Below are positions 1-64,000 of a stretch of DNA of 64,000 bases, in pieces. A program made the position numbers and the translations under genes. Below the pieces are notes generated by a model. It was not told the origin of the DNA. It worked only from the letters and a program-made list of their open reading frames with translations, and did not search any database. Source of the DNA: Kineococcus aurantiacus (GTDB lineage: Bacteria > Actinomycetota > Actinomycetes > Actinomycetales > Kineococcaceae); NCBI RefSeq assembly GCF_013409345.1, contig NZ_JACCBB010000001.1, positions 2,542,001 through 2,606,000 on the forward strand, written 5' to 3'. Numbering within the stretch: the stretch's first letter is position 1; every line of letters starts with the position of its first letter.

Positions 1-2
1 GC

Positions 3-236
3 GAGCGGCTGTCCGACCTCGGTGTCCTGGGGCTGCTCAGCGAGTCCGCACCGTGGACCGTCGCGCGCGGGTTCTGGCCCGCCCTGGCCGCCGCCGTCGA
101 CTCCGAGGAGGAGGACGACGTCCTCGGCGACCTGTTCGGCGGCGGGGAGCCGCACTGGTTCGAGAACGTCATGGGGCAGCTCGGGGTCGGCGACGACCAG
201 GTGCAGCAGATCCGGAACATCCTCGGCGGACGCTGA
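3..236 (+). CDS. C-terminal fragment of an unrecognised protein
   Basis: An open frame enters the window from the left and stops at 234-236, giving the last 77 residues of a protein whose start lies outside. The tail is acidic in the middle (EEEDDVLGDLFGGG) and ends in a short helix-like stretch, QVQQIRNILGGR. I recognise no domain in this fragment. It converges on the LuxR gene at 267 with a 30-base gap. The frame is preferred because its third codon positions are almost all G or C, whereas the other two frames give Arg/Ser/Pro-rich shadow peptides. Confidence 0.7.
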   Translation, partial: ERLSDLGVLGLLSESAPWTVARGFWPALAAAVDSEEEDDVLGDLFGGGEPHWFENVMGQLGVGDDQVQQIRNILGGR

Positions 237-266
237 GGCCCGCGGGGGGACCGGGCGGGGCGGCGC

Positions 267-1400
267 CTAGGCGAAGAAGCCCGAGGCGCCGACCGCCTGC
301 CCCAGCTGCGGGGCGTACTCCTCGGCGAACACCCGGGCGGTGAGCTCACGGCGGCTGCGGACGCCGACCTTGTCGAACACCACCTTCAGGTGGTCCTGGA
401 CCGTGTACGCGGACAGGTGCAGGGTCGTGGCGATCTCGGCCGTCGACACCCCGCGCAGCACGAGCCGCACCACGTCCTGCTCGCGCGGTGTCAGCCCGAA
501 CGCCTCCACGAGCAGGGGCAGCACGTCGGCCCGCCCGGCGTCCTCGACGGTCACCGCGAACGTGGGGGCGGCGGCCTGACCGAAGGAGGTCAGGGGGGAC
601 GCGCTCACGACGACCCACCGGCCGTCGGCCGTGCGCATGCGGACACGGGGCGCCCAGTCCAGCTGTCCCTGCGCGAACCGCCGCGCGGCCCCGACCACCG
701 ACTGCACGGGCATCGGCAGGGCGCCCCGGCCGAGTTCCGGTCCGCCGAGCTCGGCGATGCGCCGGACCGCGGCGGCGTTCGCGGACAGGACGTCCCCGCG
801 GTCGGTCACGACGATCACCCCCGGGCCGGCCTCCTCCACGGGGGCCGCCCCGGCCAGCGACGTCACGAGGCTGGCCCGCACCCCGCGCGCCAGCGACGTC
901 GAGACCGTGCTGACGAACTCCATCTCCGCGGCGTTGAACGTCGTGGCGCGGTCGCCGGTGTCGCGGAACAGCGCCAGGAACGCCCACATCGACCCGTCGG
1001 CGGTCACGGCCGTGCGCAGCTCGTCCGTGACGTCCCACAGCGGGTGGAAGAAGTTCTCGTAGCGGTTGCAGCGCACCAGGTCGCCGGCGGTCTCGCGGTG
1101 GGTCGTCGTGACGCCGCCGGGACGGTCCAGCAGGTCGAGGTAGTCGTAGACGTCCTCGACGACGTACTCGTGGAACGCCCACCGCTCGTCCTGCTCCGGC
1201 GTGACCGTCGTCATCGTCCCGGTCTTCAGCGCGCTGGTCACCAACCGCGTCGCAGGGTCGGTCGTGGCGAAGCAGGCCGCCGCGAACGGGACGGCCCGGT
1301 GCAGGACCTCCAGGCTGGCGGCCACGAACGTGGGCGTGTCCAGGCCCGTCGTGCTGAGGGCGTCGAGCTGCGCGCGGGTGCGTTCCGTCGGCGAGGCCAC
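267..1400 (-). CDS. LuxR-family transcriptional regulator with GAF/PAS-like sensor region
   Basis: The protein has 377 residues and a GTG start. Residues about 303-360 form a clear LuxR/NarL helix-turn-helix, beginning LTPREQDVVRLVLRGVSTAEIA and continuing with the recognition helix SAYTVQDHLKVVFDKVGVRSR. The N-terminal part (about 1-160) looks like a GAF-type sensor. Residues about 180-290 resemble a PAS fold (GVIVVTDRGDVLSANAAA). No receiver domain is visible, so it probably senses a small molecule directly rather than a phosphoryl signal. It is divergent from ridA and the FAD oxidoreductase. The 113-bp gap between them holds two CCCCAG-type palindromes, which suggests it controls that operon and itself. 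The ligand is unknown. Confidence 0.85.
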   Translation of the reverse strand: MASPTERTRAQLDALSTTGLDTPTFVAASLEVLHRAVPFAAACFATTDPATRLVTSALKTGTMTTVTPEQDERWAFHEYVVEDVYDYLDLLDRPGGVTTTHRETAGDLVRCNRYENFFHPLWDVTDELRTAVTADGSMWAFLALFRDTGDRATTFNAAEMEFVSTVSTSLARGVRASLVTSLAGAAPVEEAGPGVIVVTDRGDVLSANAAAVRRIAELGGPELGRGALPMPVQSVVGAARRFAQGQLDWAPRVRMRTADGRWVVVSASPLTSFGQAAAPTFAVTVEDAGRADVLPLLVEAFGLTPREQDVVRLVLRGVSTAEIATTLHLSAYTVQDHLKVVFDKVGVRSRRELTARVFAEEYAPQLGQAVGASGFFA

Positions 1401-1436
1401 GCACCCGAGTCTGCGCCCCGCGGGGACCGGGGGGAA

Positions 1437-1476
1437 CCCCAGAGTTCTGGGGTCGCGGTTCCCCAGGACGCTGGGG
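1437..1476. promoter_or_regulatory. Paired palindromes in the luxR/ridA divergent promoter
   Basis: Two 16-bp palindromes lie 24 bp apart centre to centre. Positions 1437-1452 read CCCCAGAGTTCTGGGG (7-bp arms) and 1461-1476 read CCCCAGGACGCTGGGG (6-bp arms). They sit between the LuxR start (1400) and the ridA start (1514). Tandem dyads of this kind are typical regulator binding sites. Assignment to the adjacent LuxR protein is inferred from position only. Confidence 0.5.
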
Positions 1477-1513
1477 TGTTCCGGCCCCGGGCGGCGGCGG
1501 CACCGTTCCCGGC

Positions 1514-1921
1514 ATGCCCACCACGCAGACCAGCGGGACCACCCGCATCAACCCGAGCAGCTGGAACCTCGCCCTCGGGTTCGACCAGGCCCAGCTCCGT
1601 CCCGCCCCGACCCGGCTGCTGACCTGCGCCGGCCAGGGGTCCGTCGACCGCGACGGGCGCCTCGTGCACGACGGCGACGTCACCGCCCAGATCGCCCTCG
1701 CCGTGGAGAACGTCGAGGACCTGCTGCACCGCGCCGGGATGGACTTCGGCGACGTCCTGCACCTGACCGTCCACGCCACCGACGTCGACGCCGTCCTGGC
1801 CGGGTACGGCCTGATCGCCGAGCGGTTCGCCCCGGCGACCCCGCCCGCCACGCTCGTCGGCGTCGACCGCCTCGCGGTGCCCGGGATGCTCGTCGAGATC
1901 ACCGTCACGGCGGGCCGCTGA
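1514..1921 (+). CDS. RidA family (YjgF/YER057c) protein
   Basis: The 135-residue product matches RidA in length and layout. These proteins form trimers and typically hydrolyse reactive enamine/imine intermediates, though many paralogues have other pathway-specific roles. Visible features are a central ALAVENVEDLLHRAGMDFGDVLHLTVHATDVDAV block and the C-terminal strand GMLVEITVTAG. The conserved Arg that binds the carboxylate in RidA proper is not obvious, because the usual 'P.R' signature reads PPATLVGVDRLAVPGM. It may therefore belong to a divergent subgroup. Its stop overlaps the ATG of the FAD oxidoreductase (TGATG), so the two are translationally coupled and probably act in one pathway. 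Confidence 0.85.
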   Translation: MPTTQTSGTTRINPSSWNLALGFDQAQLRPAPTRLLTCAGQGSVDRDGRLVHDGDVTAQIALAVENVEDLLHRAGMDFGDVLHLTVHATDVDAVLAGYGLIAERFAPATPPATLVGVDRLAVPGMLVEITVTAGR

Positions 1922-3348
1922 TGTCCCGCCCCACGCGCAGCCAGCTGCTGCGGTCCCTCGCCGCCCTCCCCCTCCTCACCCCGTTCAGGAGCACCCCCGT
2001 GACGACTCCCCTCACCGCCGCCGACCAGCACGTCGAGACCCTGCGCGGTGTCCGGGGCCCGGTGCTCCACCCCGGTGACGGCGGGTTCGCCGAGGAGGTC
2101 GCCGGGTTCAACGCGGCCTTCCAGCCGCGCCCGTCGCTCGTCGTGGGCGCCACGACCGCCCACGACGTCGCCGCCGCCGTCCGGTACGCCCGCCTCACGG
2201 GGGCGGGGGTCCGGGCCCAGGCCACGGGCCACGGGCTGCGCTCCGACCTCGCCGGCACGGTCCTCGTCACGACGAAGCGGCTGGACGGGCTGCGGGTCGA
2301 CCCGCGGCACCGCACGGCGACCGTCGGGGCGGGGGTGCGGTGGCGGGCCGTGGTCGACGCCGCCGCCGAGCACGGCCTCGCCCCGCTGTGCGGGTCGTCG
2401 TCGCAGGTCGGCGCCGTCGGGTACACCCTCGGCGGGGGGCACGGCTCCCTGGGCCGCCAGTTCGGGTACGCCGCCGACCACGTCCGGTCCCTCGACGTCG
2501 TCACCGCCGACGGGCACCGCCGGCACGTCGACGTCCTGCACCACCCAGACCTGTTCTGGGCGTTGCGCGGCGGCCGCGACGGGCTCGCCGTCGTGACCTC
2601 GATGACCGTCGACCTCGTCCCCGTCACCCGGTTGCACGGCGGCGGGATCTTCCACCCCGGCACCAGCGCGAAGGAGGTCCTGCACACCTGGCGGACCTGG
2701 GCGCCGACCCTGCCCGAGCACGTCAGCACGTCGGTGGCGCTGCTGCGGCTGCCCCCGGACCCGGCCCTGCCCGAACCCCTGCGCGGGCAGTTCGTCGTCC
2801 ACGTCCGGTTCACCTCGACGGGCACGGCGGCCGAGGCCGACCGGCTCCTGCAGCCGGCGCGGTCGGCCGCGCCGGTGATCGTCGACACGATCGGGGAGAT
2901 GCCGTTCACCGCGATCGACGGCGTGCACTCCGACCCCACCCGGCCCATGCCCTTCGCCGAGAGCGGGACCGGTCTGCGGGAACTGTGCGCGGGCACCGTC
3001 GACGCGGTCCTGGCCCGCGCCGACGCGAGCAGCGGCAGCGTCCTGGCGATGGTCGAGCTGCGACTGCTCGGCGGTGCCCTCGCCCGGCAGCCGCAGGTGC
3101 CGAACGCGGTCACCGGCCGCGGTGCGGCGTTCTCGCTCATGGGCCTCGGCGTCCCCGCCGGACCCGGGGGCGAACTCGTCCCGCAGCAGCTGCACGCCCT
3201 GACCACCGCCGTGCAGCCCTGGGCGACGGCGGGTCCGCTGAACCTCGCCGGCGACGGCGACCACGGCTCCCTGTGGTCGGCGCAGGACCGGGCCCGGCTC
3301 GCTGCCGTTCGCCGCCGGTACGACCCGCGGGGGACCCTGGCCCCCTGA
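1921..3348 (+). CDS. FAD-binding (PCMH/BBE-type) oxidoreductase
   Basis: The ATG at 1921 overlaps the ridA stop and gives 475 residues. The N-terminus (LLRSLAALPLLTPF) is a short basic-hydrophobic stretch that could be a weak export signal. Residues about 60-230 form the FAD-binding PCMH domain, with the vanillyl-alcohol-oxidase/berberine-bridge signatures GHGLRSDLAG, CGSSSQVGAVGYTLGGGHGSLGRQ and ALRGGRDGLAVVTSM. The C-terminus ends in a BBE-like segment (DRARLAAVRRRYDPRG). Such enzymes oxidise alcohols, sugars or amines with O2. In the family a His in the first part and a Cys often hold FAD bicovalently. Here the GHG of the first part is present, while the Cys position needs alignment. The substrate is unknown. 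Confidence 0.88.
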   Translation: MSRPTRSQLLRSLAALPLLTPFRSTPVTTPLTAADQHVETLRGVRGPVLHPGDGGFAEEVAGFNAAFQPRPSLVVGATTAHDVAAAVRYARLTGAGVRAQATGHGLRSDLAGTVLVTTKRLDGLRVDPRHRTATVGAGVRWRAVVDAAAEHGLAPLCGSSSQVGAVGYTLGGGHGSLGRQFGYAADHVRSLDVVTADGHRRHVDVLHHPDLFWALRGGRDGLAVVTSMTVDLVPVTRLHGGGIFHPGTSAKEVLHTWRTWAPTLPEHVSTSVALLRLPPDPALPEPLRGQFVVHVRFTSTGTAAEADRLLQPARSAAPVIVDTIGEMPFTAIDGVHSDPTRPMPFAESGTGLRELCAGTVDAVLARADASSGSVLAMVELRLLGGALARQPQVPNAVTGRGAAFSLMGLGVPAGPGGELVPQQLHALTTAVQPWATAGPLNLAGDGDHGSLWSAQDRARLAAVRRRYDPRGTLAP

Positions 3349-3366
3349 CGGGTCGTCCGGCCCGGG

Positions 3367-4173
3367 TCAGTACAGGTCGGTGCGCCGGTCCCCGACGAGG
3401 TGGGCGCGCGCGGTCAGGCGCTTGTCCCGGGCCGCGGCGACGTCGACGTCGGCCACCAGCAACCCCTCCCGGTCGTCGGCGGCCACGGGCCAGCCGTCGG
3501 CACCGACGACCGTGGTGCCGGCCGTCCAGCGCTGACCGCGTTCGGTCCCGGTGCGGTCGCAGCACACCACGACGACCCGGTTCACGCGGGCCGTGGCCAT
3601 CGCGATGACGACCTCGGGGGGCCGTTCACCGTCCGGCCGCGGCACCAGCGGCCAGTTCGTCGGCACGGCCAGGACCTCCGCCCCGGCGAGCGCGACGTGC
3701 CGGGTGAGCTCGGGGAACTCCAGGTCGTAGCAGACCAGCGGCGCGAGCCGGCCGAACCCGGTGTCCAGGACCGGGGGCAGGGCGTCGCCGGCGACGAAGA
3801 ACCGCTTCTCCTCGTCCCACAGGTGGACCTTGCGGTACACGGCGCGGACGCCCGTGCGGTCCACGACGGCGGCGCTGTTGAACAGCTCCCCGTCCGGACC
3901 CCGCTCGCAGAAACCCCCGACGACGACGGCGTCCCCCGCGGCCTGCGCCCAGCGGGTGAAGACGTCGTGGTCCGGGCCGATCGCCACGCCGGCCGCCTCC
4001 TCGACGGAGGCGAACACGTACCCGGAGGTGACGAGCTCGGGCAGGACGACGAGGTCGGCACCGGCCGCGGCGGCGTCCCGCACCGCCTGCACGGACCGGT
4101 CGCAGTTCCCGGCGAGGTCCCCCACCCGGGGCGCCGAGGTGTGGCAGGCGACGCGCGTCGTCGGGGAGGTCAC
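3367..4173 (-). CDS. Carbon-nitrogen hydrolase (nitrilase superfamily)
   Basis: The 268-residue protein starts with GTG at 4173, overlapping the HisD-like stop as GTGA. The catalytic Glu-Lys-Cys triad of the superfamily is visible: Glu in VVLPELVTSGY, Lys in VYRKVHLWDEEK and Cys in APLVCYDLEFPE. The length and the single-domain layout fit an amidase or N-carbamoyl-type hydrolase rather than a large nitrilase. There is no signal peptide. Coupling to the HisD-like dehydrogenase puts it in the same degradative or salvage route. The actual amide substrate cannot be read from the sequence. Confidence 0.9.
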   Translation of the reverse strand: MTSPTTRVACHTSAPRVGDLAGNCDRSVQAVRDAAAAGADLVVLPELVTSGYVFASVEEAAGVAIGPDHDVFTRWAQAAGDAVVVGGFCERGPDGELFNSAAVVDRTGVRAVYRKVHLWDEEKRFFVAGDALPPVLDTGFGRLAPLVCYDLEFPELTRHVALAGAEVLAVPTNWPLVPRPDGERPPEVVIAMATARVNRVVVVCCDRTGTERGQRWTAGTTVVGADGWPVAADDREGLLVADVDVAAARDKRLTARAHLVGDRRTDLY

Positions 4174-5486
4174 CGCCAGCGGGCGGTGCGCAGGGTGGCG
4201 GTGGCGCTGTGCGCGGCCATCCCCTCGGAGTCGGAGATGACCTGCACCGCCGTGGCGAGGTCGGGCGTCGCCTCGCGCGCGATCCGCTGGTACGTGAGGG
4301 GTTTGAGGTAGCGGGAGACCGACAGCCCGGCGCTGTGCTTCGCGCCGCCCGCGGTCGGCAGGGTGTGGTTCGTACCGGCCATCCCTTTGTCGGAGTAGGC
4401 GACCGTGGACCACGGGCCGATGAACAGCGAGCCGTAGTTCGTCAGTCGGTCGTGGTACCAGTCGTCGTCGGCCGTGAGGACCTCGAGGTGCTCGGGGGCG
4501 AGGTCGTCCATCAGGGTGGCGGCCGTCTCGCGGTCGGCGGCCCACGTGACGCTGCCGTGGTCGCGCCAGGCGGCCCCGGCGATGTCGCGGGTCGCGAGGG
4601 TCTGGAGCTGGTGGTCGACCTCGGCGACGACCGCCCGGGCCAGTTCCTGCGACGTCGTCACGAGCGCGGCGGGGGAGTTGGGGCCGTGCTCGGCCTGGCC
4701 GAGCAGGTCGGCCGCCACGAGCACCGGGTCGGCCGTCTCGTCGGCGATCACGGCGACCTCCGAGGGGCCGGCGAGCAGGTCGATGGCGACGGTCCCGAAC
4801 AACTGCCGCTTGGCCTCGGCGACGAACGCGTTGCCCGCTCCGACGAGCATGTCGACGGGGCCGTCGCCGACGAGCCCGAACGCCATGGCCGCCAGCGCCT
4901 GCACGCCGCCGAGGACGAACACCCGGTCGACCCCGGAGACCGCGGCGGCGTAGAGGACGGCGTCGTTCGCGCCGCCGTGCGGCTGCGGGGGGGTGCACGC
5001 GACCACCGACGGGACCCCGGCGACCTTGGCGACGCCGACCGTCATGAAGGCGCTCGCGGTCAGCGGGAACCGGCCCGCGGGCAGGTAGGCCCCGACGCGG
5101 CCGACGGGCACGTACCTCTGGCCGACGACGAGGCCGGGGGTGAGCTCGGTGGAGAAGTCGACGAGGTGCTCGCGCTGGGCGGCCGCGAAGGCGCGGGTGC
5201 GCTCCCCGCCGAGTTCGATGGCCGACCGCAGGTCGGCCGGGAGCCGGTCCCCGCTGCGGGCGACGGTCTCGGCGTCGAGTTCCACGGGGCGCCCGTCGTA
5301 CCCGTCGAGCTCGGCGGCGTAGCGCAGGACGGCGTCCAGCCCGCCCTTCTCGATGTCGGTGAGCATCCCGGAGACGCGGGCGGCGACGGCGGGGTCGCGC
5401 TGCGCGGGCGGGGTGCTGACGGCCGGCGTCTTCACCGGCGTGAACCGACCGGCGAGGGCGGTCAGGAGGGCGGGGGTGAACTGCAT
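4170..5486 (-). CDS. HisD-family NAD-dependent dehydrogenase (paralogue 1)
   Basis: The 438-residue product is full length for histidinol dehydrogenase. It keeps the fold landmarks and metal ligands of the family: Gln and His in LLGQAEHGPNSP, DKGMAGTNHTLPT, the APEHLE motif and a C-terminal His in EGMAAHSATATL. The nucleotide/active-site loop reads LPAGRFPLTASAFMT, rather than the PGG..AYPS type expected in biosynthetic HisD. No other his gene is nearby. Its context (nitrilase, LysR) is catabolic, so oxidation of some other amino-alcohol or polyol to the acid is more likely than histidine synthesis. The family also contains the sulfopropanediol dehydrogenase HpsN. It is divergent from the LysR gene. 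Confidence 0.8.
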   Translation of the reverse strand: MQFTPALLTALAGRFTPVKTPAVSTPPAQRDPAVAARVSGMLTDIEKGGLDAVLRYAAELDGYDGRPVELDAETVARSGDRLPADLRSAIELGGERTRAFAAAQREHLVDFSTELTPGLVVGQRYVPVGRVGAYLPAGRFPLTASAFMTVGVAKVAGVPSVVACTPPQPHGGANDAVLYAAAVSGVDRVFVLGGVQALAAMAFGLVGDGPVDMLVGAGNAFVAEAKRQLFGTVAIDLLAGPSEVAVIADETADPVLVAADLLGQAEHGPNSPAALVTTSQELARAVVAEVDHQLQTLATRDIAGAAWRDHGSVTWAADRETAATLMDDLAPEHLEVLTADDDWYHDRLTNYGSLFIGPWSTVAYSDKGMAGTNHTLPTAGGAKHSAGLSVSRYLKPLTYQRIAREATPDLATAVQVISDSEGMAAHSATATLRTARWR

Positions 5487-5546
5487 GGCAGCAGGCTAGG
5501 AACGCCGGTGGCCGCAGGACAAGGACCAGGTTTCCTCCGGCTGCGA

Positions 5547-5559
5547 CAGGGTTACCCTG
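5547..5559. promoter_or_regulatory. 13-bp palindrome upstream of the LysR gene
   Basis: CAGGGTTACCCTG has perfect 6-bp arms around one central T and lies 6 bp before the LysR GTG, between the divergent LysR and HisD-like genes. It fits a LysR-type autoregulatory site. TACCCT (5553-5558) within it could serve as a -10 for a leaderless LysR message. Confidence 0.45.
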
Positions 5560-5565
5560 CGGGTC

Positions 5566-6477
5566 GTGACCCTGAACCAGTTGCGTGCCCTCCTCGCCGC
5601 CGCCCGGACGGGGTCGTTCGCGGCGGCCGCGACGGAGCTGGGCATCGCGTCGGCCTCGGCGTCCGAACTCGTGCGCCGGCTGGAGGAGGAGCACGGCATC
5701 GCGCTGTTCACGCGGGGCCCGCGCCGGCTCGTGCTCACGAGCGCGGGCGAGCAGCTGCTGCCCTTCGCCGAGCAGTCGGTGACGGCCGCCGACGCGGGCG
5801 CGGACGCCGTGCGGTCGCTGCGCGACCTCGGGGGTGGGGTGGCCACGTTCGGGGTGCTGCGCAACGCGGACTACTACCTGCTGTCCGGGCTCGTGGAGGA
5901 CTTCCACGCGCGGCACCCGGGGGTCCGGGTGCGACTGGTCGGGCTGAACTCGGTGGAGGTGGCCGCGGCCGTGGTGGCCGGGGAGCTCGAGGCCGGGCTC
6001 GTCGTCCTGCCCGTCGACGACGCGGGCCTGACGGTGACGCCCGTGCTGCGGGACGAGGTGGTCTACGTCAGCGCTCACCCCGAGCGGCTCAGTCGTCCGG
6101 TGACCACCGCCGACCTGGCCGCGGCGCCGCTGGTCCTCTACGACGCGCACTACGGGTGGCGGGACCCGACGCGTCGGCAGGTGGCCGGCCGGGCGCGGCT
6201 GGCCGGGGTGCGGCTGGAGCCGCTCATCGAGGTCGAGCACGTGGAGGCGGCGCTCGGGCTCGTCGCGCGGGGTGTCGGGGACACCTTCGTCAGCCGGGCC
6301 GTCGCGCGCAGCGCGGGCTTCCCCGCGAACCTGGGGACGGTGGGTTTCGCCGAACCCCTGCACGACGTCGTCGCGCTGGTGCAGCGGGAGGGGATCGCGG
6401 TCTCCCCGGCGACGCGCGAGCTCGCGCGGCTGGCCCGTCAGCGCCTGCTCGCGCAGGACGCCGACGGGCCGTCGTGA
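5566..6477 (+). CDS. LysR-family transcriptional regulator
   Basis: The 303-residue protein starts with GTG. Its N-terminal winged helix-turn-helix (VTLNQLRALLAAARTGSF, AAAATELGIASASASELVRRLEEEHGIALF) is followed by the periplasmic-binding-like effector domain from about residue 90. It is divergent from the HisD-like dehydrogenase with 79 bp between starts and a perfect dyad in the gap. Activation of the HisD-like/nitrilase operon in response to its substrate is therefore the natural prediction. It converges on the bicupin gene with only 6 bases between stop codons. Confidence 0.9.
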   Translation: MTLNQLRALLAAARTGSFAAAATELGIASASASELVRRLEEEHGIALFTRGPRRLVLTSAGEQLLPFAEQSVTAADAGADAVRSLRDLGGGVATFGVLRNADYYLLSGLVEDFHARHPGVRVRLVGLNSVEVAAAVVAGELEAGLVVLPVDDAGLTVTPVLRDEVVYVSAHPERLSRPVTTADLAAAPLVLYDAHYGWRDPTRRQVAGRARLAGVRLEPLIEVEHVEAALGLVARGVGDTFVSRAVARSAGFPANLGTVGFAEPLHDVVALVQREGIAVSPATRELARLARQRLLAQDADGPS

Positions 6478-6483
6478 GACCGC

Positions 6484-7653
6484 TCAGTCGTCCTCGGTCG
6501 CGGTGACCATGACGCCGACGGGGGCCAGGTAGCCGTTCGGGTCGATCATCCGGTCGGTGTCGCGGGCGGCGTCGACGACCTCGGGGGCCCACTCCAGGTA
6601 CACGCGGTCGTCGCCGGAGTTGACGACGAGCAGCTCGCCGGCGCCCGAGGGGCCCTCCTCGAGGCAGCGGAACGCGCGCCAGGCCCCCGGCGGGACGGAG
6701 AACGAGTCCCGCGGGCCGAGCTCCACCGTGGTGGCCGGGTCGCCGTTGAGGGTGATCGCCCACCGGCCCGACGTCACCAGCAGCGCCTGGGTGCGGTCGT
6801 GCCGGTGCCGCAGCAGCCCCTCCTCGGCGGCCGCGCGGACCCAGGCCACGTTGAAGGAGTGCGGTTCGGTGACGTTGGGGACCTGGCGGCGGTCCTCGGT
6901 CATGCCGTAGCCGATGACGAGGGCGAGCTCGGCCGCCCCGCCGGGCAGCGTCGCGCACAGCAGCGCGTCGCGGCTGTAGACCCGGTCACCGGGCTGGACG
7001 ACGCGGCGGCGCATCTCCTCGACGGAGTACGTCGTGAGCTCGTCGATGTACTTCGCCTTCATGGGCTTGATGAGGGCGACGTCCTCGGGCAGCTCGTCAC
7101 CGGCGACGGTGTCGACGAGGCGGTTGTCGGCGGTCAGGTGCAGACCGTGGGACTCGGCCTCCTTCAGCACCGACGGGCCCCAGATGATGCCGCCGGTGAC
7201 GTCGCGGCCCAGCACGGTCCACAGGATGCCGTCGTCGGGGCCCTCGTTGGTGAAGCCGCGGAAGATCCACGTCGGGACGGTGATGACGTCGCCGTCGGTG
7301 CTGACGTACTCGCCCTGCTTCCCGTCGACGCCCCAGCGGAGCCGGAACTCACCGCCGAGGTTCACGAACACCTCGGCCGTGAAGTGCAGGTGCAGGTTGT
7401 TGGAGATGCCGTTCGGCATCCCGGCCGCGCCGGTGTTGAAGCCGTGCGGTTCGGTGAGGTTGATGAACTGGCTGGCGTTCTGCGACACGCCGCCGCCGAT
7501 GAAGGCGTAGTTCTCCTTGCGGTCCGAACCCGGTGTGCGGCAGTCGATGAACGCGGCGTTGCAGGCGACCCAGTCGCTGCGGCGGACGGTGCGGCGCTCG
7601 ATCTCCGCCGCGTCCACGGTGAGTTCGGTGTGCTCGGTGTGCTCGGTGGTCAT
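6484..7653 (-). CDS. Bicupin protein (gentisate/hydroxynaphthoate dioxygenase-like fold)
   Basis: The 389-residue protein contains two cupin barrels. The first cupin, about residues 60-190, includes the His/Glu-rich NNLHLHFTAEVFVNLGGEF and the return motif GDVITVPTWIFRGFTNEG. The second, about 270-360, includes LLRHRHDRTQALLVTSGRW and GPRDSFSVPPGAWRAFR. The H-x-H...E ligand pattern in the first cupin suggests bound metal. The arrangement recalls gentisate dioxygenase-like bicupins, but the ring-cleavage activity is not proven by sequence. It lies 19 bp downstream of the NTF2-like gene in one operon, whose promoter region carries the LacI-type site at 8713-8726. It is therefore likely part of the same regulon as the 9875-15880 genes. 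Confidence 0.8.
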   Translation of the reverse strand: MTTEHTEHTELTVDAAEIERRTVRRSDWVACNAAFIDCRTPGSDRKENYAFIGGGVSQNASQFINLTEPHGFNTGAAGMPNGISNNLHLHFTAEVFVNLGGEFRLRWGVDGKQGEYVSTDGDVITVPTWIFRGFTNEGPDDGILWTVLGRDVTGGIIWGPSVLKEAESHGLHLTADNRLVDTVAGDELPEDVALIKPMKAKYIDELTTYSVEEMRRRVVQPGDRVYSRDALLCATLPGGAAELALVIGYGMTEDRRQVPNVTEPHSFNVAWVRAAAEEGLLRHRHDRTQALLVTSGRWAITLNGDPATTVELGPRDSFSVPPGAWRAFRCLEEGPSGAGELLVVNSGDDRVYLEWAPEVVDAARDTDRMIDPNGYLAPVGVMVTATEDD

Positions 7654-7672
7654 GAGGTTCCCCCGCGGCTTC

Positions 7673-8653
7673 TCAGTAGATGTTGGTCGGGCCCAGCTCG
7701 ACGTCGCCGCGCGTGCCGACGATCTGCGCGCGCAGGGCGATGTCGTCCCAGAGGCGGACCTCCTTGACGAGCGCCCCCTGGTGGAACGTGAACTGGGAGA
7801 TGCCGAGGACGTCGACGGGCTCGCCCGTCCGCGGGCCGTAGGTGGTCACGCCCGTGTAGTCGCCGACGAACTTCCAGGTGACGGCGACGCGGAGGCCGCC
7901 GTAGCGCACGGCGTGGTTCGTCTGGACGTCGCGGACCTGGAACTGCCCGGACGGGAAGCACTGCAGGAACCTCAGCAGCGCGCGGCGGTAGCCCTCGGGG
8001 CGGATCACGACGCGGTTGCCCACGGTGAGGAGCACGAGGTCGCGCGCGAAGAAGGTCTCCACCTTCTGCAGGTCCCGCCCGTTCCAGACCGTCTCGACCA
8101 TCTCCAGGACCCGTTCGACCTCGGAGCGGTGCTCGTCCGGGCGCGGACCCGAGTCGCCGGCGGCGACGACGTCCGCCGGGGCCGGCCGGGTCCAGGACCC
8201 CGTGTACCCGCGGAACGCCTGCGCACGGGCCGCCTCGTCCACGTCCAGGCCCAGGGTGAGCGCGCCGGCGAGGGAGTCGCGCACGACCCACTCCTCGACC
8301 ATGCGCCCCCGGCGGTAGAGGCAGTTCGCGATGGTCCGGCTGTGCGCGCCGGTCAGCAGGTCGCCCGAGAGCACGAGGTGGGAGCTGAGGAAGGCGTCGT
8401 CCCCGCGGGCCTCCCAGACGACGTCCTCGGCCTGGCCCGTCCGGTCGGGGGTGGCCGCGATCCGCATCAGGGTGCCCTCGACGACCTCGTCGCGCGTGGT
8501 CGAGGTGCCGTAGGCGCCGTGCACGATCGAGTCCGGTTCGTAGTTCTCGCGGATGAAGCTGATGGAGCGGTCGACCCAGATGAGGTCGGTCACCTCGCGG
8601 ATGAAGTCGTCGGGGTCGGCGTACGGCTTGTACGCGATCGGATCGAGAGCCAC
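7673..8653 (-). CDS. Double NTF2-like/SnoaL-type domain protein
   Basis: From the GTG at 8653 the product has 326 residues. That start follows an AAGGGA ribosome site about 9 nt upstream, and the longer frame begins with low-complexity Gly/Arg sequence. Two NTF2-like domains are visible: about residues 5-150 (DDFIREVTDLIWVDRSISFIRENYEPDSIVHG) and about 185-320 (VERVLEMVETVWNGRDLQKVETFFARDLVLL). Single-domain relatives include SnoaL cyclases and ester-binding proteins, while tandem forms are common in catabolic clusters with unknown reactions. It is the first gene of an operon with the bicupin protein, behind a TGCATACG-type operator. Confidence 0.78.
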   Translation of the reverse strand: MALDPIAYKPYADPDDFIREVTDLIWVDRSISFIRENYEPDSIVHGAYGTSTTRDEVVEGTLMRIAATPDRTGQAEDVVWEARGDDAFLSSHLVLSGDLLTGAHSRTIANCLYRRGRMVEEWVVRDSLAGALTLGLDVDEAARAQAFRGYTGSWTRPAPADVVAAGDSGPRPDEHRSEVERVLEMVETVWNGRDLQKVETFFARDLVLLTVGNRVVIRPEGYRRALLRFLQCFPSGQFQVRDVQTNHAVRYGGLRVAVTWKFVGDYTGVTTYGPRTGEPVDVLGISQFTFHQGALVKEVRLWDDIALRAQIVGTRGDVELGPTNIY

Positions 8654-8712
8654 TGGAGATCGTCCCTTCGCTGGCGCGGTCCGGCGGCCTCCACGCTCAC
8701 CGGCACCCACAG

Positions 8713-8726
8713 GTTATGCGTATGCA
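8713..8726. promoter_or_regulatory. LacI-type operator upstream of the NTF2/bicupin operon
   Basis: GTTATGCGTATGCA (8713-8726) contains one perfect half-site of the palindrome TGCATACGTATGCA. It lies 60 bp upstream of the NTF2-like start and 38 bp beyond the LacI-family gene's stop codon. The same motif occurs at 9846 and 12756, before the other transcription units of the cluster. Confidence 0.6.
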
Positions 8727-8763
8727 CAAAAAGGGTGCAAGGGGTTGCCCCGGAGTTCCCGGG

Positions 8764-9765
8764 TCAGTGCGCGGGGGCCGCGCCCAGGGTGCGCCGCTCG
8801 ACGAACGCGGTGTCGAACGTGCTGTGGGTCAACGGGCTCGCCGGCTCGTCGATCCGCCGGACGGCCAGGCGGGCGGCCTCCCGGGCCATCGCCTCGAGGT
8901 CGTAGGCGATGGTCGACAGCTGCAGGATGGGCCAGGACGCCGGCGGGAGGTCGTCGAACCCGACGACCGACACGTCCTCGGGGACCCGGGCGCCGGCCCG
9001 CGCCGCGGCGTTCAGCGCGCCGTAGGCGACCACGTCGTTGCCGCAGAAGATCAGCGTGGGCGGTTCCGGCAGCGCCAGCAGCTCGGTGACCGCCGCGTCC
9101 CCGACCCCGGTCTCGTAGGGGCCCCGGCGCACGAACCGGGTCTCCAGGGCCAGCCCGTGGTCGGCCATCGCGGCCCGCAGGGCGAGCTCGCGCGACTGCC
9201 CCGTGCTGGTGTTGCTCGGGCCGAGCACGGCGCCGATGCGGGTGTGGCCGAGTTCCACGGCCCGCCGGGCCGCGTCGGCGAAACCCCGTGCGGGGGAGAC
9301 GACGGTGGCGTCGGCGTCGACCTGGGTGCCGGTGCGGTTGAGGTACACGAAGGGCAGCCCGCGGTCGCGCAGGCGCAGCGGGGCGACCGAGTCGACCGTC
9401 GTCGTGGCCAGGACCACGCCGTCGATCCCGTTGGCGAGCAGGCGGTCCACGACGTCGCCGTCGTCGGCGGACTCGGTGTGCAGCACCAGCTGGTAGCCGT
9501 GGTTCTCCAGTTCGTGGTGCACCGGCGCGATGATGTGGTGGTAGAACTCGTTGTTCAGGTCGGTCACGAGCAGGCCGATGCGCCGGGTCCGCCCCGAGGA
9601 CAGCGCGCGACCGGCGTCGCTCGGCACGTAGCCCAGGAGGCCGGCGGCCTCGCGCACGCGTTCCTTGGTCTGCTGCGACAGGCGCGGGTCGTCGCGCAGG
9701 GCCCGGGAGACGGTCGGCTGCGAGACACCGGCGACGCGCGCGACGTCGCGGCTCGTCACTGCCAT
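8764..9765 (-). CDS. LacI/GalR-family transcriptional repressor
   Basis: The 333-residue protein starts at the ATG at 9765 with a GGAGGG ribosome site 7 nt upstream. The N-terminal helix-turn-helix TSRDVARVAGVSQPTVSRALRDDPRLS and hinge RALSSGRTRRIGLLV are textbook LacI/GalR. The remainder is a periplasmic-binding-protein-like effector domain (residues about 60-330) with GVVLATT, GHTRIGAVLG and SVVGFDDLPPA. It is divergent from the HisD-like/SDR/aldolase operon. Three related sites in the surrounding promoters are its predicted operators, so it should repress the bicupin, dehydrogenase and importer units until the imported substrate or an intermediate is present. Confidence 0.92.
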   Translation of the reverse strand: MAVTSRDVARVAGVSQPTVSRALRDDPRLSQQTKERVREAAGLLGYVPSDAGRALSSGRTRRIGLLVTDLNNEFYHHIIAPVHHELENHGYQLVLHTESADDGDVVDRLLANGIDGVVLATTTVDSVAPLRLRDRGLPFVYLNRTGTQVDADATVVSPARGFADAARRAVELGHTRIGAVLGPSNTSTGQSRELALRAAMADHGLALETRFVRRGPYETGVGDAAVTELLALPEPPTLIFCGNDVVAYGALNAAARAGARVPEDVSVVGFDDLPPASWPILQLSTIAYDLEAMAREAARLAVRRIDEPASPLTHSTFDTAFVERRTLGAAPAH

Positions 9766-9845
9766 GGTGGACCCTCCGCCCCCGGTTCGACCGGCCCGGA
9801 GTCTAGCCGACCTCCTCTCCACCGTGTATACCTGGAACCCCTGCC

Positions 9846-9859
9846 GACATACGTATGCA
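9846..9859. promoter_or_regulatory. LacI-type operator before the HisD-like/SDR/aldolase operon
   Basis: GACATACGTATGCA (9846-9859) matches 12 of 14 positions of the palindrome TGCATACGTATGCA and contains the perfect 10-bp core CATACGTATG. It lies 16 bp upstream of the ATG at 9875. A TATACC hexamer at 9827-9832 is a possible -10, which would place the operator at or just after the transcript start, a normal repressor position. Confidence 0.65.
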
Positions 9860-9874
9860 CGGAGAGGTCCCGCA

Positions 9875-11200
9875 ATGGTGCTGCACCTGAAGAGCGCGCC
9901 CACGAAGTCGTTCGCCGACACCGCCCAGCACGACGTCGCCGCCCGCGTCGCGGCGATCGTCGCCGACGTCCGCCGCGACGGCGACGCCGCCGTCCGCCGG
10001 TACGCCGAGCAGTTCGACGGCTGGACCGGGCCCACCCGCCTCGACGACGCGCGCGTCGAGGAGGTCGTGGCCACGCTCGACCCCCAGGTGGTCGAGGACA
10101 TCCGGTTCGTGCAGGACCAGGTCCGCACCTTCGCCCAGGCGCAGCGCGACACCCTCGTCGACCTGGAGGTCGAGACCCTGCCCGGGGTCCGGCTGGGGCA
10201 GAAGCACGTCCCGGTCCAGGCCGCCGGGGCGTACGTCCCCGGCGGGAAGTACCCGCTGACGGCGTCGGCGCACATGACCGTCGTCACTGCCAAGGTCGCC
10301 GGGGTCCCGCGCGTCGTGGCCTGCACGCCGCCCATCCGGGGTGAGGTCCCCGCGGCGACCGTCGCCGCCATGAAGCTCGCCGGGGCCGACGAGATCCACG
10401 TCCTCGGCGGGGTGCAGGCCATCGCCGCGATGGCCCTGGGCACCGAGTCGATCCCCGCCGTCAACCTCCTCGCCGGGCCGGGCAACCCCTACGTCGCCGA
10501 GGCGAAGCGGCAGCTGTTCGGCGAGGTCGGGATCGACCTGTTCGCCGGCCCCACCGAGATCCTCGTCGTCGCCGACGAGGGCGCCGACCCGTTCCTCGTC
10601 GCCGTCGACCTCCTCTCGCAGGCCGAGCACGGGCCCGAGTCGCCCGCGGTGCTCATCACCACCTCGCGCACCCTCGGCGAACAGGTCCTCGCGCACGTCG
10701 AGCGGTTGCTGCCCGGGATGCCGACGGCCGACTACGCCGGCCCGGCGTGGCGCGACTGGGGTCAGGTGCTCGTCGTCGACGACCTCGACGAGGCGTACGC
10801 GCTCGCCGACCGCTTCGCCTCCGAACACGTGCAGGTGTTCACCGCGGACCCGCGCGAGGCCCTGGAGAAGATGCACGACTACGGCGCGCTGTTCCTCGGG
10901 GAGGGCACCTGCGTCTCGTACGGGGACAAGGTCATCGGGACCAACCACGTCCTGCCGACGCTCGGCGCCGCGCGGTACACGGGCGGTCTGTGGGTCGGCA
11001 AGTACCTGCGCACCGTCACCTACCAGGAGATCACCGACCCGGCGTCGTCCGCGCGGCTCGGGGAGGTGTGCGGGCGCGCGGCCCGGGTGGAGCTGTTCGA
11101 GGGCCACGCCCGGTCCGGCGACGTCCGGGCCTGGAAGCACGCGGGCCGCCGCGCCGCCTGGATCGAGGAGGCCCTGGCGGCCGGGACGGTCGCGCCGTGA
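9875..11200 (+). CDS. HisD-family NAD-dependent dehydrogenase (paralogue 2)
   Basis: From the ATG at 9875 the protein has 441 residues. It carries the HisD family landmarks GAYVPGGKYPLTASAHM, LLAGPGNPYVAEAKRQLFG, GIDLFAGPTEILVVADE, LLSQAEHGPESPA (metal Gln and His) and GDKVIGTNHVLPTLGAARYTGG. The KYPLTASAHM loop again differs from biosynthetic HisD, and the cluster is catabolic. A two-step NAD-linked oxidation of an alcohol to a carboxylate, as in sulfopropanediol dehydrogenase (HpsN), is the best functional analogy. It is the first gene of a coupled HisD-SDR-aldolase operon (GTGA and TGATG overlaps). Plain histidinol dehydrogenase cannot be excluded by sequence alone. Confidence 0.82.
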   Translation: MVLHLKSAPTKSFADTAQHDVAARVAAIVADVRRDGDAAVRRYAEQFDGWTGPTRLDDARVEEVVATLDPQVVEDIRFVQDQVRTFAQAQRDTLVDLEVETLPGVRLGQKHVPVQAAGAYVPGGKYPLTASAHMTVVTAKVAGVPRVVACTPPIRGEVPAATVAAMKLAGADEIHVLGGVQAIAAMALGTESIPAVNLLAGPGNPYVAEAKRQLFGEVGIDLFAGPTEILVVADEGADPFLVAVDLLSQAEHGPESPAVLITTSRTLGEQVLAHVERLLPGMPTADYAGPAWRDWGQVLVVDDLDEAYALADRFASEHVQVFTADPREALEKMHDYGALFLGEGTCVSYGDKVIGTNHVLPTLGAARYTGGLWVGKYLRTVTYQEITDPASSARLGEVCGRAARVELFEGHARSGDVRAWKHAGRRAAWIEEALAAGTVAP

Positions 11201-11949
11201 GCGACCTGGCCGGTCGCACGGCCCTCGTGACCGGCGGCGGCAGCGGCCTGGGGGCCGCGATCGCGACGGCCCTGCGCGGCGCCGGCGCGGACGTCGTCGT
11301 CGTCGGGCGCGACGTCGCGAAGCTCGCCGCCGTGGCCGACCGGCTCGGGGCCCGGGCCGCGGTGTGCGACGTCGCCGACCCGGTGGCCGTGGACCGGCTG
11401 CGCGAGGAGCTGGCCGACGTCGAGGTCTCGATCCTCGTCAACAACGCCGGGGTCCCCGGCCCCGTCGCGCCGCTGACGGAGGTCTCCGTGGAGGAGTGGG
11501 ACCACGTGTTCGACGTCAACGTCCGGGGGACGTTCCTGGTGTGCCGGGCGTTCCTGCCCGCGATGGTCGCGCGCGGGGCCGGGGACGTCGTGAACCTGGC
11601 CTCGGTCTCGGGCAAGCGCCCGCTGCTGCACCGCACGCCGTACTGCGCGTCCAAGACGGCCGTCATCGGCCTGACCTCGACGCTGGCCTTCGAGGTCGGT
11701 CCCGCGGGCGTCAACGTCAACACGCTCTCCCCGGGCCCGGTCGACGGTCCGCGCATGGACCGGAACTTCCGGCTCGCCGCCGAGCGCACCGGGACGACCG
11801 TCCAGCAGGCGCAGGAGGAGTTCGTCTCGCGGGCCGCGCTGGGGCGCATGGTGACCGAGGAGGAGGTGGGGCGGGCCGTGGTCGCGATGCTGGGCATGCC
11901 CGGGTTGTGCGGCGCCGACGTCGACCTCTCGGCGGGGATGGTCGCGTGA
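11197..11949 (+). CDS. Short-chain dehydrogenase/reductase
   Basis: The 250-residue product starts at a GTG overlapping the upstream stop as GTGA. The Rossmann motif TGGGSGLGAAIA lies at the N-terminus, followed by NNAG, the catalytic Ser in NLASVSGK and the YxxxK pair in YCASKTAV. It is a classical SDR of about 250 residues. The residue after the second strand (VVGRDVAKL) leaves NAD versus NADP preference open. Its place between the HisD-like dehydrogenase and the aldolase suggests it oxidises a secondary hydroxyl of the same substrate to the keto form that the aldolase cleaves. Confidence 0.9.
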   Translation: MSDLAGRTALVTGGGSGLGAAIATALRGAGADVVVVGRDVAKLAAVADRLGARAAVCDVADPVAVDRLREELADVEVSILVNNAGVPGPVAPLTEVSVEEWDHVFDVNVRGTFLVCRAFLPAMVARGAGDVVNLASVSGKRPLLHRTPYCASKTAVIGLTSTLAFEVGPAGVNVNTLSPGPVDGPRMDRNFRLAAERTGTTVQQAQEEFVSRAALGRMVTEEEVGRAVVAMLGMPGLCGADVDLSAGMVA

Positions 11950-12695
11950 TGGCCGACTCGTTGCGGGAGAGGGCCGGCGCGGGGGAGCGGCTGGTCGGGG
12001 TGCTGCTGCGGATGCCCGCCGAGGAACTCGTGGAGATGGCGGCCGTCGCGGGGTTCGACTTCGTGCTCGTGGACTGCGAGCACGGGGCGGGCGACGTGCT
12101 CGCGCTGCGGCAGCACGTCGCCTTCGCGGCTGTGCACGGGGTCCCCGTCGTCGTGCGGGTCGGCAGCGGGGACCCCGGGATGGTGCTGCGGGTGCTCGAC
12201 CAGGGCGCGGAGGGCATCCTCGTCCCGCACGTCGACGACGCCGCCCAGGCGGCGGAGGTCGTCGCCTCGGCGCACTACCCGCCGCTGGGGCAGCGCGGTT
12301 TCGCGACCTACAGCCGGGCGGGGCGGTTCGGCACCCTGGACCCCGGGACGCACCGGGAGAACCAGTTGCGCCGGACCCTCGTGCTGGGGATGGTCGAGTC
12401 GCCGGCGGGGGTGGCGGCCGTCGACGAGATCCTGCGGACACCGGGCATGGACGGGGTGATGGTCGGGCCGGCGGACCTGGCGGCCGCGTCCGGGCCGGAC
12501 GACCCGTCGCCGCAGGAGTCGACGGCCCGCGTGAACGCGGCGGTCGCGGCCGGCGGGAAACTCCGGATGGACATCGTCGGGAACGCCCCGGCGGCTTCGG
12601 CGGCCTTCGCCGACGGGGCGAACCTCGTCGTCTACAACCTCGCGCACGCCCTCATGGCGCACCTGGCCGAACTGCGCCTCGCGAAACCCCGGTGA
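11949..12695 (+). CDS. HpcH/HpaI-family class II aldolase/lyase
   Basis: The ATG at 11949 overlaps the SDR stop (TGATG) and yields 248 residues. The family core is present: the catalytic His and acidic residue in VLVDCEHGAGD, VVRVGSGDPG, GAEGILVPHVDD, then the metal ligands Glu in LGMVESPAG and Asp in MVGPADLA. HpcH/HpaI enzymes are divalent-metal pyruvate aldolases that cleave 2-keto-3-deoxy or 4-hydroxy-2-oxo acids to pyruvate plus an aldehyde. As the last gene of the dehydrogenase operon it would carry out the carbon-carbon cleavage step. Confidence 0.9.
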   Translation: MADSLRERAGAGERLVGVLLRMPAEELVEMAAVAGFDFVLVDCEHGAGDVLALRQHVAFAAVHGVPVVVRVGSGDPGMVLRVLDQGAEGILVPHVDDAAQAAEVVASAHYPPLGQRGFATYSRAGRFGTLDPGTHRENQLRRTLVLGMVESPAGVAAVDEILRTPGMDGVMVGPADLAAASGPDDPSPQESTARVNAAVAAGGKLRMDIVGNAPAASAAFADGANLVVYNLAHALMAHLAELRLAKPR

Positions 12696-12755
12696 AACCC
12701 GGAGGCAACGCGATCGGTACACGGGAGTTCCCCGATGAGGCTTCCCTTCGGATTG

Positions 12756-12769
12756 TGCATACGCATACG
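12756..12769. promoter_or_regulatory. LacI-type operator overlapping the importer promoter
   Basis: TGCATACGCATACG holds a perfect left half-site of TGCATACGTATGCA and ends 8 bp before the ATG at 12778. TACGCT (12766-12771) is placed exactly as a -10 hexamer would be if transcription starts at the A of that ATG. The message would then be leaderless and the operator would cover the promoter. No Shine-Dalgarno sequence is visible before the ATG. Confidence 0.6.
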
Positions 12770-12777
12770 CTCTGAGC

Positions 12778-14082
12778 ATGCCCACAGAGAAGCGCACCTT
12801 CGCCCTCATCGCCGCGGCCGTCGCGGGTGCTCTCGTCTTCACCGGATGCGGCGCCGGCAGCCGCGTCGGCAACGACAACGCGACGTCCGTCGCCTGCGAC
12901 TACGAAGCCCCCAAGGCCAAGACGACGGTCAACGTCCTGGCCTACAACTCCTCCGCGATCGACCCCTTCACCAACACCATGGTGTCCAGCTGCACCAAGG
13001 GCGACGTCACGGTCAAGCACGACCCCATCGACTTCGGCGGGCAGGTCACCAAGACCACCGCCACCCTCGCCGGGAGCACCGGCACCTACGACCTCATCGA
13101 GACCTACGGCTTCATCATCCCCGGCCTGGCGGAAGACGACAAGCTCGTGCCCCTCGACGACCTCTACGCCGAGCACGCCTCCGAGCACGGGCTCGACGCC
13201 ATCAGCGAGTCGATGCGGCAGGGGATGTCCTACGACGGCAAGCTCTACGCGCTGCCGATGCAGGCGCAGATGTTCGTCCTGGCCTACCGCGAGGACCTCT
13301 TCGACCAGCTCGGGCTCAAGGCCCCCACGACGTTCCCGGAGATGGTCTCGGCCGCCCAGGCCATCCAGGCCGCGGGGCTGGTGGAGCACCCGATCGCCCT
13401 GCCGTGGCTGGCCACCTCGGACGTCACGACGAGCTTCGAGGCCGCCATGAACTCCCTCGGCGCCGACTTCGTCGACGCCGACGGGAAGGTCACCCTCGAC
13501 GGCCCGGAGGCGCAGCAGGCGCTCGAGGCGATGCTCGCCCTCAAACCCTTCATGGACCCGCAGGTCACGACGTTCGACCAGCCCAAGGTGCAGCAGCAGA
13601 TGTACAACGGCACCGCGGCCATGTCGATCATGTTCTCCGGCCGCATGAACGACCTGACGCTGGCCTCGAACTCGAACCTCGCCGACGAGTTCGCGTTCGC
13701 CGGCGCCCCCAAGCTCACCGCCGACGCGCAGTACAGCTACAGTCGGCTGTCCATCGACGGCTGGTCGATCCCGAAGAACACCGAGCTCGACCACGACATG
13801 CTCTTCACGATGATGGCCTCGGCGGTCGGTGAGGACGCGTCGAAGGCGTCGATCCCCGCCGCCTACCCCGCCCGCGAGGGTCTCGTCACCACGTCGAACT
13901 CGCCCTACGGGGAGGCCGCCAACGCGTCCATCGCCTCGACCATGCCGCCCGTCGTCTCCCCGGTGCTGGCCGACCTCAGCAACGAGATCCGGCCCCTCCT
14001 CGTGCAGGTCCTGAACGGTGAGCTGCCCGTGGCGGACGGGATGGCGCAGATGCAGGCGGCGGGGGAGAAGCTCGCCGGCTGA
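12778..14082 (+). CDS. ABC sugar-type substrate-binding lipoprotein
   Basis: The 434-residue protein begins with a lipoprotein signal, with Cys24 in LVFTGCGAG. The mature part is a type-I-like extracellular solute-binding protein of the CUT1/family-1 class, with sequence features such as LKAPTTFPEMVSAAQAIQAAGL, YNGTAAMSIMFSGRM and FTMMASAVGEDAS. It would capture the substrate outside the cell and deliver it to the two permeases encoded immediately downstream. The start is chosen at 12778 because the promoter and operator end just before it. Confidence 0.92.
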   Translation: MPTEKRTFALIAAAVAGALVFTGCGAGSRVGNDNATSVACDYEAPKAKTTVNVLAYNSSAIDPFTNTMVSSCTKGDVTVKHDPIDFGGQVTKTTATLAGSTGTYDLIETYGFIIPGLAEDDKLVPLDDLYAEHASEHGLDAISESMRQGMSYDGKLYALPMQAQMFVLAYREDLFDQLGLKAPTTFPEMVSAAQAIQAAGLVEHPIALPWLATSDVTTSFEAAMNSLGADFVDADGKVTLDGPEAQQALEAMLALKPFMDPQVTTFDQPKVQQQMYNGTAAMSIMFSGRMNDLTLASNSNLADEFAFAGAPKLTADAQYSYSRLSIDGWSIPKNTELDHDMLFTMMASAVGEDASKASIPAAYPAREGLVTTSNSPYGEAANASIASTMPPVVSPVLADLSNEIRPLLVQVLNGELPVADGMAQMQAAGEKLAG

Positions 14083-14123
14083 CCGCCCACCCGTTCCGTC
14101 GCCCGCGAGGAGGGACCCCGGTC

Positions 14124-14996
14124 GTGAAAGCACGAGAGTTCTGGTTGTTGTTCTCCCCCAGCCTGGTCGTCATGGTCGGGCTGCTGGTCCTCCCGCTCGT
14201 CCGCACGCTCCAGTGGAGCGTCGAGGACGTCCGGTACGGGAGCCCGGGCACGTTCGTCGGGCTCGCCAACTTCGCGGCGGCCCTGAGCGACGCCCGGTTC
14301 GGGCGGGCGGTCCTGTTCACCGTCGTCGTCACCGTCGTCACCACCGCGGTGCTGCTGGTGCTGGGCTACCTCATCGCCATCGGCGTGAACCGGCTGACGA
14401 CGTCGCGGCCCCTGGTCCTGGGCATCATGCTCGTCTCGTACGTCCTGCCGAACCTCGTGGGGGCGGTCGCCTACTCGTGGTTGTTCGACGACAACTTCGG
14501 GGGCCTCGTCAACCGGTTCGTCGGGCTCCTCGGCGGGTCGGAGGTGCTCTGGTTCACCGACCAGGTGCCCAACGCCGTGGTCGTCGTCTCGAACACCGTC
14601 TGGCACATGCTGCCCTTCGCCATGCTCATCGTCCTGGCCGGTCTGCAGTCGGTGCCCACCGAACTGCGGGAGGCGGCCACCATCGACGGGGCCTCGTCGT
14701 TCCAGACCCACCTACGGGTCATCATCCCCACCATGCGCGGGGTGCTGGGCTTCGTCACCCTCATCTCGATCATGGACGTGCTGCGCATGTTCGACAACCT
14801 CATCCCGCTGTCGCCGCAGGCCGCGGCCATCGGGAACGAGTCGATCATGATGTACGTCTACTCGGTCGCCTTCGCCGACGGCGCCCAGGACCTGGGGCTG
14901 GGCAGCGCCATCAACGTGCTGACCATCGGGCTCATCCTCGTCATGCTCGTCCCGTTCATCCGCGGGATCTTCAAGGAAGCGAAGGTGGCCCGGTGA
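14124..14996 (+). CDS. CUT1-type ABC transporter permease (MalF-like)
   Basis: The 290-residue integral membrane protein starts at GTG behind a GAGGAGGGA ribosome site. It has about six membrane segments, for example LLFSPSLVVMVGLLVLPLV near the N-terminus. The cytoplasmic EAA loop VPTELREAATIDGASSFQTHLRVIIPTMRG contacts the ATPase. It overlaps the second permease gene as GTGA. No ATP-binding subunit gene is present in the locus. Confidence 0.93.
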   Translation: MKAREFWLLFSPSLVVMVGLLVLPLVRTLQWSVEDVRYGSPGTFVGLANFAAALSDARFGRAVLFTVVVTVVTTAVLLVLGYLIAIGVNRLTTSRPLVLGIMLVSYVLPNLVGAVAYSWLFDDNFGGLVNRFVGLLGGSEVLWFTDQVPNAVVVVSNTVWHMLPFAMLIVLAGLQSVPTELREAATIDGASSFQTHLRVIIPTMRGVLGFVTLISIMDVLRMFDNLIPLSPQAAAIGNESIMMYVYSVAFADGAQDLGLGSAINVLTIGLILVMLVPFIRGIFKEAKVAR

Positions 14997-15880
14997 GCCT
15001 GCACACCGAACCGACCGCGCGGGTCCGGCGCCCGGCCCCGCGCCCCGGTCCGCGGCCGGTGCGCCGGCGCCCGCCCGTGGCGGCGGGGGTCCTGCTGGGG
15101 ATCGTCTGCGTCATCACCCTCGCGCCCTTCGTGTGGATGGCGCTGTCCGTCACGAAACCCACGAACGTCGCCTTCGCCAACCCGCCCGTGCTCTCCGGGT
15201 ACACCCCGACGCTGCAAGCCTTCACCGACCTCTGGCAGACCACCTACTTCGCCGACTACCTGGCGAACACCCTCGTCGTCGCGGTGATCTCGACGGTCAT
15301 CGCCCTCGTCATCGGGATCCCCGCCGCCTACGCGCTGTCGAGGTTCCCGACCTACGTCTCGGCGCTGCTGCTGGTCCTGGCGCTGGTGTTCCGGGCCCTG
15401 CCCCGATTCTCGGTCGTCCTGCCCATGTACGACATCAGCCGGGCCCTGGGGATCTACGACACGACGTTCGCCCTCGCCGTGGCGCTCGTCGCGATCAACC
15501 AGCCGTTCACGATCTGGCTGCTGCGCAACTTCTTCGCCGAGATCCCCCGGGAGCTCGACGAGGCCGCCATGATCGACGGCTGCACGCGCATCGGCATGCT
15601 GCGCCGGGTGATGATCCCCCTCATGCGGCCAGGCATCCTCACCGCCGGGATCTTCGTGTTCCTCTTCGCCTTCCAGGAGTACCTCACCGCGCTCGTGCTC
15701 ACCGACTCCTCCTCCAAGACGGTGCCGGTGTTCATCGCGACCCAGCTGGGCCAGACCCTGCCGATGCTGCAGCAGGCCGGGGCGGCGTCGCTGCTGCTGA
15801 CCCTGCCCGTGGTCGTCATCGCGTTCGTGGCGCAGAAGTACCTCGTCGCCGGGCTCAGCGACGGTGCCGTGAAGGGGTGA
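14993..15880 (+). CDS. CUT1-type ABC transporter permease (MalG-like)
   Basis: The 295-residue protein has a basic Arg/Pro-rich N-terminal tail, then about six membrane segments ([20 protein letters not shown] first). The EAA loop is EIPRELDEAAMIDGCTRIGM followed by IPLMRPG. It pairs with the preceding permease to form the channel. Because the operon lacks an ATPase gene, it probably uses a shared MsiK-type ATPase encoded elsewhere, as many actinobacterial CUT1 importers do. Its stop overlaps the alpha/beta hydrolase GTG. Confidence 0.93.
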   Translation: MSLHTEPTARVRRPAPRPGPRPVRRRPPVAAGVLLGIVCVITLAPFVWMALSVTKPTNVAFANPPVLSGYTPTLQAFTDLWQTTYFADYLANTLVVAVISTVIALVIGIPAAYALSRFPTYVSALLLVLALVFRALPRFSVVLPMYDISRALGIYDTTFALAVALVAINQPFTIWLLRNFFAEIPRELDEAAMIDGCTRIGMLRRVMIPLMRPGILTAGIFVFLFAFQEYLTALVLTDSSSKTVPVFIATQLGQTLPMLQQAGAASLLLTLPVVVIAFVAQKYLVAGLSDGAVKG

Positions 15881-16545
15881 GCCCGCTCGTCCTGCTGCCG
15901 GGCATGAACTGCACGGCGGACCTGTGGACGGGGTGCGGGCTGGACGACGCCCTCACCCCGTCGCTGGACCGGACCACCGTGGGCGAGCAGGTGGAGCACC
16001 TGCTCGCGGTGCTCCCGCCCCGCTTCGCCCTCGGCGGCCTGTCGCTGGGCGCGGTCGTGGCCGCCGAACTCGCCCTCGCCGCCCCGGACCGGGTGACCGC
16101 GCTCGTCCTGGCGTCCGTCAACCCCGGCCGCCCGACGCCGGCCCAGCGGGCCTCCTGGCGCCGGTGGTGCGCAGCCCTCGACGCGGGGACCTCCGCCCGC
16201 CAGCTCCAGGCGGGCGTCCTCGACGCGCTGGTCCCGCCGGACGTCGCCGCCGCCCGGCCCGACCTCGTGGCGCGGGTGCTGGCCATGGGCTCGGACGAGC
16301 ACCTGCTGCGGTGCCAGCTGGCGCAGCAGGACAGCCGCTGCGGCCTGCTGGACCGGCTGCCGCGCCTGCGGGTCCCCCCGCTCGTGGTCTCCGGCGCGCG
16401 GGACGTCCTCTGCCCGCCGGAGTTCCACGCCCGGCTCGCCGGGGCGGTCCCCGGCGCCGAGGTCGTCGGGCTGCCCACGGGGCACCTCGTCCCCCTCGAG
16501 GCGCCCGTGGAGTTCGGGGAGCTCGTGCGGGCCCGGGTCGGCTGA
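15877..16545 (+). CDS. Alpha/beta hydrolase coupled to the importer
   Basis: The 222-residue protein starts at a GTG overlapping the permease stop (GTGA). The nucleophile elbow is GGLSLGAVVA, with the acidic residue in SGARDVLCPPEF and the His in PTGHLVPLEAP, so the triad looks complete. There is no signal peptide, so it acts in the cytoplasm. Translational coupling to the permease suggests that it hydrolyses an ester or lactone form of the imported compound, but the substrate is not evident. Confidence 0.88.
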   Translation: MSPLVLLPGMNCTADLWTGCGLDDALTPSLDRTTVGEQVEHLLAVLPPRFALGGLSLGAVVAAELALAAPDRVTALVLASVNPGRPTPAQRASWRRWCAALDAGTSARQLQAGVLDALVPPDVAAARPDLVARVLAMGSDEHLLRCQLAQQDSRCGLLDRLPRLRVPPLVVSGARDVLCPPEFHARLAGAVPGAEVVGLPTGHLVPLEAPVEFGELVRARVG

Positions 16546-16665
16546 GCCGGTCCGCGTCGACGACCCCGGGACCCGGGACCCCGAGCAGCGGCCGGCCGCG
16601 CCGTCCCCGTGCCAGACTGGGCGGGACGCGGGGTCCGGCGCCCGCGACGGACGCGGAGGTCCACG

Positions 16666-18219
16666 GTGAACCGCAGATCGGCACTGGGGCTCGGGGCGTC
16701 GGGGACGGTCGCGGTGGCTGCTGCGGCGTGCTCGGCCGGCGGGGGACGTCCCCGGTCCGCGCGATCGGCGCCCGGGCCGTCCACGGCGGCGGCCGTCGAA
16801 GGGGTCGTACCGGCCGGCCGGTTGGAGTTCGACGTCCGGGACGCCGGCGGCCGGTTGCTGACGTGGTCGGAGTTCCGGGCCCGGCAGTCCAACGGTGCCG
16901 GTGACGACGGGTACGACGACTTCCTCGTGGACGGCACCACGTTGCAGGTCCTGACCCCGTGGCCGCTGGAGGAGGGGCCGGGGACCTTCGCCCTGGACCG
17001 CCCTGCGGGGCGGGTGACCCTCGCGCTGGCGTGGGACACCTCCGACGGCTACGGGCAGCTCTTCCTGGACCTGCCGGCGGCCGGGACCCACGAGTTCTCC
17101 GAGACCGCCGCGGAACAGGCCGCCGTCGAACTCGACCTGCAGCTGCGCGAACGGCCGTGGTACTCACCGTCCGTCCCGGTGCAGGAGGCGCGGTCGGCCG
17201 CGACGGACCTGCTCGCCCGGATGCGCGCGCAGGACGACCCCGCGCGCCGTGGTGCCCTGGCCGCGCAGGCGCTCGACGCGTTGGTGCACGCGCAGTTGGC
17301 CGTCCAGGAGGAGTCGGGGCGGCAGCGCGCCGGTGACCGTCCGGTCGTGCTCGGCGTCACCTTCGACGACCCGTCACGCCACGACGCCCTCGCCGCGGTC
17401 CGCGACCTGACCCCGGTCGGGCAGCCGTGGGTGCGGTACGTGTTCGACGTGGCGGACGGACCCGAGGCCTACCGCGCCGACGTCGCCGCGGCCCGGGCGT
17501 CCGGGGTGCAGGTCCTCGGCCAGTTCCTCGACTCCTCCCAGTTCGCGGGTGTGAGCCAGCCGCAGTGGCAGCGCCGGGTGGCCGACTACGTGCGGGCGTT
17601 CCCGGACGTCGCGGCGTGGGAGGTCGGCAACGAGGTCAACGGCGGGTGGACCGGTCCGGACGCCGGGGCCAAGACGCGGTGGGCCGCCACCCACGTGAAG
17701 CAGAACTCCAGCGCGCGCACCCTCGTCACGCTGTACTGGCAACTGGGGGAGGGCGAGGCGGTGGAATCCGTCTTCACCTGGGCCGCGGCGAACCTGCCGG
17801 GGACGGACGTCGACGACGTGGGGTTGTCCGTCTACCCGGAGGAGCACCCCCTCGGGGCTTCGCTGGACCGGGTCCTGCGGACCCTGCGCCAGGCCTACCC
17901 GGGACGGCGGCTGCTCCTCACCGAACTCGGGTACGGTGCCGCGGACTTGCGGCCGCTGTGGTGGTGGGGCACGCGGGGTGACACCGCGGCCGCCCGGGTG
18001 CAGGTCGCGCGGTTCTACGCGTCGGCCGTCAACGGCATCGGCGACGGCGGGACGTTCTGGTGGTACTTCCTGCAGGACGCCCTCCCGCCGTCGCCGGTCC
18101 ACGCGGCGCTCGCCGCCCCGGGGGCGGGGTCGTCGGGCACCCCGGTGGCGTGGAGGGTGCCGCGCGGGCTGCGCACGCTGCGGGGCCGGGGCCGGGGCCG
18201 GGGCCGGGGCCGGGGCTGA
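16666..18219 (+). CDS. Secreted clan-A-like glycoside hydrolase (lipoprotein)
   Basis: The GTG at 16666 with GCGGAGGT 6 nt upstream gives 517 residues. The N-terminus NRRSALGLGASG then AAAACSAG has a twin-Arg and a lipobox (Cys22). Residues about 225-480 read as a TIM-barrel glycosidase. AAWEVGNEVNGG supplies the Asn-Glu acid/base (Glu323) and LLLTELGYG the nucleophile Glu (Glu420), the clan GH-A layout of GH5/GH39 relatives. Nearby genes make a surface polysaccharide, so it may trim or degrade that polymer. The C-terminus is an artificial-looking Gly-Arg tail encoded by a GGGGCC tandem repeat. Confidence 0.78.
   Translation: MNRRSALGLGASGTVAVAAAACSAGGGRPRSARSAPGPSTAAAVEGVVPAGRLEFDVRDAGGRLLTWSEFRARQSNGAGDDGYDDFLVDGTTLQVLTPWPLEEGPGTFALDRPAGRVTLALAWDTSDGYGQLFLDLPAAGTHEFSETAAEQAAVELDLQLRERPWYSPSVPVQEARSAATDLLARMRAQDDPARRGALAAQALDALVHAQLAVQEESGRQRAGDRPVVLGVTFDDPSRHDALAAVRDLTPVGQPWVRYVFDVADGPEAYRADVAAARASGVQVLGQFLDSSQFAGVSQPQWQRRVADYVRAFPDVAAWEVGNEVNGGWTGPDAGAKTRWAATHVKQNSSARTLVTLYWQLGEGEAVESVFTWAAANLPGTDVDDVGLSVYPEEHPLGASLDRVLRTLRQAYPGRRLLLTELGYGAADLRPLWWWGTRGDTAAARVQVARFYASAVNGIGDGGTFWWYFLQDALPPSPVHAALAAPGAGSSGTPVAWRVPRGLRTLRGRGRGRGRGRG
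18182..18217 (+). repeat. GGGGCC hexanucleotide tandem repeat encoding a Gly-Arg tail
   Basis: Five perfect GGGGCC units plus a GGGGCT end directly before the TGA of the glycosidase gene. In this frame they encode alternating Gly and Arg residues. Six-base units keep the reading frame, so slippage changes only tail length. Confidence 0.9.
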
Positions 18220-18247
18220 GGTGTGGTGGCACGGCCCGAGGGGACGC

Positions 18248-18940
18248 TCAGGGCAGGGTCGCGGGTTCGACCCGCAGACCGCTGAACCGCACCTCGGCGT
18301 CCTCGGAGTACAGGCCGACGGCGCCCGGGACGCCCGGATCCGCGGGGACGGTGAACGACACCACCGCGGCGTGGTCGACCCAGACGTCGATCGTCGCCCC
18401 GAGCTGACGCACGCGGACGTCGTGCGGCCGGTCCCCCGCCACGGGCGCGTCACCGGTGGCGAGGAAGCGCTGGCCACCGGTGGCCGACGGGTCGACCTGG
18501 CCCAGTTCCCAGCCGTTGGGCTTGAGGGCGAAGTAGTAGAAGCGGCGCTCGGCGTCGTAGTGCCACACGAGCCAGCCCACCTCCCAGGGGTTGGGGCGGG
18601 AGCCGGTGCGCAGCTGCCGGACGGTGTGGACGGTGGCGCGCAGGTCGAGGTCGCCGTACTGCCGGACGGACACCACCAGGCCGGCATGCGTCTGCTCCGG
18701 GTCGCTCGCCGGTGCGGGGGACAGCGTGATGGCCGTCCCGCGGGAACTGGTCCGCCCGTGGCCGTCGTACACCGCGATCCAGTCGCCGTGCGCCGAACCG
18801 TCCGCCCACACCTCGGCCGGGTGCGACCACCACCACGAGCCGGTGGCCGCGCCCGCCGCGACGAGCAGCACGAGCGCGGCGGCGAGCGTGCGCCGTCGGG
18901 CCGTGCGCCACGGTGAGGGTCCAGGTGTCACGACCCTCAA
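18248..18940 (-). CDS. Membrane-anchored protein with a concanavalin-like (LamG/DUF1080-type) domain
   Basis: I chose the TTG at 18940 because GGAGGAGG lies about 8 nt upstream. The frame can be read upstream to a GTG at 19006, but that start has no ribosome site. The product has about 230 residues: a short N-terminus, one membrane anchor (TLAAALVLLVAAGAATGSWWW) and an extracellular beta-sandwich. The sandwich contains DLRATVHTVRQLRTGSRPNPWEVGWLVWHY, RFYYFALKPNGWELGQ and DVRVRQLGATIDVWVD, typical of laminin-G-like/3-keto-disaccharide hydrolase sandwiches. It probably binds surface polysaccharide made by this locus. It follows the DUF2334 gene by about 70 bases. Confidence 0.7.
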   Translation of the reverse strand: MRVVTPGPSPWRTARRRTLAAALVLLVAAGAATGSWWWSHPAEVWADGSAHGDWIAVYDGHGRTSSRGTAITLSPAPASDPEQTHAGLVVSVRQYGDLDLRATVHTVRQLRTGSRPNPWEVGWLVWHYDAERRFYYFALKPNGWELGQVDPSATGGQRFLATGDAPVAGDRPHDVRVRQLGATIDVWVDHAAVVSFTVPADPGVPGAVGLYSEDAEVRFSGLRVEPATLP

Positions 18941-19012
18941 GTCGGCCGCTCCTCCTCCACCGCGGTGGCCGGCCACCGGTGCGTCACTTGGTTCGGGTCG
19001 AGGCACGAGGTA

Positions 19013-20806
19013 TCACACGCTGCCGGCGGCGACGAACGTGTAACCCAGTGCCTTGATCCCGGTGACCACCTGCTGCAGGTAGGTGATCCCGAGGTAGGGG
19101 TGGTAGAAGAAGCTCGCGAAACCGTCGCGCACGACGAGGTTGGCCCGGGCGGTCGCGACGAGGTCCGCGGGCAGGCGGGCGGGGTGGTTGTTGAAGGGCT
19201 CGGGTTCGACGTTGCCGACGCACTCGGGCAAGACCTTCGTGCCGTAGAGGTCCTTGACGGCGTAGGGGAAGTACTGCCCGTTGAGGCGGGTGCTGTCGAC
19301 CGCACCGGTGAGCAGGCCGCCGAAGTAGAGACCCCGGTCGTAGCGGGTGGCGAACCTCGCAGCGACGGCCCGGTAGTCGGTGGCGCTGCCCGCGTAGTGC
19401 GGGAACTCGAAGATGGTCGGTGACCCGAGCCGGGTAGCGGTGAAGACGCTGTCGGACGACGTGAGCCGGGCGGTGGCCCAGGTTGTCGAGTCCTCCGGGA
19501 CGGGGCCGTCGTAGACGACGGTGTTCGAGGCGTCTACGTGGGCGCGGAAGAACTCGAAGTCGTTCGCGCTCACCCCGTCGTACGGGTTCGCCACGGTGGA
19601 GTACTGGTGGGTGTACCCGTGCATCAGGATCGTGCCGCCCCTGGTCTTCGCGTACTTCAGGGCGTTCACGACCGCGGGCACCGCCGAGAGCGTGTAGTCC
19701 TCGGCGACCCCGTCGTTCAGGGTTCCCAGCGGGTCCACGTAGCGCGGGTAGACCGCGAGGGTGAACGGGACCGACTGGGAGGCCAGGTAGTCGGCCACGG
19801 CGCGGATCTCGGTCGGGTCGGCGTCCGGGCCGACGTCCTCGATGCGGACCATCGCCCGGTGCCGGGTGGCCGTCGCGGGGGCGAGCGCGTCGAAGAGCAG
19901 GTCGGCGAACGCGAGGTAGCGGTCGCCGTGGTCGACGTAGGCGAAGGGCACCTCCCCGACGTAGGTGAAGGTGCCCGACCGGGTCGCCCACGGGAACGAC
20001 GTCCCGTCGGGCCGCTGCGCCGTGGCCAGCACGCTGGCCCTGGACGCGTCGCTCACCACGACGTCCATGATCCCGGACTGGTTGACGGTGTCCCGGCGAA
20101 GGGACTGCCCCTGGTAGGTGACGGTCGCGACGGCGCTGGTGTCGAACTGCTTCCACGTCCACCCCCTGCGGGTGGCGAAGCCCGTGTCGGCGGCCGTGAG
20201 CTGCCAGATGTTGTCGTACACCCAGATGACGGGCTTCGTCGTGGCGGTGACGTCGCTGAGCAGGGCGGCGGGCAAGGGTTCGTCGTAGGTGGAACCCAGG
20301 TACACCAGCGCCGTGTGCGACGAGAGCAGGCCGGCCGTGTACGACCGGGTGGGCAGCGTCGTCCAACTCCCGAAGTGCGAGACGAGGTTCGCCGTCTGCT
20401 GCGCGTACAGCTCCCCCAACCACCCCCACGGACCGCTGTCGTCGTAGACGATCAGCGTCTTGGTCGCCGTGCTCAGGCCGGTCCCGGTGGCGCTGGTGAC
20501 CGCCGCGGCGGTCAGGGTGGCGCCCGGGGGTACCGGCGGGGCCGGCAGCGGGGCGGTCGGTGGCTGGGTGGCGCGCCGGGGTCCGCGGGGGCGTCGCTCC
20601 GGCGGAGGTGGGGGAGCGACCAGCTTGCCGACGTCGGACAACGAGTGGTGCTTGCCGCGGCGGCTGCCGGGGGGCCGGGCCGCCGCGGCGGAGGTGGCCA
20701 GGGGCAGCGCGAGGGCCGCGGCCAGCCCGGTGGCGCCGGCGGCGCGCAACGCCTCGCGGCGGTCGACGCCACGGCGGACGGGGTGGTGCGGGTGCTCACG
20801 GGTCAC
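19013..20806 (-). CDS. DUF2334 (polysaccharide deacetylase-like) secreted protein
   Basis: The 597-residue product begins with a twin-arginine type signal (DRREALRAAGATGLAAALALPLATSAAAA) and a Pro-rich linker (VAPPPPPERRPRG). The C-terminal half carries the DUF2334 features related to NodB deacetylases: MVRIEDVGPDADP (the acid residues), FTLAVYP, and the metal-type GGTILMHGYTHQY His pair. It ends with a small beta segment, FFYHPYLG. It would act outside the cell, most likely on the N-acetyl groups of the polysaccharide produced by the GlmS/epimerase/GT2 genes next door. It lies 16 bp downstream of the glmS paralogue. Confidence 0.82.
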   Translation of the reverse strand: MTREHPHHPVRRGVDRREALRAAGATGLAAALALPLATSAAAARPPGSRRGKHHSLSDVGKLVAPPPPPERRPRGPRRATQPPTAPLPAPPVPPGATLTAAAVTSATGTGLSTATKTLIVYDDSGPWGWLGELYAQQTANLVSHFGSWTTLPTRSYTAGLLSSHTALVYLGSTYDEPLPAALLSDVTATTKPVIWVYDNIWQLTAADTGFATRRGWTWKQFDTSAVATVTYQGQSLRRDTVNQSGIMDVVVSDASRASVLATAQRPDGTSFPWATRSGTFTYVGEVPFAYVDHGDRYLAFADLLFDALAPATATRHRAMVRIEDVGPDADPTEIRAVADYLASQSVPFTLAVYPRYVDPLGTLNDGVAEDYTLSAVPAVVNALKYAKTRGGTILMHGYTHQYSTVANPYDGVSANDFEFFRAHVDASNTVVYDGPVPEDSTTWATARLTSSDSVFTATRLGSPTIFEFPHYAGSATDYRAVAARFATRYDRGLYFGGLLTGAVDSTRLNGQYFPYAVKDLYGTKVLPECVGNVEPEPFNNHPARLPADLVATARANLVVRDGFASFFYHPYLGITYLQQVVTGIKALGYTFVAAGSV

Positions 20807-20822
20807 GGGGTGCTCCTCGGGG

Positions 20823-22610
20823 TCAGACGACGGTGACGGACTTGGCGAGGTTGCGGGGCCGGTCGACGTCCCGGCCCAGTCGCGCGGCCAGCGTGCGAGC
20901 CAGGTGCTGGAGCGCGGCGATGGATTCCAGGGGTCCCCAGGCGTGCGGTTCGGGGCGGTCCAGGACGCCGAACGCGCAGCCCTCGCCCCACCCGACGCGG
21001 AGCACGTCGGCCCCCCGGGCGGAGACCTCGTGCACGATGGTGTCCAGCGCCGCCGCTCCGTCCTCGACGACCACGACGGGGGTTCCGGGCTCGACCAGGG
21101 CGAGGGGCCCGTGCTTGAACTCCCCCGCGGGGTGGCACTGCGCCCACCGGTACGTCAGTTCCTCCAGCTTCAGCGCCCCTTCGGCCGCGTACGGCAGCGC
21201 TGCCCCGCGGGCGACGAAGAGGAAGCCGGGCTGCGGGGCCAGCCGCTCGGCGAGCTCGTCGGCGCGGTGCAGGGCCAGCCTCCCCGCCCGGTGCAGAGCC
21301 TCGGGCGTCGCGGACAGCTCGTCGAGGAGCTCGGCGGTCGACGACCGGGGCAGTCGTCCCCGCGCCACGGCGGAGGACAGGGCCAGGAACACGCCGGCCA
21401 GGACCTGGGCCGTGAACGTCTTCGTGGCGGCGACACCGAGTTCCGGGCCGACTCCGAGGTCGAACACGGCGTCGGCGCGGCGGGCCAGGCTCGACGTGGG
21501 GGAGTTGGTGACGGCCAGCAGCGGTCCCGGCAGGGCGTCGAGGGCGCGGAGCACGTCGGCGGTCTCGCCGGACTGCGACACCGCGACCGTCAGCTCGCCG
21601 GGGACCTGGTCCGCGGGATCGTGCTCGGACGCGACGGTCACCTCGCAGGGCGTGCCGGCGAGCCGCCGCAGCACCCTGGCCCCCACCTCCGCCGCGTGCC
21701 GGGAACTGCCGCAGGCGAGGAAGCGGACCCGTTCGGGCACGGGGAGAGCCAGCTGGTCCCAGACCCTCCCTGAACGGACGGAGGGGACCCACGTCCGCAC
21801 CAGCTCCGCCGCGTGGTCGGCCTGTTCGTCGATCTCGCGGGCGGTGCGGTCGGCGTGGGCACCGGTTCCCGTCTGCTCCGGTCGCCACCGGAGTCGCGTC
21901 GTCGCGCGCTGCACCGCCAGGTCGTGGTGGTCGAACCAGCGCACGTCCTCGCCGAGTTCGACGAGGTCGTCGTCGTCCAGGAAGCTCACCTCCTCGCACG
22001 TGCCCACGAGGGCGACCGGGTCGCTGGCCGCCGCGTTCCCCTCCTGGCCCGTGCCGACGACCAGCGGGGAGTTCCTCGCGGTCAGGACGACGGAGTCGTG
22101 GCCGGCCGCCAGCACGGCCAGCGCCCACGAACCCTCGAGCCGGCGGGTGGTGATGCGCACGGCGGCCGCGAGGTCCCACCCCAGGTCCAGTTCCTCCTTG
22201 ACGAGGTGGGCGACGACCTCGCTGTCGACGCCGGAGGTGAGGCGGTGCCCGCGGGTGACGAGCAGGGACGCGATCTCGGCGGCGTTGGTGACGATCCCGT
22301 TGTGCACGACGGCGACGCGGCCCGTGCAGTCGCAGTGCGGGTGGGCGTTGCCCTCGCTGATCCCGCCGTGCGTGGCCCAGCGCGTGTGGCCGATCCCCAG
22401 GACGGCGCCCGGTGGGAGGGGATCGGCCAGGAGGCGGAACTCGAGGTCGGCCAGCCGGCCCGTCGAACGTCTGCGGTCGACCAGTTCCGAGCCGGGGGTC
22501 AGCACCGCGACGCCCGCGGAGTCGTACCCGCGGTACTCCAGGGCGCGCAGACCGCTCAGCACGACGTCCACGAGGTCCCGGGTCCGCCTCCCGGCCAAGA
22601 TGCCGCACAT
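20823..22610 (-). CDS. glmS: Glutamine-fructose-6-phosphate aminotransferase (GlmS paralogue)
   Basis: The ATG at 22610 follows AGGAGG and puts the catalytic Cys at position 2 (MCGILAG), as required after Met removal. The 595-residue length is normal for GlmS. The glutaminase half shows GHTRWATHGGISEGNAHPH and VHNGIVTNA. The two SIS domains show CGSSRHAAEVGARVL, VSQSGETADVLRAL and ELTYRWAQCHPAGEFKHGPLAL, and the family C-terminus PRNLAKSVTV is intact. It makes glucosamine-6-phosphate from fructose-6-phosphate and glutamine. Being inside a polysaccharide cluster, it is probably a dedicated second copy boosting UDP-HexNAc supply rather than the housekeeping gene. Confidence 0.93.
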   Translation of the reverse strand: MCGILAGRRTRDLVDVVLSGLRALEYRGYDSAGVAVLTPGSELVDRRRSTGRLADLEFRLLADPLPPGAVLGIGHTRWATHGGISEGNAHPHCDCTGRVAVVHNGIVTNAAEIASLLVTRGHRLTSGVDSEVVAHLVKEELDLGWDLAAAVRITTRRLEGSWALAVLAAGHDSVVLTARNSPLVVGTGQEGNAAASDPVALVGTCEEVSFLDDDDLVELGEDVRWFDHHDLAVQRATTRLRWRPEQTGTGAHADRTAREIDEQADHAAELVRTWVPSVRSGRVWDQLALPVPERVRFLACGSSRHAAEVGARVLRRLAGTPCEVTVASEHDPADQVPGELTVAVSQSGETADVLRALDALPGPLLAVTNSPTSSLARRADAVFDLGVGPELGVAATKTFTAQVLAGVFLALSSAVARGRLPRSSTAELLDELSATPEALHRAGRLALHRADELAERLAPQPGFLFVARGAALPYAAEGALKLEELTYRWAQCHPAGEFKHGPLALVEPGTPVVVVEDGAAALDTIVHEVSARGADVLRVGWGEGCAFGVLDRPEPHAWGPLESIAALQHLARTLAARLGRDVDRPRNLAKSVTVV

Positions 22611-22631
22611 GAACGCCTCCTGGGACGTCGA

Positions 22632-22649
22632 CCGCACCGGTGGGTGCGG
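22632..22649 (-). promoter_or_regulatory. Hairpin in the glmS 5' region
   Basis: CCGCACC and GGTGCGG (22632-22638 and 22643-22649) are perfect 7-bp arms around a 4-base loop, 22 bases before the glmS ATG. A second short dyad GGAAC...GTTCC lies at 22665-22680. They may be operator or leader structures of the divergent polysaccharide promoters. There is no sign of a glmS ribozyme core. Confidence 0.35.
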
Positions 22650-22899
22650 TGCAGCCGGCCGCGGGGAACTCCGCTGTTCCGGGCGATCTCCGGCAGGCAC
22701 ACGGTGGACCCCGTACCGCCAGTTGTCCAGGTCTCGCCGGAACTGAAAGCGCTACGTGTTTGAGCTGTCACGCTGGCGGAGGGGAACTCGGTACCACTTG
22801 GTCGTTTTCCATGATTTTCCTGGAACTGGCTTCCCTTGGCGACGGGGAAGGTCCAACCTCACCCCAGCACCTCCCCGCGGCCTCCGGCAAGGAGTTCCC

Positions 22900-23181
22900 A
22901 TGCCCATCCCGGTGTCACCACAGACGTCCCCCGCTGCGGGCGCGGTCGCGTCGGCGACCGCCGTCCCCCACCCTGCAGACGTCGTCTCGATGCAACTGTT
23001 CCCTGCTGTCGGAGCGCTGTTCGCCGTCTACCTCACGGCCCTCGTCGTGCTGGCCCTCCTCACGGTCCTCGCCAAGGTGACCGGTCGCCGCGGGGCGCAC
23101 CACGCCCTGCTGCGCCGGGAAGTGGTGGTGCTGCCGGAGGAAACCCTCTCCCCGCCCCTGCCGGGGAGGGCGGCGGCGTGA
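22900..23181 (+). CDS. Small single-pass membrane protein of the polysaccharide operon
   Basis: The ATG at 22900 with AAGGAG 6 nt upstream gives 93 residues. There is one membrane segment (LFAVYLTALVVLALLTVLAKVTG), with an Ala/Pro-rich N-terminal part outside and a basic C-terminal tail (GRRGAHHALLRREVVVL). I recognise no family. It is the first gene of the operon and overlaps the UDP-GlcNAc 2-epimerase gene by GTGA. A scaffold or accessory role for the GT2 synthase is therefore a fair guess, not a demonstrated function. Confidence 0.75.
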   Translation: MPIPVSPQTSPAAGAVASATAVPHPADVVSMQLFPAVGALFAVYLTALVVLALLTVLAKVTGRRGAHHALLRREVVVLPEETLSPPLPGRAAA

Positions 23182-24344
23182 GCGGGTCGTGCCCGCACCG
23201 CGTCCTGGTCGTCGTCGGTACTCGACCGGAGGCCGTCAAGCTCGCTCCCGTCGTGCGGGCCATGGAGGAGGCGGCGGGTTTCGAACCCGTCGTCGTCAGC
23301 ACCGGTCAGCACCGGGAGATGCTCGACCAGATGCTGTCCGCCCTCCAGGTGCGCGTCGACGTCCAGCTCGACGTGATGCGCGAGCGCCAGGACCTGCACG
23401 GCCTCACGTCCCGGTTGTCCGGGCAACTGGGAGCGGTCGTCGCGGACGGCCCCTACGACGCGGTCGTCGTGCAGGGGGACACGACGACGGCGCTGTGCGG
23501 AGCGCTCGCCGCCTTCTACGCCGGGCTGCCCGTCGCCCACGTCGAAGCGGGCCTGCGGTCCGGTGTCCTCACCGACCCGTTCCCCGAGGAGCTGAACCGG
23601 CGCCTGGTGAGCCGGCTCGCGCGCTGGCACTTCGCCCCGACCCTCCCCGCGGGGACGAACCTCCTGCGCGAAGGGGTTCCCGTGGGGGACATCGAGGTCA
23701 CCGGGAACACCGTCGTCGACAACCTGCTCTGGGTCGTGGGTCGCGGCCTGGGAACCTCCGCGTTCGCCCCCGAGGGGGCCCGGCGCCGCACCGGCCCCCG
23801 GATCGTCGTCACCCTGCACCGCCGGGAGAACCAGGGAGCCGTCATGGCGGCCCTGGCGCGCGCGGTCGCCGACGTCGCCGACGCCCGGGACGCGGAAGTG
23901 GTGCTCCCCCTGCACCGCAGCCCGGCCGTGCGCGACGTCGTCCTGCCCGTCCTCGGGGACCACCCCCGCGTGCGGATCACCGAGCCGCTGGACTACCTCG
24001 ACTTCACCGCCACGCTGTCCCGGGCCGACCTCGTGCTGACCGACTCCGGCGGAGTGCAGGAGGAGGCTCCCTCGCTCGACGTGCCGGTGCTGGTGCTGCG
24101 ACGCACCACCGAGCGGCCCGAGGCCGTGCGGGCAGGGGCGGCTGCCTTGGTCGGGACCGACCCCGACGACGTCCGGCGCGCCGCGCTCGACCTCATCGAC
24201 GACCCCGGAGCGTTGCGGCGGATGCGTTCAGTCGACAACCCCTTCGGCGACGGCCACGCGTCGGCGCGCATCCTCGAGCGGCTGGACCGGGACCTGACGG
24301 CCGCCGCGTCGCAGCGGCCCGAAGCGGTCGCCGCCCGACCGTGA
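23178..24344 (+). CDS. wecB: UDP-N-acetylglucosamine 2-epimerase (non-hydrolysing)
   Basis: The 388-residue protein starts at GTG with a GTGA overlap. It shows the WecB/MnaA landmarks: VVGTRPEAVKLAPVV at the N-terminus, STGQHREMLDQML, VVQGDTTTALCGALAAF, VAHVEAGLRSG, PFPEELNRRLVSRLA, VTGNTVVDNLLW, VTLHRRENQG and LTDSGGVQEEAPSL. It interconverts UDP-GlcNAc and UDP-ManNAc in the cytoplasm. In this operon it would feed UDP-ManNAc (or its derivative) to the GT2 synthase. The final C-terminal part is Ala/Arg-rich. Confidence 0.95.
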   Translation: MSGSCPHRVLVVVGTRPEAVKLAPVVRAMEEAAGFEPVVVSTGQHREMLDQMLSALQVRVDVQLDVMRERQDLHGLTSRLSGQLGAVVADGPYDAVVVQGDTTTALCGALAAFYAGLPVAHVEAGLRSGVLTDPFPEELNRRLVSRLARWHFAPTLPAGTNLLREGVPVGDIEVTGNTVVDNLLWVVGRGLGTSAFAPEGARRRTGPRIVVTLHRRENQGAVMAALARAVADVADARDAEVVLPLHRSPAVRDVVLPVLGDHPRVRITEPLDYLDFTATLSRADLVLTDSGGVQEEAPSLDVPVLVLRRTTERPEAVRAGAAALVGTDPDDVRRAALDLIDDPGALRRMRSVDNPFGDGHASARILERLDRDLTAAASQRPEAVAARP

Positions 24345-24354
24345 ACGAGCCGCC

Positions 24355-25641
24355 GTGAACGGCACCCTCCCGATCAGCGTCACGATCGCCGTGTTCCTCT
24401 CGCACAGCCTGGTGATGTTCGTCCTGTCGCGCCTGGACCGGCGCCCCCCGGCGGACCCCCCTCGCGACCTGCTGTTCGTCGTCCTCATCCCCTGCCTGGA
24501 CGAGGGCGTGGTCATCGACCGCACGCTGCACCGCCTGCGTGCCCTCGACGTGACCAACCTGCGGGTCGTCGTGGTGAACGACGGCAGCGCCGACGCGACG
24601 GAGGCCCTCGTCACGGCCCACGCCCGCGTCGACGACCGCATCCACCTGCACAACCGTCAGCTCCCCGTCGCCCGGCAGGGCAAGGGGAAGGCGCTCAACG
24701 ACGCCTTCGGCCGGCTCGCCGGCTCGGCCCTCGTCGCGGGGTACCCCGAGGACGACGTCGTCGTGGTCGTCCTCGACGCCGACGGCCGACCGGACGTGAC
24801 CATGTTCGCGGAGGCGGCCCGGCACTTCGCCGACCCCCGCGTCGGTGCGGTGCAGGTCGGGGTCCGCATGTACAACGTCGCCGAGTCGCTGCTGGCCCGC
24901 ATGCAGGACTTCGAGTTCGTCGTCTTCACCGAGGTCTACCAGCGGGGGCGGATGCGCACCGGCAGCGTGGGCCTCGGGGGCAACGGGCAGTTCGCCCGGT
25001 TGCGCACGCTGCGGGACCTGGGCGCCGAACCGTGGACCGAGTGCCTCACCGAGGACCTCGACCTGGGCATCCGGATGCTGGCGATGGGGTGGGCGAACCG
25101 CTACTGCCACACCACGTTCGTCGCCCAGCAGGCCGTCGTCTCCGTCAAGCGCCTGCTGCGGCAGCGGACGCGCTGGTTCCAGGGTCACCTGCAGTGCCTG
25201 CGCCGGGTCCCGCTCATCGTGAGTTCACCGCTGCCGCTGACCGCCAGCCTGGACCTGCTGCACCACCTGGTGGCCCCGCTGGTCATCCTGCTCACCAGCC
25301 TGCTGCCGGTCCTGCTCGTGACGTGGGTCGCGCTGCTCGCGGTGGACGGCTCGCACCCGCTGGCGCACCTGGACCAGGTGCCCTGGTGGCGCTGGTGCGG
25401 TGCGTACGCCATCACGTTCGGGCTCGTGCCCGTACTGGCCTTCGTGTACTGGCACAGGACGCGGCTGGCGCCGTGGCGGGTGCTGCTCTTCGCGCACCTG
25501 TACGTGCTGTACGCCTGGCTCTGGTACGTCGCCGGGTGGTGGGCCGTGGTGCGGGTGGTGCGCGGGCGCAGCGGCTGGGCCAAGACGGCTCGCACCCGCA
25601 GCGCGGAGACGCTGTCGGCCGAGCGGCCGGTCGCGGCCTGA
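24355..25641 (+). CDS. Processive family-2 glycosyltransferase (polysaccharide synthase)
   Basis: The 428-residue membrane enzyme starts at GTG, 10 bases after the epimerase stop. It has an N-terminal membrane segment, then the GT-A domain with VVVVNDGSADAT, the metal-binding DADGRPD, the TEDLDLG acid motif and the processive QRTRWFQGHLQC signature. Several C-terminal membrane helices follow (LLHHLVAPLVILLTSLLPVLLV and three more). This is the layout of hyaluronan/poly-GlcNAc-type synthases that polymerise and extrude a beta-linked polymer. With GlmS and the epimerase next to it, HexNAc (GlcNAc and/or ManNAc) is the expected sugar. The exact polymer is unknown. Confidence 0.92.
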   Translation: MNGTLPISVTIAVFLSHSLVMFVLSRLDRRPPADPPRDLLFVVLIPCLDEGVVIDRTLHRLRALDVTNLRVVVVNDGSADATEALVTAHARVDDRIHLHNRQLPVARQGKGKALNDAFGRLAGSALVAGYPEDDVVVVVLDADGRPDVTMFAEAARHFADPRVGAVQVGVRMYNVAESLLARMQDFEFVVFTEVYQRGRMRTGSVGLGGNGQFARLRTLRDLGAEPWTECLTEDLDLGIRMLAMGWANRYCHTTFVAQQAVVSVKRLLRQRTRWFQGHLQCLRRVPLIVSSPLPLTASLDLLHHLVAPLVILLTSLLPVLLVTWVALLAVDGSHPLAHLDQVPWWRWCGAYAITFGLVPVLAFVYWHRTRLAPWRVLLFAHLYVLYAWLWYVAGWWAVVRVVRGRSGWAKTARTRSAETLSAERPVAA

Positions 25642-25666
25642 GCGCGCCGCTCGCGGACGCCCCGGG

Positions 25667-27748
25667 TCAGTCCGCCTCGACCGCCAGCTCGGCCCACACC
25701 GTCTTGCCGTGCGGCCCCGGCCGCACGCCCCAGGCGTCGGCGACGGCCTCGACGATGCCCAGGCCCCGCCCGCCCAGGGCGTCGGGGGTCATGGCCCGCT
25801 CGTGCGGGGCGCGGGGGGAGGTGTCCTCGACGGCGATGGTCAGCCGCCGCTCGGCGCCGTCGAAGCGCAGGGTCAGCCCGGCGCCGCCGCCGGTGTGGAC
25901 GAGGGCGTTGGTGACGAGCTCGGACAGCACGAGCTCGGCCTCGTCGAGCAGCTCGTCGGTGGACCAGGCCGTGAGCCGGTCGCGCAGGAACTCCCGGGCC
26001 GTGGCGACCGCGCGGATGTCCGGCGGCAGCCACGAGGACGCCTCCAGGCGCCCGGCGACCGTGCCCGCGAACGTCGCCACGAGCATGGCCGCGTCGTCGG
26101 TGAGCTCGTGCGGGATCGCGGCCATGACGGCCGTGGCGAGGAACTCGGCGGACCGGCCCGGGTCCCCCGCGAGGGCCTCGTGCAGCGTCCGGCGCAGCAC
26201 CCGCTCACCGCGTTCGGAGCCCTCCCCGAGGACCTCGACGACCCCGTCGGTGTGCAGCACGACCGCGCTGCGCCCCAGCAGCCGGTACCGCGTGCCCGGG
26301 TAGGTGGCGTCGCGGTCGACCCCCAGCGGCGGGCCGGGGTCGACGGCGACCTCGTGGAACCCCGACTCGTCGACGACCAGCGGCGGCTGGTGCCCGGCCG
26401 AGGCCACCGACAGGATCCCGGCCGCGGTGTCCAGCCGCACCAGGCAGCAGGTCGCGAACCGCTCGGCGTCCAGGTCGACCAGCAGCCGGTTCGTGCGCTC
26501 CAGCGCGGCGGTGGGGTCGTGGCCCTCGCTGACGTACGCGCGCACCGCCGTCCGCAGCTGACCCATGAGGCCCGCCGCGCGCGTGCTGTGGCCCTGGACG
26601 TCGCCGATGATGAGCGTGACGTCGTCCCCGCTCTGCACGGCGTCGTACCAGTCGCCGCCGATCTCGGCGCCCGCCAGGGCCGGGGCGTAGCGCGTCGCGA
26701 TCTGCAGGCCGTTGTGGTGGGGCAGGCGGCTGGGCAGCAGACCGCGCTGCAGGTCGCGGGCCAGCCGGTCCAGCGCCTCGTGGGAGCGGGACAGGGCTTC
26801 GCGGGAGGACCGTTCGGCGTCGAGCAGGTGGGCGCGTTCGAGCGCGACGGCGACCTGCAGCGCGACACCGGCGAACAGGTCCAGGTCGGCGTGGTCCAGG
26901 GGGGACCGGTCGCCCCAGTTCACGGTGAGCGCGCCGAGGACCTGGTCGTCGCGCCCGGCGAGCGGGACGACGAGGGTGACGCCGACGACCTCGGGGTCCA
27001 GGCCGTCCAGGCCCCGGTAGCGCCCCACCTCCTCGCGGGTCACGACGAGGGGGCGGCCGGTGCGGACGGCCTCGGCGACGGGGGTGTCGGCCAGCCGGTG
27101 GCTGCGCTGGACGCGGTCGCGCCACTCCTGCGGCCACTGCGGGTGGCGCTCGCCGACGAGGTCGTCGCCGTCGAGGACGTGCAGGGACGACGACAGGCAG
27201 TCCAGGACGTCGAGGACGGCGGCGGGGATGCGGGCGGTGATCTCGGCGGTCGTGGCGCTCGTCTGCAGCAGCCCCGTGATGCGTTCGAGCAGGGCCGAGC
27301 GGGCCGCCGAGCGGGCCGCGGACCGCTCGGCCGCGGCCAGCAGGGTCGTCTCGACGGCCATCCCCAGGGTCAGGGCCAGAACGGCCGCGGCCTGCTCCTC
27401 CTCGGCGTCGAAGGGCCGCTCGCGGGTCAGCAGGAGGGTCCCGCGGGCGCCCGCGGCGTCCAGGGGGGCGACCACGGCGTGCGGGGCCGTGCGGGCCAGC
27501 CCCGGCACGGTCAGGTCGCGGTGGGTGCCGGGCCCGGCGGTGGCGGGTGCGTCGGGGTCGAGGAGCACGTCGCCGTCGAGGAGGTGCAGGGGGCGGTGCG
27601 CGTCGGTGCCGGCGAACCGGACGACGCAGTGGTCGGCCCCGGTCGCGTCCCGGGCGGCGCGGCTGGCGGCGCGCAGCAGGGTCGGCAGGTCGGCCGCGAC
27701 CTCCGGCCGCGTGATGACCCGGAGGTGGTGGTGCAGGCCGTCGAGCAC
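25667..27748 (-). CDS. GAF-PP2C(SpoIIE)-HATPase multidomain phosphatase/regulator
   Basis: From the GTG at 27748 the product has 693 residues. The domain order is GAF-like (about 15-140), a second GAF (about 155-325: LQTSATTAEITARIPAAVLDVLD ... LFAGVALQVAVALERA), and a SpoIIE/PP2C phosphatase (about 360-560). The PP2C part shows GGDWYDAV, LIIGDVQGHS and HTDGVVEV. A C-terminal RsbW-like ATP-binding domain (about 575-693) shows ELVTNALVHTGGGAG and GGRGLGIVEAVADAWG. Such proteins set anti-sigma/anti-anti-sigma balance through both dephosphorylation and phosphorylation. The reading frame stays open upstream into the LysR gene, but that is antisense-free shadow; the GTG was chosen at the domain start. 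A ribosome site is weak (GGGAG adjacent). Confidence 0.85.
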   Translation of the reverse strand: MLDGLHHHLRVITRPEVAADLPTLLRAASRAARDATGADHCVVRFAGTDAHRPLHLLDGDVLLDPDAPATAGPGTHRDLTVPGLARTAPHAVVAPLDAAGARGTLLLTRERPFDAEEEQAAAVLALTLGMAVETTLLAAAERSAARSAARSALLERITGLLQTSATTAEITARIPAAVLDVLDCLSSSLHVLDGDDLVGERHPQWPQEWRDRVQRSHRLADTPVAEAVRTGRPLVVTREEVGRYRGLDGLDPEVVGVTLVVPLAGRDDQVLGALTVNWGDRSPLDHADLDLFAGVALQVAVALERAHLLDAERSSREALSRSHEALDRLARDLQRGLLPSRLPHHNGLQIATRYAPALAGAEIGGDWYDAVQSGDDVTLIIGDVQGHSTRAAGLMGQLRTAVRAYVSEGHDPTAALERTNRLLVDLDAERFATCCLVRLDTAAGILSVASAGHQPPLVVDESGFHEVAVDPGPPLGVDRDATYPGTRYRLLGRSAVVLHTDGVVEVLGEGSERGERVLRRTLHEALAGDPGRSAEFLATAVMAAIPHELTDDAAMLVATFAGTVAGRLEASSWLPPDIRAVATAREFLRDRLTAWSTDELLDEAELVLSELVTNALVHTGGGAGLTLRFDGAERRLTIAVEDTSPRAPHERAMTPDALGGRGLGIVEAVADAWGVRPGPHGKTVWAELAVEAD

Positions 27749-27795
27749 TCCCGCACCGTAGCGACGCCGGCGGTGGACGTCCCGCCGGAGGGTGC

Positions 27796-28689
27796 TCAGA
27801 CCGAGCGCGACAGGCTGGAGGGGCCGCTGGACAGGACGGCCGCGGCCAGGGCGCGGGAGGCCGGGCGGTCCCGCGTCTTGGGGTTGGTGAGCAGCACGAG
27901 GTCGATCTGCCCCAGTTCGGGCAGCTTGTGCTGCGCGCCGAGGGCGACGAGCTGGACGGGGACCAGGGAGCTGGCCAGGCAGGAGACGCCGATGCCAGCG
28001 GCGACGGCGGCGATGAGCCCGTTGACGCCGCGGCACACGCACGCGGAGCGGTAGCCGATCCCGACCCGGTCGAGGGCCTCGTGCATCGCGGCCCCGCTCA
28101 GCGAGGGGGAGGGGTAGACCGCCAGGGGGACCGGCTGGGTCAGGTCGAGCCGGGTCGAGGGGTTGCCCACCCAGACGAGCCGTTCGCGCTTGACCAGCTC
28201 GCCCTCGCCGGAACGGGGGGGCCGCTTGCCGATGAAGATGTCCAGGCGGTCGTTCTCCAGCCGGCGGTGCAGGGTGCCGGACTGGTCGACGGTGAGCTCG
28301 AGGTCGACGCGGGGGTTCTCGGAGCGGAAGTCCCGCAGGATCTGCGGCAGCCGGGTCAGGGCCAGGTCGTCCGACATCCCGATGCGCAGCCGCCCCACGG
28401 GCCGGGCCCCGGAGAAGTACGCGGCGGCCTGCTCGTGGGAGGCGAGGATGGAGCGCGCGAAACCGATCATGGCCTCGCCGTCGGGGGTGAGGGCGACCGA
28501 GTGGGTGTCGCGGTGCACGAGCTGGCGGCCCACGGAGTCCTCCAGCTTGCGCAGGTGCTGGCTGACGGTGGACTGCCGGACCCCCAGCCGGGCGGCGGCC
28601 TGGGTGAAGGAGTGGGTCTGCGCGACGGCCAGGAAGGAGCGCAGCTGCACCGGCTCGAACGTCCCCGTCGGTCCCTGGGCCACCGCCAC
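27796..28689 (-). CDS. LysR-family transcriptional regulator
   Basis: The winged helix-turn-helix (QLRSFLAVAQTHSFTQAAARLGVRQSTVSQHLRKLEDSVG) is followed by a substrate-binding domain, GRLRIGMSDDLALTRLPQIL. I start at the GTG at 28689, 5 nt after GGAG, giving about 297 residues. An ATG pair at 28713-28716 is also in frame, but it lies inside a perfect dyad that looks like the operator. It is divergent from an MFS exporter gene, which it presumably controls. The effector is unknown. Confidence 0.85.
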   Translation of the reverse strand: MAVAQGPTGTFEPVQLRSFLAVAQTHSFTQAAARLGVRQSTVSQHLRKLEDSVGRQLVHRDTHSVALTPDGEAMIGFARSILASHEQAAAYFSGARPVGRLRIGMSDDLALTRLPQILRDFRSENPRVDLELTVDQSGTLHRRLENDRLDIFIGKRPPRSGEGELVKRERLVWVGNPSTRLDLTQPVPLAVYPSPSLSGAAMHEALDRVGIGYRSACVCRGVNGLIAAVAAGIGVSCLASSLVPVQLVALGAQHKLPELGQIDLVLLTNPKTRDRPASRALAAAVLSSGPSSLSRSV

Positions 28690-28709
28690 CGCCCCGCTCC
28701 ATCGCGCCG

Positions 28710-28728
28710 TCATCACGACACGTGATGA
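28710..28728. promoter_or_regulatory. Dyad in the LysR/MFS divergent promoter
   Basis: TCATCACG (28710-28717), ACA, CGTGATGA (28721-28728) make a perfect 8-bp-arm dyad. It contains the T-N11-A form expected for LysR-type sites, and it lies between the LysR start and the MFS gene. Confidence 0.55.
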
Positions 28729-28854
28729 CTGATAAGCCGTCTACCGAGCTGCAGCATAGCGCGGTGGGACCCGATGATGGGGGAGCGACGTCGGTGGCCC
28801 CGGGTCACCGCCCCCGACCGACACCCCGCGGGACAGCACGAGAGGTACCAGTCC

Positions 28855-30174
28855 GTGACACCGGCAGCCGCCGAAGCCGGCGCAGAACCCACCCCGACCA
28901 CCACCGCACCCACCACGGCGCCCACCGCCGCACCCACCGGGCGGGCCACCTTCGCCGCCCTGCGCGTGCGGAACTTCCGGATCTACGCCACCGGCCAGGC
29001 CTTCGCCAACACCGGCGTGTGGGTGCAGAACATCGCCCTCGACTGGCTCACCCTCGAACTCACGCACTCCCCGGCTGCCGTCGGCATCGCCATGGCGCTG
29101 CAGTTCCTGCCGATCCTGCTGTTCGGGATGCACGGCGGGATGATCGCCGACCGCTACCCCAAGCGGACCATCCTGATCGTCACGCAGCTGTGCAGCGCCA
29201 GCGTCGCGGCCACGCTCGCCGTGCTCACCACCACCGGGCACGTCACCGTCGGCGCGATCTACGCGCTGGCCCTGGTCGCCGGGTTCGTCATCGCCCTCGA
29301 CAACCCCACGCGGCAGGCCTTCGTCGGCGAGGTCGTCCCGCCGCAGCACCTGCGCAACGCGGTCGCGCTCAACGCCGCGGTGTTCCAGAGCACCCGCCTC
29401 GTCGGGCCCGCGCTGTCGAGCGTGCTCATCGGGACCGTCGGCCCCGGCTGGGCGTTCGCCGTCAACGCCCTGCTCTACGTGGGACCCACGATCACCCTGT
29501 CCTCGATGCGCACCGCCGAGCTGCAGCCCCCCGCGGCCGTCCCCCGCGCCCGCGGGCAGTTGCGGTCGGCGCTGCGGTACGTCGCCGACCGCCCGCACGT
29601 GGGCTGGACCATCGCCCTCGTCGGGGTCTTCGGCACCTTCGGGCTGAACTTCCCCGTCGTGCTGACCGCCATGGCCTCGGACACGTTCGACGCCGGCGCC
29701 GGGCTCTACGGCACGTTCAACGTCGTCCTGGCCGTCGGGTCCATCGCCGGGGCGCTGCTGGCCGGCGCCCGCAGCCACTCCCGGCTCCGGCTGATCCTGC
29801 TGCTCGGCGCGGGTTTCGGCGTGGCGCAGACCCTCGCGGCGCTCGCGCCGAACCTCGGGTCCTTCGTGGTGGCCCTGGTCGTCATGGGCGTCACGAACCT
29901 CGCCTTCCAGGCCATCGCGAACTCCTCGGTGCAGCTGTGGGTCGACCACGAGTACCGCGGTCGGGTGATGGGCCTGTACGCCCTGGTGTTCATGGGCGGC
30001 ACCCCGATCGGCGGGCCCGTCGTGGGGTGGGTCACCGAGCACGTCGGGGTCCGCGCGGGCATGGCCCTGTGCGGCACCGTCCCCCTCGTCGCGGCCGTCG
30101 CCGTGGCCGGGGTGCTGGCCCTGCAGCCGGTCCTGGCCCGGCGGCGCGCGGCGGCGGCCGCCCTCGCCGGCTGA
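28855..30174 (+). CDS. MFS transporter (DHA3/EntS-like exporter)
   Basis: I chose the GTG at 28855, preceded by AGAGG with a 9-nt gap. An upstream ATG at 28774 is possible. The 439-residue protein has a Thr/Pro-rich N-terminal tail, then about twelve membrane segments starting with NFRIYATGQAFANTGVWVQNIALDWL. The conserved DRYPKRTILI loop follows segment 2. This N-terminus resembles the enterobactin-exporter (EntS/DHA3) group. Small-molecule efflux under control of the divergent LysR protein is likely. It converges on the ThrRS-like gene. Confidence 0.88.
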   Translation: MTPAAAEAGAEPTPTTTAPTTAPTAAPTGRATFAALRVRNFRIYATGQAFANTGVWVQNIALDWLTLELTHSPAAVGIAMALQFLPILLFGMHGGMIADRYPKRTILIVTQLCSASVAATLAVLTTTGHVTVGAIYALALVAGFVIALDNPTRQAFVGEVVPPQHLRNAVALNAAVFQSTRLVGPALSSVLIGTVGPGWAFAVNALLYVGPTITLSSMRTAELQPPAAVPRARGQLRSALRYVADRPHVGWTIALVGVFGTFGLNFPVVLTAMASDTFDAGAGLYGTFNVVLAVGSIAGALLAGARSHSRLRLILLLGAGFGVAQTLAALAPNLGSFVVALVVMGVTNLAFQAIANSSVQLWVDHEYRGRVMGLYALVFMGGTPIGGPVVGWVTEHVGVRAGMALCGTVPLVAAVAVAGVLALQPVLARRRAAAAALAG

Positions 30175-30219
30175 GGTCCGGGCGGCCGCGGTCCAGCGGA
30201 GGGGTTCAACGGGCGCGGT

Positions 30220-31401
30220 TCAGCGGGCGCGGCGCGCCACCTCGTCGAGGAGTTCGCGGTGGAACCGCCCGACGGGGACGTTCCGGCCCCCGACGGCCAC
30301 CGAACCGTCCGCGACCTCGGCGTCCCCCACGACCGCCACGTGCGCGACGCGCTGCGCCCGGGCCTCGCGCAGCCGCCGGTTCAGCGGACCGTCGGCGTCC
30401 ACCTGCACCCGCAGGCCCGCGAACCCCCGGGCGACCGCCGCGGCCCGCTCGCCGTGGCGCTCGCCGCTGACCGGCAGGACCCGCAGCTGGACCGGGGACA
30501 GCCAGGTGGGCAGCCGCCCGCCGTCGCGTTCCAGCAGCACCGCCACGAGGCGTTCGACCGAGCTCAGCAACCCGCGGTGGACCATCACGGGCCGGTGCCG
30601 AGCGCCGTCGCGGCCCACGTACTCCAGGCCGAACCGTTCCGGTTGCACGTGGTCGACCTGGACGGTCGACAGGGTCTCCTCCCGGCCCGCGGCGTCGGCG
30701 ACCTGCACGTCGACCTTGGGTCCGTAGAACGCCGCCTCGCCCGGCGCCACGTCGTGGGGGCGGTCGCCCAGGGCCTGCCGCAGCTGGTCCTCGGCGCGCC
30801 GCCACACCTCGTCGTCGCCCAGGTGCGCACCCCTGTCCCCGCGGACCGACAGGCGGAACCGGGCGACCGGGATCCCCAGCACCGCGTACGCCTCCTCGAT
30901 CGCCGACAGCGCCAGCCGCACCTCCTCCACGACCTGGTCGGGGCGGCAGAACGAGTGCGCGTCGTCGAGGTTGATCTGCCGCACCCGGCGCAGACCGGTG
31001 AGGACGCCGGACAGCTCGCTGCGGAACATCGACCCCAGCTCGGCGTACCGGACGGGCAGGTCCCGGTAGCTGTGCGGCCGGGCCGCGTACACCTGGGTGT
31101 GGTGCGGGCAGTTCGCCGGGCGCAGCACGTACTCCTCCGCGCCCACGCGGACGGGCGCGAACATGTCGGCGGAGAACTTCTGCCAGTGCCCCGAGCGCTC
31201 GAACAGCTCGCGCTTGGCGAGGACGGGGGTGTGCACGCGCCGGCAGCCGGTGCGCACCGACAGGTCGAGGGCGAAGCGTTCGAGCTCACCGCGGACCACG
31301 GCGCCGTCGGGCAGCCACAGCGGCAACCCGGGACCCACGAGCGGGGAGGTGTCGAACAGGTCGAGCCCACGGCCGACGTGGGAGTGCTGCTGGTCGTTCA
31401 C
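30220..31401 (-). CDS. Truncated threonyl-tRNA synthetase paralogue (catalytic and anticodon domains only)
   Basis: The GTG at 31401 lies 6 nt after AGGAGG, and the product has 393 residues. The class II core is intact. Motif 2 is MFRSELSGVLTGLRRVRQ, and the ThrRS zinc ligands are Cys in RPANCPHH, His in LDDAHSF and His in MVHRGLLSS. Motif 3 is SSVERLVAVLLE. The C-terminal anticodon-binding domain follows (WLSPVQLRVLPVSGERHG, VVGDAEVADGSVAVGGRN). The N-terminal TGS and editing domains of normal ThrRS (about 640 residues) are absent. It could charge tRNA-Thr under starvation or give resistance to a ThrRS inhibitor. A leader peptide with three Thr codons precedes it. Confidence 0.88.
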   Translation of the reverse strand: MNDQQHSHVGRGLDLFDTSPLVGPGLPLWLPDGAVVRGELERFALDLSVRTGCRRVHTPVLAKRELFERSGHWQKFSADMFAPVRVGAEEYVLRPANCPHHTQVYAARPHSYRDLPVRYAELGSMFRSELSGVLTGLRRVRQINLDDAHSFCRPDQVVEEVRLALSAIEEAYAVLGIPVARFRLSVRGDRGAHLGDDEVWRRAEDQLRQALGDRPHDVAPGEAAFYGPKVDVQVADAAGREETLSTVQVDHVQPERFGLEYVGRDGARHRPVMVHRGLLSSVERLVAVLLERDGGRLPTWLSPVQLRVLPVSGERHGERAAAVARGFAGLRVQVDADGPLNRRLREARAQRVAHVAVVGDAEVADGSVAVGGRNVPVGRFHRELLDEVARRAR

Positions 31402-31413
31402 GGGGTTCCTCCT

Positions 31414-31542
31414 GCGGTCAGGGGGTTCCCGGGCACGGGGGGAGCCCGGGGGTGACCCCCGGGGCTCGGACGGGTTCAGCTCAGCGCTGACCGCGACGCC
31501 GGGAGTGGACCGGCGTCGTCGTGCGGTGCCCGCTGGGGCACC
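31414..31542 (-). promoter_or_regulatory. Candidate threonine attenuator (alternative RNA hairpins)
   Basis: Reading the minus-strand transcript 5' to 3', four elements appear. Hairpin A is GGTGCCC/GGGCACC (31525-31542). Hairpin B has 9-bp arms CGACGCCGG and CCGGCGTCG (31510-31518 and 31494-31502) that cover Thr codons 2 and 3. Hairpin C is a GC-rich stem at 31442-31467, with 11 pairs and one bulge. GCGGTCAG (31487-31494) is complementary to CTGACCGC (31414-31421), directly beside the AGGAGG (31408-31413). No U-tract follows hairpin C, so control could be translational as well as transcriptional. The mechanism is inferred. Confidence 0.5.
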
Positions 31543-31558
31543 CGCTGCTGAGACTCAC
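31481..31558 (-). CDS. Candidate threonine-rich leader peptide
   Basis: The short frame runs GTG (31556-31558) to TGA (31481-31483) and encodes 25 residues. They include three consecutive ACG threonine codons (31514-31522) in the context GHRTTTPVHS. Its stop lies 13 bases before hairpin C and about 80 bases before the ThrRS-like start. The ribosome site is poor (GGGTGG), which lowers certainty. Confidence 0.45.
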   Translation of the reverse strand: MSLSSGCPSGHRTTTPVHSRRRGQR

Positions 31559-31728
31559 CCACCCACCGTGGCACGCGCCCCGGCGGGCGTCCACCGGTTT
31601 CCCGGTGCCGGGGTGACCGGGGGTCGACCGCCGCGTCCGGACCGTGGTGGCCGGTGCGGGCCTGTGGACGGACGGCGGGGCGGTTCCCCGCGCCCGGCCT
31701 AGCGTCCGCGGACCGGGAGGAGGTGCGC

Positions 31729-32979
31729 GTGGACGAGTTGTCGACGCTGTCGGTCGAGGCGGCCGACGCCACGGCCGCCGCGGCCCGCGCGGCCGCGGCC
31801 TGCGCGCAGCAGGTCGCCGACCGCGTGGACGCCACCGTCGCCTCGCTCGGTGGGTGGTACGGCGTGGCCCGCGACGGTTTCGGCGACCGCGCCGCCGAGC
31901 TCGCCGGGGACCTGGGCGCCCTGACGTCCACCGCCGCCGCGGGGGCCGGCCTCGTCGCGGAGTACGCGTTCGGGCTCGGCGTCCTGCAGGCCAGGCTGCG
32001 GCGCGTCGACACCTCGATCGCGCAGGTGCAGGCGCGCGTGGACGCCGGGGTCGGCGACCTCGCCGCGTTCCACGCCGACCGGGCCGAGCTGGAGCACTGG
32101 GGAGGCAGCCGGCTCGCCGTCCTGGCCGACTTCGACGAGCTGGGTGAGACGTTCGCGGCGCGCATGTTCGCCGTCCTGGACCACGTGGACGGCCGGCCCC
32201 GCCGGTTCGGCGAGCACGTCGACGACGCCGCCCGGACCCTCGCGGACTCCGCGCGCGACAGCGCCTACCTGGCCGCCGGCTGGGCCTGGGACGCGCCCGG
32301 GTGGACGGCGACGGTCCGGCGGACCCCCGCCGCCCTCCTCGACGCCGTGGCGCACCCCGTCCGGACCCTCGCCGACGCCGTCGCCTGGGACGACTGGTCC
32401 AGCGGCCGGTACGGGGCGGGGACCGCGACGCTCGGGGCGGCGTTCGTCGGGCGGGGGTTCTCCCGGGGCGGGCGGCTCGGGAAGGTGCTGCCCGAGGGGC
32501 ACCGGTGGTCGAGGTACCTCGACGCCGACGGGAACCCGCTGCCGCAGAGCGTGGAGGAGCTGTACGCGGGCGTGGACCTGGGGCGCAGCGAGGTGTTCTG
32601 GGACGCGCACACCGCCGACCGGCACGTGGAGGTCGACGACGGGTTCCTGCGGCGGAGGCTGGACACGGGGGCGGTCGAGGGAGGGCGGGTGCTGCGGCCC
32701 CCTCCCCAGGCGTCGCGCTTCGCCGACCAGGCGAGCGCCGAGAAGGTGATCACGGACGCGTTGCGGTTGCGGCGCGAACAGGTCGACCGGGAGATCGCCC
32801 TCGGGAAGGTCGACGTGAGCGTCACCGCACCGGCCGGGTCCGAGGCGGGTGTGGTCTGGTCGAGGGACGGGCACGGCGGGCACGTCCGCGTTCCCGTGCA
32901 GCAGGTGAAGGTCGTCCTCTCCAGGAGCGGCGACGGGTCGTGGTACGTGAGAACCGCCTACCTGGAAGGATCGTCGTGA
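31729..32979 (+). CDS. WXG-type polymorphic toxin with RNase A-like C-terminal domain
   Basis: The GTG at 31729 with GGGAGGAGGT 5 nt upstream gives 416 residues. The N-terminal ~200 residues are Ala-rich helical with a Trp-Tyr-Gly turn (residues 43-45), as in WXG/LXG proteins exported by type VII secretion. From about residue 288 the sequence matches the CdiA-CT RNase A-like fold: DRHVEVDDGFLRRRL (His299, Arg308-310), ASRFADQASAEKVI, and the end YVRTAYLEG with Thr409-x-Tyr411. In that family a His, an Arg and a Thr-x-Tyr pair are catalytic. RNA cleavage in a neighbouring cell is therefore predicted. No T7SS core gene is in the window. Confidence 0.8.
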   Translation: MDELSTLSVEAADATAAAARAAAACAQQVADRVDATVASLGGWYGVARDGFGDRAAELAGDLGALTSTAAAGAGLVAEYAFGLGVLQARLRRVDTSIAQVQARVDAGVGDLAAFHADRAELEHWGGSRLAVLADFDELGETFAARMFAVLDHVDGRPRRFGEHVDDAARTLADSARDSAYLAAGWAWDAPGWTATVRRTPAALLDAVAHPVRTLADAVAWDDWSSGRYGAGTATLGAAFVGRGFSRGGRLGKVLPEGHRWSRYLDADGNPLPQSVEELYAGVDLGRSEVFWDAHTADRHVEVDDGFLRRRLDTGAVEGGRVLRPPPQASRFADQASAEKVITDALRLRREQVDREIALGKVDVSVTAPAGSEAGVVWSRDGHGGHVRVPVQQVKVVLSRSGDGSWYVRTAYLEGSS

Positions 32980-33848
32980 TGAGCCACCCGGTGTCCCTCG
33001 CCTGCTACGGGGAGCTCCAGGACTGCGCGTGCCCCCGCGAGGCGCTGGAGCACGGACTGAGGCGACCCGGCGACCTCGTGGGGTACCGGGACGAGTGGCG
33101 CCGCGTCCTCGACCGCGCGCGGGCGGGGGACTGGCAGGCGGTGATGAACCGCGAGGCGGACGTCAACCTCGTGCTACCCCCGGAGGGCACGTCGTGGGAG
33201 CGGTGGGCCGAGTGGGTCGACCTGCGGTTGACGGAGGTCGCCGCCGACCCGTCGACCGTCGCGCCCCTGCCGTTGCACCGCTCGTCGTCGCTCGTCCGTG
33301 AGGGACTGGTCGACCCGGAGGAGGGTGAGACCGTGCGAGCAGTGCTCGGCGACGTGCTGCTGCCAGAGATCGCCGGCCGCCGGGACTACCTCGTCCTGGA
33401 GGCCCCGCGCGACATCGGGGTCTCCCGCCACCTCGACCGGGGGACGGGGCGGGTGTCGGAGGTGCCGACGCGCCGGATCGGGGTCGTGCTGGAACACCGC
33501 GACGGGGTGCGCGTGGTGGGCGTCCACGCGGCCGACGCGGTGCCGCTGGTGGACGTGGAGGACGTCCGCAGGCGGTGGCCGGTCCTGGCCGCTGCTCTCG
33601 GGGGGTGGTTCAACGACGCGTTGCTGGTGGGCGAGGAGTCCGCGTGGTCCCAGCAGGTGCTGATGCTCGAACAGGAGACGGACGAGCGCCTGGACCTCCT
33701 GGCCACGGAGATCACCGACCTGCTCACGCTGCACGACGCCGACGTGCACGCGGTCGTCGCCTCCGCCGGGTGCTACGTGGAACCGGTCCACCTGCGCCTG
33801 TGGCTGCAGTGGATGGCGTGGCGCATCGGGTACTTCGACTGGAAGTGA
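32979..33848 (+). CDS. Putative immunity protein for the RNase A-like toxin
   Basis: The ATG at 32979 overlaps the toxin stop (TGATG), and a GTG three bases earlier is also possible. The product has 289 soluble residues, acidic overall and rich in Trp/Leu (WERWAEWVDLRLTEVAAD, WLQWMAWRIGYFDWK). I recognise no domain. The immediate overlap with a toxin gene is the hallmark of an immunity partner, so the function is inferred entirely from position. It is large for a CdiI-type immunity protein, and a two-domain or unrelated accessory role is possible. Confidence 0.7.
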   Translation: MSHPVSLACYGELQDCACPREALEHGLRRPGDLVGYRDEWRRVLDRARAGDWQAVMNREADVNLVLPPEGTSWERWAEWVDLRLTEVAADPSTVAPLPLHRSSSLVREGLVDPEEGETVRAVLGDVLLPEIAGRRDYLVLEAPRDIGVSRHLDRGTGRVSEVPTRRIGVVLEHRDGVRVVGVHAADAVPLVDVEDVRRRWPVLAAALGGWFNDALLVGEESAWSQQVLMLEQETDERLDLLATEITDLLTLHDADVHAVVASAGCYVEPVHLRLWLQWMAWRIGYFDWK

Positions 33849-33862
33849 GACCCGCCCTAGGG

Positions 33863-35113
33863 TCAGCGGGCGAAGACGCGGGCCGAGGCGCTCCCGCCCG
33901 TGCGCAGCTCGTCGAACGGCTCGCGCGGGAACACCAGCTGCGTCACCGCCAGCGGCCCGGCCAGGACCTCCACCGAGCACCGGTCCAGCAGCACCGAGAA
34001 CCCGGTGGTGCCGGCCGGGAGCGGCAGGCGGTCGACGCGGGCGAACTGGGGGTGGAAGTCGACGAGCCCCGACGCGCGCCGGTCCACGACCAGGGAGCCG
34101 TCCTCGACGGCCAGGCGCAGCACGTCCGGGCCCGCGCGGAACTCCCACGAGGCGTCGCCGTCGAAACCGCACCGGACCAGCGCGGCGGGCGGCAGGTCCG
34201 CGACCTCGCGGGAGAACGCCGCGGTGACCTCGGGGGAGAACTTCTGGACCACGACGGGGGAACCGTCCACCCGGGCCAGCGACAGGTCGCGCGGTGCCGT
34301 CATGGCCCCGCGCCACGGCGACGTCGGCGTGGCTCCCGCGTACGTCGGCTGGGCCATCCACCCCAGCAGGACGCGGCGGCCGGCCGGTGCGCCCGTCCAC
34401 GTCGCCGGCGCGTAGAAGTCCTGCCCCGCGTCGAGCAGCCGGGGCGGGCCGCCGGTGAACACCGACCCGTCGAACGAACCCACCCGGTGCACGACGCGCG
34501 AACCGTCGGCGTCCTGGACGCTGAGGACCAGCACCCAGAGCTCCTCTCCGTCCAGGCGCAGCGGGAACAGGTCCGGGCACTCCCAGATCCCGGTGCCGGG
34601 TTCGTCGCGGAAGCGGCCGACCTCGGTCCAGGACCGCAGGTCCGTCGAGGCGTGCACGAGGAGCGTGCGCTCGTCGGCCTCCACGCTGACCATGCGCCAG
34701 GAGTCGCCGTACCGGAACACCTTGGGGTCGCGGAAACCCGTGGAACCGCGGTCCAGGACCGGGTTCGCGGGGTCCTTGACGAACGTGAAGCCGTCCTCGC
34801 TCCAGGCCAGCGACTGCGCCTGCCGGCCGTCGGCGTAGGCGCTGGTGTAGACGGCGGCGACCCGTCCGTCCTGCTCGACGGCGCTGCCGGAGAAGATCGC
34901 CTCCGGCCCCTCGTGGGCGATGGCGACCGGGTGCCGGGTCCAGGTGAGCAGGTCGGGCGACGTCGCGTGCCCCCACGACATGTTCCCCCAGTCCGGCCCG
35001 TGGGGGTTGTTCTGGAAGAACAGGTGCCACCGGCCGTCCCGGACGATCAGCCCGTTCGGGTCGTTCAGCCAGGTGTCCTGCGCGGTGAAGTGCGCCAGCG
35101 GCCGGAAGTCCAC
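33863..35113 (-). CDS. Glycoside hydrolase family 32 (fructosidase/sucrase-type)
   Basis: The 416-residue protein has a GTG start. The three GH32 signatures are in place: WLNDPNG with nucleophile Asp18, FRDPK (residues 127-131) for the transition-state Asp, and WECPDLF with acid/base Glu178. The five-bladed propeller is followed by a C-terminal beta-sandwich (about 300-416) containing VLLDRCSVEVLAG. No signal peptide is visible, so it would cleave an imported fructoside such as sucrose, a fructo-oligosaccharide or a phosphorylated form. No fructose transporter is adjacent. Confidence 0.93.
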   Translation of the reverse strand: MDFRPLAHFTAQDTWLNDPNGLIVRDGRWHLFFQNNPHGPDWGNMSWGHATSPDLLTWTRHPVAIAHEGPEAIFSGSAVEQDGRVAAVYTSAYADGRQAQSLAWSEDGFTFVKDPANPVLDRGSTGFRDPKVFRYGDSWRMVSVEADERTLLVHASTDLRSWTEVGRFRDEPGTGIWECPDLFPLRLDGEELWVLVLSVQDADGSRVVHRVGSFDGSVFTGGPPRLLDAGQDFYAPATWTGAPAGRRVLLGWMAQPTYAGATPTSPWRGAMTAPRDLSLARVDGSPVVVQKFSPEVTAAFSREVADLPPAALVRCGFDGDASWEFRAGPDVLRLAVEDGSLVVDRRASGLVDFHPQFARVDRLPLPAGTTGFSVLLDRCSVEVLAGPLAVTQLVFPREPFDELRTGGSASARVFAR

Positions 35114-35134
35114 CCCCCGATCATGCCGTTCCCG

Positions 35135-35737
35135 TCAGCGCGCAGGCAGGAGGGCCGCCAGGAGGGGGGTGAGCTCGGCCTCCACCTCCTCGAGGGGGAC
35201 GGTCGAGCGGTGGGCGCGGGCCAGCAGCAGGGCGCCCTGCAGCGAGGACTGCACGAGCGTGGCCAGGGAGCGGGTGCGGGCGGCGGGCAGACCGGCGCGT
35301 TCGAGCAGCGTGGCGAGGTCGTCGTGCCAGGAGGCGGACCAGGTGTGGACGGCCTCGCGCAGCACGGGGTTGTCGGCGCTGGTGTCGACGGTGGTCGCGG
35401 CGAACGGGCAGCCCTTGCGGAAGTCGCTGTCGCGCAAGGTGGCCCGCCAGTCCTCGAAGACCTCGTGCAGGGCGTCGAGGGGGTGGCCGCCGTCCTGCAC
35501 GGCGGTCCGCAGCACGCGGCGGCTGACGGTGTCGGCGCGGGCGAGGGCCTCGGCGACGAGCTGGTCCTTGCCGCCGGGGAAGTAGTGCTGGAGGGAGCCG
35601 CGGGGGGCGCCGGCGTGCGCGACGACGTCGCGCATCCCGACGCCGTGGACGCCGCGCTCCTGGATGAGCTCGCGCGCGCTGGCGAGCACCCGGTCTCGGG
35701 CCGAGGGTTTCGTGGTCGCGTTCATGACAGTCGTCAT
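35135..35737 (-). CDS. TetR-family regulator of the adjacent MFS exporter
   Basis: It has up to 200 residues, with the ATG at 35737 or, more likely for protein synthesis, the Met at 35725. The DNA-binding domain is RDRVLASARELIQERGVHGVGMRDVVAHAGAPRGSLQHYFPGGKDQLV. The C-terminal region (DFRKGCPFAATTVDTSADNP) resembles the LmrA/YxaF-type TetR subgroup, where the Cys-containing motif is common. It is divergent from an MFS gene with two identical 14-bp palindromes around both start codons, an arrangement typical of drug-inducible efflux control. Confidence 0.92.
   Translation of the reverse strand: MTTVMNATTKPSARDRVLASARELIQERGVHGVGMRDVVAHAGAPRGSLQHYFPGGKDQLVAEALARADTVSRRVLRTAVQDGGHPLDALHEVFEDWRATLRDSDFRKGCPFAATTVDTSADNPVLREAVHTWSASWHDDLATLLERAGLPAARTRSLATLVQSSLQGALLLARAHRSTVPLEEVEAELTPLLAALLPAR
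35724..35737. promoter_or_regulatory. TetR operator copy 1
   Basis: ATGACAGTCGTCAT, a palindrome with 5-bp arms, overlaps the start region of the TetR gene. An identical copy lies 35 bp away at 35759-35772. Confidence 0.75.
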
Positions 35738-35751
35738 GGTACAACGTCCCC

Positions 35752-37182
35752 ATGCCCTATGACAGTCGTCATAAAGCCCAGCGGCGCAACCCCTGGCTCG
35801 TCGTCGCCGTCGCGTGCCTCGGGATGACCATGAGCTTCCTGACGATCACCGCCACCACCTCCGCCCTCACCTCCATCGCCGACGACCTCGGCCTCGGCCC
35901 CGTCGAGCTCGTCTGGACCTCCAGCGCCTACGCCCTCGCGCTGGCCGCCCTCGTGCTGTCCTCCGGAGCCCTCGGCGACCTCGCCGGCCGCCGCACCGTC
36001 TTCCAGGCCGGCACCGCCGTCATGGGCCTGGGCGCCGTCGTCACCGCCACCGCCACCTCACCCGCCGCCGTCATCACCGGCGAGGTCGTCCTCGGCGCCG
36101 GCGCCGCGCTCGTCGTCCCCAACTCCCTCGCCCTCGTCGCCGGGGCCTTCACCGACCCCCGCCGCCGGGCCTCCGCCGTCGGCGTCTGGGCCGCCTGCTC
36201 CGGCATCGGGCTCGCTGTCGGGCCCGTCGTCGCCGGGGCCCTGCTCAACGCCTGGACCTGGCACGTCGTGTTCCTCGTCGACGTCGCCGTCGCCGTCGTC
36301 GTGCTCGCCGCCTCCCCGTTCGCCCTGCCCGACCCGCGGGTGCCCGGCCGCGGGGTCGACGTGCCCGGGACCGCGCTGGCCACCGCGGCCGTCGCCGGTC
36401 TCGTCGTCACCGTCGTCGAGGGCGGGCGCGCGGGGTTCACCGCCCCCGTCCCGCTGCTCGCCGCCCTCGGCACCGCCCTGGCCGCCGCGGGCTTCGTCGC
36501 CGTCGAACGCCGCAGCGCCCGGCCCGTCGTGCGGTTCGGCGTCTTCGCCGACCGGCGCTCCGTCGCCGCCCTGCTCGTCGCGGGCGTCGCCCTGTTCTCC
36601 TTCACCGGCCTCGCGCTGCTCGCCACCCTGCAGATGCAGCGCGCCCAGGGGTTCTCCCCGCTCGCCTCCGGGACCCGGCTCCTGCCGCTCACGGTCGCCT
36701 ACGTCGTCGTCAGCTCCCTGGCCGCCGCCGTCGTGGCCCGGGCCGGGGCCCGCGCCACCCTCACCGCCGGGCTGGCCTCCACCGTCGCCGGGGTCCTCGT
36801 CCTGCACGGCGCCACCACCGGGTACGGGCGCGAAGCGGCCGGGTTCGTCCTCGTCGGCGCCGGGCTCGGGCTGCTCATCGCCCCCACCACGGCCCTCGTC
36901 GTCGGCGGTGTCGCCCCGGAGCTGACCGGCATGGCCGGGGCGGTCGTCACCACCGTCCGCCAGGTCGGCACCGCCCTCGGCGGCAGCGTCCTGGGGACCG
37001 TCGTCACCCACCGCCTCCCCGCCCACGGCGGCGCGCTCACCCCCGCCGTCCACGACGGGCTGCTCGTCGCGGCCGCCGTCCTGCTCCTCGTCCTCCTCGC
37101 CACGGCCGTGCTGCTGCGCCCGGCCGCCACCCGCCCCGCCCCGGTCACCGCCCGGGACACCCCCGGAGGGATCCTCGCGTGA
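35752..37182 (+). CDS. MFS drug exporter (DHA2 type)
   Basis: The 476-residue protein has about fourteen hydrophobic segments, beginning WLVVAVACLGMTMSFLTITATTSAL. The DHA2 signatures are GDLAGRRTVFQAG after segment 2 and GVWAACSGIGLAVGPVVAGALL in the antiporter motif-C region. The ATG at 35752 lies 7 bases after TACAAC (35740-35745), so the message may be leaderless. The second TetR operator lies inside codons 3-7. Efflux of a toxic compound recognised by the divergent TetR protein is expected. Confidence 0.9.
   Translation: MPYDSRHKAQRRNPWLVVAVACLGMTMSFLTITATTSALTSIADDLGLGPVELVWTSSAYALALAALVLSSGALGDLAGRRTVFQAGTAVMGLGAVVTATATSPAAVITGEVVLGAGAALVVPNSLALVAGAFTDPRRRASAVGVWAACSGIGLAVGPVVAGALLNAWTWHVVFLVDVAVAVVVLAASPFALPDPRVPGRGVDVPGTALATAAVAGLVVTVVEGGRAGFTAPVPLLAALGTALAAAGFVAVERRSARPVVRFGVFADRRSVAALLVAGVALFSFTGLALLATLQMQRAQGFSPLASGTRLLPLTVAYVVVSSLAAAVVARAGARATLTAGLASTVAGVLVLHGATTGYGREAAGFVLVGAGLGLLIAPTTALVVGGVAPELTGMAGAVVTTVRQVGTALGGSVLGTVVTHRLPAHGGALTPAVHDGLLVAAAVLLLVLLATAVLLRPAATRPAPVTARDTPGGILA
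35759..35772. promoter_or_regulatory. TetR operator copy 2
   Basis: This is an identical ATGACAGTCGTCAT, located inside the first codons of the MFS exporter gene. Spacing from copy 1 is 35 bp centre to centre. Confidence 0.75.
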
Positions 37183-37229
37183 AGCTCGCAGGGGCCACCG
37201 CCGTCGTGGCGCTCGTCCTGCCCCGCTGA
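37179..37229 (+). CDS. Possible 16-residue micropeptide overlapping the MFS stop
   Basis: GTG (37179) overlaps the MFS stop as GTGA and has GGAGGG 8 nt upstream, as good as many genes here. It encodes 16 mostly hydrophobic residues (KLAGATAVVALVLPR after the start) and ends just before the terminator. It may be a truncated gene remnant or chance. Confidence 0.25.
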   Translation: MKLAGATAVVALVLPR

Positions 37230-37235
37230 CCCCAC

Positions 37236-37268
37236 GGCCCGGCGGGCCGCCGCGCCGCCCGCCGGGCC
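37236..37268. terminator. Bidirectional terminator between MFS and deaminase genes
   Basis: There is a perfect 12-bp stem: GGCCCGGCGGGC (37236-37247) and its complement (37257-37268) around a 9-base loop. It sits between two convergent genes. No U-tract is present, as is usual in such GC-rich genomes. Confidence 0.75.
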
Positions 37269-37269
37269 C

Positions 37270-38292
37270 TCAGAGCGGGGGAGCGACCAGGGCCTCGTAG
37301 GCGTCCAGCTCGGCGAGGAAACCCTCCTTGACCTCCCCGCTGGCCCACGACACCTCGATCGCGTTGCGCTGCAGCTGCACCAGCTCGTCCGGGGTGAGGT
37401 CCGCCTCCTGCGTCAGGCGGACGAGGTTCTCCGTCACGTACCCGCCGAAGTAGGCCGGGTCGTCGGAGTTCACGGTGACCCGCACCCCGCTGCGCAGCAG
37501 CTGCGCGATCACGGCCGCCTTGGAGTCGCCCGTCACGAACGCGTTCGAGACCGGGCAGCACGTCAGGCCCGTCCCGCGGGTGCGGACCAGCTCCAGCAGC
37601 CGCGGGTCCTCCACGACGTTCGTGCCGTGGTCGAGGCGGTCCACGACGATCTCCTCCAGCGCCTGCCGCAGGTGCTCGGTGGTGTCCTCCTGGTCCACGT
37701 CGCAGTGCACCGTCACCTTCAGGCCCGCCGCGCGGGCCCGGGCGAACAGGTGCGCGAACCGCGCCGGCGGGTTGCCCCGCTCGTCGGAGTCCAGGCCGAT
37801 GCCGACGATCCGGTCGGCGAACCCCAGCAACCCGTCCACGACCGCCTCGGCGCCCTCCAGCGGCAGGTCCCGGACCAGGCACGCGATCAGCCCGGCGCTC
37901 ATCCCGAACTGCCGCTCGGCGTCCACGACGGCGTCGTGGTACCCCAGCACCACGTCCTCCAGCGCCACGCCCCGCGCCACGTGGACCTGCGGGTCGAAGA
38001 ACACCTCGGCGTGCCGGACGTTCTGCGCGGCGGCCCGCGCGAAGTAGGCCATCGCCAGGTCCCGGAAGTCCGCGCGCGTCACCAGGACGTCCATCGCGGG
38101 GTAGTACACGGACAGGAAGGAGGCCAGGGAGTCGAAGACGTACGACGCGCGGACCTCCTCCACCGTCGTCTGGCCGATGTCGACGCCGTTGCGGCGCGCC
38201 AGCTCCAGCTTCAGGTCCGGTTCGAGGGTCCCCTCGAGGTGGAGGTGGAGCTCGACCTTCGGCAGGGCGGCGGTGAACGCGGCGAGGTCCAT
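37270..38292 (-). CDS. Adenosine/adenine deaminase-family amidohydrolase
   Basis: The 340-residue protein starts at the ATG at 38292. The metal-binding HLHLEG lies at the N-terminus (residues about 16-21), a later metal His in VTVHCDVDQED, then DRLDHGTNV and the catalytic NSDDPAYFGG. All are typical of the ADA superfamily, cytoplasmic purine salvage enzymes that deaminate a 6-aminopurine. In classical adenosine deaminase the second motif is HAGE, with Glu as the proton shuttle. Here it is HCDVDQE, so the shuttle residue is shifted or replaced, and the substrate (adenosine, adenine or a modified purine) is uncertain. Confidence 0.85.
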   Translation of the reverse strand: MDLAAFTAALPKVELHLHLEGTLEPDLKLELARRNGVDIGQTTVEEVRASYVFDSLASFLSVYYPAMDVLVTRADFRDLAMAYFARAAAQNVRHAEVFFDPQVHVARGVALEDVVLGYHDAVVDAERQFGMSAGLIACLVRDLPLEGAEAVVDGLLGFADRIVGIGLDSDERGNPPARFAHLFARARAAGLKVTVHCDVDQEDTTEHLRQALEEIVVDRLDHGTNVVEDPRLLELVRTRGTGLTCCPVSNAFVTGDSKAAVIAQLLRSGVRVTVNSDDPAYFGGYVTENLVRLTQEADLTPDELVQLQRNAIEVSWASGEVKEGFLAELDAYEALVAPPL

Positions 38293-38440
38293 GGGCCCAT
38301 CCTGCCGGGACCGCCCGCCGCCCCGGCGCGGGGCCGCGCGGGGAAACGAAGACGTCACACGCGCGAAACCCGCCCGGGACCGCGGACGGCGAGGATCGGT
38401 CCAGGGCCCCGCCCGGGAGCCCCCCGCGGAAGGAGTCCAC

Positions 38441-39445
38441 GTGGACCGCGCCGAGCACGGGACCGCCCTCGCGGCCGCCCCGACGTCCCCCGCACCGCCC
38501 GGGGGCCACCTCCCGCCGCGCCACCTCGCCGGGCTCGCCGTCGCCCGCGCCCGCGCCCGCGCCCGCCACCGGGAACCGCACGACGACGACGTCCTGGAGG
38601 TCCGCGACGTCGTCGTGCGCGGGGCCGCCGGCCCGCTGCCGGCCCGCACCTACGTCCCGCGCCGGGGTCACCGCGGGACGGTCCTGTTCCTGCACCGGGG
38701 CGGCTGGGCGCTCGGCGACGTCGGCAGCGACGACGCCGTCTGCCGCGGGCTCGCCGCCGGCGCCGGGACCGCCGTCCTCAGCCTCGGGTACCGGCTGGCC
38801 CCCGAGCACCCCCACCCCGCCGCCCTCGACGACGCCTCCGCGGTGCTGTGGGCGCTCGCCGACGGTCCCGTCGCCGGGCTGCGCGGCCCGCTCGCCGTCG
38901 CCGGCGTCGGCGCCGGGGCGCAGCTGGCCGCCGTCCTCGCGCTGCGCTCGCGCGCCGCCCACACCCCGCGGCTGCGGCACCAGTCGCTGTTCTGCCCCCT
39001 CCTGGACGGCCGGCTCGACCGGGAGTCGCACCGCGACTTCGGCGCCGGGCCCGGCCTGTCGGTCGAGGACCTGGCGTGGTTCTGGCGCATGTACGTGCCG
39101 GACCGGGCGACCCGGCGGCGCCCGGACGTCTCACCGCTGCGCGCACCCGACCTCGTCGGGTCGGTGCCGGCGACCGTCGTCGTCGCCGGGCGCGACCCCC
39201 TGCGCGACGAGGGCCTGGCCTACGTCGCGGGGCTGCGCGGGGCCGGGGTGGACTGCCGGTGCGTGCTCGTCGAGGAGGCCCCCCACGCCTTCGTCAGCGA
39301 CCCCGGCCTGGTCGCCGGGGCCGCCGCCGTGCGGGCCGCGGCCGACCACCTGCGCGCCGCCCTGGACCCCCCGCGCGTGGTGGACCTGCGCGACTCGGTG
39401 CTGCTGGACCGGCGCCCGGCGGGGACGGCCGCGCTGCGGCGCTGA
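38441..39445 (+). CDS. HSL-family alpha/beta hydrolase lacking the catalytic serine
   Basis: The GTG at 38441 with GGAAGGAG 5 nt upstream gives 334 residues. The hormone-sensitive-lipase layout is clear: LFLHRGGWALGD replaces the HGGG oxyanion motif, then SLGYRLAPEHPHPAALDDA, the acid in VVAGRDPLRDEG (Asp252) and the His in EEAPHAFV (His282). The nucleophile elbow reads VAGVGAGAQLA instead of the usual GDSAGG, so residue 157 is Gly rather than Ser. The enzyme should not be an ordinary esterase. It may be a pseudoenzyme with a binding role. It lies alone between the deaminase and an aldo/keto reductase. Confidence 0.8.
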   Translation: MDRAEHGTALAAAPTSPAPPGGHLPPRHLAGLAVARARARARHREPHDDDVLEVRDVVVRGAAGPLPARTYVPRRGHRGTVLFLHRGGWALGDVGSDDAVCRGLAAGAGTAVLSLGYRLAPEHPHPAALDDASAVLWALADGPVAGLRGPLAVAGVGAGAQLAAVLALRSRAAHTPRLRHQSLFCPLLDGRLDRESHRDFGAGPGLSVEDLAWFWRMYVPDRATRRRPDVSPLRAPDLVGSVPATVVVAGRDPLRDEGLAYVAGLRGAGVDCRCVLVEEAPHAFVSDPGLVAGAAAVRAAADHLRAALDPPRVVDLRDSVLLDRRPAGTAALRR

Positions 39446-39498
39446 GCGGCCCACGGCCCGCCGCGCCGGGGTCGGCTCCCCGCCGTAGGGTTCCCGGC

Positions 39499-40320
39499 GT
39501 GAACGTTCCCCTGAAGACGCTGAACGACGGAGTCCAGATCCCCCAGCTCGGCCTCGGGGTCTGGCAGGTCCCCGCCGAGCAGACGGCCGAGGTGGTCCTG
39601 CAGGCCCTGCAGGCCGGCTACCGGCACATCGACACCGCCGCCGGGTACGGCAACGAGGCCGGTGTGGGTGACGCCCTGCGCGCCAGCGGGATCGCGCGCG
39701 AGGAGGTGTTCATCACGACGAAGCTCGCCAACGGCGAGCACGGCCGCGACAAGACCCTCGCCGCGTTCGACGCCTCGCTGGCGAAACTGGGTCTGGAGTA
39801 CCTGGACCTGTACCTCATCCACTGGCCCCAGCAGGCCGACGACTACGTCGAGACCTGGCGGGCGTTCGAGGAGATCAAGGCCTCCGGCCGGGTCCGCACC
39901 ATCGGCGTCTCGAACTTCCAGAAGACCCACCTGCGCAAGCTGCTCGACGAGACCGGGACCGTCCCGACCGTCAACCAGGTCGAGGTCCACCCCTACCTCG
40001 TGCAGGACGACCTGCGCGCGTTCAACGCCGAGCACGGCATCGCCACCGAGGCGTGGAGCCCGCTGGCCCAGCGCCTGAACCTCATCGAGGACCCCGTCGT
40101 CACCGGCATCGCCACCGAGCTGGGCCGGACCCCCGCGCAGGTCGTCATCCGCTGGCACCTGCAGCGCGGCGACGTCGTCATCCCCAAGTCCGTGACGCCC
40201 GAGCGGATCGTCTCCAACCTCGACGTCACCGGTTTCGAGCTGTCGCCCGAGCAGGTCGACGCGCTGACGGGGCTGAACCGGGACGAGCGCACCGGCCCCG
40301 ACCCCGACGTCTTCGGCTGA
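39499..40320 (+). CDS. Aldo/keto reductase
   Basis: The 273-residue protein starts with GTG. The catalytic tetrad is visible: Asp and Tyr in HIDTAAGYGNE, Lys in FITTKLANG and His in YLIHWPQQ. The NADPH-binding loop near the C-terminus is VVIPKSVTPERIVSN. It belongs to the AKR5-like (2,5-diketo-gluconate reductase) group, as suggested by IPQLGLGVWQVPAEQT at the N-terminus. It reduces a small aldehyde or ketone with NADPH in the cytoplasm. The true substrate is unknown. Confidence 0.93.
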   Translation: MNVPLKTLNDGVQIPQLGLGVWQVPAEQTAEVVLQALQAGYRHIDTAAGYGNEAGVGDALRASGIAREEVFITTKLANGEHGRDKTLAAFDASLAKLGLEYLDLYLIHWPQQADDYVETWRAFEEIKASGRVRTIGVSNFQKTHLRKLLDETGTVPTVNQVEVHPYLVQDDLRAFNAEHGIATEAWSPLAQRLNLIEDPVVTGIATELGRTPAQVVIRWHLQRGDVVIPKSVTPERIVSNLDVTGFELSPEQVDALTGLNRDERTGPDPDVFG

Positions 40321-40356
40321 CCGTCGCCGGCCGGCCCCGGGCCCCCGGGCCCGGGG

Positions 40357-40725
40357 TCAGGTGAGGGCCAGCTCGAACCAGACGGTCTTGCCGGCCCCGG
40401 CGGCGTCGGCGCCCCACCGGTGGGCCAGGGTGTCGACGAGCGCGACGCCCCGCCCGCCGGTCGCCGTCGGCGGCACGTGCCGCACCAGCGGCCGGCCGGC
40501 ACCGCCGTCGCTGACCGAGACGCGCACCGACCCGCCCAGCCGCCGCAGCCGCACCTCGATGGGCTCACCGCCGTGCCGGACCGCGTTCGTGACGAGCTCG
40601 GTCGTCAGCAGCTCCAGCGTCTGGCGCGCCTGGCTGGTGAGGGTGACACCGGTGAACTGCTCCCGCAGCCACGAACGCGTGCGTCGCGCGGCCGACGGGT
40701 CAGCCCGCAGCTCCAGACGCGCCAT
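40357..40725 (-). CDS. RsbW-like ATP-binding (HATPase_c) regulatory protein
   Basis: The 122-residue protein starts at the ATG at 40725, with GAGGTGG just upstream. The ATP-binding N-box is LELLTTELVTNAVRHGGEP, and the G-box is DGGAG plus GGRGVALVDTLAHRWG. This is the single-domain serine-kinase/anti-sigma type (RsbW/SpoIIAB) found in large numbers in actinobacteria. It is divergent from a GAF-SpoIIE phosphatase, suggesting the pair sets the phosphorylation state of an anti-anti-sigma factor encoded elsewhere. Confidence 0.9.
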   Translation of the reverse strand: MARLELRADPSAARRTRSWLREQFTGVTLTSQARQTLELLTTELVTNAVRHGGEPIEVRLRRLGGSVRVSVSDGGAGRPLVRHVPPTATGGRGVALVDTLAHRWGADAAGAGKTVWFELALT

Positions 40726-40849
40726 GCCACCTCGATCGTCCCGTCACCAGTCGTTGACCGACGGTCCAACTGTGGCACCCCGCGACGGTCCGGCAAGCCG
40801 GACCGGTCGGCGGAGTGCTTCTGGACCGTCCGACAGGGATGATGCACCG

Positions 40850-42568
40850 GTGCAGCACGCGCCCGGGGACCAGGTCCCACCAGAGCTGCCCGAGGCGACC
40901 CTGCTGGCGGCCCGCCCGGACCCCGACCTCGACCGCTTCGCCCGCCTCGGCACCCTCGCCCTGGGCACGCCCGTCGCCCTGGTGTCCATGGTCAGCCGCC
41001 ACGGCCAGGTCTTCCCCGGTGCGGTCGGCCTGCCCGAGCCGTGGCAGGACGCGCGCCGGACCCCGCTCACCCACTCCCTGTGCCAGCACGTCGTCGCCTC
41101 CGGCAAGCCGTTCGCCGTCGAGGACGCCCGCCGCGACCCCCTGACGCGCGACTCCCTGGCCATCCCCGACCTCGGGGTCGTCGCCTACGCGGGCGTGCCG
41201 CTGCGGCTGCCGGACCCCCGCACGGGCCTCACCGACCCCGCCGCGCCCGTCGTGGGCGTCCTGTGCGCCATCGACGGCGCGCCCCGGCTCTGGACCAGCG
41301 ACGACCTCGACGCGCTGGAGGACCTCGCCGCCGCCTGCTCCGCCGAGCTGGGGCTGCGGCTGCTGGAGGAGCGCAACCGGCTGCTGCTCAACCTCGGCGA
41401 CGCCCTCGTCGCGGCCCGCACCGTCGAGGAGGTCAGCGCCACCGTCGCCGCCGTCACCCGCTCCGAGCTCGGCGGCGCCTGGTCCGGGCTGCTGCTGCCC
41501 GACGGGCCCCGCCGGCTGCGCCTGACCGACCCCGACACGCCCCCCGGCGCGCCCGCGGCGGGGGAGACCGTCGACCTGCACGCCCCCGTCCCGGCCGCGG
41601 CCGCCGCCCGCGAGCGCCGCCCCCTGCTGTTCGCCGACACCCGCGAGCTGCGCGCGGCGTTCCCCGACGTGCCGGTCCCCCCGCCGGGAGCGTCGGCGTA
41701 CCTGCCGCTGCTGGTGCAGGAACGGCTCGTGGGCGTGCTGTGCCTGGCGTGGGAGGGGGCCCGGCAGACGCTGGAGGCCGAGGCGGACGTGTGGAGCGCC
41801 CTGGCGCGGTTCACGGCCCAGGCCCTGGACCGGGCCACGCTGGACGCCGAGCGCCGCTCCCGCGCCCGCGTCCTGCAGGCCTCGCTGCTGCCGCGGCTGC
41901 CGGAGGCGACGGGCCGGCTGCAGGTGCGGGGCCGCTACGTGCCCGCCTCGCGCGAGGACCAGATCGGCGGGGACTGGTACGACGTCGTGGTCGGCCCGGC
42001 CGGGACGACCACCCTCGTCCTGGGCGACGTCGTCGGCCACGACATGGCCGCCGCGGCCACGATGGCGCAGGTGCGGGGGCTGCTGCGGGCGTTCGTGTGG
42101 GAGGGCGGGGCCTCACCCACGGGGCCGGTGGAGCGGCTGGACCGGGCGCTGCCTGGGCTGGGCGTCGACGCGCTGGCGACGCTGGTCGTGGCGTGCGTGG
42201 AGGACTCGCCCGACGGCCCGCTGCTGCGCTGGACCAACGCCGGCCACCCGCCGCCGGTGCTGCTGCTGCCCGACGGCCGCACGCAGCTGCTGGACCGGCC
42301 CCCGGACCTGCTGGTGGGGCTGCTGCCCGACGCCGCCCGCCACGAGCACGTCGCGCCGCTGCCGCCGGGGTCGACGCTCGTGCTCTACACCGACGGGCTC
42401 ATCGAGCACCGCGGCCGCAGCCTGGCCGGCGGTGTGGAACGGGTGCGCGACTCGTTGCGGCGCAACCGCTCCCTCGACCTCGACGATCTCCTGGACGTTC
42501 TGCTGGCCGAACTGGTCGGCACCTGGGGCGAGGACGACTGCGCGCTGCTGGCGGTGCGCTTCCCGTGA
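40850..42568 (+). CDS. GAF-SpoIIE (PP2C) phosphatase
   Basis: The GTG at 40850 (AGGGA upstream) gives 572 residues. A first GAF spans about 20-170 (FARLGTLALGTPVALVSMVS, SLCQHVVASGKPF) and a second about 180-320. The SpoIIE/PP2C phosphatase (about 350-570) has QIGGDWYDVVVGPAG, LVLGDVVGHDMAA, TNAGHPPPVLL, LVLYTDGLIEHRG and a C-terminal WGEDDCALLAVR. It dephosphorylates anti-anti-sigma proteins in response to the GAF signal (redox, gas or small molecule). The P1 peptidase gene overlaps its stop as GTGA. Confidence 0.88.
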   Translation: MQHAPGDQVPPELPEATLLAARPDPDLDRFARLGTLALGTPVALVSMVSRHGQVFPGAVGLPEPWQDARRTPLTHSLCQHVVASGKPFAVEDARRDPLTRDSLAIPDLGVVAYAGVPLRLPDPRTGLTDPAAPVVGVLCAIDGAPRLWTSDDLDALEDLAAACSAELGLRLLEERNRLLLNLGDALVAARTVEEVSATVAAVTRSELGGAWSGLLLPDGPRRLRLTDPDTPPGAPAAGETVDLHAPVPAAAAARERRPLLFADTRELRAAFPDVPVPPPGASAYLPLLVQERLVGVLCLAWEGARQTLEAEADVWSALARFTAQALDRATLDAERRSRARVLQASLLPRLPEATGRLQVRGRYVPASREDQIGGDWYDVVVGPAGTTTLVLGDVVGHDMAAAATMAQVRGLLRAFVWEGGASPTGPVERLDRALPGLGVDALATLVVACVEDSPDGPLLRWTNAGHPPPVLLLPDGRTQLLDRPPDLLVGLLPDAARHEHVAPLPPGSTLVLYTDGLIEHRGRSLAGGVERVRDSLRRNRSLDLDDLLDVLLAELVGTWGEDDCALLAVRFP

Positions 42569-43527
42569 GCGGGTCCCTCACGGACGTCGCCGGTCTGCAG
42601 GTCGGGCACGTCACCCGCCGCGGGGACGGCTGGCTCACCGGCGTCACGGTGGTCCTCACCCCGCCCGGGACGGTCGGCGGCGTCGACGTGCGCGGCGGCG
42701 GGCCCGGCACCCACGAGACCGACGCCCTCGACCCGCGCACCCTCGTGCCCACCGTCGACGCGGTCGTCCTCACCGGCGGGTCGGCCTACGGCCTGGTCAC
42801 CGCCCACGGCGTCCAGCGCCACCTCGCCGAGCGGGGCCGCGGGTTCCCCGTGGGCCCGGGCCCGGGCGAGGTCGTGCCGATCGTGCCCGCGGCCGCCGTC
42901 TTCGACCTCGGGCGCGGTGGGGTGTTCACCCACCACCCCACCGAGGCCATGGGGTACGAGGCCGCCGCGGCGGCCCGGCCCGGGCCCTTCGCCCGCGGTG
43001 TCGTCGGCGCGGGGACCGGCGCGCTCGTGGGGGGCCGGTTCAAGGGCGGGGTCGGGACGGCGTCGGCCCGGGCCGGGGCGGCCGTCGTGGGGGCGCTCGC
43101 GGTCGTCAACGCCGTCGGGCTGCCCCTGACGGGGCAGGCCCGGCCGGGGGACGCGGTGCCGGGGGAGGAGGCGCCGGGGGAGGAGGTGCCGGGGGAGGGG
43201 GTGCCGGGGCCGCTGAACACGACGCTGGTGGTCGTCGCCACCGACGCGGCGCTGGACCCCGCCGAGACGTCGAGGACGGCGACGGCCGCGCACGCCGGCC
43301 TGGCCCGCGCCCTGGACCCCGTCCACACCCTGGCCGACGGGGACACGGTGTTCGCGCTGGCCACGGGCGGGGTGGCGCTCTCGGGGGAGCGGCGGGAGCG
43401 GGTGGCGCAGCTCGTGGAGCTGCAGCGGGTCGCGGCGGGCGTGGTGCGCGAGGCGGTGCTGGACGGGATCGCCTCGGCGGAGGACGTCGGGGACTGGCCC
43501 CGCTACCCCTTCCCCTCCCCCCGGTGA
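42565..43527 (+). CDS. P1 (DmpA-like) family aminopeptidase
   Basis: The 320-residue product starts at a GTG overlapping the previous stop. The family N-terminus is LQVGHVTRRGDGWLTGVTVVL. Then GGGPGTHETDAL, VVLTGGSAYGL, and the region PLNTTLVVVATDAALD, where self-cleavage exposes the N-terminal Thr nucleophile in this family. Just before that site is an inserted PGEE-type repeat. Such enzymes hydrolyse N-terminal residues from short or D-containing peptides. No signal peptide is present. Confidence 0.88.
   Translation: MSGSLTDVAGLQVGHVTRRGDGWLTGVTVVLTPPGTVGGVDVRGGGPGTHETDALDPRTLVPTVDAVVLTGGSAYGLVTAHGVQRHLAERGRGFPVGPGPGEVVPIVPAAAVFDLGRGGVFTHHPTEAMGYEAAAAARPGPFARGVVGAGTGALVGGRFKGGVGTASARAGAAVVGALAVVNAVGLPLTGQARPGDAVPGEEAPGEEVPGEGVPGPLNTTLVVVATDAALDPAETSRTATAAHAGLARALDPVHTLADGDTVFALATGGVALSGERRERVAQLVELQRVAAGVVREAVLDGIASAEDVGDWPRYPFPSPR
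43156..43209 (+). repeat. 15-bp tandem repeat in the P1 peptidase gene
   Basis: Three 15-bp units of the form GTGCCGGGGGAGGAG plus a partial fourth encode VPGEE APGEE VPGEG VPG, just before the self-cleavage site. Units keep frame, so copy number can vary. Confidence 0.85.
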
Positions 43528-43536
43528 TCGAGCACT

Positions 43537-43619
43537 CCCCTCCCCGTGATCAAGCACTTCGGTGATCAAGCACGACTGTGCTTGATCACCGAAGTGCTTG
43601 ATCACCGAGAGGGGAGGGG
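43537..43619. terminator. Very long hairpin built of GTGATCAAGCAC units
   Basis: Perfect 28-bp arms (43546-43573 and 43578-43605) around the loop GACT extend outwards by CCCCTCCCC (43537-43545) pairing with GGGGAGGGG (43611-43619). Each arm consists of two GTGATCAAGCAC units joined by TTCG. A third, imperfect unit (GTGATCGAGCAC) overlaps the P1 peptidase stop at 43524-43535. Located between convergent genes, it terminates both and may be a repetitive extragenic element. Confidence 0.8.
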
Positions 43620-43627
43620 AGGAGGGG

Positions 43628-45475
43628 TCAGGCGCGGGCGGTGCGCAGGTCGATCGTGCGGGACCCGGCCGAGCGGACCCGGCCCTTGCCCGACCCCTTG
43701 GCCTCGTACATGGCCTGGTCGGCCTGCTGCAGCACCCGCGTCGCGTCCTGGTGGGCGTCGGCCATCGCCAGGCCCACGCTGATCCCCACCCGGAACTCCC
43801 ACCCGGCGACGGGGAACGGGGCGCCCATCGCGGCGACGACCCGCTCGGCGACGACGCGGGCGGCGGCCTCGTCGGGCAGGTCCGGGCACACGACGGCGAA
43901 CTCGTCCCCGCCGAGGCGGGCGACGGTGTCGCCGGGGCGCACGGCCGCGGTGAGGCGGGCGGCGACGTCGATGAGGACGTGGTCGCCGGCGGCGTGACCG
44001 CCGGTGTCGTTGACGGGCTTGAAGTCGTCGAGGTCGCAGTACAGCAGCGCGACCCGGTCGCCGCTGCGGGCCGCGGCGGACAGGGCGTGCCGCAGCCGGT
44101 CCTCCAGCAGCGTGCGGTTGGGCAGGCCCGTCAGCGGGTCGTGCAGGGCGGCCTCGCGCAGGCGGCGCTGCACGAGCCGGCGCTGGGTGACGTCGGCGAC
44201 CTGCACGACGGCGCCCACCTCCCCGGGACGGCCGTCGTCGCCGGGCGTGGGCCAGGCGGCCGCGGCCAGCTCCAGCCAGACCTGTCCGTCACCGTGCCGC
44301 AGCTCGGCGTGCCAGTGCGCCTGCCGGCCCTCGCCCACCTCCAGGGCCATCTCGGCGACGGCCTCGACGAACACGTCGCGGTGGTCGGGGTGGACCTGCT
44401 CGGACCAGTCCGAGCCGACGGCGACGTCGGTGCCCAGCATCGACTGCAGGCGCTCGTTGACGCGGGCGACGACGGCCGAGCCGTCGGGCCGCAGGCGCAG
44501 CAGGGCCACGCCCAGGAGGGCGTCGTCGAAGGTGCGGCGGAAGACCTCCTCGCGCTTGCCGGCGATGACGACGGCCCGCTCCCGCGAGCGCACCACGAGG
44601 GACATCACGAGCGCGACGGCGCCGGAGGTGAACAGCAGGGCCTGCAGGGCCAGCGACCCCGGCAGCCCGAGGCCGCCGTAGGGGCCGAGCTGGGCGGCGG
44701 TGCCGGTGGTCGCCACGACGGCGACGGCCAGCTGCCCCGACAGCGCCCGCCCCACCCCCAGGCGGGCGGCGCCCCACAGGGCCGGGACGACGACGAGGAA
44801 GGACCAGGGGCCGGGGGAGTCGTTCCAGAACACGGCCGCCGAGACGCCGACGGAGACGGCGAGGACGAGCGCCCACTCGGTGACCGCGGCCCGGGAGCGC
44901 CGGTCGCCGGCGCGCCGGGCGCGCGGCACCAGCAGCAGCGGCGCGAGCAGCAGGATGCCCAGCAGCTGGCCCAGCGCGTAGGTCACGGCCGCGCCGGGGG
45001 TGGCGGTCTGCACCAGCAGGGCGGCCGCGGCGACCCCGGCGACGGTCCCGGCGGTCAGCCGCCACGCGTCCCGGCCCCGTCGCAAGCGCGCAGGCTCCCC
45101 TCGGCCGAGCGCGGAGACGACGGCGGCGCCGACCCCGCACTGCAGCGCCTGCGCGCTCGCGAACACCGCCGTGCCGGTCCTGTCCAGGTCCAGGAGGTGG
45201 CTGGCGGCCACCGTCCCCACGAGCGTCCCGGCGACGCACCACCACCGCCGGGCCGGCCGCCGCACCGCCAGGGCCAGGGCTGCCCCCGCAGCCGGCCACC
45301 AGAGGGCCTCCTCGGGGCCCGAGGCCCCGACGAGGGCCGGTGCGAGCGTGGACAGGACCGCCACGACGACGGCCGTCGTGATCGCCAGCCGCGGCCCGCC
45401 GGCCCGCAGGCGGGTCGACGGTGCGGTGGCGCGGGCGGTGTCACCCGTCCGGCCCTGCCGGTGCTGCGCGATCAT
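43628..45475 (-). CDS. Diguanylate cyclase with membrane sensor and PAS domain
   Basis: From the ATG at 45475 (GAGGAG 7 nt upstream) the product has 615 residues. Eight or so membrane segments (about 20-300) form a MASE1-like sensor, e.g. LAITTAVVVAVLSTLAPALVG and YALGQLLGILLLAPLLLVP. A PAS fold follows (about 310-435: RRTFDDALLGVALLRLRPDG). The GGDEF domain (about 445-600) contains HDPLTGLPNRTLLEDRL and RLGGDEFAVV with an intact RPGD inhibitory site five residues upstream. It makes cyclic di-GMP. The complete I-site implies product feedback. Confidence 0.92.
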   Translation of the reverse strand: MIAQHRQGRTGDTARATAPSTRLRAGGPRLAITTAVVVAVLSTLAPALVGASGPEEALWWPAAGAALALAVRRPARRWWCVAGTLVGTVAASHLLDLDRTGTAVFASAQALQCGVGAAVVSALGRGEPARLRRGRDAWRLTAGTVAGVAAAALLVQTATPGAAVTYALGQLLGILLLAPLLLVPRARRAGDRRSRAAVTEWALVLAVSVGVSAAVFWNDSPGPWSFLVVVPALWGAARLGVGRALSGQLAVAVVATTGTAAQLGPYGGLGLPGSLALQALLFTSGAVALVMSLVVRSRERAVVIAGKREEVFRRTFDDALLGVALLRLRPDGSAVVARVNERLQSMLGTDVAVGSDWSEQVHPDHRDVFVEAVAEMALEVGEGRQAHWHAELRHGDGQVWLELAAAAWPTPGDDGRPGEVGAVVQVADVTQRRLVQRRLREAALHDPLTGLPNRTLLEDRLRHALSAAARSGDRVALLYCDLDDFKPVNDTGGHAAGDHVLIDVAARLTAAVRPGDTVARLGGDEFAVVCPDLPDEAAARVVAERVVAAMGAPFPVAGWEFRVGISVGLAMADAHQDATRVLQQADQAMYEAKGSGKGRVRSAGSRTIDLRTARA

Positions 45476-45602
45476 GCCGAGCTCCTCGGCAGGTCGGGGC
45501 ACCACCTTGAGTGCTCCGTCCGGGTGAATCGCGGATCGTGTCCGGATCGTCACCGGGCGGGGATGGGCGGGGCCCGCGGCGCGGGACGGGACACTGGCCC
45601 GC

Positions 45603-47861
45603 GTGAGCATCCCGCACTCCTCGCACTGGGGCGCCTTCGGCGCCGTCGCCACCGCCGACGGAGTGCGGATCACCCCCCACCCCGACGACCCCGCGCCCTC
45701 GGCCCTGCTGGCCAACGTCCCCGTCGCGGCCACCCCCACGGCCCGCGTGCTGCGCCCCCACGTGCGGCGGGGCTGGTGGGAGGACGGCCCCGGCCCCGAC
45801 GACCGGCGCGGCCGGGACGAGTTCCTGCCCGTGGCGTGGGACGAGCTGCTGGACCGCGTCGCGGCCGAGTACCGCCGCGTCCTGGGCGACCACGGGCCCC
45901 GCGCCGTCTTCGCCGGGTCCTACGGCTGGGCCAGCGCGGGCCGGTTCCACCACGCCCAGAGCCAGCTGCACCGGTTCTCCCACCTGCTCGGCGGGGCCGT
46001 CCGCTCGTCGTGGACCTACAGCCACGGCGTCGGCGAGGTGCTCCTGCCGCACGTCGTCGGCAACCAGGAACCGCTGCTGTCGCCGACGTCCTGGACCAGC
46101 GTCGAGGCGCACACCGACCTCGTCATCGCCCTCGGCGGGCTGCCCGCGAAGAACTCCGAGGTCGCCAGCGGCGGCATCACCCGCCACGAGGTCGCGGGCC
46201 GGTTGCGCGCGGCCCGCGCCCGCGGCGCCGAGTTCGTCCTCGTCTCCCCGCTGCGCGACGACCTCGCCGCCGAGCTGGGCGCCCAGTGGCTCGACGTGGT
46301 CCCCGGCACCGACACCGCGCTGCTGCTGGCGATGTGCCACGTGCTGCTCACCGACGGCACGTACGACCGCGAGTTCCTGGACCGGTGCACCGAGGGTTCC
46401 GCCGAGTTCCTCGCGTCCCTGGACGGCCGGACCCCCGAGTGGGCCGCACCCCTCACCGGGATCCCCGCCGCCACGATCCGCGACCTCGCCCGCCGCGCCG
46501 TCCGCGGCCGCACCATGGTCACCGTCAGCTGGTCCGTGGCCCGCACCCGCTTCGGCGAGCAGCCGCTGTGGGCGGCCGTGGCGCTCGCCGCGATGATCGG
46601 CCAGATCGGGCTGCCCGGCGGGGGCTTCGGCCACGGGTACGCCTCCACCGGCGGCGTCGGGAAACGGGCCGGGACCTACCCGCTGCCGACGTTCCCGCAG
46701 TTCGCCGACCCGCTGCGGGTGCGGATCCCCGTCGCCCGCATCGCCGACGCCCTCCTGCACCCGGGGGAACCGTACGAGGTCGACGGCCGCCACGAGGTGT
46801 ACCCGCACCTGCGGCTCGTGCACTGGGCCGGGGGCAACCCCTTCCACCACCACCAGGACCTGCAGCGCCTGCAGCGGGCGTTCCGCGCCGCCGAGACCGT
46901 CGTCGTCCACGAACCGTTCTGGACGGCCACGGCCCGGCACGCCGACGTCGTGTTCGCCTCCACCACGACGCTGGAGCGCGAGGACCTCGGCGCGGCCCGC
47001 TACGACGACCGGCTCATCGCGATGGGCCGCGTCCACGCCCCGCTGGGGCAGGCGCGCGACGACTACAGCACCCTGTCGGGGCTGGCCGAGCGGCTGGGCA
47101 TCGGCCCGTCGTTCACCGAGGGGCGCTCGGCGCGGGAGTGGGTCGAGCACCTGTACGAGCAGTGGCGCACCGGGCCCGCCGCGCGCGCCGGGATCACCGC
47201 CCCGCCCTACGCGCGGTTCGTCGCCGACGGGGAGTTCCGGCTGCCCGCCGAACCGGCCGAGAAGGTCCTCCTCGCGAGCTTCCGCGCCGACCCCGGGCGG
47301 TTCCCGCTGCGCACGCCCAGCGGCCGCGTCGAGCTGCACTCGCGGACCGTCGCCGGTTTCGGGTACGACGACTGCCCGGGCCACCCCGTCTGGCTGGCCC
47401 CCGACGAGGTGCCCGACGAGGAGTTCCCGCTGCACCTGGTCGCCAACAACCCCGCGACCCGGCTGCACAGCCAGCTCGACCACGGGGCCACCTCGCAGGC
47501 CGGGAAGGTCGCCGGCCGCGAGCCGGTGCGGGTGCACCCGCAGGACGCCGCCGACCGCGGGCTGCGCGACGGGCAGGTGGTGGTGCTGCGCAGCCGGCGG
47601 GGCAGCTGCCTCGGCGGGCTCGTGGTCTCCGACGCCGTGCGGCGCGGGGTCGTGCAGATGTCGACGGGGGCGTGGTTCGACCCGGTCGCCGGGGCCGAGG
47701 CGGGGGTGACGTGCGGCCACGGCAACGTCAACGTGCTGACCCGCGACGTCGGGTCCTCGCGGCTGGCGCAGGCGTGCACGGGCCAGCACGCCGCGGTGCA
47801 GGTCAGCGCGTTCGAGGGCGTCCCCCCGCGGGTGCGGGCCTTCGACCAGCCGGGGACGTGA
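45603..47861 (+). CDS. Molybdopterin-dependent S-/N-oxide reductase (BisC/TorZ-like)
   Basis: The 752-residue protein starts with GTG. It has no [4Fe-4S] Cys motif at the N-terminus (PHSSHWGAFGAV), as in DMSO-reductase-type III enzymes (BisC, TorZ, DorA). The Mo-ligand Ser lies in AGSYGWASAGRFHHAQ. Further family features are TWTYSHG-like turns, WAGGNPFHHHQDL, VHEPFWTATARHADVV and the cofactor-binding C-terminus LVANNPATRLHSQLDHGA. Absence of a signal peptide suggests a cytoplasmic biotin- or methionine-sulfoxide reductase. It is divergent from the diguanylate cyclase. Confidence 0.92.
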   Translation: MSIPHSSHWGAFGAVATADGVRITPHPDDPAPSALLANVPVAATPTARVLRPHVRRGWWEDGPGPDDRRGRDEFLPVAWDELLDRVAAEYRRVLGDHGPRAVFAGSYGWASAGRFHHAQSQLHRFSHLLGGAVRSSWTYSHGVGEVLLPHVVGNQEPLLSPTSWTSVEAHTDLVIALGGLPAKNSEVASGGITRHEVAGRLRAARARGAEFVLVSPLRDDLAAELGAQWLDVVPGTDTALLLAMCHVLLTDGTYDREFLDRCTEGSAEFLASLDGRTPEWAAPLTGIPAATIRDLARRAVRGRTMVTVSWSVARTRFGEQPLWAAVALAAMIGQIGLPGGGFGHGYASTGGVGKRAGTYPLPTFPQFADPLRVRIPVARIADALLHPGEPYEVDGRHEVYPHLRLVHWAGGNPFHHHQDLQRLQRAFRAAETVVVHEPFWTATARHADVVFASTTTLEREDLGAARYDDRLIAMGRVHAPLGQARDDYSTLSGLAERLGIGPSFTEGRSAREWVEHLYEQWRTGPAARAGITAPPYARFVADGEFRLPAEPAEKVLLASFRADPGRFPLRTPSGRVELHSRTVAGFGYDDCPGHPVWLAPDEVPDEEFPLHLVANNPATRLHSQLDHGATSQAGKVAGREPVRVHPQDAADRGLRDGQVVVLRSRRGSCLGGLVVSDAVRRGVVQMSTGAWFDPVAGAEAGVTCGHGNVNVLTRDVGSSRLAQACTGQHAAVQVSAFEGVPPRVRAFDQPGT

Positions 47862-48042
47862 GGGGCCGGGGCCGCCGGGGAACCGGACGGCCCCGTCGCG
47901 CGTCGCAGGCGTCACGGGCCGGGGCCGTGCGCCGCTCGGGGGCGTCACGGACCGGCCCGGCCACGCCGGACGGCCCCCGCGCGCGGGTAGCGCGACCGGG
48001 GCCGGACGGCAAGGAACCGGCCCCGGATGCCGCTGAACGTGT

Positions 48043-48094
48043 CGGACCGTTGGTCCGTGTGGGGCATCATGGGGCTCCGACTCCGGTGCCCCAC
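48043..48094 (+). promoter_or_regulatory. Inverted repeats upstream of the pseudokinase gene
   Basis: CGGACC/GGTCCG with a 3-base loop (48043-48057) is followed by GTGGGGCA (48059-48066) and TGCCCCAC (48087-48094), 8-bp arms 20 bases apart. Both lie 40-90 bases before the start and could be operator or leader structure. Confidence 0.4.
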
Positions 48095-48136
48095 CCGTCG
48101 CGGGTGCGCACCGACGAAGGCGCGGAGGTGCCGCAG

Positions 48137-50071
48137 GTGACGAGCGAGGGCTGGCCGGACGACCGGCTCACCTCATCCGACGTCCCGTCCCTGGTCCGTC
48201 ACCACGCCGGGCCCGTGGACGACCCGGACCGCTTCGAGCTGCTCGGCGAGGCCGAGGGCGCCGACGAGGCGTGGCACGTCCTGGACCACCGCGCCGCCGG
48301 CGGTGAGGCGCTGTTCACCCTCGCCGCGCTGCGGCCGGCGGCGGTGGAGGAGCTGGAGGTCGTCGTCCACGGCGGCGACGACGACAGCGGTGACGACGGC
48401 GCTGAGGCCGTCCCGCCGGAGGTGCTGTGGCGCGAACGCGCCGCGGGGCTGGCGAAGGTGCGGCACGCGCGCCTGGCCGGGGTCGTGCAGACGTTCAACG
48501 GCCCGGCCCCCCACCGTCCCGGGCAGGTCGACCCCGACGGCCCGGAGTGGAGCTACGCGGTCCTGGAGCAGGCGGCGGGCCGGTCCGTGGCGGACTGGCT
48601 GCGCGACGACCCCGGTGCCGCCGTCGAGGAGCGCTTCACCGTCCTGGCGACCGCGGCGAGCGTGCTGGCCGAGCTGCACCGCGGCTCCGAGAGCGCCCCG
48701 CCGCTGGTGCACGGCGACATCACCCCGCGGTCGGTGCGGCTGGGCGGGTTCTGGCCCGCCGACGGCGTGCGGCTGGCCGGGGCCAGCCTGGGCGGTCTGC
48801 GGCGCGGGCCGGTGCCGCCGCGGGCCCCGTCGGTCTACACGGCCCCGGAGGTCCGCGCGGGCGCCCTGCCCTCGACCGCCAGCGACGTCTTCGGCTTCGG
48901 CGCCACGGCCGTCCTCGTGCTGACCGGGATGCCTCCCGCGAGCACCCCCGACGGCGACGTCGACCCGGCGCTGGTGCGCCGGCAGCTGGCCGCGGCGGCG
49001 CTGACGGCCCCGCACCCGGGGCTGGCGGACCTGCTGCTGCAGGCCCTGTCGCCGGACCCCGCCCAGCGGCCGGACCGGCTGCCGGCCTGGGTGAACGGGA
49101 TGCGGGCCCTCGTGGAGCCGCGCCCGTCGCTGGACCCGTACGGCGGCGCCGGGACGGTGCCGGACACCGACTTCCTGGCGGCCGCGCCGCCGGCCCGGTC
49201 GCTGCCCAAGCGGCCCGTGGTCGTCGTCGTGGGGGCGCTGCTGCTGGCGACCGCCGGCACGGCGGTGGCCATCGCGGCCGTCCAGCAGGGCCGGCTCAAG
49301 GACGTCCCGAACCCGGTCGCGATCGTGCAGCCGCCCGACGCGACGACGAGCGCCCCCACGACGTCGGCGCCGCGGCCGTCGACGACGGGCGTCCCGGGCA
49401 CCCGGTCCACGCAGGGCACGCAGGAGCAGGGGCAGACCGGTGGCCCGGCGACGGCCCCGGGACGACGCGGCCCGACGGCCGCGGCCCCCACGACGGGCGT
49501 GGCGCCCGGTGTCACGCCGACGACGGTCCCCGCGCCGGGGCCGACGCCGCTCCCCGGCGACCCGGCGGCCGGTGGCGGGCAGGTGCCCGCGCCGCCCGTG
49601 GTGGTCCCGCCGGTGGTCGTCCCGCCCGCCGCGACGACCACCCCGCCACCGCCGCCGCCCGCGGTCCCGTCCCCGCCGGCCACGGGCCCGGTCGTGGTCG
49701 TCCCCGGCAACCCGCGCCCGGGCCCGGGCACGACCCCGCCCACGACCCCGCCCACGACCCCGCCGGTCGTGACGCCGCCGGTCGTGACGACGCCCCCGAC
49801 GACGCCCCCGACGACGCCGCCCGTGGTGACGATCCCGCCCACCACCCCGCCGGTGGTGACGCCGCCGGTCGTGGTCCCGCCCGTGGTGACGCCCCCGGTC
49901 GTGACCACACCGGTCCCGTCGTCCTCGCTCACGTCACCGGTCACCCCGACCACGCTCCCGTCACCGGTCACCCCGACCACGCTCCCGTCGGCGGTCACCC
50001 CGACCACGCTCCCGTCGGCGACGTCCACCCCCACCGACGACCGCGACCCGTTCCGCCCCACCGGCCGCTGA
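48137..50071 (+). CDS. Transmembrane pseudokinase with extracellular Pro/Thr-rich repeats
   Basis: The GTG at 48137 follows GGAGGT by 7 nt, and an in-frame GTG lies at 48128. The 644 residues comprise a kinase-like fold (about 30-330), one membrane helix (VVVVVGALLLATAGTAVAIAA, about 360-382) and an outside tail rich in Pro, Thr and Val. In the kinase part, HGDITPRSV stands at the catalytic loop, but the DFG position reads LAGASLGG and no glycine-rich ATP loop or VAIK lysine is evident. It is therefore probably inactive, like MviN-associated pseudokinases. The PBP gene two genes downstream suggests a cell-wall role. Confidence 0.8.
   Translation: MTSEGWPDDRLTSSDVPSLVRHHAGPVDDPDRFELLGEAEGADEAWHVLDHRAAGGEALFTLAALRPAAVEELEVVVHGGDDDSGDDGAEAVPPEVLWRERAAGLAKVRHARLAGVVQTFNGPAPHRPGQVDPDGPEWSYAVLEQAAGRSVADWLRDDPGAAVEERFTVLATAASVLAELHRGSESAPPLVHGDITPRSVRLGGFWPADGVRLAGASLGGLRRGPVPPRAPSVYTAPEVRAGALPSTASDVFGFGATAVLVLTGMPPASTPDGDVDPALVRRQLAAAALTAPHPGLADLLLQALSPDPAQRPDRLPAWVNGMRALVEPRPSLDPYGGAGTVPDTDFLAAAPPARSLPKRPVVVVVGALLLATAGTAVAIAAVQQGRLKDVPNPVAIVQPPDATTSAPTTSAPRPSTTGVPGTRSTQGTQEQGQTGGPATAPGRRGPTAAAPTTGVAPGVTPTTVPAPGPTPLPGDPAAGGGQVPAPPVVVPPVVVPPAATTTPPPPPPAVPSPPATGPVVVVPGNPRPGPGTTPPTTPPTTPPVVTPPVVTTPPTTPPTTPPVVTIPPTTPPVVTPPVVVPPVVTPPVVTTPVPSSSLTSPVTPTTLPSPVTPTTLPSAVTPTTLPSATSTPTDDRDPFRPTGR
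49736..49920 (+). repeat. Low-complexity TPPTTPP/PVVTPP-coding repeat
   Basis: Short imperfect repeats of ACGACCCCGCCC and related units encode TTPP and VVTPP runs in the extracellular tail of the pseudokinase. Such tails span the wall. Confidence 0.8.
49934..50014 (+). repeat. Three 27-bp tandem repeats
   Basis: Units at 49934-49960, 49961-49987 and 49988-50014 encode SPVTPTTLP-type nonapeptides at the end of the pseudokinase. The first two are identical and the third differs at two bases. Confidence 0.9.
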
Positions 50072-50089
50072 CGGCGGGACGCGCCCGGT

Positions 50090-51412
50090 TCAGGCCGCCG
50101 AGCGCGTCCGGCCGCGGCCCTGCGCCAGCCCGCACACCGCGTACCCCGCGGCCAGCGCGACCGCGACCGGTCCCAGCCGCCCGTCGGCGGGCACGAGCAG
50201 GACGGCGGCCCCGCACGCCAGGCAGTAGCTGACGTTGAACACCAGGTCGTAGGCGGTGAACACGCGGCCGCGGTAGGCGTCCTCGACGCTGCGCTGCACG
50301 ACGGTGTCCACCCCGATCTTCGCGCCCTGCCCGCCCAGGCCCAGCAGCCCCGCCGCGACCGCCAGCAGCGCCGGGGAGGCCGTGAGACCCAGCCCGAGCT
50401 GCCCGGCCGCGGCCACCAGCAGGCACGCCGTGATCCACCGGTGCACCCGGCCGGGCCGCGCCCCCCACGGCGCCAGGACGGCGGCCGCGCCCGAGCCGAC
50501 CGCGACGGCCGCCAGCAGCGTGCCCAGCGCCGCCAGGCCGGCCGACGGGTCGTCCGCCGCCGCCAGCGTCTGCCGGCACAGCACGACCATCGCGACCGTC
50601 GTCAGGCCCGAGGACCAGCGGTGCCAGGCGATGAGCCCCAGCGCGGCGGCCGCCGGCGGCCGCTCGCGCAGGTGGCGCACGCCCGCGACGACGTCCCGGG
50701 CGCTGGCGCGCACCCCGCGCCGGGCCGCCGCCGGTCCGCCCGGCGGCGGCCCCAGCAGCTGCGGCGGGAAGCGCAGGGCGATCAGGCCCGCGGCGGCGTA
50801 CGCGCCCGCCGCGACCGCCAGCGCCGCGACGTCCGCCCCGGCGCCCGTGCCGACGGCCGCCGTCACCCCGACCGCGACCGTCGCCCCGGCCCCCGCGGCC
50901 ACGGTCCCCGCCGTGGGGGTCACCGAGTTCGCCAGGACGAAGCGGTCGGGGGCCACGACGTGCGGCAGCGCCGCCGACAGGCCCGCCAGCAGCGCCCGGT
51001 TCACCGACAGCACCGCCAGCGCCAGCACCCCGACGACGACGTCGGGGGCCCCGGTGCCCAGGGCCAGGGCCCCCAGCAGCGCGATCGCGGCCCGCAGCAG
51101 GTTCCCCCACCCCAGCACCGACCGCCGCGACCGGCGGTCCAGCAGCACCCCCGCCCACGGCCCCACCACCGTGAACGGCAGCAGCAGCACGGCCGCCGCG
51201 AACGCCACGGCCGCCGGGGTCGCCTGCCGCTCGGGGGAGAAGAAGAACAGCGACGCCAGCCCGGCCTGGAACACCCCGTCCGCGGCCTGCCCGGTCAGGC
51301 GCACCGACAGCAGGTGCAGGTAGCGGCGCGTGCGCAGCAGGCCGCCCAGCTCGGGCAGCACCCCCCGCGGCGGCGCCGCCGCCCGGTCCAGTCCCCCCTG
51401 CGACGTCGGCAC
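50090..51412 (-). CDS. MFS transporter
   Basis: From the GTG at 51412 the product has 440 residues and about twelve membrane segments. The first lies in LTGQAADGVFQAGLASLFFF, and the conserved loop is GVLLDRRSRRSVLGWGNLL. The family includes multidrug and siderophore exporters (DHA3-like). It converges on the pseudokinase with 18 bases between stops. It is divergent from the PBP gene, from which it is separated by 159 bp. The substrate is unknown. Confidence 0.85.
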   Translation of the reverse strand: MPTSQGGLDRAAAPPRGVLPELGGLLRTRRYLHLLSVRLTGQAADGVFQAGLASLFFFSPERQATPAAVAFAAAVLLLPFTVVGPWAGVLLDRRSRRSVLGWGNLLRAAIALLGALALGTGAPDVVVGVLALAVLSVNRALLAGLSAALPHVVAPDRFVLANSVTPTAGTVAAGAGATVAVGVTAAVGTGAGADVAALAVAAGAYAAAGLIALRFPPQLLGPPPGGPAAARRGVRASARDVVAGVRHLRERPPAAAALGLIAWHRWSSGLTTVAMVVLCRQTLAAADDPSAGLAALGTLLAAVAVGSGAAAVLAPWGARPGRVHRWITACLLVAAAGQLGLGLTASPALLAVAAGLLGLGGQGAKIGVDTVVQRSVEDAYRGRVFTAYDLVFNVSYCLACGAAVLLVPADGRLGPVAVALAAGYAVCGLAQGRGRTRSAA

Positions 51413-51571
51413 GTCGCCACCGTAGCGAGGGTGTGGAGATCGGGTGCGGACCCCTTTCGGGGGACACGGCCGGCCGGTGGGGCCCGCGGGCCCACGCATA
51501 CTGGGACGGTGGCCGCCGATGGGAGGGCGGCACCCGATCCTTGACCAGCAACGCCGGAGGACCAGACCGCA

Positions 51572-53872
51572 GTGGCTTCGCGACGCCCCGCCCCCGTCCG
51601 TCCCGCTCGCGGTCGACCCGCCCGCCAGCCCGCCCGCCGGCCCGCCCGCCGGTCCCGGCGCCGCGCGGTCCTCGGCTGGGTCCTCGGTCTCCTCCTGAGC
51701 GGCCTGGCCCTGGCGGTGGGCGGGTTCGCCGCCGCCTACGCGCTGGTGGACGTCCCGGACCCCAACGAGCTCGCCGACGCCCAGACCAGCACCGTCTACT
51801 TCAGCGACGGCACCACCCAGCTCGGCACGTTCTCGGCGCGCAACCGGGAGAACGTCGGCCTGGACCAGGTGCCCGACCACGTGCAGAAGGCCGTGCTCGC
51901 CGCCGAGGACCGCGGCTTCTACGAGAACCGGGGCGTGTCCCCGACGGGCATCGCCCGCGCCGTGTGGAGCAACGTCACCGACGGCACGAGCCAGGGCGGG
52001 TCGACCCTGACCCAGCAGTACGTCAAGAACTACTACCTGACCGACCAGCACTCCTACCGGCGCAAGTTCGAGGAGTTCTTCATCGCGCTGAAGATCGACC
52101 AGCAGCAGACGAAGGACGAGACCCTCCAGAACTACCTGAACACCGTCTACTTCGGCCGCAGCGCGTACGGTGTCCAGGCCGCCGCCCGGGCCTACTTCGG
52201 GGTCGACGCCTCCCAGCTGGACGTGTCGCAGGGCGCGCTGCTCGCGGCGCTGCTCAAGGGCCCCAGCAACTACGACCCCCGCAAGGGCCCCGAGCAGACC
52301 GCGGCCGCGACCGCGCGCGTCGGGTACGTCCTGGACGGCATGGTGTCGCAGGGCTGGCTGTCGGCGGCCGACCGCGCGAGGGCGGGGCTGCCGGGGACCG
52401 TCGAGAGCACCCCGAGCAGCAACCAGTGGCGTGGCCCGAACGGGTACCTGCTCAAGACGGTCGAGAACGAGCTGACCGGCACCGTCGGGCTGAGCGAGGA
52501 GGACGTCGAGCGCGGCGGCCTGAAGATCGTCACGACGTTCGACGCGAAGGCGCAGGCCGCGGCCGTGGAGGCCGTCGCGGAGCAGCTGCCGTCGAAGCGG
52601 CCGGAGGGTTTCCACGTCGCGCTGTCGGCGATCGACCCGAAGACCGGCGGGGTCACCGCCATGTACGGCGGGGCGGACTACCTCACGACCCAGTACAACG
52701 ACGCCACCCAGGCGGTGGCCCAGCCGGGGTCGACGTTCAAGCCGTTCGCCCTGGTCGCGGCGCTGGAGCAGGGGATCTCGCTGCGGACGACGTTCGACGG
52801 GTCCAGCCCGCGGACCATCGACGGCTGGCCGGCCCGGAACTTCAGCGACGAGCAGTTCGGCCGCATCGACCTGGTCACCGCCACCGAGCACTCCGTGAAC
52901 ACGGTGTACGGGCAGCTGAACGAGAAGGTCACCCCCGCCAGGACGCGCGACGTGGCCGTCGCCGCCGGGTACCCGCAGGACACCCCCGGCATCTCGGGCG
53001 ACCAGTACATCTCCAACGTGCTCGGGACGTCCTCGCCGCACCCGATCGACGTCACCCAGGCGTACGCGACGTTCGCGGCCCAGGGGCAGCGCACCCAGTG
53101 GCACACGATCGCCACCGTCGACGACTCGACGGGCACCCGGACGTACACGGCCTCCCCGGCGGTCACGACGGCGTTCCCCTCGGACGTGGCGGCCGACGCC
53201 ACCTACGCCCTGGAGCAGGTCGTGAACTCCGGGACCGGCTCGTACGCCAAACGGCTGAACCGGCCCGCCGCCGGCAAGACGGGGACGACGAACGACAACC
53301 TCGCCGCCTGGTTCGCCGGGTTCACCCCCGACCTGGCCGCCAGCGTCTCGCTGTTCCAGACCAGCGCCGACGGCACGACCAACGTCTCCCTCGACCTCGG
53401 TCGCGGGGAGGTCACCGGTGGGTCGTACCCGGTGCGGATCTGGACGGCGTTCATGCGGGCCGCGCTCGACGGGACGGCGAAGACCGACTTCCCGGCCCGC
53501 GCGAACGTCGGCACGAGCAAGGGGTCCTCCTCGTCCTCGTCGTCCGCGACGTCCCGGCCCACGCGGTCCTCGACCCCCACCGCCACCGCCACCGCCACCG
53601 CGACGGACACCGCGACCGCCACCGCGACGGACGAGCCGACGGACGGCGCGACCGACGAGCCCACGAGCGCCCCCACCGCCACCCCCACCGCCACCCCCAC
53701 CCGCTCCTCCGGCGGGTCGTCCCCGTCGAGCAGCGCGTCGAGCAGCTCGGCGGGTGGGGCCGCGGCCGGTGGTGACGGCGGCGACGGCCAGGGTCAGGGC
53801 CAGGCGCAGGAGCAGGTGCAGGAGCAGGCGGCGGGCACCGGGGCGGCGGCGGGCGCCGGCTCCGGCCAGTAG
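51572..53872 (+). CDS. Bifunctional penicillin-binding protein (transglycosylase/transpeptidase)
   Basis: The GTG at 51572 (GGAGGACC upstream) gives 766 residues. An Arg/Pro-rich cytoplasmic tail leads to one membrane anchor (about 32-58). The GT51 domain has the catalytic Glu112 in AAEDRGFYENRGV and STLTQQYVKNYYL. The transpeptidase has Ser387-x-x-Lys in GSTFKPF, Ser441-Val-Asn and Lys569-Thr-Gly in AGKTGTT. The tail is Ser/Thr/Ala and Gln/Gly rich. It polymerises and cross-links peptidoglycan at the cell surface. In actinobacteria PonA-type genes commonly precede rpsF, as here. Confidence 0.95.
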   Translation: MASRRPAPVRPARGRPARQPARRPARRSRRRAVLGWVLGLLLSGLALAVGGFAAAYALVDVPDPNELADAQTSTVYFSDGTTQLGTFSARNRENVGLDQVPDHVQKAVLAAEDRGFYENRGVSPTGIARAVWSNVTDGTSQGGSTLTQQYVKNYYLTDQHSYRRKFEEFFIALKIDQQQTKDETLQNYLNTVYFGRSAYGVQAAARAYFGVDASQLDVSQGALLAALLKGPSNYDPRKGPEQTAAATARVGYVLDGMVSQGWLSAADRARAGLPGTVESTPSSNQWRGPNGYLLKTVENELTGTVGLSEEDVERGGLKIVTTFDAKAQAAAVEAVAEQLPSKRPEGFHVALSAIDPKTGGVTAMYGGADYLTTQYNDATQAVAQPGSTFKPFALVAALEQGISLRTTFDGSSPRTIDGWPARNFSDEQFGRIDLVTATEHSVNTVYGQLNEKVTPARTRDVAVAAGYPQDTPGISGDQYISNVLGTSSPHPIDVTQAYATFAAQGQRTQWHTIATVDDSTGTRTYTASPAVTTAFPSDVAADATYALEQVVNSGTGSYAKRLNRPAAGKTGTTNDNLAAWFAGFTPDLAASVSLFQTSADGTTNVSLDLGRGEVTGGSYPVRIWTAFMRAALDGTAKTDFPARANVGTSKGSSSSSSSATSRPTRSSTPTATATATATDTATATATDEPTDGATDEPTSAPTATPTATPTRSSGGSSPSSSASSSSAGGAAAGGDGGDGQGQGQAQEQVQEQAAGTGAAAGAGSGQ
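53520..53870 (+). repeat. Low-complexity C-terminal tail of the PBP
   Basis: Short repeats of ACCGCCACC and CAGGAGCAGGTG type encode Ser-rich, TATATAT, PTATPTATP and QEQVQEQ runs. No family domain is present in this part, and its length probably varies between strains. Confidence 0.75.
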
Positions 53873-53886
53873 GGGAAGCTGACGGG

Positions 53887-55311
53887 GTGAGCACGCGAAC
53901 CCCGGACACCCCCGACGTCCCCGCGGCGCCGGTCCCCCCGGTGCCGCCCACCGCGGTCGACCCGGTCGCCCGCGCGGGCAGCGAGTTCCTCGGCGGCCCC
54001 GCCGGCCGCCGGCTCGGCGCCGACGGCCCCTGGTGGGCGCGGGCGCTGCCGGTCGCAGTACTGCTGTCCGCGGTCGCGACGGCCGTGGGGGCGGTCAGCA
54101 AGCACCACTGCCGGGCCCAGGGCTGGAACACCCCCGACCAGTTCGTGCACGCCTGCTACTCCGACCTGCCCGTCGTCTACACGTCCTCGGGGCTGGCCGG
54201 GGGTTCGGGGCCCTTCGCCGACGGCGTCACGCTGGACCAGCCGCCGCTGACCGCCGTCCTGGCCTGGCTGGTGGGGCGGCTGGCCCCCCACGAGGTGACG
54301 ACCGCGGCCCAGCGCAGCTACTTCGACCTCGCCGCGGTCCTGCTCACCGTCGCGGCGGTGGCGCTCGCCGTGGCGGTCGGGTCCCTGACGGGGCCCCGGC
54401 GCGGCTGGGACGCGCTGCTCCTGGCGGTCAGCCCCGTCCTGGTGCTCAGCGGCCTGCTCTCCTTCGACCTCGTCGCGGTGGCCCTGGCGACCCTGGGGCT
54501 GGCGTGCTGGGCGCGCCGGCGGCCCGTGGCGGCCGGTGTCCTGCTGGGGCTGGCGGTCTCGGCCCGCACCTACCCCGTCCTGCTGCTGGTCGCGATCGCC
54601 CTGCTGGCCGTCCGCACCGGCCGCCGGCGGGCCGCCGCGCTGACCGGCGGCGCGGCGGTCGCGACGTGGCTGGTGGCGAACCTGCCCGTCGCCCTGGCCC
54701 GGCCGGACGCCTGGAGCGGGTTCCTGACCTCCTTCTTCGACCAGCGCGCCGGGTACGGGTCGCCGTGGGTGCTGCCCCAGCTGCTGCAGCAGGCCGTGCA
54801 GGCCCAGGACACCTCCGGGCTGCCGGGGCCTGCCGTCGTGGTGCTCACCGTCGGCGCGTGGGTCGTGTGGACGCTGCTCGTGACGGTCTTTACGCTGTGG
54901 GCCCCGCGCCGCCCGCGGCTCGTGCAGGTCGCGTTCCTGCTGGTGGCGGGCTTCTGCGTGCTGGGCGCCGCCTTCCCGCCGCAGGCGTCGCTGTGGCTGC
55001 TGCCGCTGGCCGTGCTGGCGGTCCCGCGCTGGCGCGACCACCTGCTGTGGTGGGGCGCCGAGGCCGCCTACTTCGCGGCCGTGTGGCTGTACATCGCGGG
55101 GCAGACGAACACCGACCGGGCCCTGCCGCCGGAGCTGTACGCCCTGCTGCTGCTCGTGCGGCTCGCGGCCGTGGCCTGGCTCGTGGTGTGCGTGGTGCGC
55201 GACGTGCGGCGCCCCGCCGACGACCCGGTCCGCGCCACCGACGGCCTCGACGACCCCTCCGGCGGCGACTTCGACCGGGCCCCGGACGCCCTCGTGGTGC
55301 GCGTCGCCTGA
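53887..55311 (+). CDS. GT87-like polytopic membrane protein
   Basis: The 474-residue protein starts with GTG. After a Pro-rich N-terminus it has about ten membrane segments. An acidic loop near the first extracellular region ([19 protein letters not shown] and [18 protein letters not shown]) is typical of polyprenyl-phosphate-dependent mannosyltransferases (GT87/DUF2029 type). It sits between a PonA-type PBP and rpsF, the same position as the GT87-like Rv0051-type gene of mycobacteria. A cell-envelope glycosyltransferase is the likely role. Confidence 0.85.
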
Positions 55312-55410
55312 GGGTGCACAGGCCCGCGCGGGGGCCGGGTCTGTGGACGGCGGGCCCCGCCCGGGCGGCCGGGCGTCCCCGGCGCGGCAGAGTGTGCCCC
55401 GGAGGGCCGG

Positions 55411-55416
55411 TAGACT
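55411..55416 (+). promoter_or_regulatory. Probable -10 element of the rpsF operon
   Basis: TAGACT is a good actinobacterial -10 hexamer. The -35 region about 17 bases upstream is poorly conserved. It would give a leader of roughly 105 bases before rpsF. Confidence 0.5.
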
Positions 55417-55483
55417 CGTCGGGTTCCCCGTCCGTCCGCGGCTCCCCGCGGGTGTGCCGGGGACGCGCACCGAGACCCTCCTG

Positions 55484-55500
55484 CCACGGAGAGACCGTGG
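55484..55500 (+). ncRNA. Leader hairpin before rpsF (candidate S6:S18-binding element)
   Basis: CCACGG, loop AGAGA and CCGTGG make a perfect 6-bp stem 26 bases before rpsF. A larger weak stem (CCCCG/CGGGG) precedes it. In many bacteria the S6:S18 dimer binds a CCG-containing leader hairpin to repress its own operon. Position and the CCG are suggestive, but the consensus was not aligned. Confidence 0.4.
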
Positions 55501-55526
55501 CCGCCTGAGACCGAAGGAGGTGGGGA

Positions 55527-55823
55527 ATGAGCGCGCGTCAGTACGAGCTCATGGTGATCCTCGACGCGGAGCTGGAAGAGCGGACGGTCGCCCCGTCCCT
55601 CGAGCGCTTCCTCAACGTGGTTCGCCAGGGTGGTGGCGAGGTCGGCAAGGTCGACATCTGGGGCCGCCGCCGGCTCTCCTACGACATCAAGAAGAAGTCC
55701 GAGGGCATCTACGCCGTCGTCGAGCTCAACACCGAGCCCGCCGTGGCGCAGGAGCTGGACCGCCAGCTGAACCTCAACGAGAGCGTCCTGCGCACCAAGC
55801 TGCTGCGAGCCGAGGCTGCCTGA
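55527..55823 (+). CDS. rpsF: 30S ribosomal protein S6
   Basis: The ATG follows GGAGGTG, and the product is 98 residues. The sequence ([42 protein letters not shown]) is a standard bS6 ferredoxin-like fold. S6 binds S18 in the platform of the 30S subunit. It is the first gene of the rpsF-ssb-rpsR-rplI operon, and its stop overlaps the ssb start (TGATG). Confidence 0.98.
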
Positions 55824-56383
55824 TGGCGGGTGAGACCGTCATCACGCTGATCGGGAACCTCACGAACGACCCCGAGCTGCGCTTCACCCCCTCCGGCGCC
55901 GCGGTGGCCAACTTCACGGTCGCCTCGACGCCCCGCACGTTCGACCGCCAGTCGAACGAGTGGAAGGACGGCGAGACGCTGTTCATGCGCTGCGCGATCT
56001 GGCGCGAGGCGGCGGAGAACGTCGCCGAGTCCCTGACGCGCGGCACCCGGGTCGTCGTGACCGGCCGGTTGCAGTCCCGCACCTTCGACACGAAGGAAGG
56101 CGAGAAGCGCACCGTCATCGAGATGCAGGTCGACGAGGTCGGCCCGTCGCTGCGCTACGCGACCGCGAAGGTCAACAAGACCTCCCGCGGTGGCGGCGGG
56201 GGCGGCGGCTTCTCCGGCGGCGGCAACGGCGGCGGCAACGCCGGCGGTGGCGGCGGCTGGGGCGGCGGCTCCGGCGGTGGCGCCCCGCAGCAGCAGGACG
56301 ACCCCTGGGCCACCGGCCCGTCCGCCGGAGGTTCCTCCGGCGGTGGCTGGGGCGGCGCGTCGAACGACGACCCGCCCTTCTAG
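55823..56383 (+). CDS. ssb: Single-stranded DNA-binding protein
   Basis: The 186-residue protein has an N-terminal OB-fold (about 1-115: [43 protein letters not shown]). A Gly-rich linker (about 125-165) follows, and it ends in the acidic partner-binding tip DDPPF, the actinobacterial form of DDIPF. It coats single-stranded DNA during replication and repair. The linker is encoded by GGCGGC-rich sequence. Confidence 0.98.
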
Positions 56384-56446
56384 CCGAAACACACCATTCC
56401 ATCCCAGGTCTCGACGCCTGGGCTCTCACGAGAGGGGAGCACCACG

Positions 56447-56683
56447 ATGGCCAAGGTGCCCGTGCGCAAGCCCAAGAAGAAGCAGAACCCGCTGAAGGCC
56501 GCCAAGATCGAGGCGGTCGACTACAAGGACACCGCGCTGCTGCGCAAGTTCATCTCCGACCGCGGCAAGATCCGCGCGCGTCGGGTGACGGGCGTGTCCG
56601 TCCAGGAGCAGCGTCAGATCGCCAAGGCGATCAAGAACGCTCGCGAGATGGCGCTGCTGCCCTACAGCAGCTCCGCGCGCTGA
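56447..56683 (+). CDS. rpsR: 30S ribosomal protein S18
   Basis: The 78-residue protein has a basic N-terminus ([16 protein letters not shown]), then the bS18 core [46 protein letters not shown]. It has no Zn-ribbon Cys residues, so it is a zinc-independent (C-minus) type. It partners with S6 in the 30S platform. Confidence 0.97.
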
Positions 56684-56697
56684 GAAGGGGACCCGAG

Positions 56698-57150
56698 ATG
56701 AAGCTCATCCTCACCCACGAGGTCACCGGCCTCGGCGCCCCCGGCGACGTCGTCGAGGTCAAGGACGGCTACGGCCGCAACTTCCTGCTCCCGCGCAACC
56801 TGGCCACCCCGTGGTCCAAGGGCGGCGAGAAGCAGATCGAGACGATCCGCAAGGCCCGCAAGGCCCGCGAGATCGCCAACCTCGACGACGCCAAGGCCGT
56901 CAAGCAGTCGCTCGAAGCCCGCACGGTGGCCTTCGCCGCCCGCGCCGGCCAGGGCGGCCGCCTCTTCGGTGCCGTCACGCCGTCCGACATCGCCCAGGCC
57001 GTCGTGGCCGCCGGCGGTCCCTCGGTCGACAAGCGCAAGGTCGAGATCCCGCAGCCGATCAAGACGACCGGCACGCACAAGGCGCTCGTCCGCCTGCACG
57101 CCGACGTGTCCGCGACCGTGACGATCGACGTCGTCGCGACCACCGCCTGA
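56698..57150 (+). CDS. rplI: 50S ribosomal protein L9
   Basis: The 150-residue protein has the bL9 N-terminal domain ([34 protein letters not shown]), a long connecting helix (about 45-75) and the C-terminal RNA-binding domain ([14 protein letters not shown]). It is the last gene of the operon and is followed by a strong terminator. The replicative helicase dnaB, which follows rplI in many actinobacteria, is not next here. Confidence 0.98.
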
Positions 57151-57166
57151 GGCAGGTCCCGCACGA

Positions 57167-57208
57167 CCGGAGGCCGGTCGCTCCCCCCGGGGAGCGGCCG
57201 GCCTCCGG
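57167..57208. terminator. Terminator after rplI
   Basis: A 20-bp stem (57167-57186 with 57189-57208) with a single G-T wobble and a 2-base loop lies just after the rplI stop. It also faces the convergent SDR gene. Confidence 0.85.
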
Positions 57209-57222
57209 CGTTCCGGGGCACC

Positions 57223-57966
57223 TCACCCCGAGCGCGGCAGCAGGTCCAGACGGCTGACGCAGACGTGCGGCGGGGCCGCCGCGGCGTAGTGGACGGCTTC
57301 GGCCACGTCGTCGGCCCGCAGCAGCGACTGCGGGTCCTCGCGCCCGCGGTCGCTCAGCAGGGACGCCCCGGCGGCGACCATGCCCGGGTTGACGATGCTC
57401 ACCGCCACCCCCGCGGCCGACAGGTCGGCCCGCACCGCGTCGGCCAGCCCGAGCAGCCCGTGCTTGCTGGCCACGTACGCGGCGTTGTGCGCGAACGCCC
57501 GGTGGGCGGCGGTGGACCCCAGGAGCACCAGGGAGCTGGGGGCGGCCCGCAGCAGCGCGGGCGCGGCCAGCCGCGCGACGCGGGCAGCTGCGGTGAGGTT
57601 CACCTCGAACAGCTCGTCCCACGTCCCCGGGTCGGCCCGGTCCGTGTCGGCCCAGTCGAACAGCCCCGCGGCGTACACGAGGGTGGTCAGCGGCCCCCGC
57701 CCCCGCTCCAGCGCCTCCTCGACGTCCTCGCGCCGGGTGACGTCGACCCGCCGGCGCACGCAGGGCGGCAGGCTGCGGGTCCAGGACGCCGGGTCCCGCC
57801 CCCACGCCTCCACCGACCAGCCGCCACGGTGCAGGCGGTGCGCGACGGCCGCACCGATGGCGCTCGAGGCGCCGACGACGACCGCACGACCCCGGCCCCC
57901 GCGCGCGCCGTCCCGGTCGTCGGGTCCGTCGCGGGGATCGTGGTCGGGTTCGTCGTCGGGGTCCAC
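57223..57966 (-). CDS. Short-chain dehydrogenase/reductase
   Basis: From the GTG at 57966 the product has 247 residues. An acidic N-terminal stretch precedes the Rossmann motif GASSAIGAAVAHRLHRGGW. Then come YAAG in place of NNAG, Ser in LVLLGSTAAH and the catalytic YVASK pair. The Arg after the second strand (EAWGRD) is compatible with NADP. The substrate is unknown. It lies 23 bases downstream of the WYL regulator gene and is probably cotranscribed with it. Confidence 0.85.
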   Translation of the reverse strand: MDPDDEPDHDPRDGPDDRDGARGGRGRAVVVGASSAIGAAVAHRLHRGGWSVEAWGRDPASWTRSLPPCVRRRVDVTRREDVEEALERGRGPLTTLVYAAGLFDWADTDRADPGTWDELFEVNLTAAARVARLAAPALLRAAPSSLVLLGSTAAHRAFAHNAAYVASKHGLLGLADAVRADLSAAGVAVSIVNPGMVAAGASLLSDRGREDPQSLLRADDVAEAVHYAAAAPPHVCVSRLDLLPRSG

Positions 57967-57989
57967 GGCCCCAGGCTGGGGCGCGCCCC

Positions 57990-58973
57990 CTACGGCGCGG
58001 GGGAGACCGCCCCACCGGCCCCGGCGCTCAGGTGCCGAGCGGCCAGGGCGCAGGCCTGCCGCAGCTCGACCGGCCGCACGTCGCTCAGGGGACTGCCGAA
58101 CGTCGTGAACAGCCCGGCGAGCCCGATCCACGACCAGGCGCCCATCGACAGCTCGCAGCGGGCGCCGTCCAGCGCGCGCACGACGGCCCCGCCGGGGGCG
58201 AACCGCGCGACCAGCTCCGCGGGCACGGCCAGGACCGCCGAACCGGTGCACGGCCACGGCGCCAGGCGGTCCCCGCGGTCGGGGGTGCGCTGGACCAGCG
58301 CGGCGGGACCCCCGGGCAGCTCGCGCGCGGCGAACGGCACCCCCGTGGCCTCGGGCCGGGTGACGCGGTCGAGCCGGAGCACGTCCCAGCACCCGCGGCC
58401 GGTGTCGTGGGCCACGAGGTACCAGCGGGCCGCCCAGACCACGAGGTGGTGGGGTTCCAGGACCCGCGACGCGGGGGACCCGTCGTCGCCCTCGTAGTCC
58501 AGCCGCAGCCCGACCCGCTGCCGGACGGCGGCCCCGACCGCGCGGACCAGGTCGGTCTCGGGCGCGGGGGCGGGGAACTCCCACTGGTTGGGCAGCGCGG
58601 TGACGGCGAAGGCGTCGGCGTCCAGGCGCAGCCGGCGGGGCACGACCTGCCGGATCGTCGACAGCGCCCGCCGGGCGGCCCCCTCGATCCCGCGCAACGC
58701 GCTGGAGGTGGTCTGCAGGGCCACCACGACGGCGACCACCTGCTCCTCGTCCAGCACGAGCGGGGGCAGCGCCCCGCCCCGGCCCAGCCGGTACCCGCCG
58801 CCGGCGCCCTTGACCGGCTCGACGGCGTACCCCAGGTCGCGCAGCGTCTCCACGTCCCGGCGCAGGGTGCGCCCGGAGACCCCCAGGCGCCGGGCGAGTT
58901 CCTGCCCGGGCACGGTCGAGCCGCCGGTGAGCATCGACAGCAGGCTCAGCGCGCGAGCCGACGTGGTAGCCAG
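57990..58973 (-). CDS. WYL-domain transcriptional regulator
   Basis: The conserved protein begins at a CTG (58973) with GGGAGGGG 3-6 nt upstream. Read from there, the N-terminus ATTSARALSLLSML matches the first helix of the HTH_11 family, which would be lost if translation began at the ATG at 58934. The 327 residues comprise the winged HTH (VPGQELARRLGVSGRTLRRDVETLRDLGYAVEP) and a WYL domain with LDYEGDDG and ARWYLVAHD. WYL proteins respond to ligands or nucleic acids. It is divergent from the FAD monooxygenase (57 bp), which is the likely target. Confidence 0.88.
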   Translation of the reverse strand: MATTSARALSLLSMLTGGSTVPGQELARRLGVSGRTLRRDVETLRDLGYAVEPVKGAGGGYRLGRGGALPPLVLDEEQVVAVVVALQTTSSALRGIEGAARRALSTIRQVVPRRLRLDADAFAVTALPNQWEFPAPAPETDLVRAVGAAVRQRVGLRLDYEGDDGSPASRVLEPHHLVVWAARWYLVAHDTGRGCWDVLRLDRVTRPEATGVPFAARELPGGPAALVQRTPDRGDRLAPWPCTGSAVLAVPAELVARFAPGGAVVRALDGARCELSMGAWSWIGLAGLFTTFGSPLSDVRPVELRQACALAARHLSAGAGGAVSPAP

Positions 58974-59029
58974 CGCCCCTCCCGACGTAGTGGCCGACCG
59001 GTGACCGCTTCGAGGTCCATCGTGACGCC

Positions 59030-60367
59030 ATGGACACCACCGCGACCACCCCCGCCCCGGCCGCCGTCCCGGCGACCACCGTCCCCGCGCCCCGCCGGGT
59101 CGTCGTCATCGGCGGCGGCATCGGCGGCCTCGCCCTGGCGGCCGGGTTGCGCCGCAGGGGTTTCGACGTCGTCGTCCACGAGCGCGACCTCGACCCCGCC
59201 GCGACCGGCGGCTACCACATCACCCTCGACACCGCGGCGCAGGACGCCCTGCGCGAGCTCCTCGGGCCCGTCCTGCACGAGAAGCTGCTCGCGTCGGCCT
59301 CCGCCGTGCGCCGCCGCCCCGGTGACGTCTGGTTCGACTGGCGCGGCCGCCTCCTGGGCGACCTGCGGGTCCGGGGGCTGGACCCCGACAGCGTCGACGT
59401 CGACCGGATCACGCTGCGCCTGGTCCTGGCCGAGGCCGTCGGCGACGCCCTCGTCCTGGGCAGCACCTGCACGGCCGTCGAGCGCGAACCCGGGCCGGGG
59501 GGCCGGGTCCGGGCCACCTTCGCCGACGGCAGCACCACCCACGGCGACCTGCTGGTCGGTGCCGACGGGCCGAACTCCCTCGTCGTGCGGCACCTGTCCG
59601 GGGCGCCGGCCAGCCGCCCGGCCGGGGTCACCGGCGTCTCCGGGCGCACCCCCGCGGCCGCCCTCGACCCCACCGAGGTCCAGCGGCTGGGGCCCCGGTC
59701 GAGCCTGGCCGTCGGACCCGGCGGGACCGGCCTCTACGTGGGGTACCTCGACCCCGACGGCTTCGCCGTCCTGGACGCCGCCCACGCGCGCGCAGCCGTC
59801 ACCACCGGCCCCACCTACGTGTGGGGGGCGATGTTCCCCGACGCCACCGCACCGCGGGGGCTGCGCGAGCAGCGGGGCGCCCCGCTGCGCGACACGACCC
59901 TCGACGCGCTGCGCGCCGCGGGCTGGGGCGAGGTCCCGCTGCAGGTCCTGGCCCGCACGGACGTCGCGTCCGTGGCCGCCTACCGGTTCACCGTGGGGCC
60001 CGAGGACGCGCGCAGCACGGCGCCGTGGCCGGCGGGCAGCATCACCGCCCTGGGCGACGCCGTCCACGCCACCCCGCCGACGGCGGGCAAGGGGGCGGGC
60101 ACCGCCGTCGTCGACGCCCACCGGCTGGTCGAGGAGCTGACCGCGGCCCGGGCCGGGACCCGGACGCTGCACACCGCCGTCAGCGCCTTCGAGACCGACC
60201 TGCGGCACCGCGGCAGTGCCGTCACCGCGCTGTCGATGGCGACGGTCCGGCGCCTGCTCGTCGGCAGCACCCCCGCCGGTTCCGCGCTCACCCGCACCAC
60301 GCTGCCGCTGCTGGCCCGGTCCACGGCGCTGAGGCAGCGGCTCACCCCCGGGCGCGGGAGCCGGTGA
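59030..60367 (+). CDS. FAD-dependent aromatic monooxygenase-like protein
   Basis: The 445-residue protein has the FAD-binding fold of class A flavoprotein monooxygenases: VVVIGGGIGGLALAAGL (about 24-40), the acidic end of the second strand in VVHERD, the GD motif in LVGADGPNSLV, and ALGDAVHATPPTAGKGAGTAVVDAH near the C-terminus. Such enzymes hydroxylate aromatic or polyketide substrates with NAD(P)H and O2. An Ala/Pro-rich N-terminal tail precedes the fold. It is regulated presumably by the divergent WYL protein. Confidence 0.9.
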   Translation: MDTTATTPAPAAVPATTVPAPRRVVVIGGGIGGLALAAGLRRRGFDVVVHERDLDPAATGGYHITLDTAAQDALRELLGPVLHEKLLASASAVRRRPGDVWFDWRGRLLGDLRVRGLDPDSVDVDRITLRLVLAEAVGDALVLGSTCTAVEREPGPGGRVRATFADGSTTHGDLLVGADGPNSLVVRHLSGAPASRPAGVTGVSGRTPAAALDPTEVQRLGPRSSLAVGPGGTGLYVGYLDPDGFAVLDAAHARAAVTTGPTYVWGAMFPDATAPRGLREQRGAPLRDTTLDALRAAGWGEVPLQVLARTDVASVAAYRFTVGPEDARSTAPWPAGSITALGDAVHATPPTAGKGAGTAVVDAHRLVEELTAARAGTRTLHTAVSAFETDLRHRGSAVTALSMATVRRLLVGSTPAGSALTRTTLPLLARSTALRQRLTPGRGSR

Positions 60368-60379
60368 GACCCGGCGGGT

Positions 60380-61897
60380 TCAGGACGTCCGGTCCGCCGG
60401 TTCGGGGACCCGCAGCGCCACGGGGTTCCCCCGCGCCTGGCGCTGCTCCACGAACGTGTCCACCGCCTCCCGGCAGGCCCGGTCGAGCTTGTCCGGTTCG
60501 GTCAGGTGGACCGTCAGCGGACGGTCGTCCGGCACCGACGCCAGCGTGTCGGCCAGTTGCGGCAGCCGGACGAACGTCGCCGAACCGGAGACCTCCAGGT
60601 GCACCTCGTCGTCCCGTTCGTGCAGCCGCGTCCGCAGGCTGCTCGCCTGCACCGCGGCCTTCACCAGGGACAGGACCAGGCCGATCGCCACGCCCTCCAG
60701 CAGGTTCAGCGCGAGGATCGCCACGATCGTCGCGACCGTGATGGCGACCTCGCTGCGCGAGGCGGACCACAACCGGCGCAACGGGATCCCGGCGACGAGC
60801 TTGCACCCCGCCTGCACCAGGACGGCCGCGAGCGCCGCCATCGGCACGAACCCCAGCAGCGCGGGTGCCGCCAGCGCGAACACCGCGAGCCAGACCCCGT
60901 GCAGCACACCGGAGGCCTTCGTCCGGGCCCCGGCGCTGACGTTCGCCGAGCTGCGCACGACGACGGCCGTCATGGGCAGCGCGCCGAGCACCCCGCACAC
61001 CCCGTTGCCGACGCCCTGCGCCACGAGTTCCTTGTCGTAGTCGGTCCGCGGCCCGGTGTGCGTGCGGTCGATCGCGGTGGCCGAGAACATGCTCTCGGCG
61101 CTCGCGATGAGGGCGACGGTGAGGGCCGCGCCGAGCACCGCCAGCGGGGAGAGACCGTCGAGGGTCCCGGGCGTGAGGGGGGTGACGACGTCGAGGACGG
61201 CCCGCACCTCCACGCGGTCGACGTCGAGCCCGGCGCCGGCGCTCACCGCGGTGGCGAGCAGGACCGCGGCCAGCGGGGCCGGAACGACCCGCAGCCGGGC
61301 CGGTGCGAACCGCCAGAACCGCAGGACCAGCAGCGATCCCACGCCGACGGCGAGGGCGGTGAGGGCCGCCCCGTCGGCCGGCAGGCTCGCGAGGGCGGCG
61401 GGGTAGCCGGCGAGGTTCGCGATCGGTCCGCCCTCCTGCTCCCGGTCGGCGAGCAGGTACAGCTGGCCCAGGACGAGGGTCAGGCCGATGCCGGCGAGCA
61501 TCCCCTGGACGACGGCCGTGGACACGGCCCGGAACCACCGGCCCAGGCGGGCCAGGCCCAGGCCGACCTGGAGGAGCCCGGCGAGGAGCACGACGGCGCC
61601 GAGCGCGCGCAGGCCCTGGGAGTCCACGATGTCGGCGACGAGGACCGTCAGCCCGGCGGCGGGACCGGAGACCTGCAGGCTGCTGCCGGGCAGCGCGCCG
61701 ACGAGGATCCCGCCGACGATGCCGGTGACGAAACCCAGTTCGACGGGGACGCCGGAGGCGACCGCGATGCCCGCGCACAGCGGCAGGGCCACGAGGAACA
61801 CGACGAGGGAGGCGCGCACGTCGGCGCCGGCGTGGGGTTTCCAGGCCGACCAGAGGGATTGCGGGGCAGCGGTTCCCGTTCGCTGGCCGCGGGTCAC
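60380..61897 (-). CDS. SulP-family anion transporter
   Basis: The 505-residue protein starts with GTG and has about eleven membrane segments. SulP motifs include VALPLCAGIAVASGVPVELGFVTGIVGG, QVSGPAAGLTVLVA and ESMFSATAIDRTHTGPRTDYDKELVAQGVGN. The C-terminal STAS domain (about 425-500: DDEVHLEVSGSATFVRLPQL) is shortened. Members carry sulfate, bicarbonate or dicarboxylates. The bacterial BicA/SulP type is likely, but the ion cannot be told from sequence. Confidence 0.92.
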   Translation of the reverse strand: MTRGQRTGTAAPQSLWSAWKPHAGADVRASLVVFLVALPLCAGIAVASGVPVELGFVTGIVGGILVGALPGSSLQVSGPAAGLTVLVADIVDSQGLRALGAVVLLAGLLQVGLGLARLGRWFRAVSTAVVQGMLAGIGLTLVLGQLYLLADREQEGGPIANLAGYPAALASLPADGAALTALAVGVGSLLVLRFWRFAPARLRVVPAPLAAVLLATAVSAGAGLDVDRVEVRAVLDVVTPLTPGTLDGLSPLAVLGAALTVALIASAESMFSATAIDRTHTGPRTDYDKELVAQGVGNGVCGVLGALPMTAVVVRSSANVSAGARTKASGVLHGVWLAVFALAAPALLGFVPMAALAAVLVQAGCKLVAGIPLRRLWSASRSEVAITVATIVAILALNLLEGVAIGLVLSLVKAAVQASSLRTRLHERDDEVHLEVSGSATFVRLPQLADTLASVPDDRPLTVHLTEPDKLDRACREAVDTFVEQRQARGNPVALRVPEPADRTS

Positions 61898-62291
61898 AGC
61901 GGCAGGGCGGCGTCGGGGGCGCCGGGAGTTCGGGGGGATCGGTGGGCTGCGGTCAGGAGGTCGTGCACGGCGGCTCCTCGGGGCGCGTGGCGGTGCGGCG
62001 TCTCGGGTTTCGCGGTCGTCTCGTCCGACCTGGTTCGGTTACTCGGTGCAACGAATCTTTTACTCCCCGTTGCGTCTGAGTTTCACGATCGCACGGTTCC
62101 CCGAGTTCCCGACACCTGGAGGGTTGTGGTTCACCTCACACCCGAGGCCAGCGGAACTCCCCGGCGCGCGGCCGGTGGAACACCGACCGCCGGGTCGTGC
62201 GGCACCCGCGCAGCGGCCACCACCGCACCCGCCCGGACACGGGGTCGCTAAGGTGAGGTTCGCCTCACCTCACTCTCCGGAAGGACCCGTC
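61898..62291. other. Intergenic region between sulP and the siderophore-binding gene
   Basis: These 394 bases hold no credible gene. Positions 62040-62075 are relatively AT-rich (ACGAATCTTTTACTCCCC) and contain the dyad GCAACG (62048-62053) and CGTTGC (62068-62073), a likely promoter/operator of the sulP gene. The iron box (62251-62270) lies at the other end. The 140 bases nearest sulP are GC-rich with no structure that I could define. Confidence 0.6.
62251..62270. promoter_or_regulatory. DtxR/IdeR-like iron box
   Basis: AGGTGAGG, TTCG and CCTCACCT form a perfect 8-bp-arm palindrome 22 bp before the iron-siderophore-binding gene. Core and symmetry resemble the DtxR/IdeR site family (AGGTTAGG..CCTAACCT), differing at one base per arm, which suits the GC-rich genome. 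Confidence 0.65.
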
Positions 62292-63287
62292 GTGCCGATC
62301 TCCCGCCGCCTGTTCGCCACCGGGACGCTCGCCGCCGCGCTCCCGCTGTCCGCCTGCTCCGGCGGCTCCCCCTCCGGCCCCACCGGCGGCGCGTCCACCG
62401 GCACCGCGGGCTTCCCCGTCACCGTCCCCACGGCCTTCGGCGACGTCACCGTCCCGGCCGCCCCCCGCCGCGTCGTGGCCCTCGGCTGGGGGGACGCCGA
62501 GACGGCGCTGGCCCTGGGCGTCCAGCCCGTCGGCGCCTCCGACTGGCTCGCCTTCGGCGGCGAGGGCGTCGGCCCCTGGGCCACCGGCCTGTACGACACC
62601 GCCCCGGAGGTCATCGGCACCCTCGAACCGTCCTACGAGGCGGTCGCGGCCCTGCGGCCCGACCTCGTCCTCGACGTCAAGAGCTCCGGCGACCGCGACC
62701 GCCACGACACCCTGTCGGCCATCGCCCCCACCATCGGGATCCCCACCGGCGGCGAGGACTACCTCACCACCCCCCAGCAGCAGGTGACGGCCATCGCCGC
62801 CGCCCTCGGCCGGTCCGAACTGGGCCAGGAACTGCTGCAGCGCAACGACGACGCCTTCGCCGCCGCCGCCGCGGCCCACCCCGGCTGGGAGGGCGCCACG
62901 TTCACCGCCGCCTCCCGCACCACGCGCGGCTGGGGCGCCTACGTCGAGGGCAGCGAACGCGTCGGCTTCGCCGAACGGCTCGGCTTCGTGCAGAACCCCG
63001 CGATCGCCGCCCTGCCCGTGGGCGAGAGCGGGTTCAGCGTCCCGATCTCCGCCGAGCAGCTCGAGGTCGTCGACGCCGACGTCGTGGTCGTCTTCCCCAT
63101 CGGCGTCCCCGCCGGGGACGTCACGGCCGACCCCGTCTTCCGGGCCGTGCCCGCCGTCGCGGCCGGGCGCTCCCTGGTCCTGGACCGCGACGTCGCCTCC
63201 GCCTACGCGCTCAGCTCGGTGCTCTCCACGCGCTGGGCGCTGGAGCGGGTCGTGCCGCTCCTGGAAGGGCTCGGCGACCTGCCCTGA
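62292..63287 (+). CDS. Iron-siderophore ABC transporter substrate-binding lipoprotein
   Basis: The GTG at 62292 follows GGAAGGA and gives 331 residues. The lipoprotein signal is SRRLFATGTLAAALPLSACSGG, with twin Arg and the lipobox Cys in SAC. The mature protein is a type III (FecB/FhuD-like) binding protein: RRVVALGWGDAETALALG, PSYEAVAALRPDLVLD, GWGAYVEG and VDADVVVVFPIG. It would capture ferric siderophores outside the cell. No permease or ATPase gene follows. An iron box in the promoter predicts iron repression. Confidence 0.93.
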   Translation: MPISRRLFATGTLAAALPLSACSGGSPSGPTGGASTGTAGFPVTVPTAFGDVTVPAAPRRVVALGWGDAETALALGVQPVGASDWLAFGGEGVGPWATGLYDTAPEVIGTLEPSYEAVAALRPDLVLDVKSSGDRDRHDTLSAIAPTIGIPTGGEDYLTTPQQQVTAIAAALGRSELGQELLQRNDDAFAAAAAAHPGWEGATFTAASRTTRGWGAYVEGSERVGFAERLGFVQNPAIAALPVGESGFSVPISAEQLEVVDADVVVVFPIGVPAGDVTADPVFRAVPAVAAGRSLVLDRDVASAYALSSVLSTRWALERVVPLLEGLGDLP

Positions 63288-63289
63288 CC

Positions 63290-64000
63290 TCAGCCGCGCT
63301 CCGGGACGCCCAGGACGACCCACCCGTCCTGGCGCTCGCGCCGCACGAGCGTCACCAGCCGGGCCAGCGTGTAGAGCCCCGCGAAGGCGATCCACAACCA
63401 CACCAGCCCCGCCCGGCCCGGCGGCACGAACCACAGCACCGCGAACGCCGCGGGCAGGTAGCACAGCAGCGTCACGACCCCCGCGCGGGCGAGGTAGCGG
63501 CCGTCGCCGGCGCCGATGAGGACGCCGTCGAGGACGAACACCCAGCCGGCCACCGGCAGGCACGCGGCGAGGACGACGAGGGCGGCGGTCAGGAAGGCGC
63601 GGACGTCGGCCCCGGGGGCGAAGAACGCCGCGATCGCGGGCGCGCCGAACCCGACGGCGAGGCCGAGCACGACCCCCACCCCGACGCCCCACTGCGCCAT
63701 CCGGCGCACGGTGGCCCGCACGTCCTGGACGTCCCCGGCCCCCAGCGCGCGGCCCACGAGGGCCTGGGCGGCGATGGCGAGCGCGTCGAGGGCCAGCGCC
63801 GTGGTCGTCCAGACGGTGATGGCGACCTGGTGGGCGGCGATGCCCGCGTCGCCCTGGGACGCGGCGACGTAGGTCGTCACGAGGGCCGCGACGCGCAGCG
63901 TCACCGTGCGGACCAGCAGGGGCACGCCGTCGAGGGCGTTGCGCAGCACCCCCAGCGGGTGCGGCCGCACGCGCGCGCCGGTGCGCACGACGCCGCGGAC
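63290..64000 (-). CDS. MATE-family efflux transporter, truncated by the window end
   Basis: The visible 236 C-terminal residues of this frame continue past base 64000. They contain about six membrane segments and the DinF/MATE-type sequence AAHQVAITVWTTTALALDALAIAAQALVGRALGAGD. The family exports cationic drugs or oxidised metabolites with Na+ or H+. It converges on the siderophore-binding gene with only two bases between stops. Confidence 0.88.
   Translation of the reverse strand, partial: VRGVVRTGARVRPHPLGVLRNALDGVPLLVRTVTLRVAALVTTYVAASQGDAGIAAHQVAITVWTTTALALDALAIAAQALVGRALGAGDVQDVRATVRRMAQWGVGVGVVLGLAVGFGAPAIAAFFAPGADVRAFLTAALVVLAACLPVAGWVFVLDGVLIGAGDGRYLARAGVVTLLCYLPAAFAVLWFVPPGRAGLVWLWIAFAGLYTLARLVTLVRRERQDGWVVLGVPERG

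Follow-up and report, generated by a model that had tools for sequence, protein, structure and literature searches.

The gene for an auxiliary, editing-less threonyl-tRNA synthetase (ThrRS) in the analysed DNA, a 64,000-nucleotide stretch of the Kineococcus aurantiacus genome referred to here as the window, is preceded by a real and conserved leader reading frame with a run of threonine codons; an earlier note, which had picked out this leader from the letters of the window, was right in essence. Comparison of 100 curated loci coupled with pairing analysis of the leader RNA makes it likely, to a high degree, that the arrangement is a ribosome-mediated attenuator that would sense charged tRNA-Thr and thereby control the auxiliary ThrRS. 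For the attenuator core our confidence is very strong, while a second, translational layer stands at roughly even chances. The features concerned are collected in Table 1.

Table 1. Features of the leader region and the auxiliary ThrRS gene (positions in the window)
Feature	Position	Strand	Remarks
WblC/WhiB7-like box GAAACC	31596..31601	-	2 nt upstream of the -35 element; 5/6 to GAAAWY (published spacing 3 nt)
-35 element TGGACG	31588..31593	-	followed by a 17-nt spacer
-10 element CACGGT	31565..31570	-	6 nt before the leader GTG
Leader peptide ORF, VSLSSGCPSGHRTTTPVHSRRRGQR (then stop)	31481..31558	-	GTG, 24 codons and TGA; 25 codons
Three ACG (Thr) control codons	31514..31522	-	within the leader ORF
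Segment 1 (CGACGCCGG)	31510..31518	-	pairs with segment 2, -21.6 kcal/mol in the window
Segment 2 (TCCCGGCGTCG)	31494..31504	-	partner is segment 1 or 3
Segment 3, 5' arm of the terminator-like hairpin	31456..31467	-
Apex of hairpin 3:4, GGGGGT	31455..31460	-	complementary to segment 5
Segment 4, 3' arm	31442..31452	-	one base shorter than the 5' arm; no T-tract after it
Segment 5, ACCCCC	31421..31426	-	partner is the apex or the Shine-Dalgarno region
Segment 6, thrS Shine-Dalgarno AGGAGG	31408..31413	-	paired in the 5:6 hairpin
Auxiliary ThrRS	30220..31401	-	catalytic and anticodon-binding domains; no editing domain found

The leader peptide and the auxiliary ThrRS gene

The frame of 25 codons with three adjacent ACG codons that the earlier note described can be read directly on the minus strand, where it precedes a gene that encodes a ThrRS of 393 residues and carries a consensus Shine-Dalgarno sequence. 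Such a frame is uncommon by chance: when the 319 nt upstream were shuffled 1000 times with dinucleotides preserved, a Thr-Thr-Thr mini-ORF arose in 9 cases, and one was present in 20 of 798 overlapping pieces of that length taken from the window, a count that covers two strands and includes the leader's own pieces. The leader RNA (31402-31560) folded better than each of 200 dinucleotide shuffles (z -3.45). Conservation is a stronger test of the leader ORF than the shuffles. A genome contig scan yielded 356 relatives of the editing-less ThrRS, and among the best 80 of these 356, which were analysed, a Thr-run mini-ORF precedes the ThrRS gene in every case (80/80), with Thr-Thr-Thr in 77 and Thr-Thr in three (L031, L040 and L048). 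The typical peptide of the relatives is M..TTTP[ED]xVPAR followed by a stop, the common Streptomyces-type form being M(K/Q)RA..TTTP(E/D)xVPAR. The curated set of 100 loci, window included, contains 19 loci added beyond the best 80 and anchored with a pattern in which three Thr codons are obligatory, no locus submitted to it having failed; excluded were the window's own copy (L001), L002 and L003 (own longer thrS; weak match), L087, the upstream sequence of which matches that of L005 (K. vitellinus), an incomplete locus with a stop (L100), and L105 to L107, which represent full-length thrS. The earlier note had proposed to look for conserved Thr codons in relatives, and three or more are kept in 97 of the 100 curated loci (three in a row in 96, four in one) and two in the other three, with ACG making up 288 of the 298 codons of these runs.

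When 394 genomes of the class were searched with a Thr-run/stem pattern, 100 contained matches. Among 30 pattern loci that were examined, window included, 13 possess a short leader frame, and in each of these a ThrRS gene follows; 12 of the genes were assigned by the ORF test and that of L135 by one motif. Of the rest, four carry a longer ORF in frame (44-60 residues) that is not followed by ThrRS, and 13 lack a leader frame; these look like chance matches. Upstream of the longer thrS a Thr-Thr-Thr mini-ORF was absent in all three cases examined (the same genome, L105 and L106). The auxiliary gene is present in 5 of 11 Kineococcus genomes searched at E 1e-100, own genome included, while a phylum-wide protein search gave 14 of 396, which is not a prevalence because at most four candidates were scored per genome and the window and three full-length enzymes are counted.

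The description of the gene as an editing-less ThrRS paralogue is borne out by its Pfam matches, which are to the class II catalytic and anticodon-binding domains only, and by a longer ThrRS elsewhere in the same genome with 38% identity. Solved ThrRS structures align with the protein over their catalytic part, and each of the three zinc ligands is preserved in 100/100 members of the auxiliary family. Gln460 of human ThrRS is reported as a hydrogen-bond partner of borrelidin (PMC4389257); the equivalent position is Leu in 100/100 auxiliary enzymes, as it is in one of the three full-length ThrRS compared, and tolerance of this inhibitor by the auxiliary ThrRS is possible.

The surroundings of the gene were also inspected. 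On the other side of the leader lies a divergent gene (31729-32979, plus strand), the C-terminus of which matches PF18431 (bacterial CdiA-CT RNAse A domain) and which probably encodes a polymorphic toxin; the ORF that follows (32979-33848) is without a Pfam match and could encode the corresponding immunity protein. Relatives lie in L084, L005 and L087. An MFS_3 exporter gene (28774-30174, plus strand) is convergent with thrS, and among L004-L107 MFS_3 matches beside thrS occur only in the genus-mates L005, L086 and L087. Further away are a gene for a GAF-SpoIIE phosphatase-HATPase protein (25667-27796, minus strand) and a divergent pair encoding a TetR regulator and an MFS transporter (35135-37182). 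Inclusion of neighbours in the regulated unit was considered and rejected, as matches to the window's MFS, LysR and toxin-like genes were confined to loci of the same genus (among L004-L107, E 1e-20, flanks of 1.5 to 4 kb).

Promoter layout and the start of the leader transcript

The promoter of the window reads GAAACC-2 nt-TGGACG-17 nt-CACGGT, and its layout is conserved. A [TC]ANNNT element stands 4-9 nt before the in-frame leader start in 100/100 curated loci, as compared to 12.8 (sd 3.2) per 100 in shuffled sequence; the -10 element takes the form TANNNT in 94 loci, and its distance to the start is 6 or 7 nt in 99 loci and 9 nt in L005. Because the -10 element directly precedes the leader start, a leaderless mRNA is predicted, transcription probably beginning at the leader start codon itself (at about 31558). 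The earlier note had counted a poor ribosome site of the leader among its weaknesses, and the site is indeed poor, albeit the objection is answered by this probable leaderless start, CACGGT being placed 6 nt before the GTG. It had also regarded a transcription start downstream of 31480 as fatal to its proposal, whereas the predicted start falls at the beginning of the leader.

A GAAA box in the register of WblC/WhiB7 promoters is present in 56 of the 100 loci (shuffles: mean 0.1, at most 2), with the full GAAAWY in 32 and a TKGM -35 in 4. The published WblC promoter consensus is GAAAWY / TKGMNN / 16-19 bp / TANNNT, and S. coelicolor thrS2 figures as a WblC-activated gene in the available part of that study (PMC7157823). 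The genome from which the window comes also encodes a WhiB protein that has an RGRPR tail.

RNA pairings at and downstream of the Thr codons

Mutually exclusive complementarity of segment 1 with 2, 2 with 3 and 3 with 4 is present in the window. The hairpin with 9-bp arms that the earlier note had drawn over two of the Thr codons (its stem A; 31518..31510 / 31502..31494, minus strand) corresponds to 1:2 and was recovered, as was the GC-rich stem that follows (stem B), which is the terminator-like hairpin 3:4. As RNAalifold on a structure-blind MAFFT alignment recovered 3:4 alone, segments were instead cut by position, and the pairing of each with its own partner was compared with its pairing with the partner from another species over 5000 permutations. 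The samples were 51 representatives and 25 more diverse ones, this comparison being run with the hairpin of L091 mis-assigned; in addition, permutation was confined to ThrRS-identity clades for all 100 loci (3000 permutations), and partners were swapped within disjoint pairs of nearest relatives.

Co-variation was observed for three contacts, and for each of them 0/5000 permutations reached the observed value. The apex of hairpin 3:4 co-varies with segment 5 at z -11.4 (51 representatives) and -7.9 (25), and within clades at -7.6 to -9.5; in nearest-relative pairs its own partner was better in 30 and the swapped one in 10 of 44. Loop and partner change together, for instance GAGT with ACTC (L034), AAGT with ACTT (L027) and GAAC with GTTC (L024). 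The pairing of segment 5 with the thrS Shine-Dalgarno sequence (5:6) reached z -7.9 and -6.4, within clades -6.2 to -8.2 (own better 27, swapped better 16, of 50), and the best 5:6 duplex pairs at least half of the Shine-Dalgarno sequence in 99/100 loci. For 2:3 the values were -4.9 and -5.1, and the co-variation is seen between clades only: inside clades it was not significant (z -0.9 to -1.4), segment 2 being nearly invariant, and nearest-relative pairs gave own better in 17 and swapped better in 12 of 49. Co-variation says little on stem A (1:2; z -2.7 and -2.0, +1.7 in a run with 39 representatives), since it is near-invariant. Pairs of other segments gave values, in the samples of 51 and 25, of +1.1 and +1.8 (2 with 5), +1.1 and +0.9 (1 with 5), -1.3 and -1.3 (1 with 3), and -0.6 and -0.7 (2 with 6).

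The earlier note had suggested that compensatory changes be sought in its stems A to C, and the outcome differs among them. Stem B is found in every curated locus, where it was chosen as the best hairpin, and its z-scores (-17.4 and -11.9) are circular because the choice was made by complementarity. The 8-base complement between the leader stop and the bases beside the Shine-Dalgarno sequence (stem C; 31494..31487 / 31421..31414) exists in the window and is not conserved; with z +1.2 and +0.3, and nearest-relative pairs in which the own partner was better in 16 and the swapped one in 26 of 50, it was rejected.

The hairpin 3:4 of the window is bulged because its 3' arm is one base short. The lack of a U-tract, conceded by the earlier note, holds for the window, and a terminator scan found no site there; the family shows a moderate T excess after the hairpin, the T fraction in successive 6-nt bins being 0.37, 0.25, 0.20, 0.16 and 0.12. 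The close relatives L084 and L086 have perfect stems with more T after them, and as compared to these genus-mates the hairpin of the window (31442-31467, minus strand) looks decayed, with a bulge and with the following T residues lost. The layout of the window would thus work like an attenuator in which termination is putative, the stem being bulged and lacking both a T-tract and a scan site.

Thermodynamic folding bears on the translational contacts. In equilibrium folding the Shine-Dalgarno sequence was, on average, equally accessible (0.24) in the two modelled states, and neither a switch nor release of the Shine-Dalgarno sequence was seen in these calculations. With 2:3 imposed, apex:5 appeared in 10 of 100 best folds. 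Its formation then cost a median of 4.4 kcal/mol over the loci (2 or less in 23 of 100), as compared to a median of 15.4 kcal/mol with 3:4 free to form. In the window the G run is common to 2:3 and apex:5, and the costs were 9.7 and 13.7 kcal/mol, respectively. Mean accessibility was 0.38 once apex:5 had formed. Segment 5 is transcribed before the Shine-Dalgarno sequence, and a kinetic switch is therefore possible.

Candidate mechanism, alternatives and relation to known systems

The transcript would begin, leaderless, at the leader GTG. Under scarcity of Thr-tRNA, the signal that the leader is proposed to sense, the leading ribosome would stall on the ACG run and cover segment 1; if its footprint is taken to extend about 13 nt beyond the A site, segment 2 is left free. 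Segment 2 could then pair with segment 3, hairpin 3:4 would not form and RNA polymerase would read into thrS. Where Thr-tRNA is ample, the ribosome would proceed to the leader stop and cover segment 2, allowing 3:4 to form and transcription to end. Read-through RNA may carry a second lock in the 5:6 pairing; the apex, freed from 3:4, would capture segment 5 first and so release the Shine-Dalgarno sequence. The loop/anti-Shine-Dalgarno contact suggests control of both transcription and translation. That stem 3:4 ends transcription while its apical loop serves as an anti-sequestor, one stalled ribosome switching on both levels, is in our estimation about an even bet.

Another reading is that control here is by translation only, 3:4 being no working terminator and the leader ribosome governing access to the thrS Shine-Dalgarno sequence alone. 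It gains from the bulged 3' arm without a U-tract in the window, and from 5:6 and apex:5 being the best co-varying contacts once the circular 3:4 is left aside. GC-rich terminators of actinobacteria, however, often have no clean U-tract. In L084 and L086 the stems are perfect and more T follows them, and the T fraction across the family starts at its highest directly after the hairpin; in the accessible text on S. lividans thrL, moreover, the hairpin is reported without a uridine-rich sequence (PMC8079986). We regard control by translation alone as rather unlikely, at perhaps one chance among several.

Still less probable is that the leader reports ribosome-inhibiting antibiotics, or a general stalling at Thr-Pro, in the manner of some upstream ORFs of resistance genes, and not the charging of Thr-tRNA. 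The WblC-like promoter in part of the family, the place of thrS2 in the S. coelicolor WblC regulon and the Pro that usually follows the Thr run would all fit such a role; yet it is the Thr run that is constant, while the Pro is replaced by Ser in L004 (TTTS) and by G in L096 and L103, and the short leaders among the examined pattern loci invariably precede ThrRS whereas the four longer ORFs do not. In E. coli, ThrRS regulates its own gene, thrS, by binding a tRNA-like operator, and the same gene family and a structured leader near the ribosome binding site bring this to mind, but binding of a protein leaves the conserved peptide frame, the Thr codons and the leaderless start unexplained, and we consider autoregulation of this type very improbable. 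As for a chance arrangement in a GC-rich intergenic region, where stems are easily found at a GC content of about 77 percent (around 30001-32000), conservation and co-variation over 100 loci refute it, and its likelihood is negligible. Ribosome-mediated attenuation responding to Thr-tRNA suggests how a stand-alone editing-less ThrRS stays silent until needed in many actinobacteria, and were the Thr sensor to operate in series with the WblC-like promoter, translation stress and poor Thr charging would both be needed before the gene is expressed.

Vecchione and Sello are said to have found, in 2010, that the auxiliary tryptophanyl-tRNA synthetase of S. coelicolor is under ribosome-mediated transcriptional attenuation that senses Trp; the present arrangement resembles it in kind, with a different amino acid and a different synthetase. 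Actinobacterial attenuators have been reported for trp, leuS and trpS, together with the LEU element, in the available text of a comparative study, which states that threonine operons showed no conserved RNA structures in their upstream regions (PMC1262725). The Streptomyces leuS and trpS attenuators described there likewise combine a leader peptide, an antiterminator and a terminator before synthetase genes, their codons being for Leu or Trp, while the LEU element of actinobacterial leuA shares with the present case a leader peptide and long-range pairing that involves the Shine-Dalgarno sequence (PMC1262725). In the LEU element, as described in that text, the partner of the Shine-Dalgarno sequence is the run of Leu codons itself, with a pseudoknot (PMC1262725), whereas here the codon run is of Thr and the hairpin loop contacts the anti-Shine-Dalgarno segment. 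A T-box riboswitch was not indicated, no Rfam family reaching its gathering score in the window, and L034, L010 and L016 gave one unrelated weak hit at E 0.1. The WblC-like box recalls the WblC/WhiB7 regulon, among the activated genes of which thrS2 is listed and for which a GAAAWY / TKGMNN / TANNNT promoter is published; WblC acts on transcription start, a layer above the attenuator, and the portion of that study available describes no thrS2 leader (PMC7157823).

The closest known system is thrL-thrS of S. lividans TK24 (SLIV_19412/19410), where a Thr leader, MKRVRPFLETTPGFVPAR (then stop), precedes thrS and is reported to be leaderless, with one hairpin and no uridine-rich sequence (PMC8079986), features that it shares with the leader of the window, for which the leaderless start is predicted. 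Unlike the leader of the window, it has two Thr codons and was recognised in one species from RNA-seq and inspection; an antiterminator, a loop/anti-Shine-Dalgarno contact and a comparative family are not described in the accessible text (PMC8079986). A contact between hairpin apex and anti-Shine-Dalgarno segment was not found described in the literature searched, which covers few subscription papers and in part only portions of the sources. The core of the system is thus of a kind already known, of which one member at least has been reported, while the loop/anti-Shine-Dalgarno contact is a variant worth testing, and its co-variation makes dual-level attenuation testable by a few base swaps.
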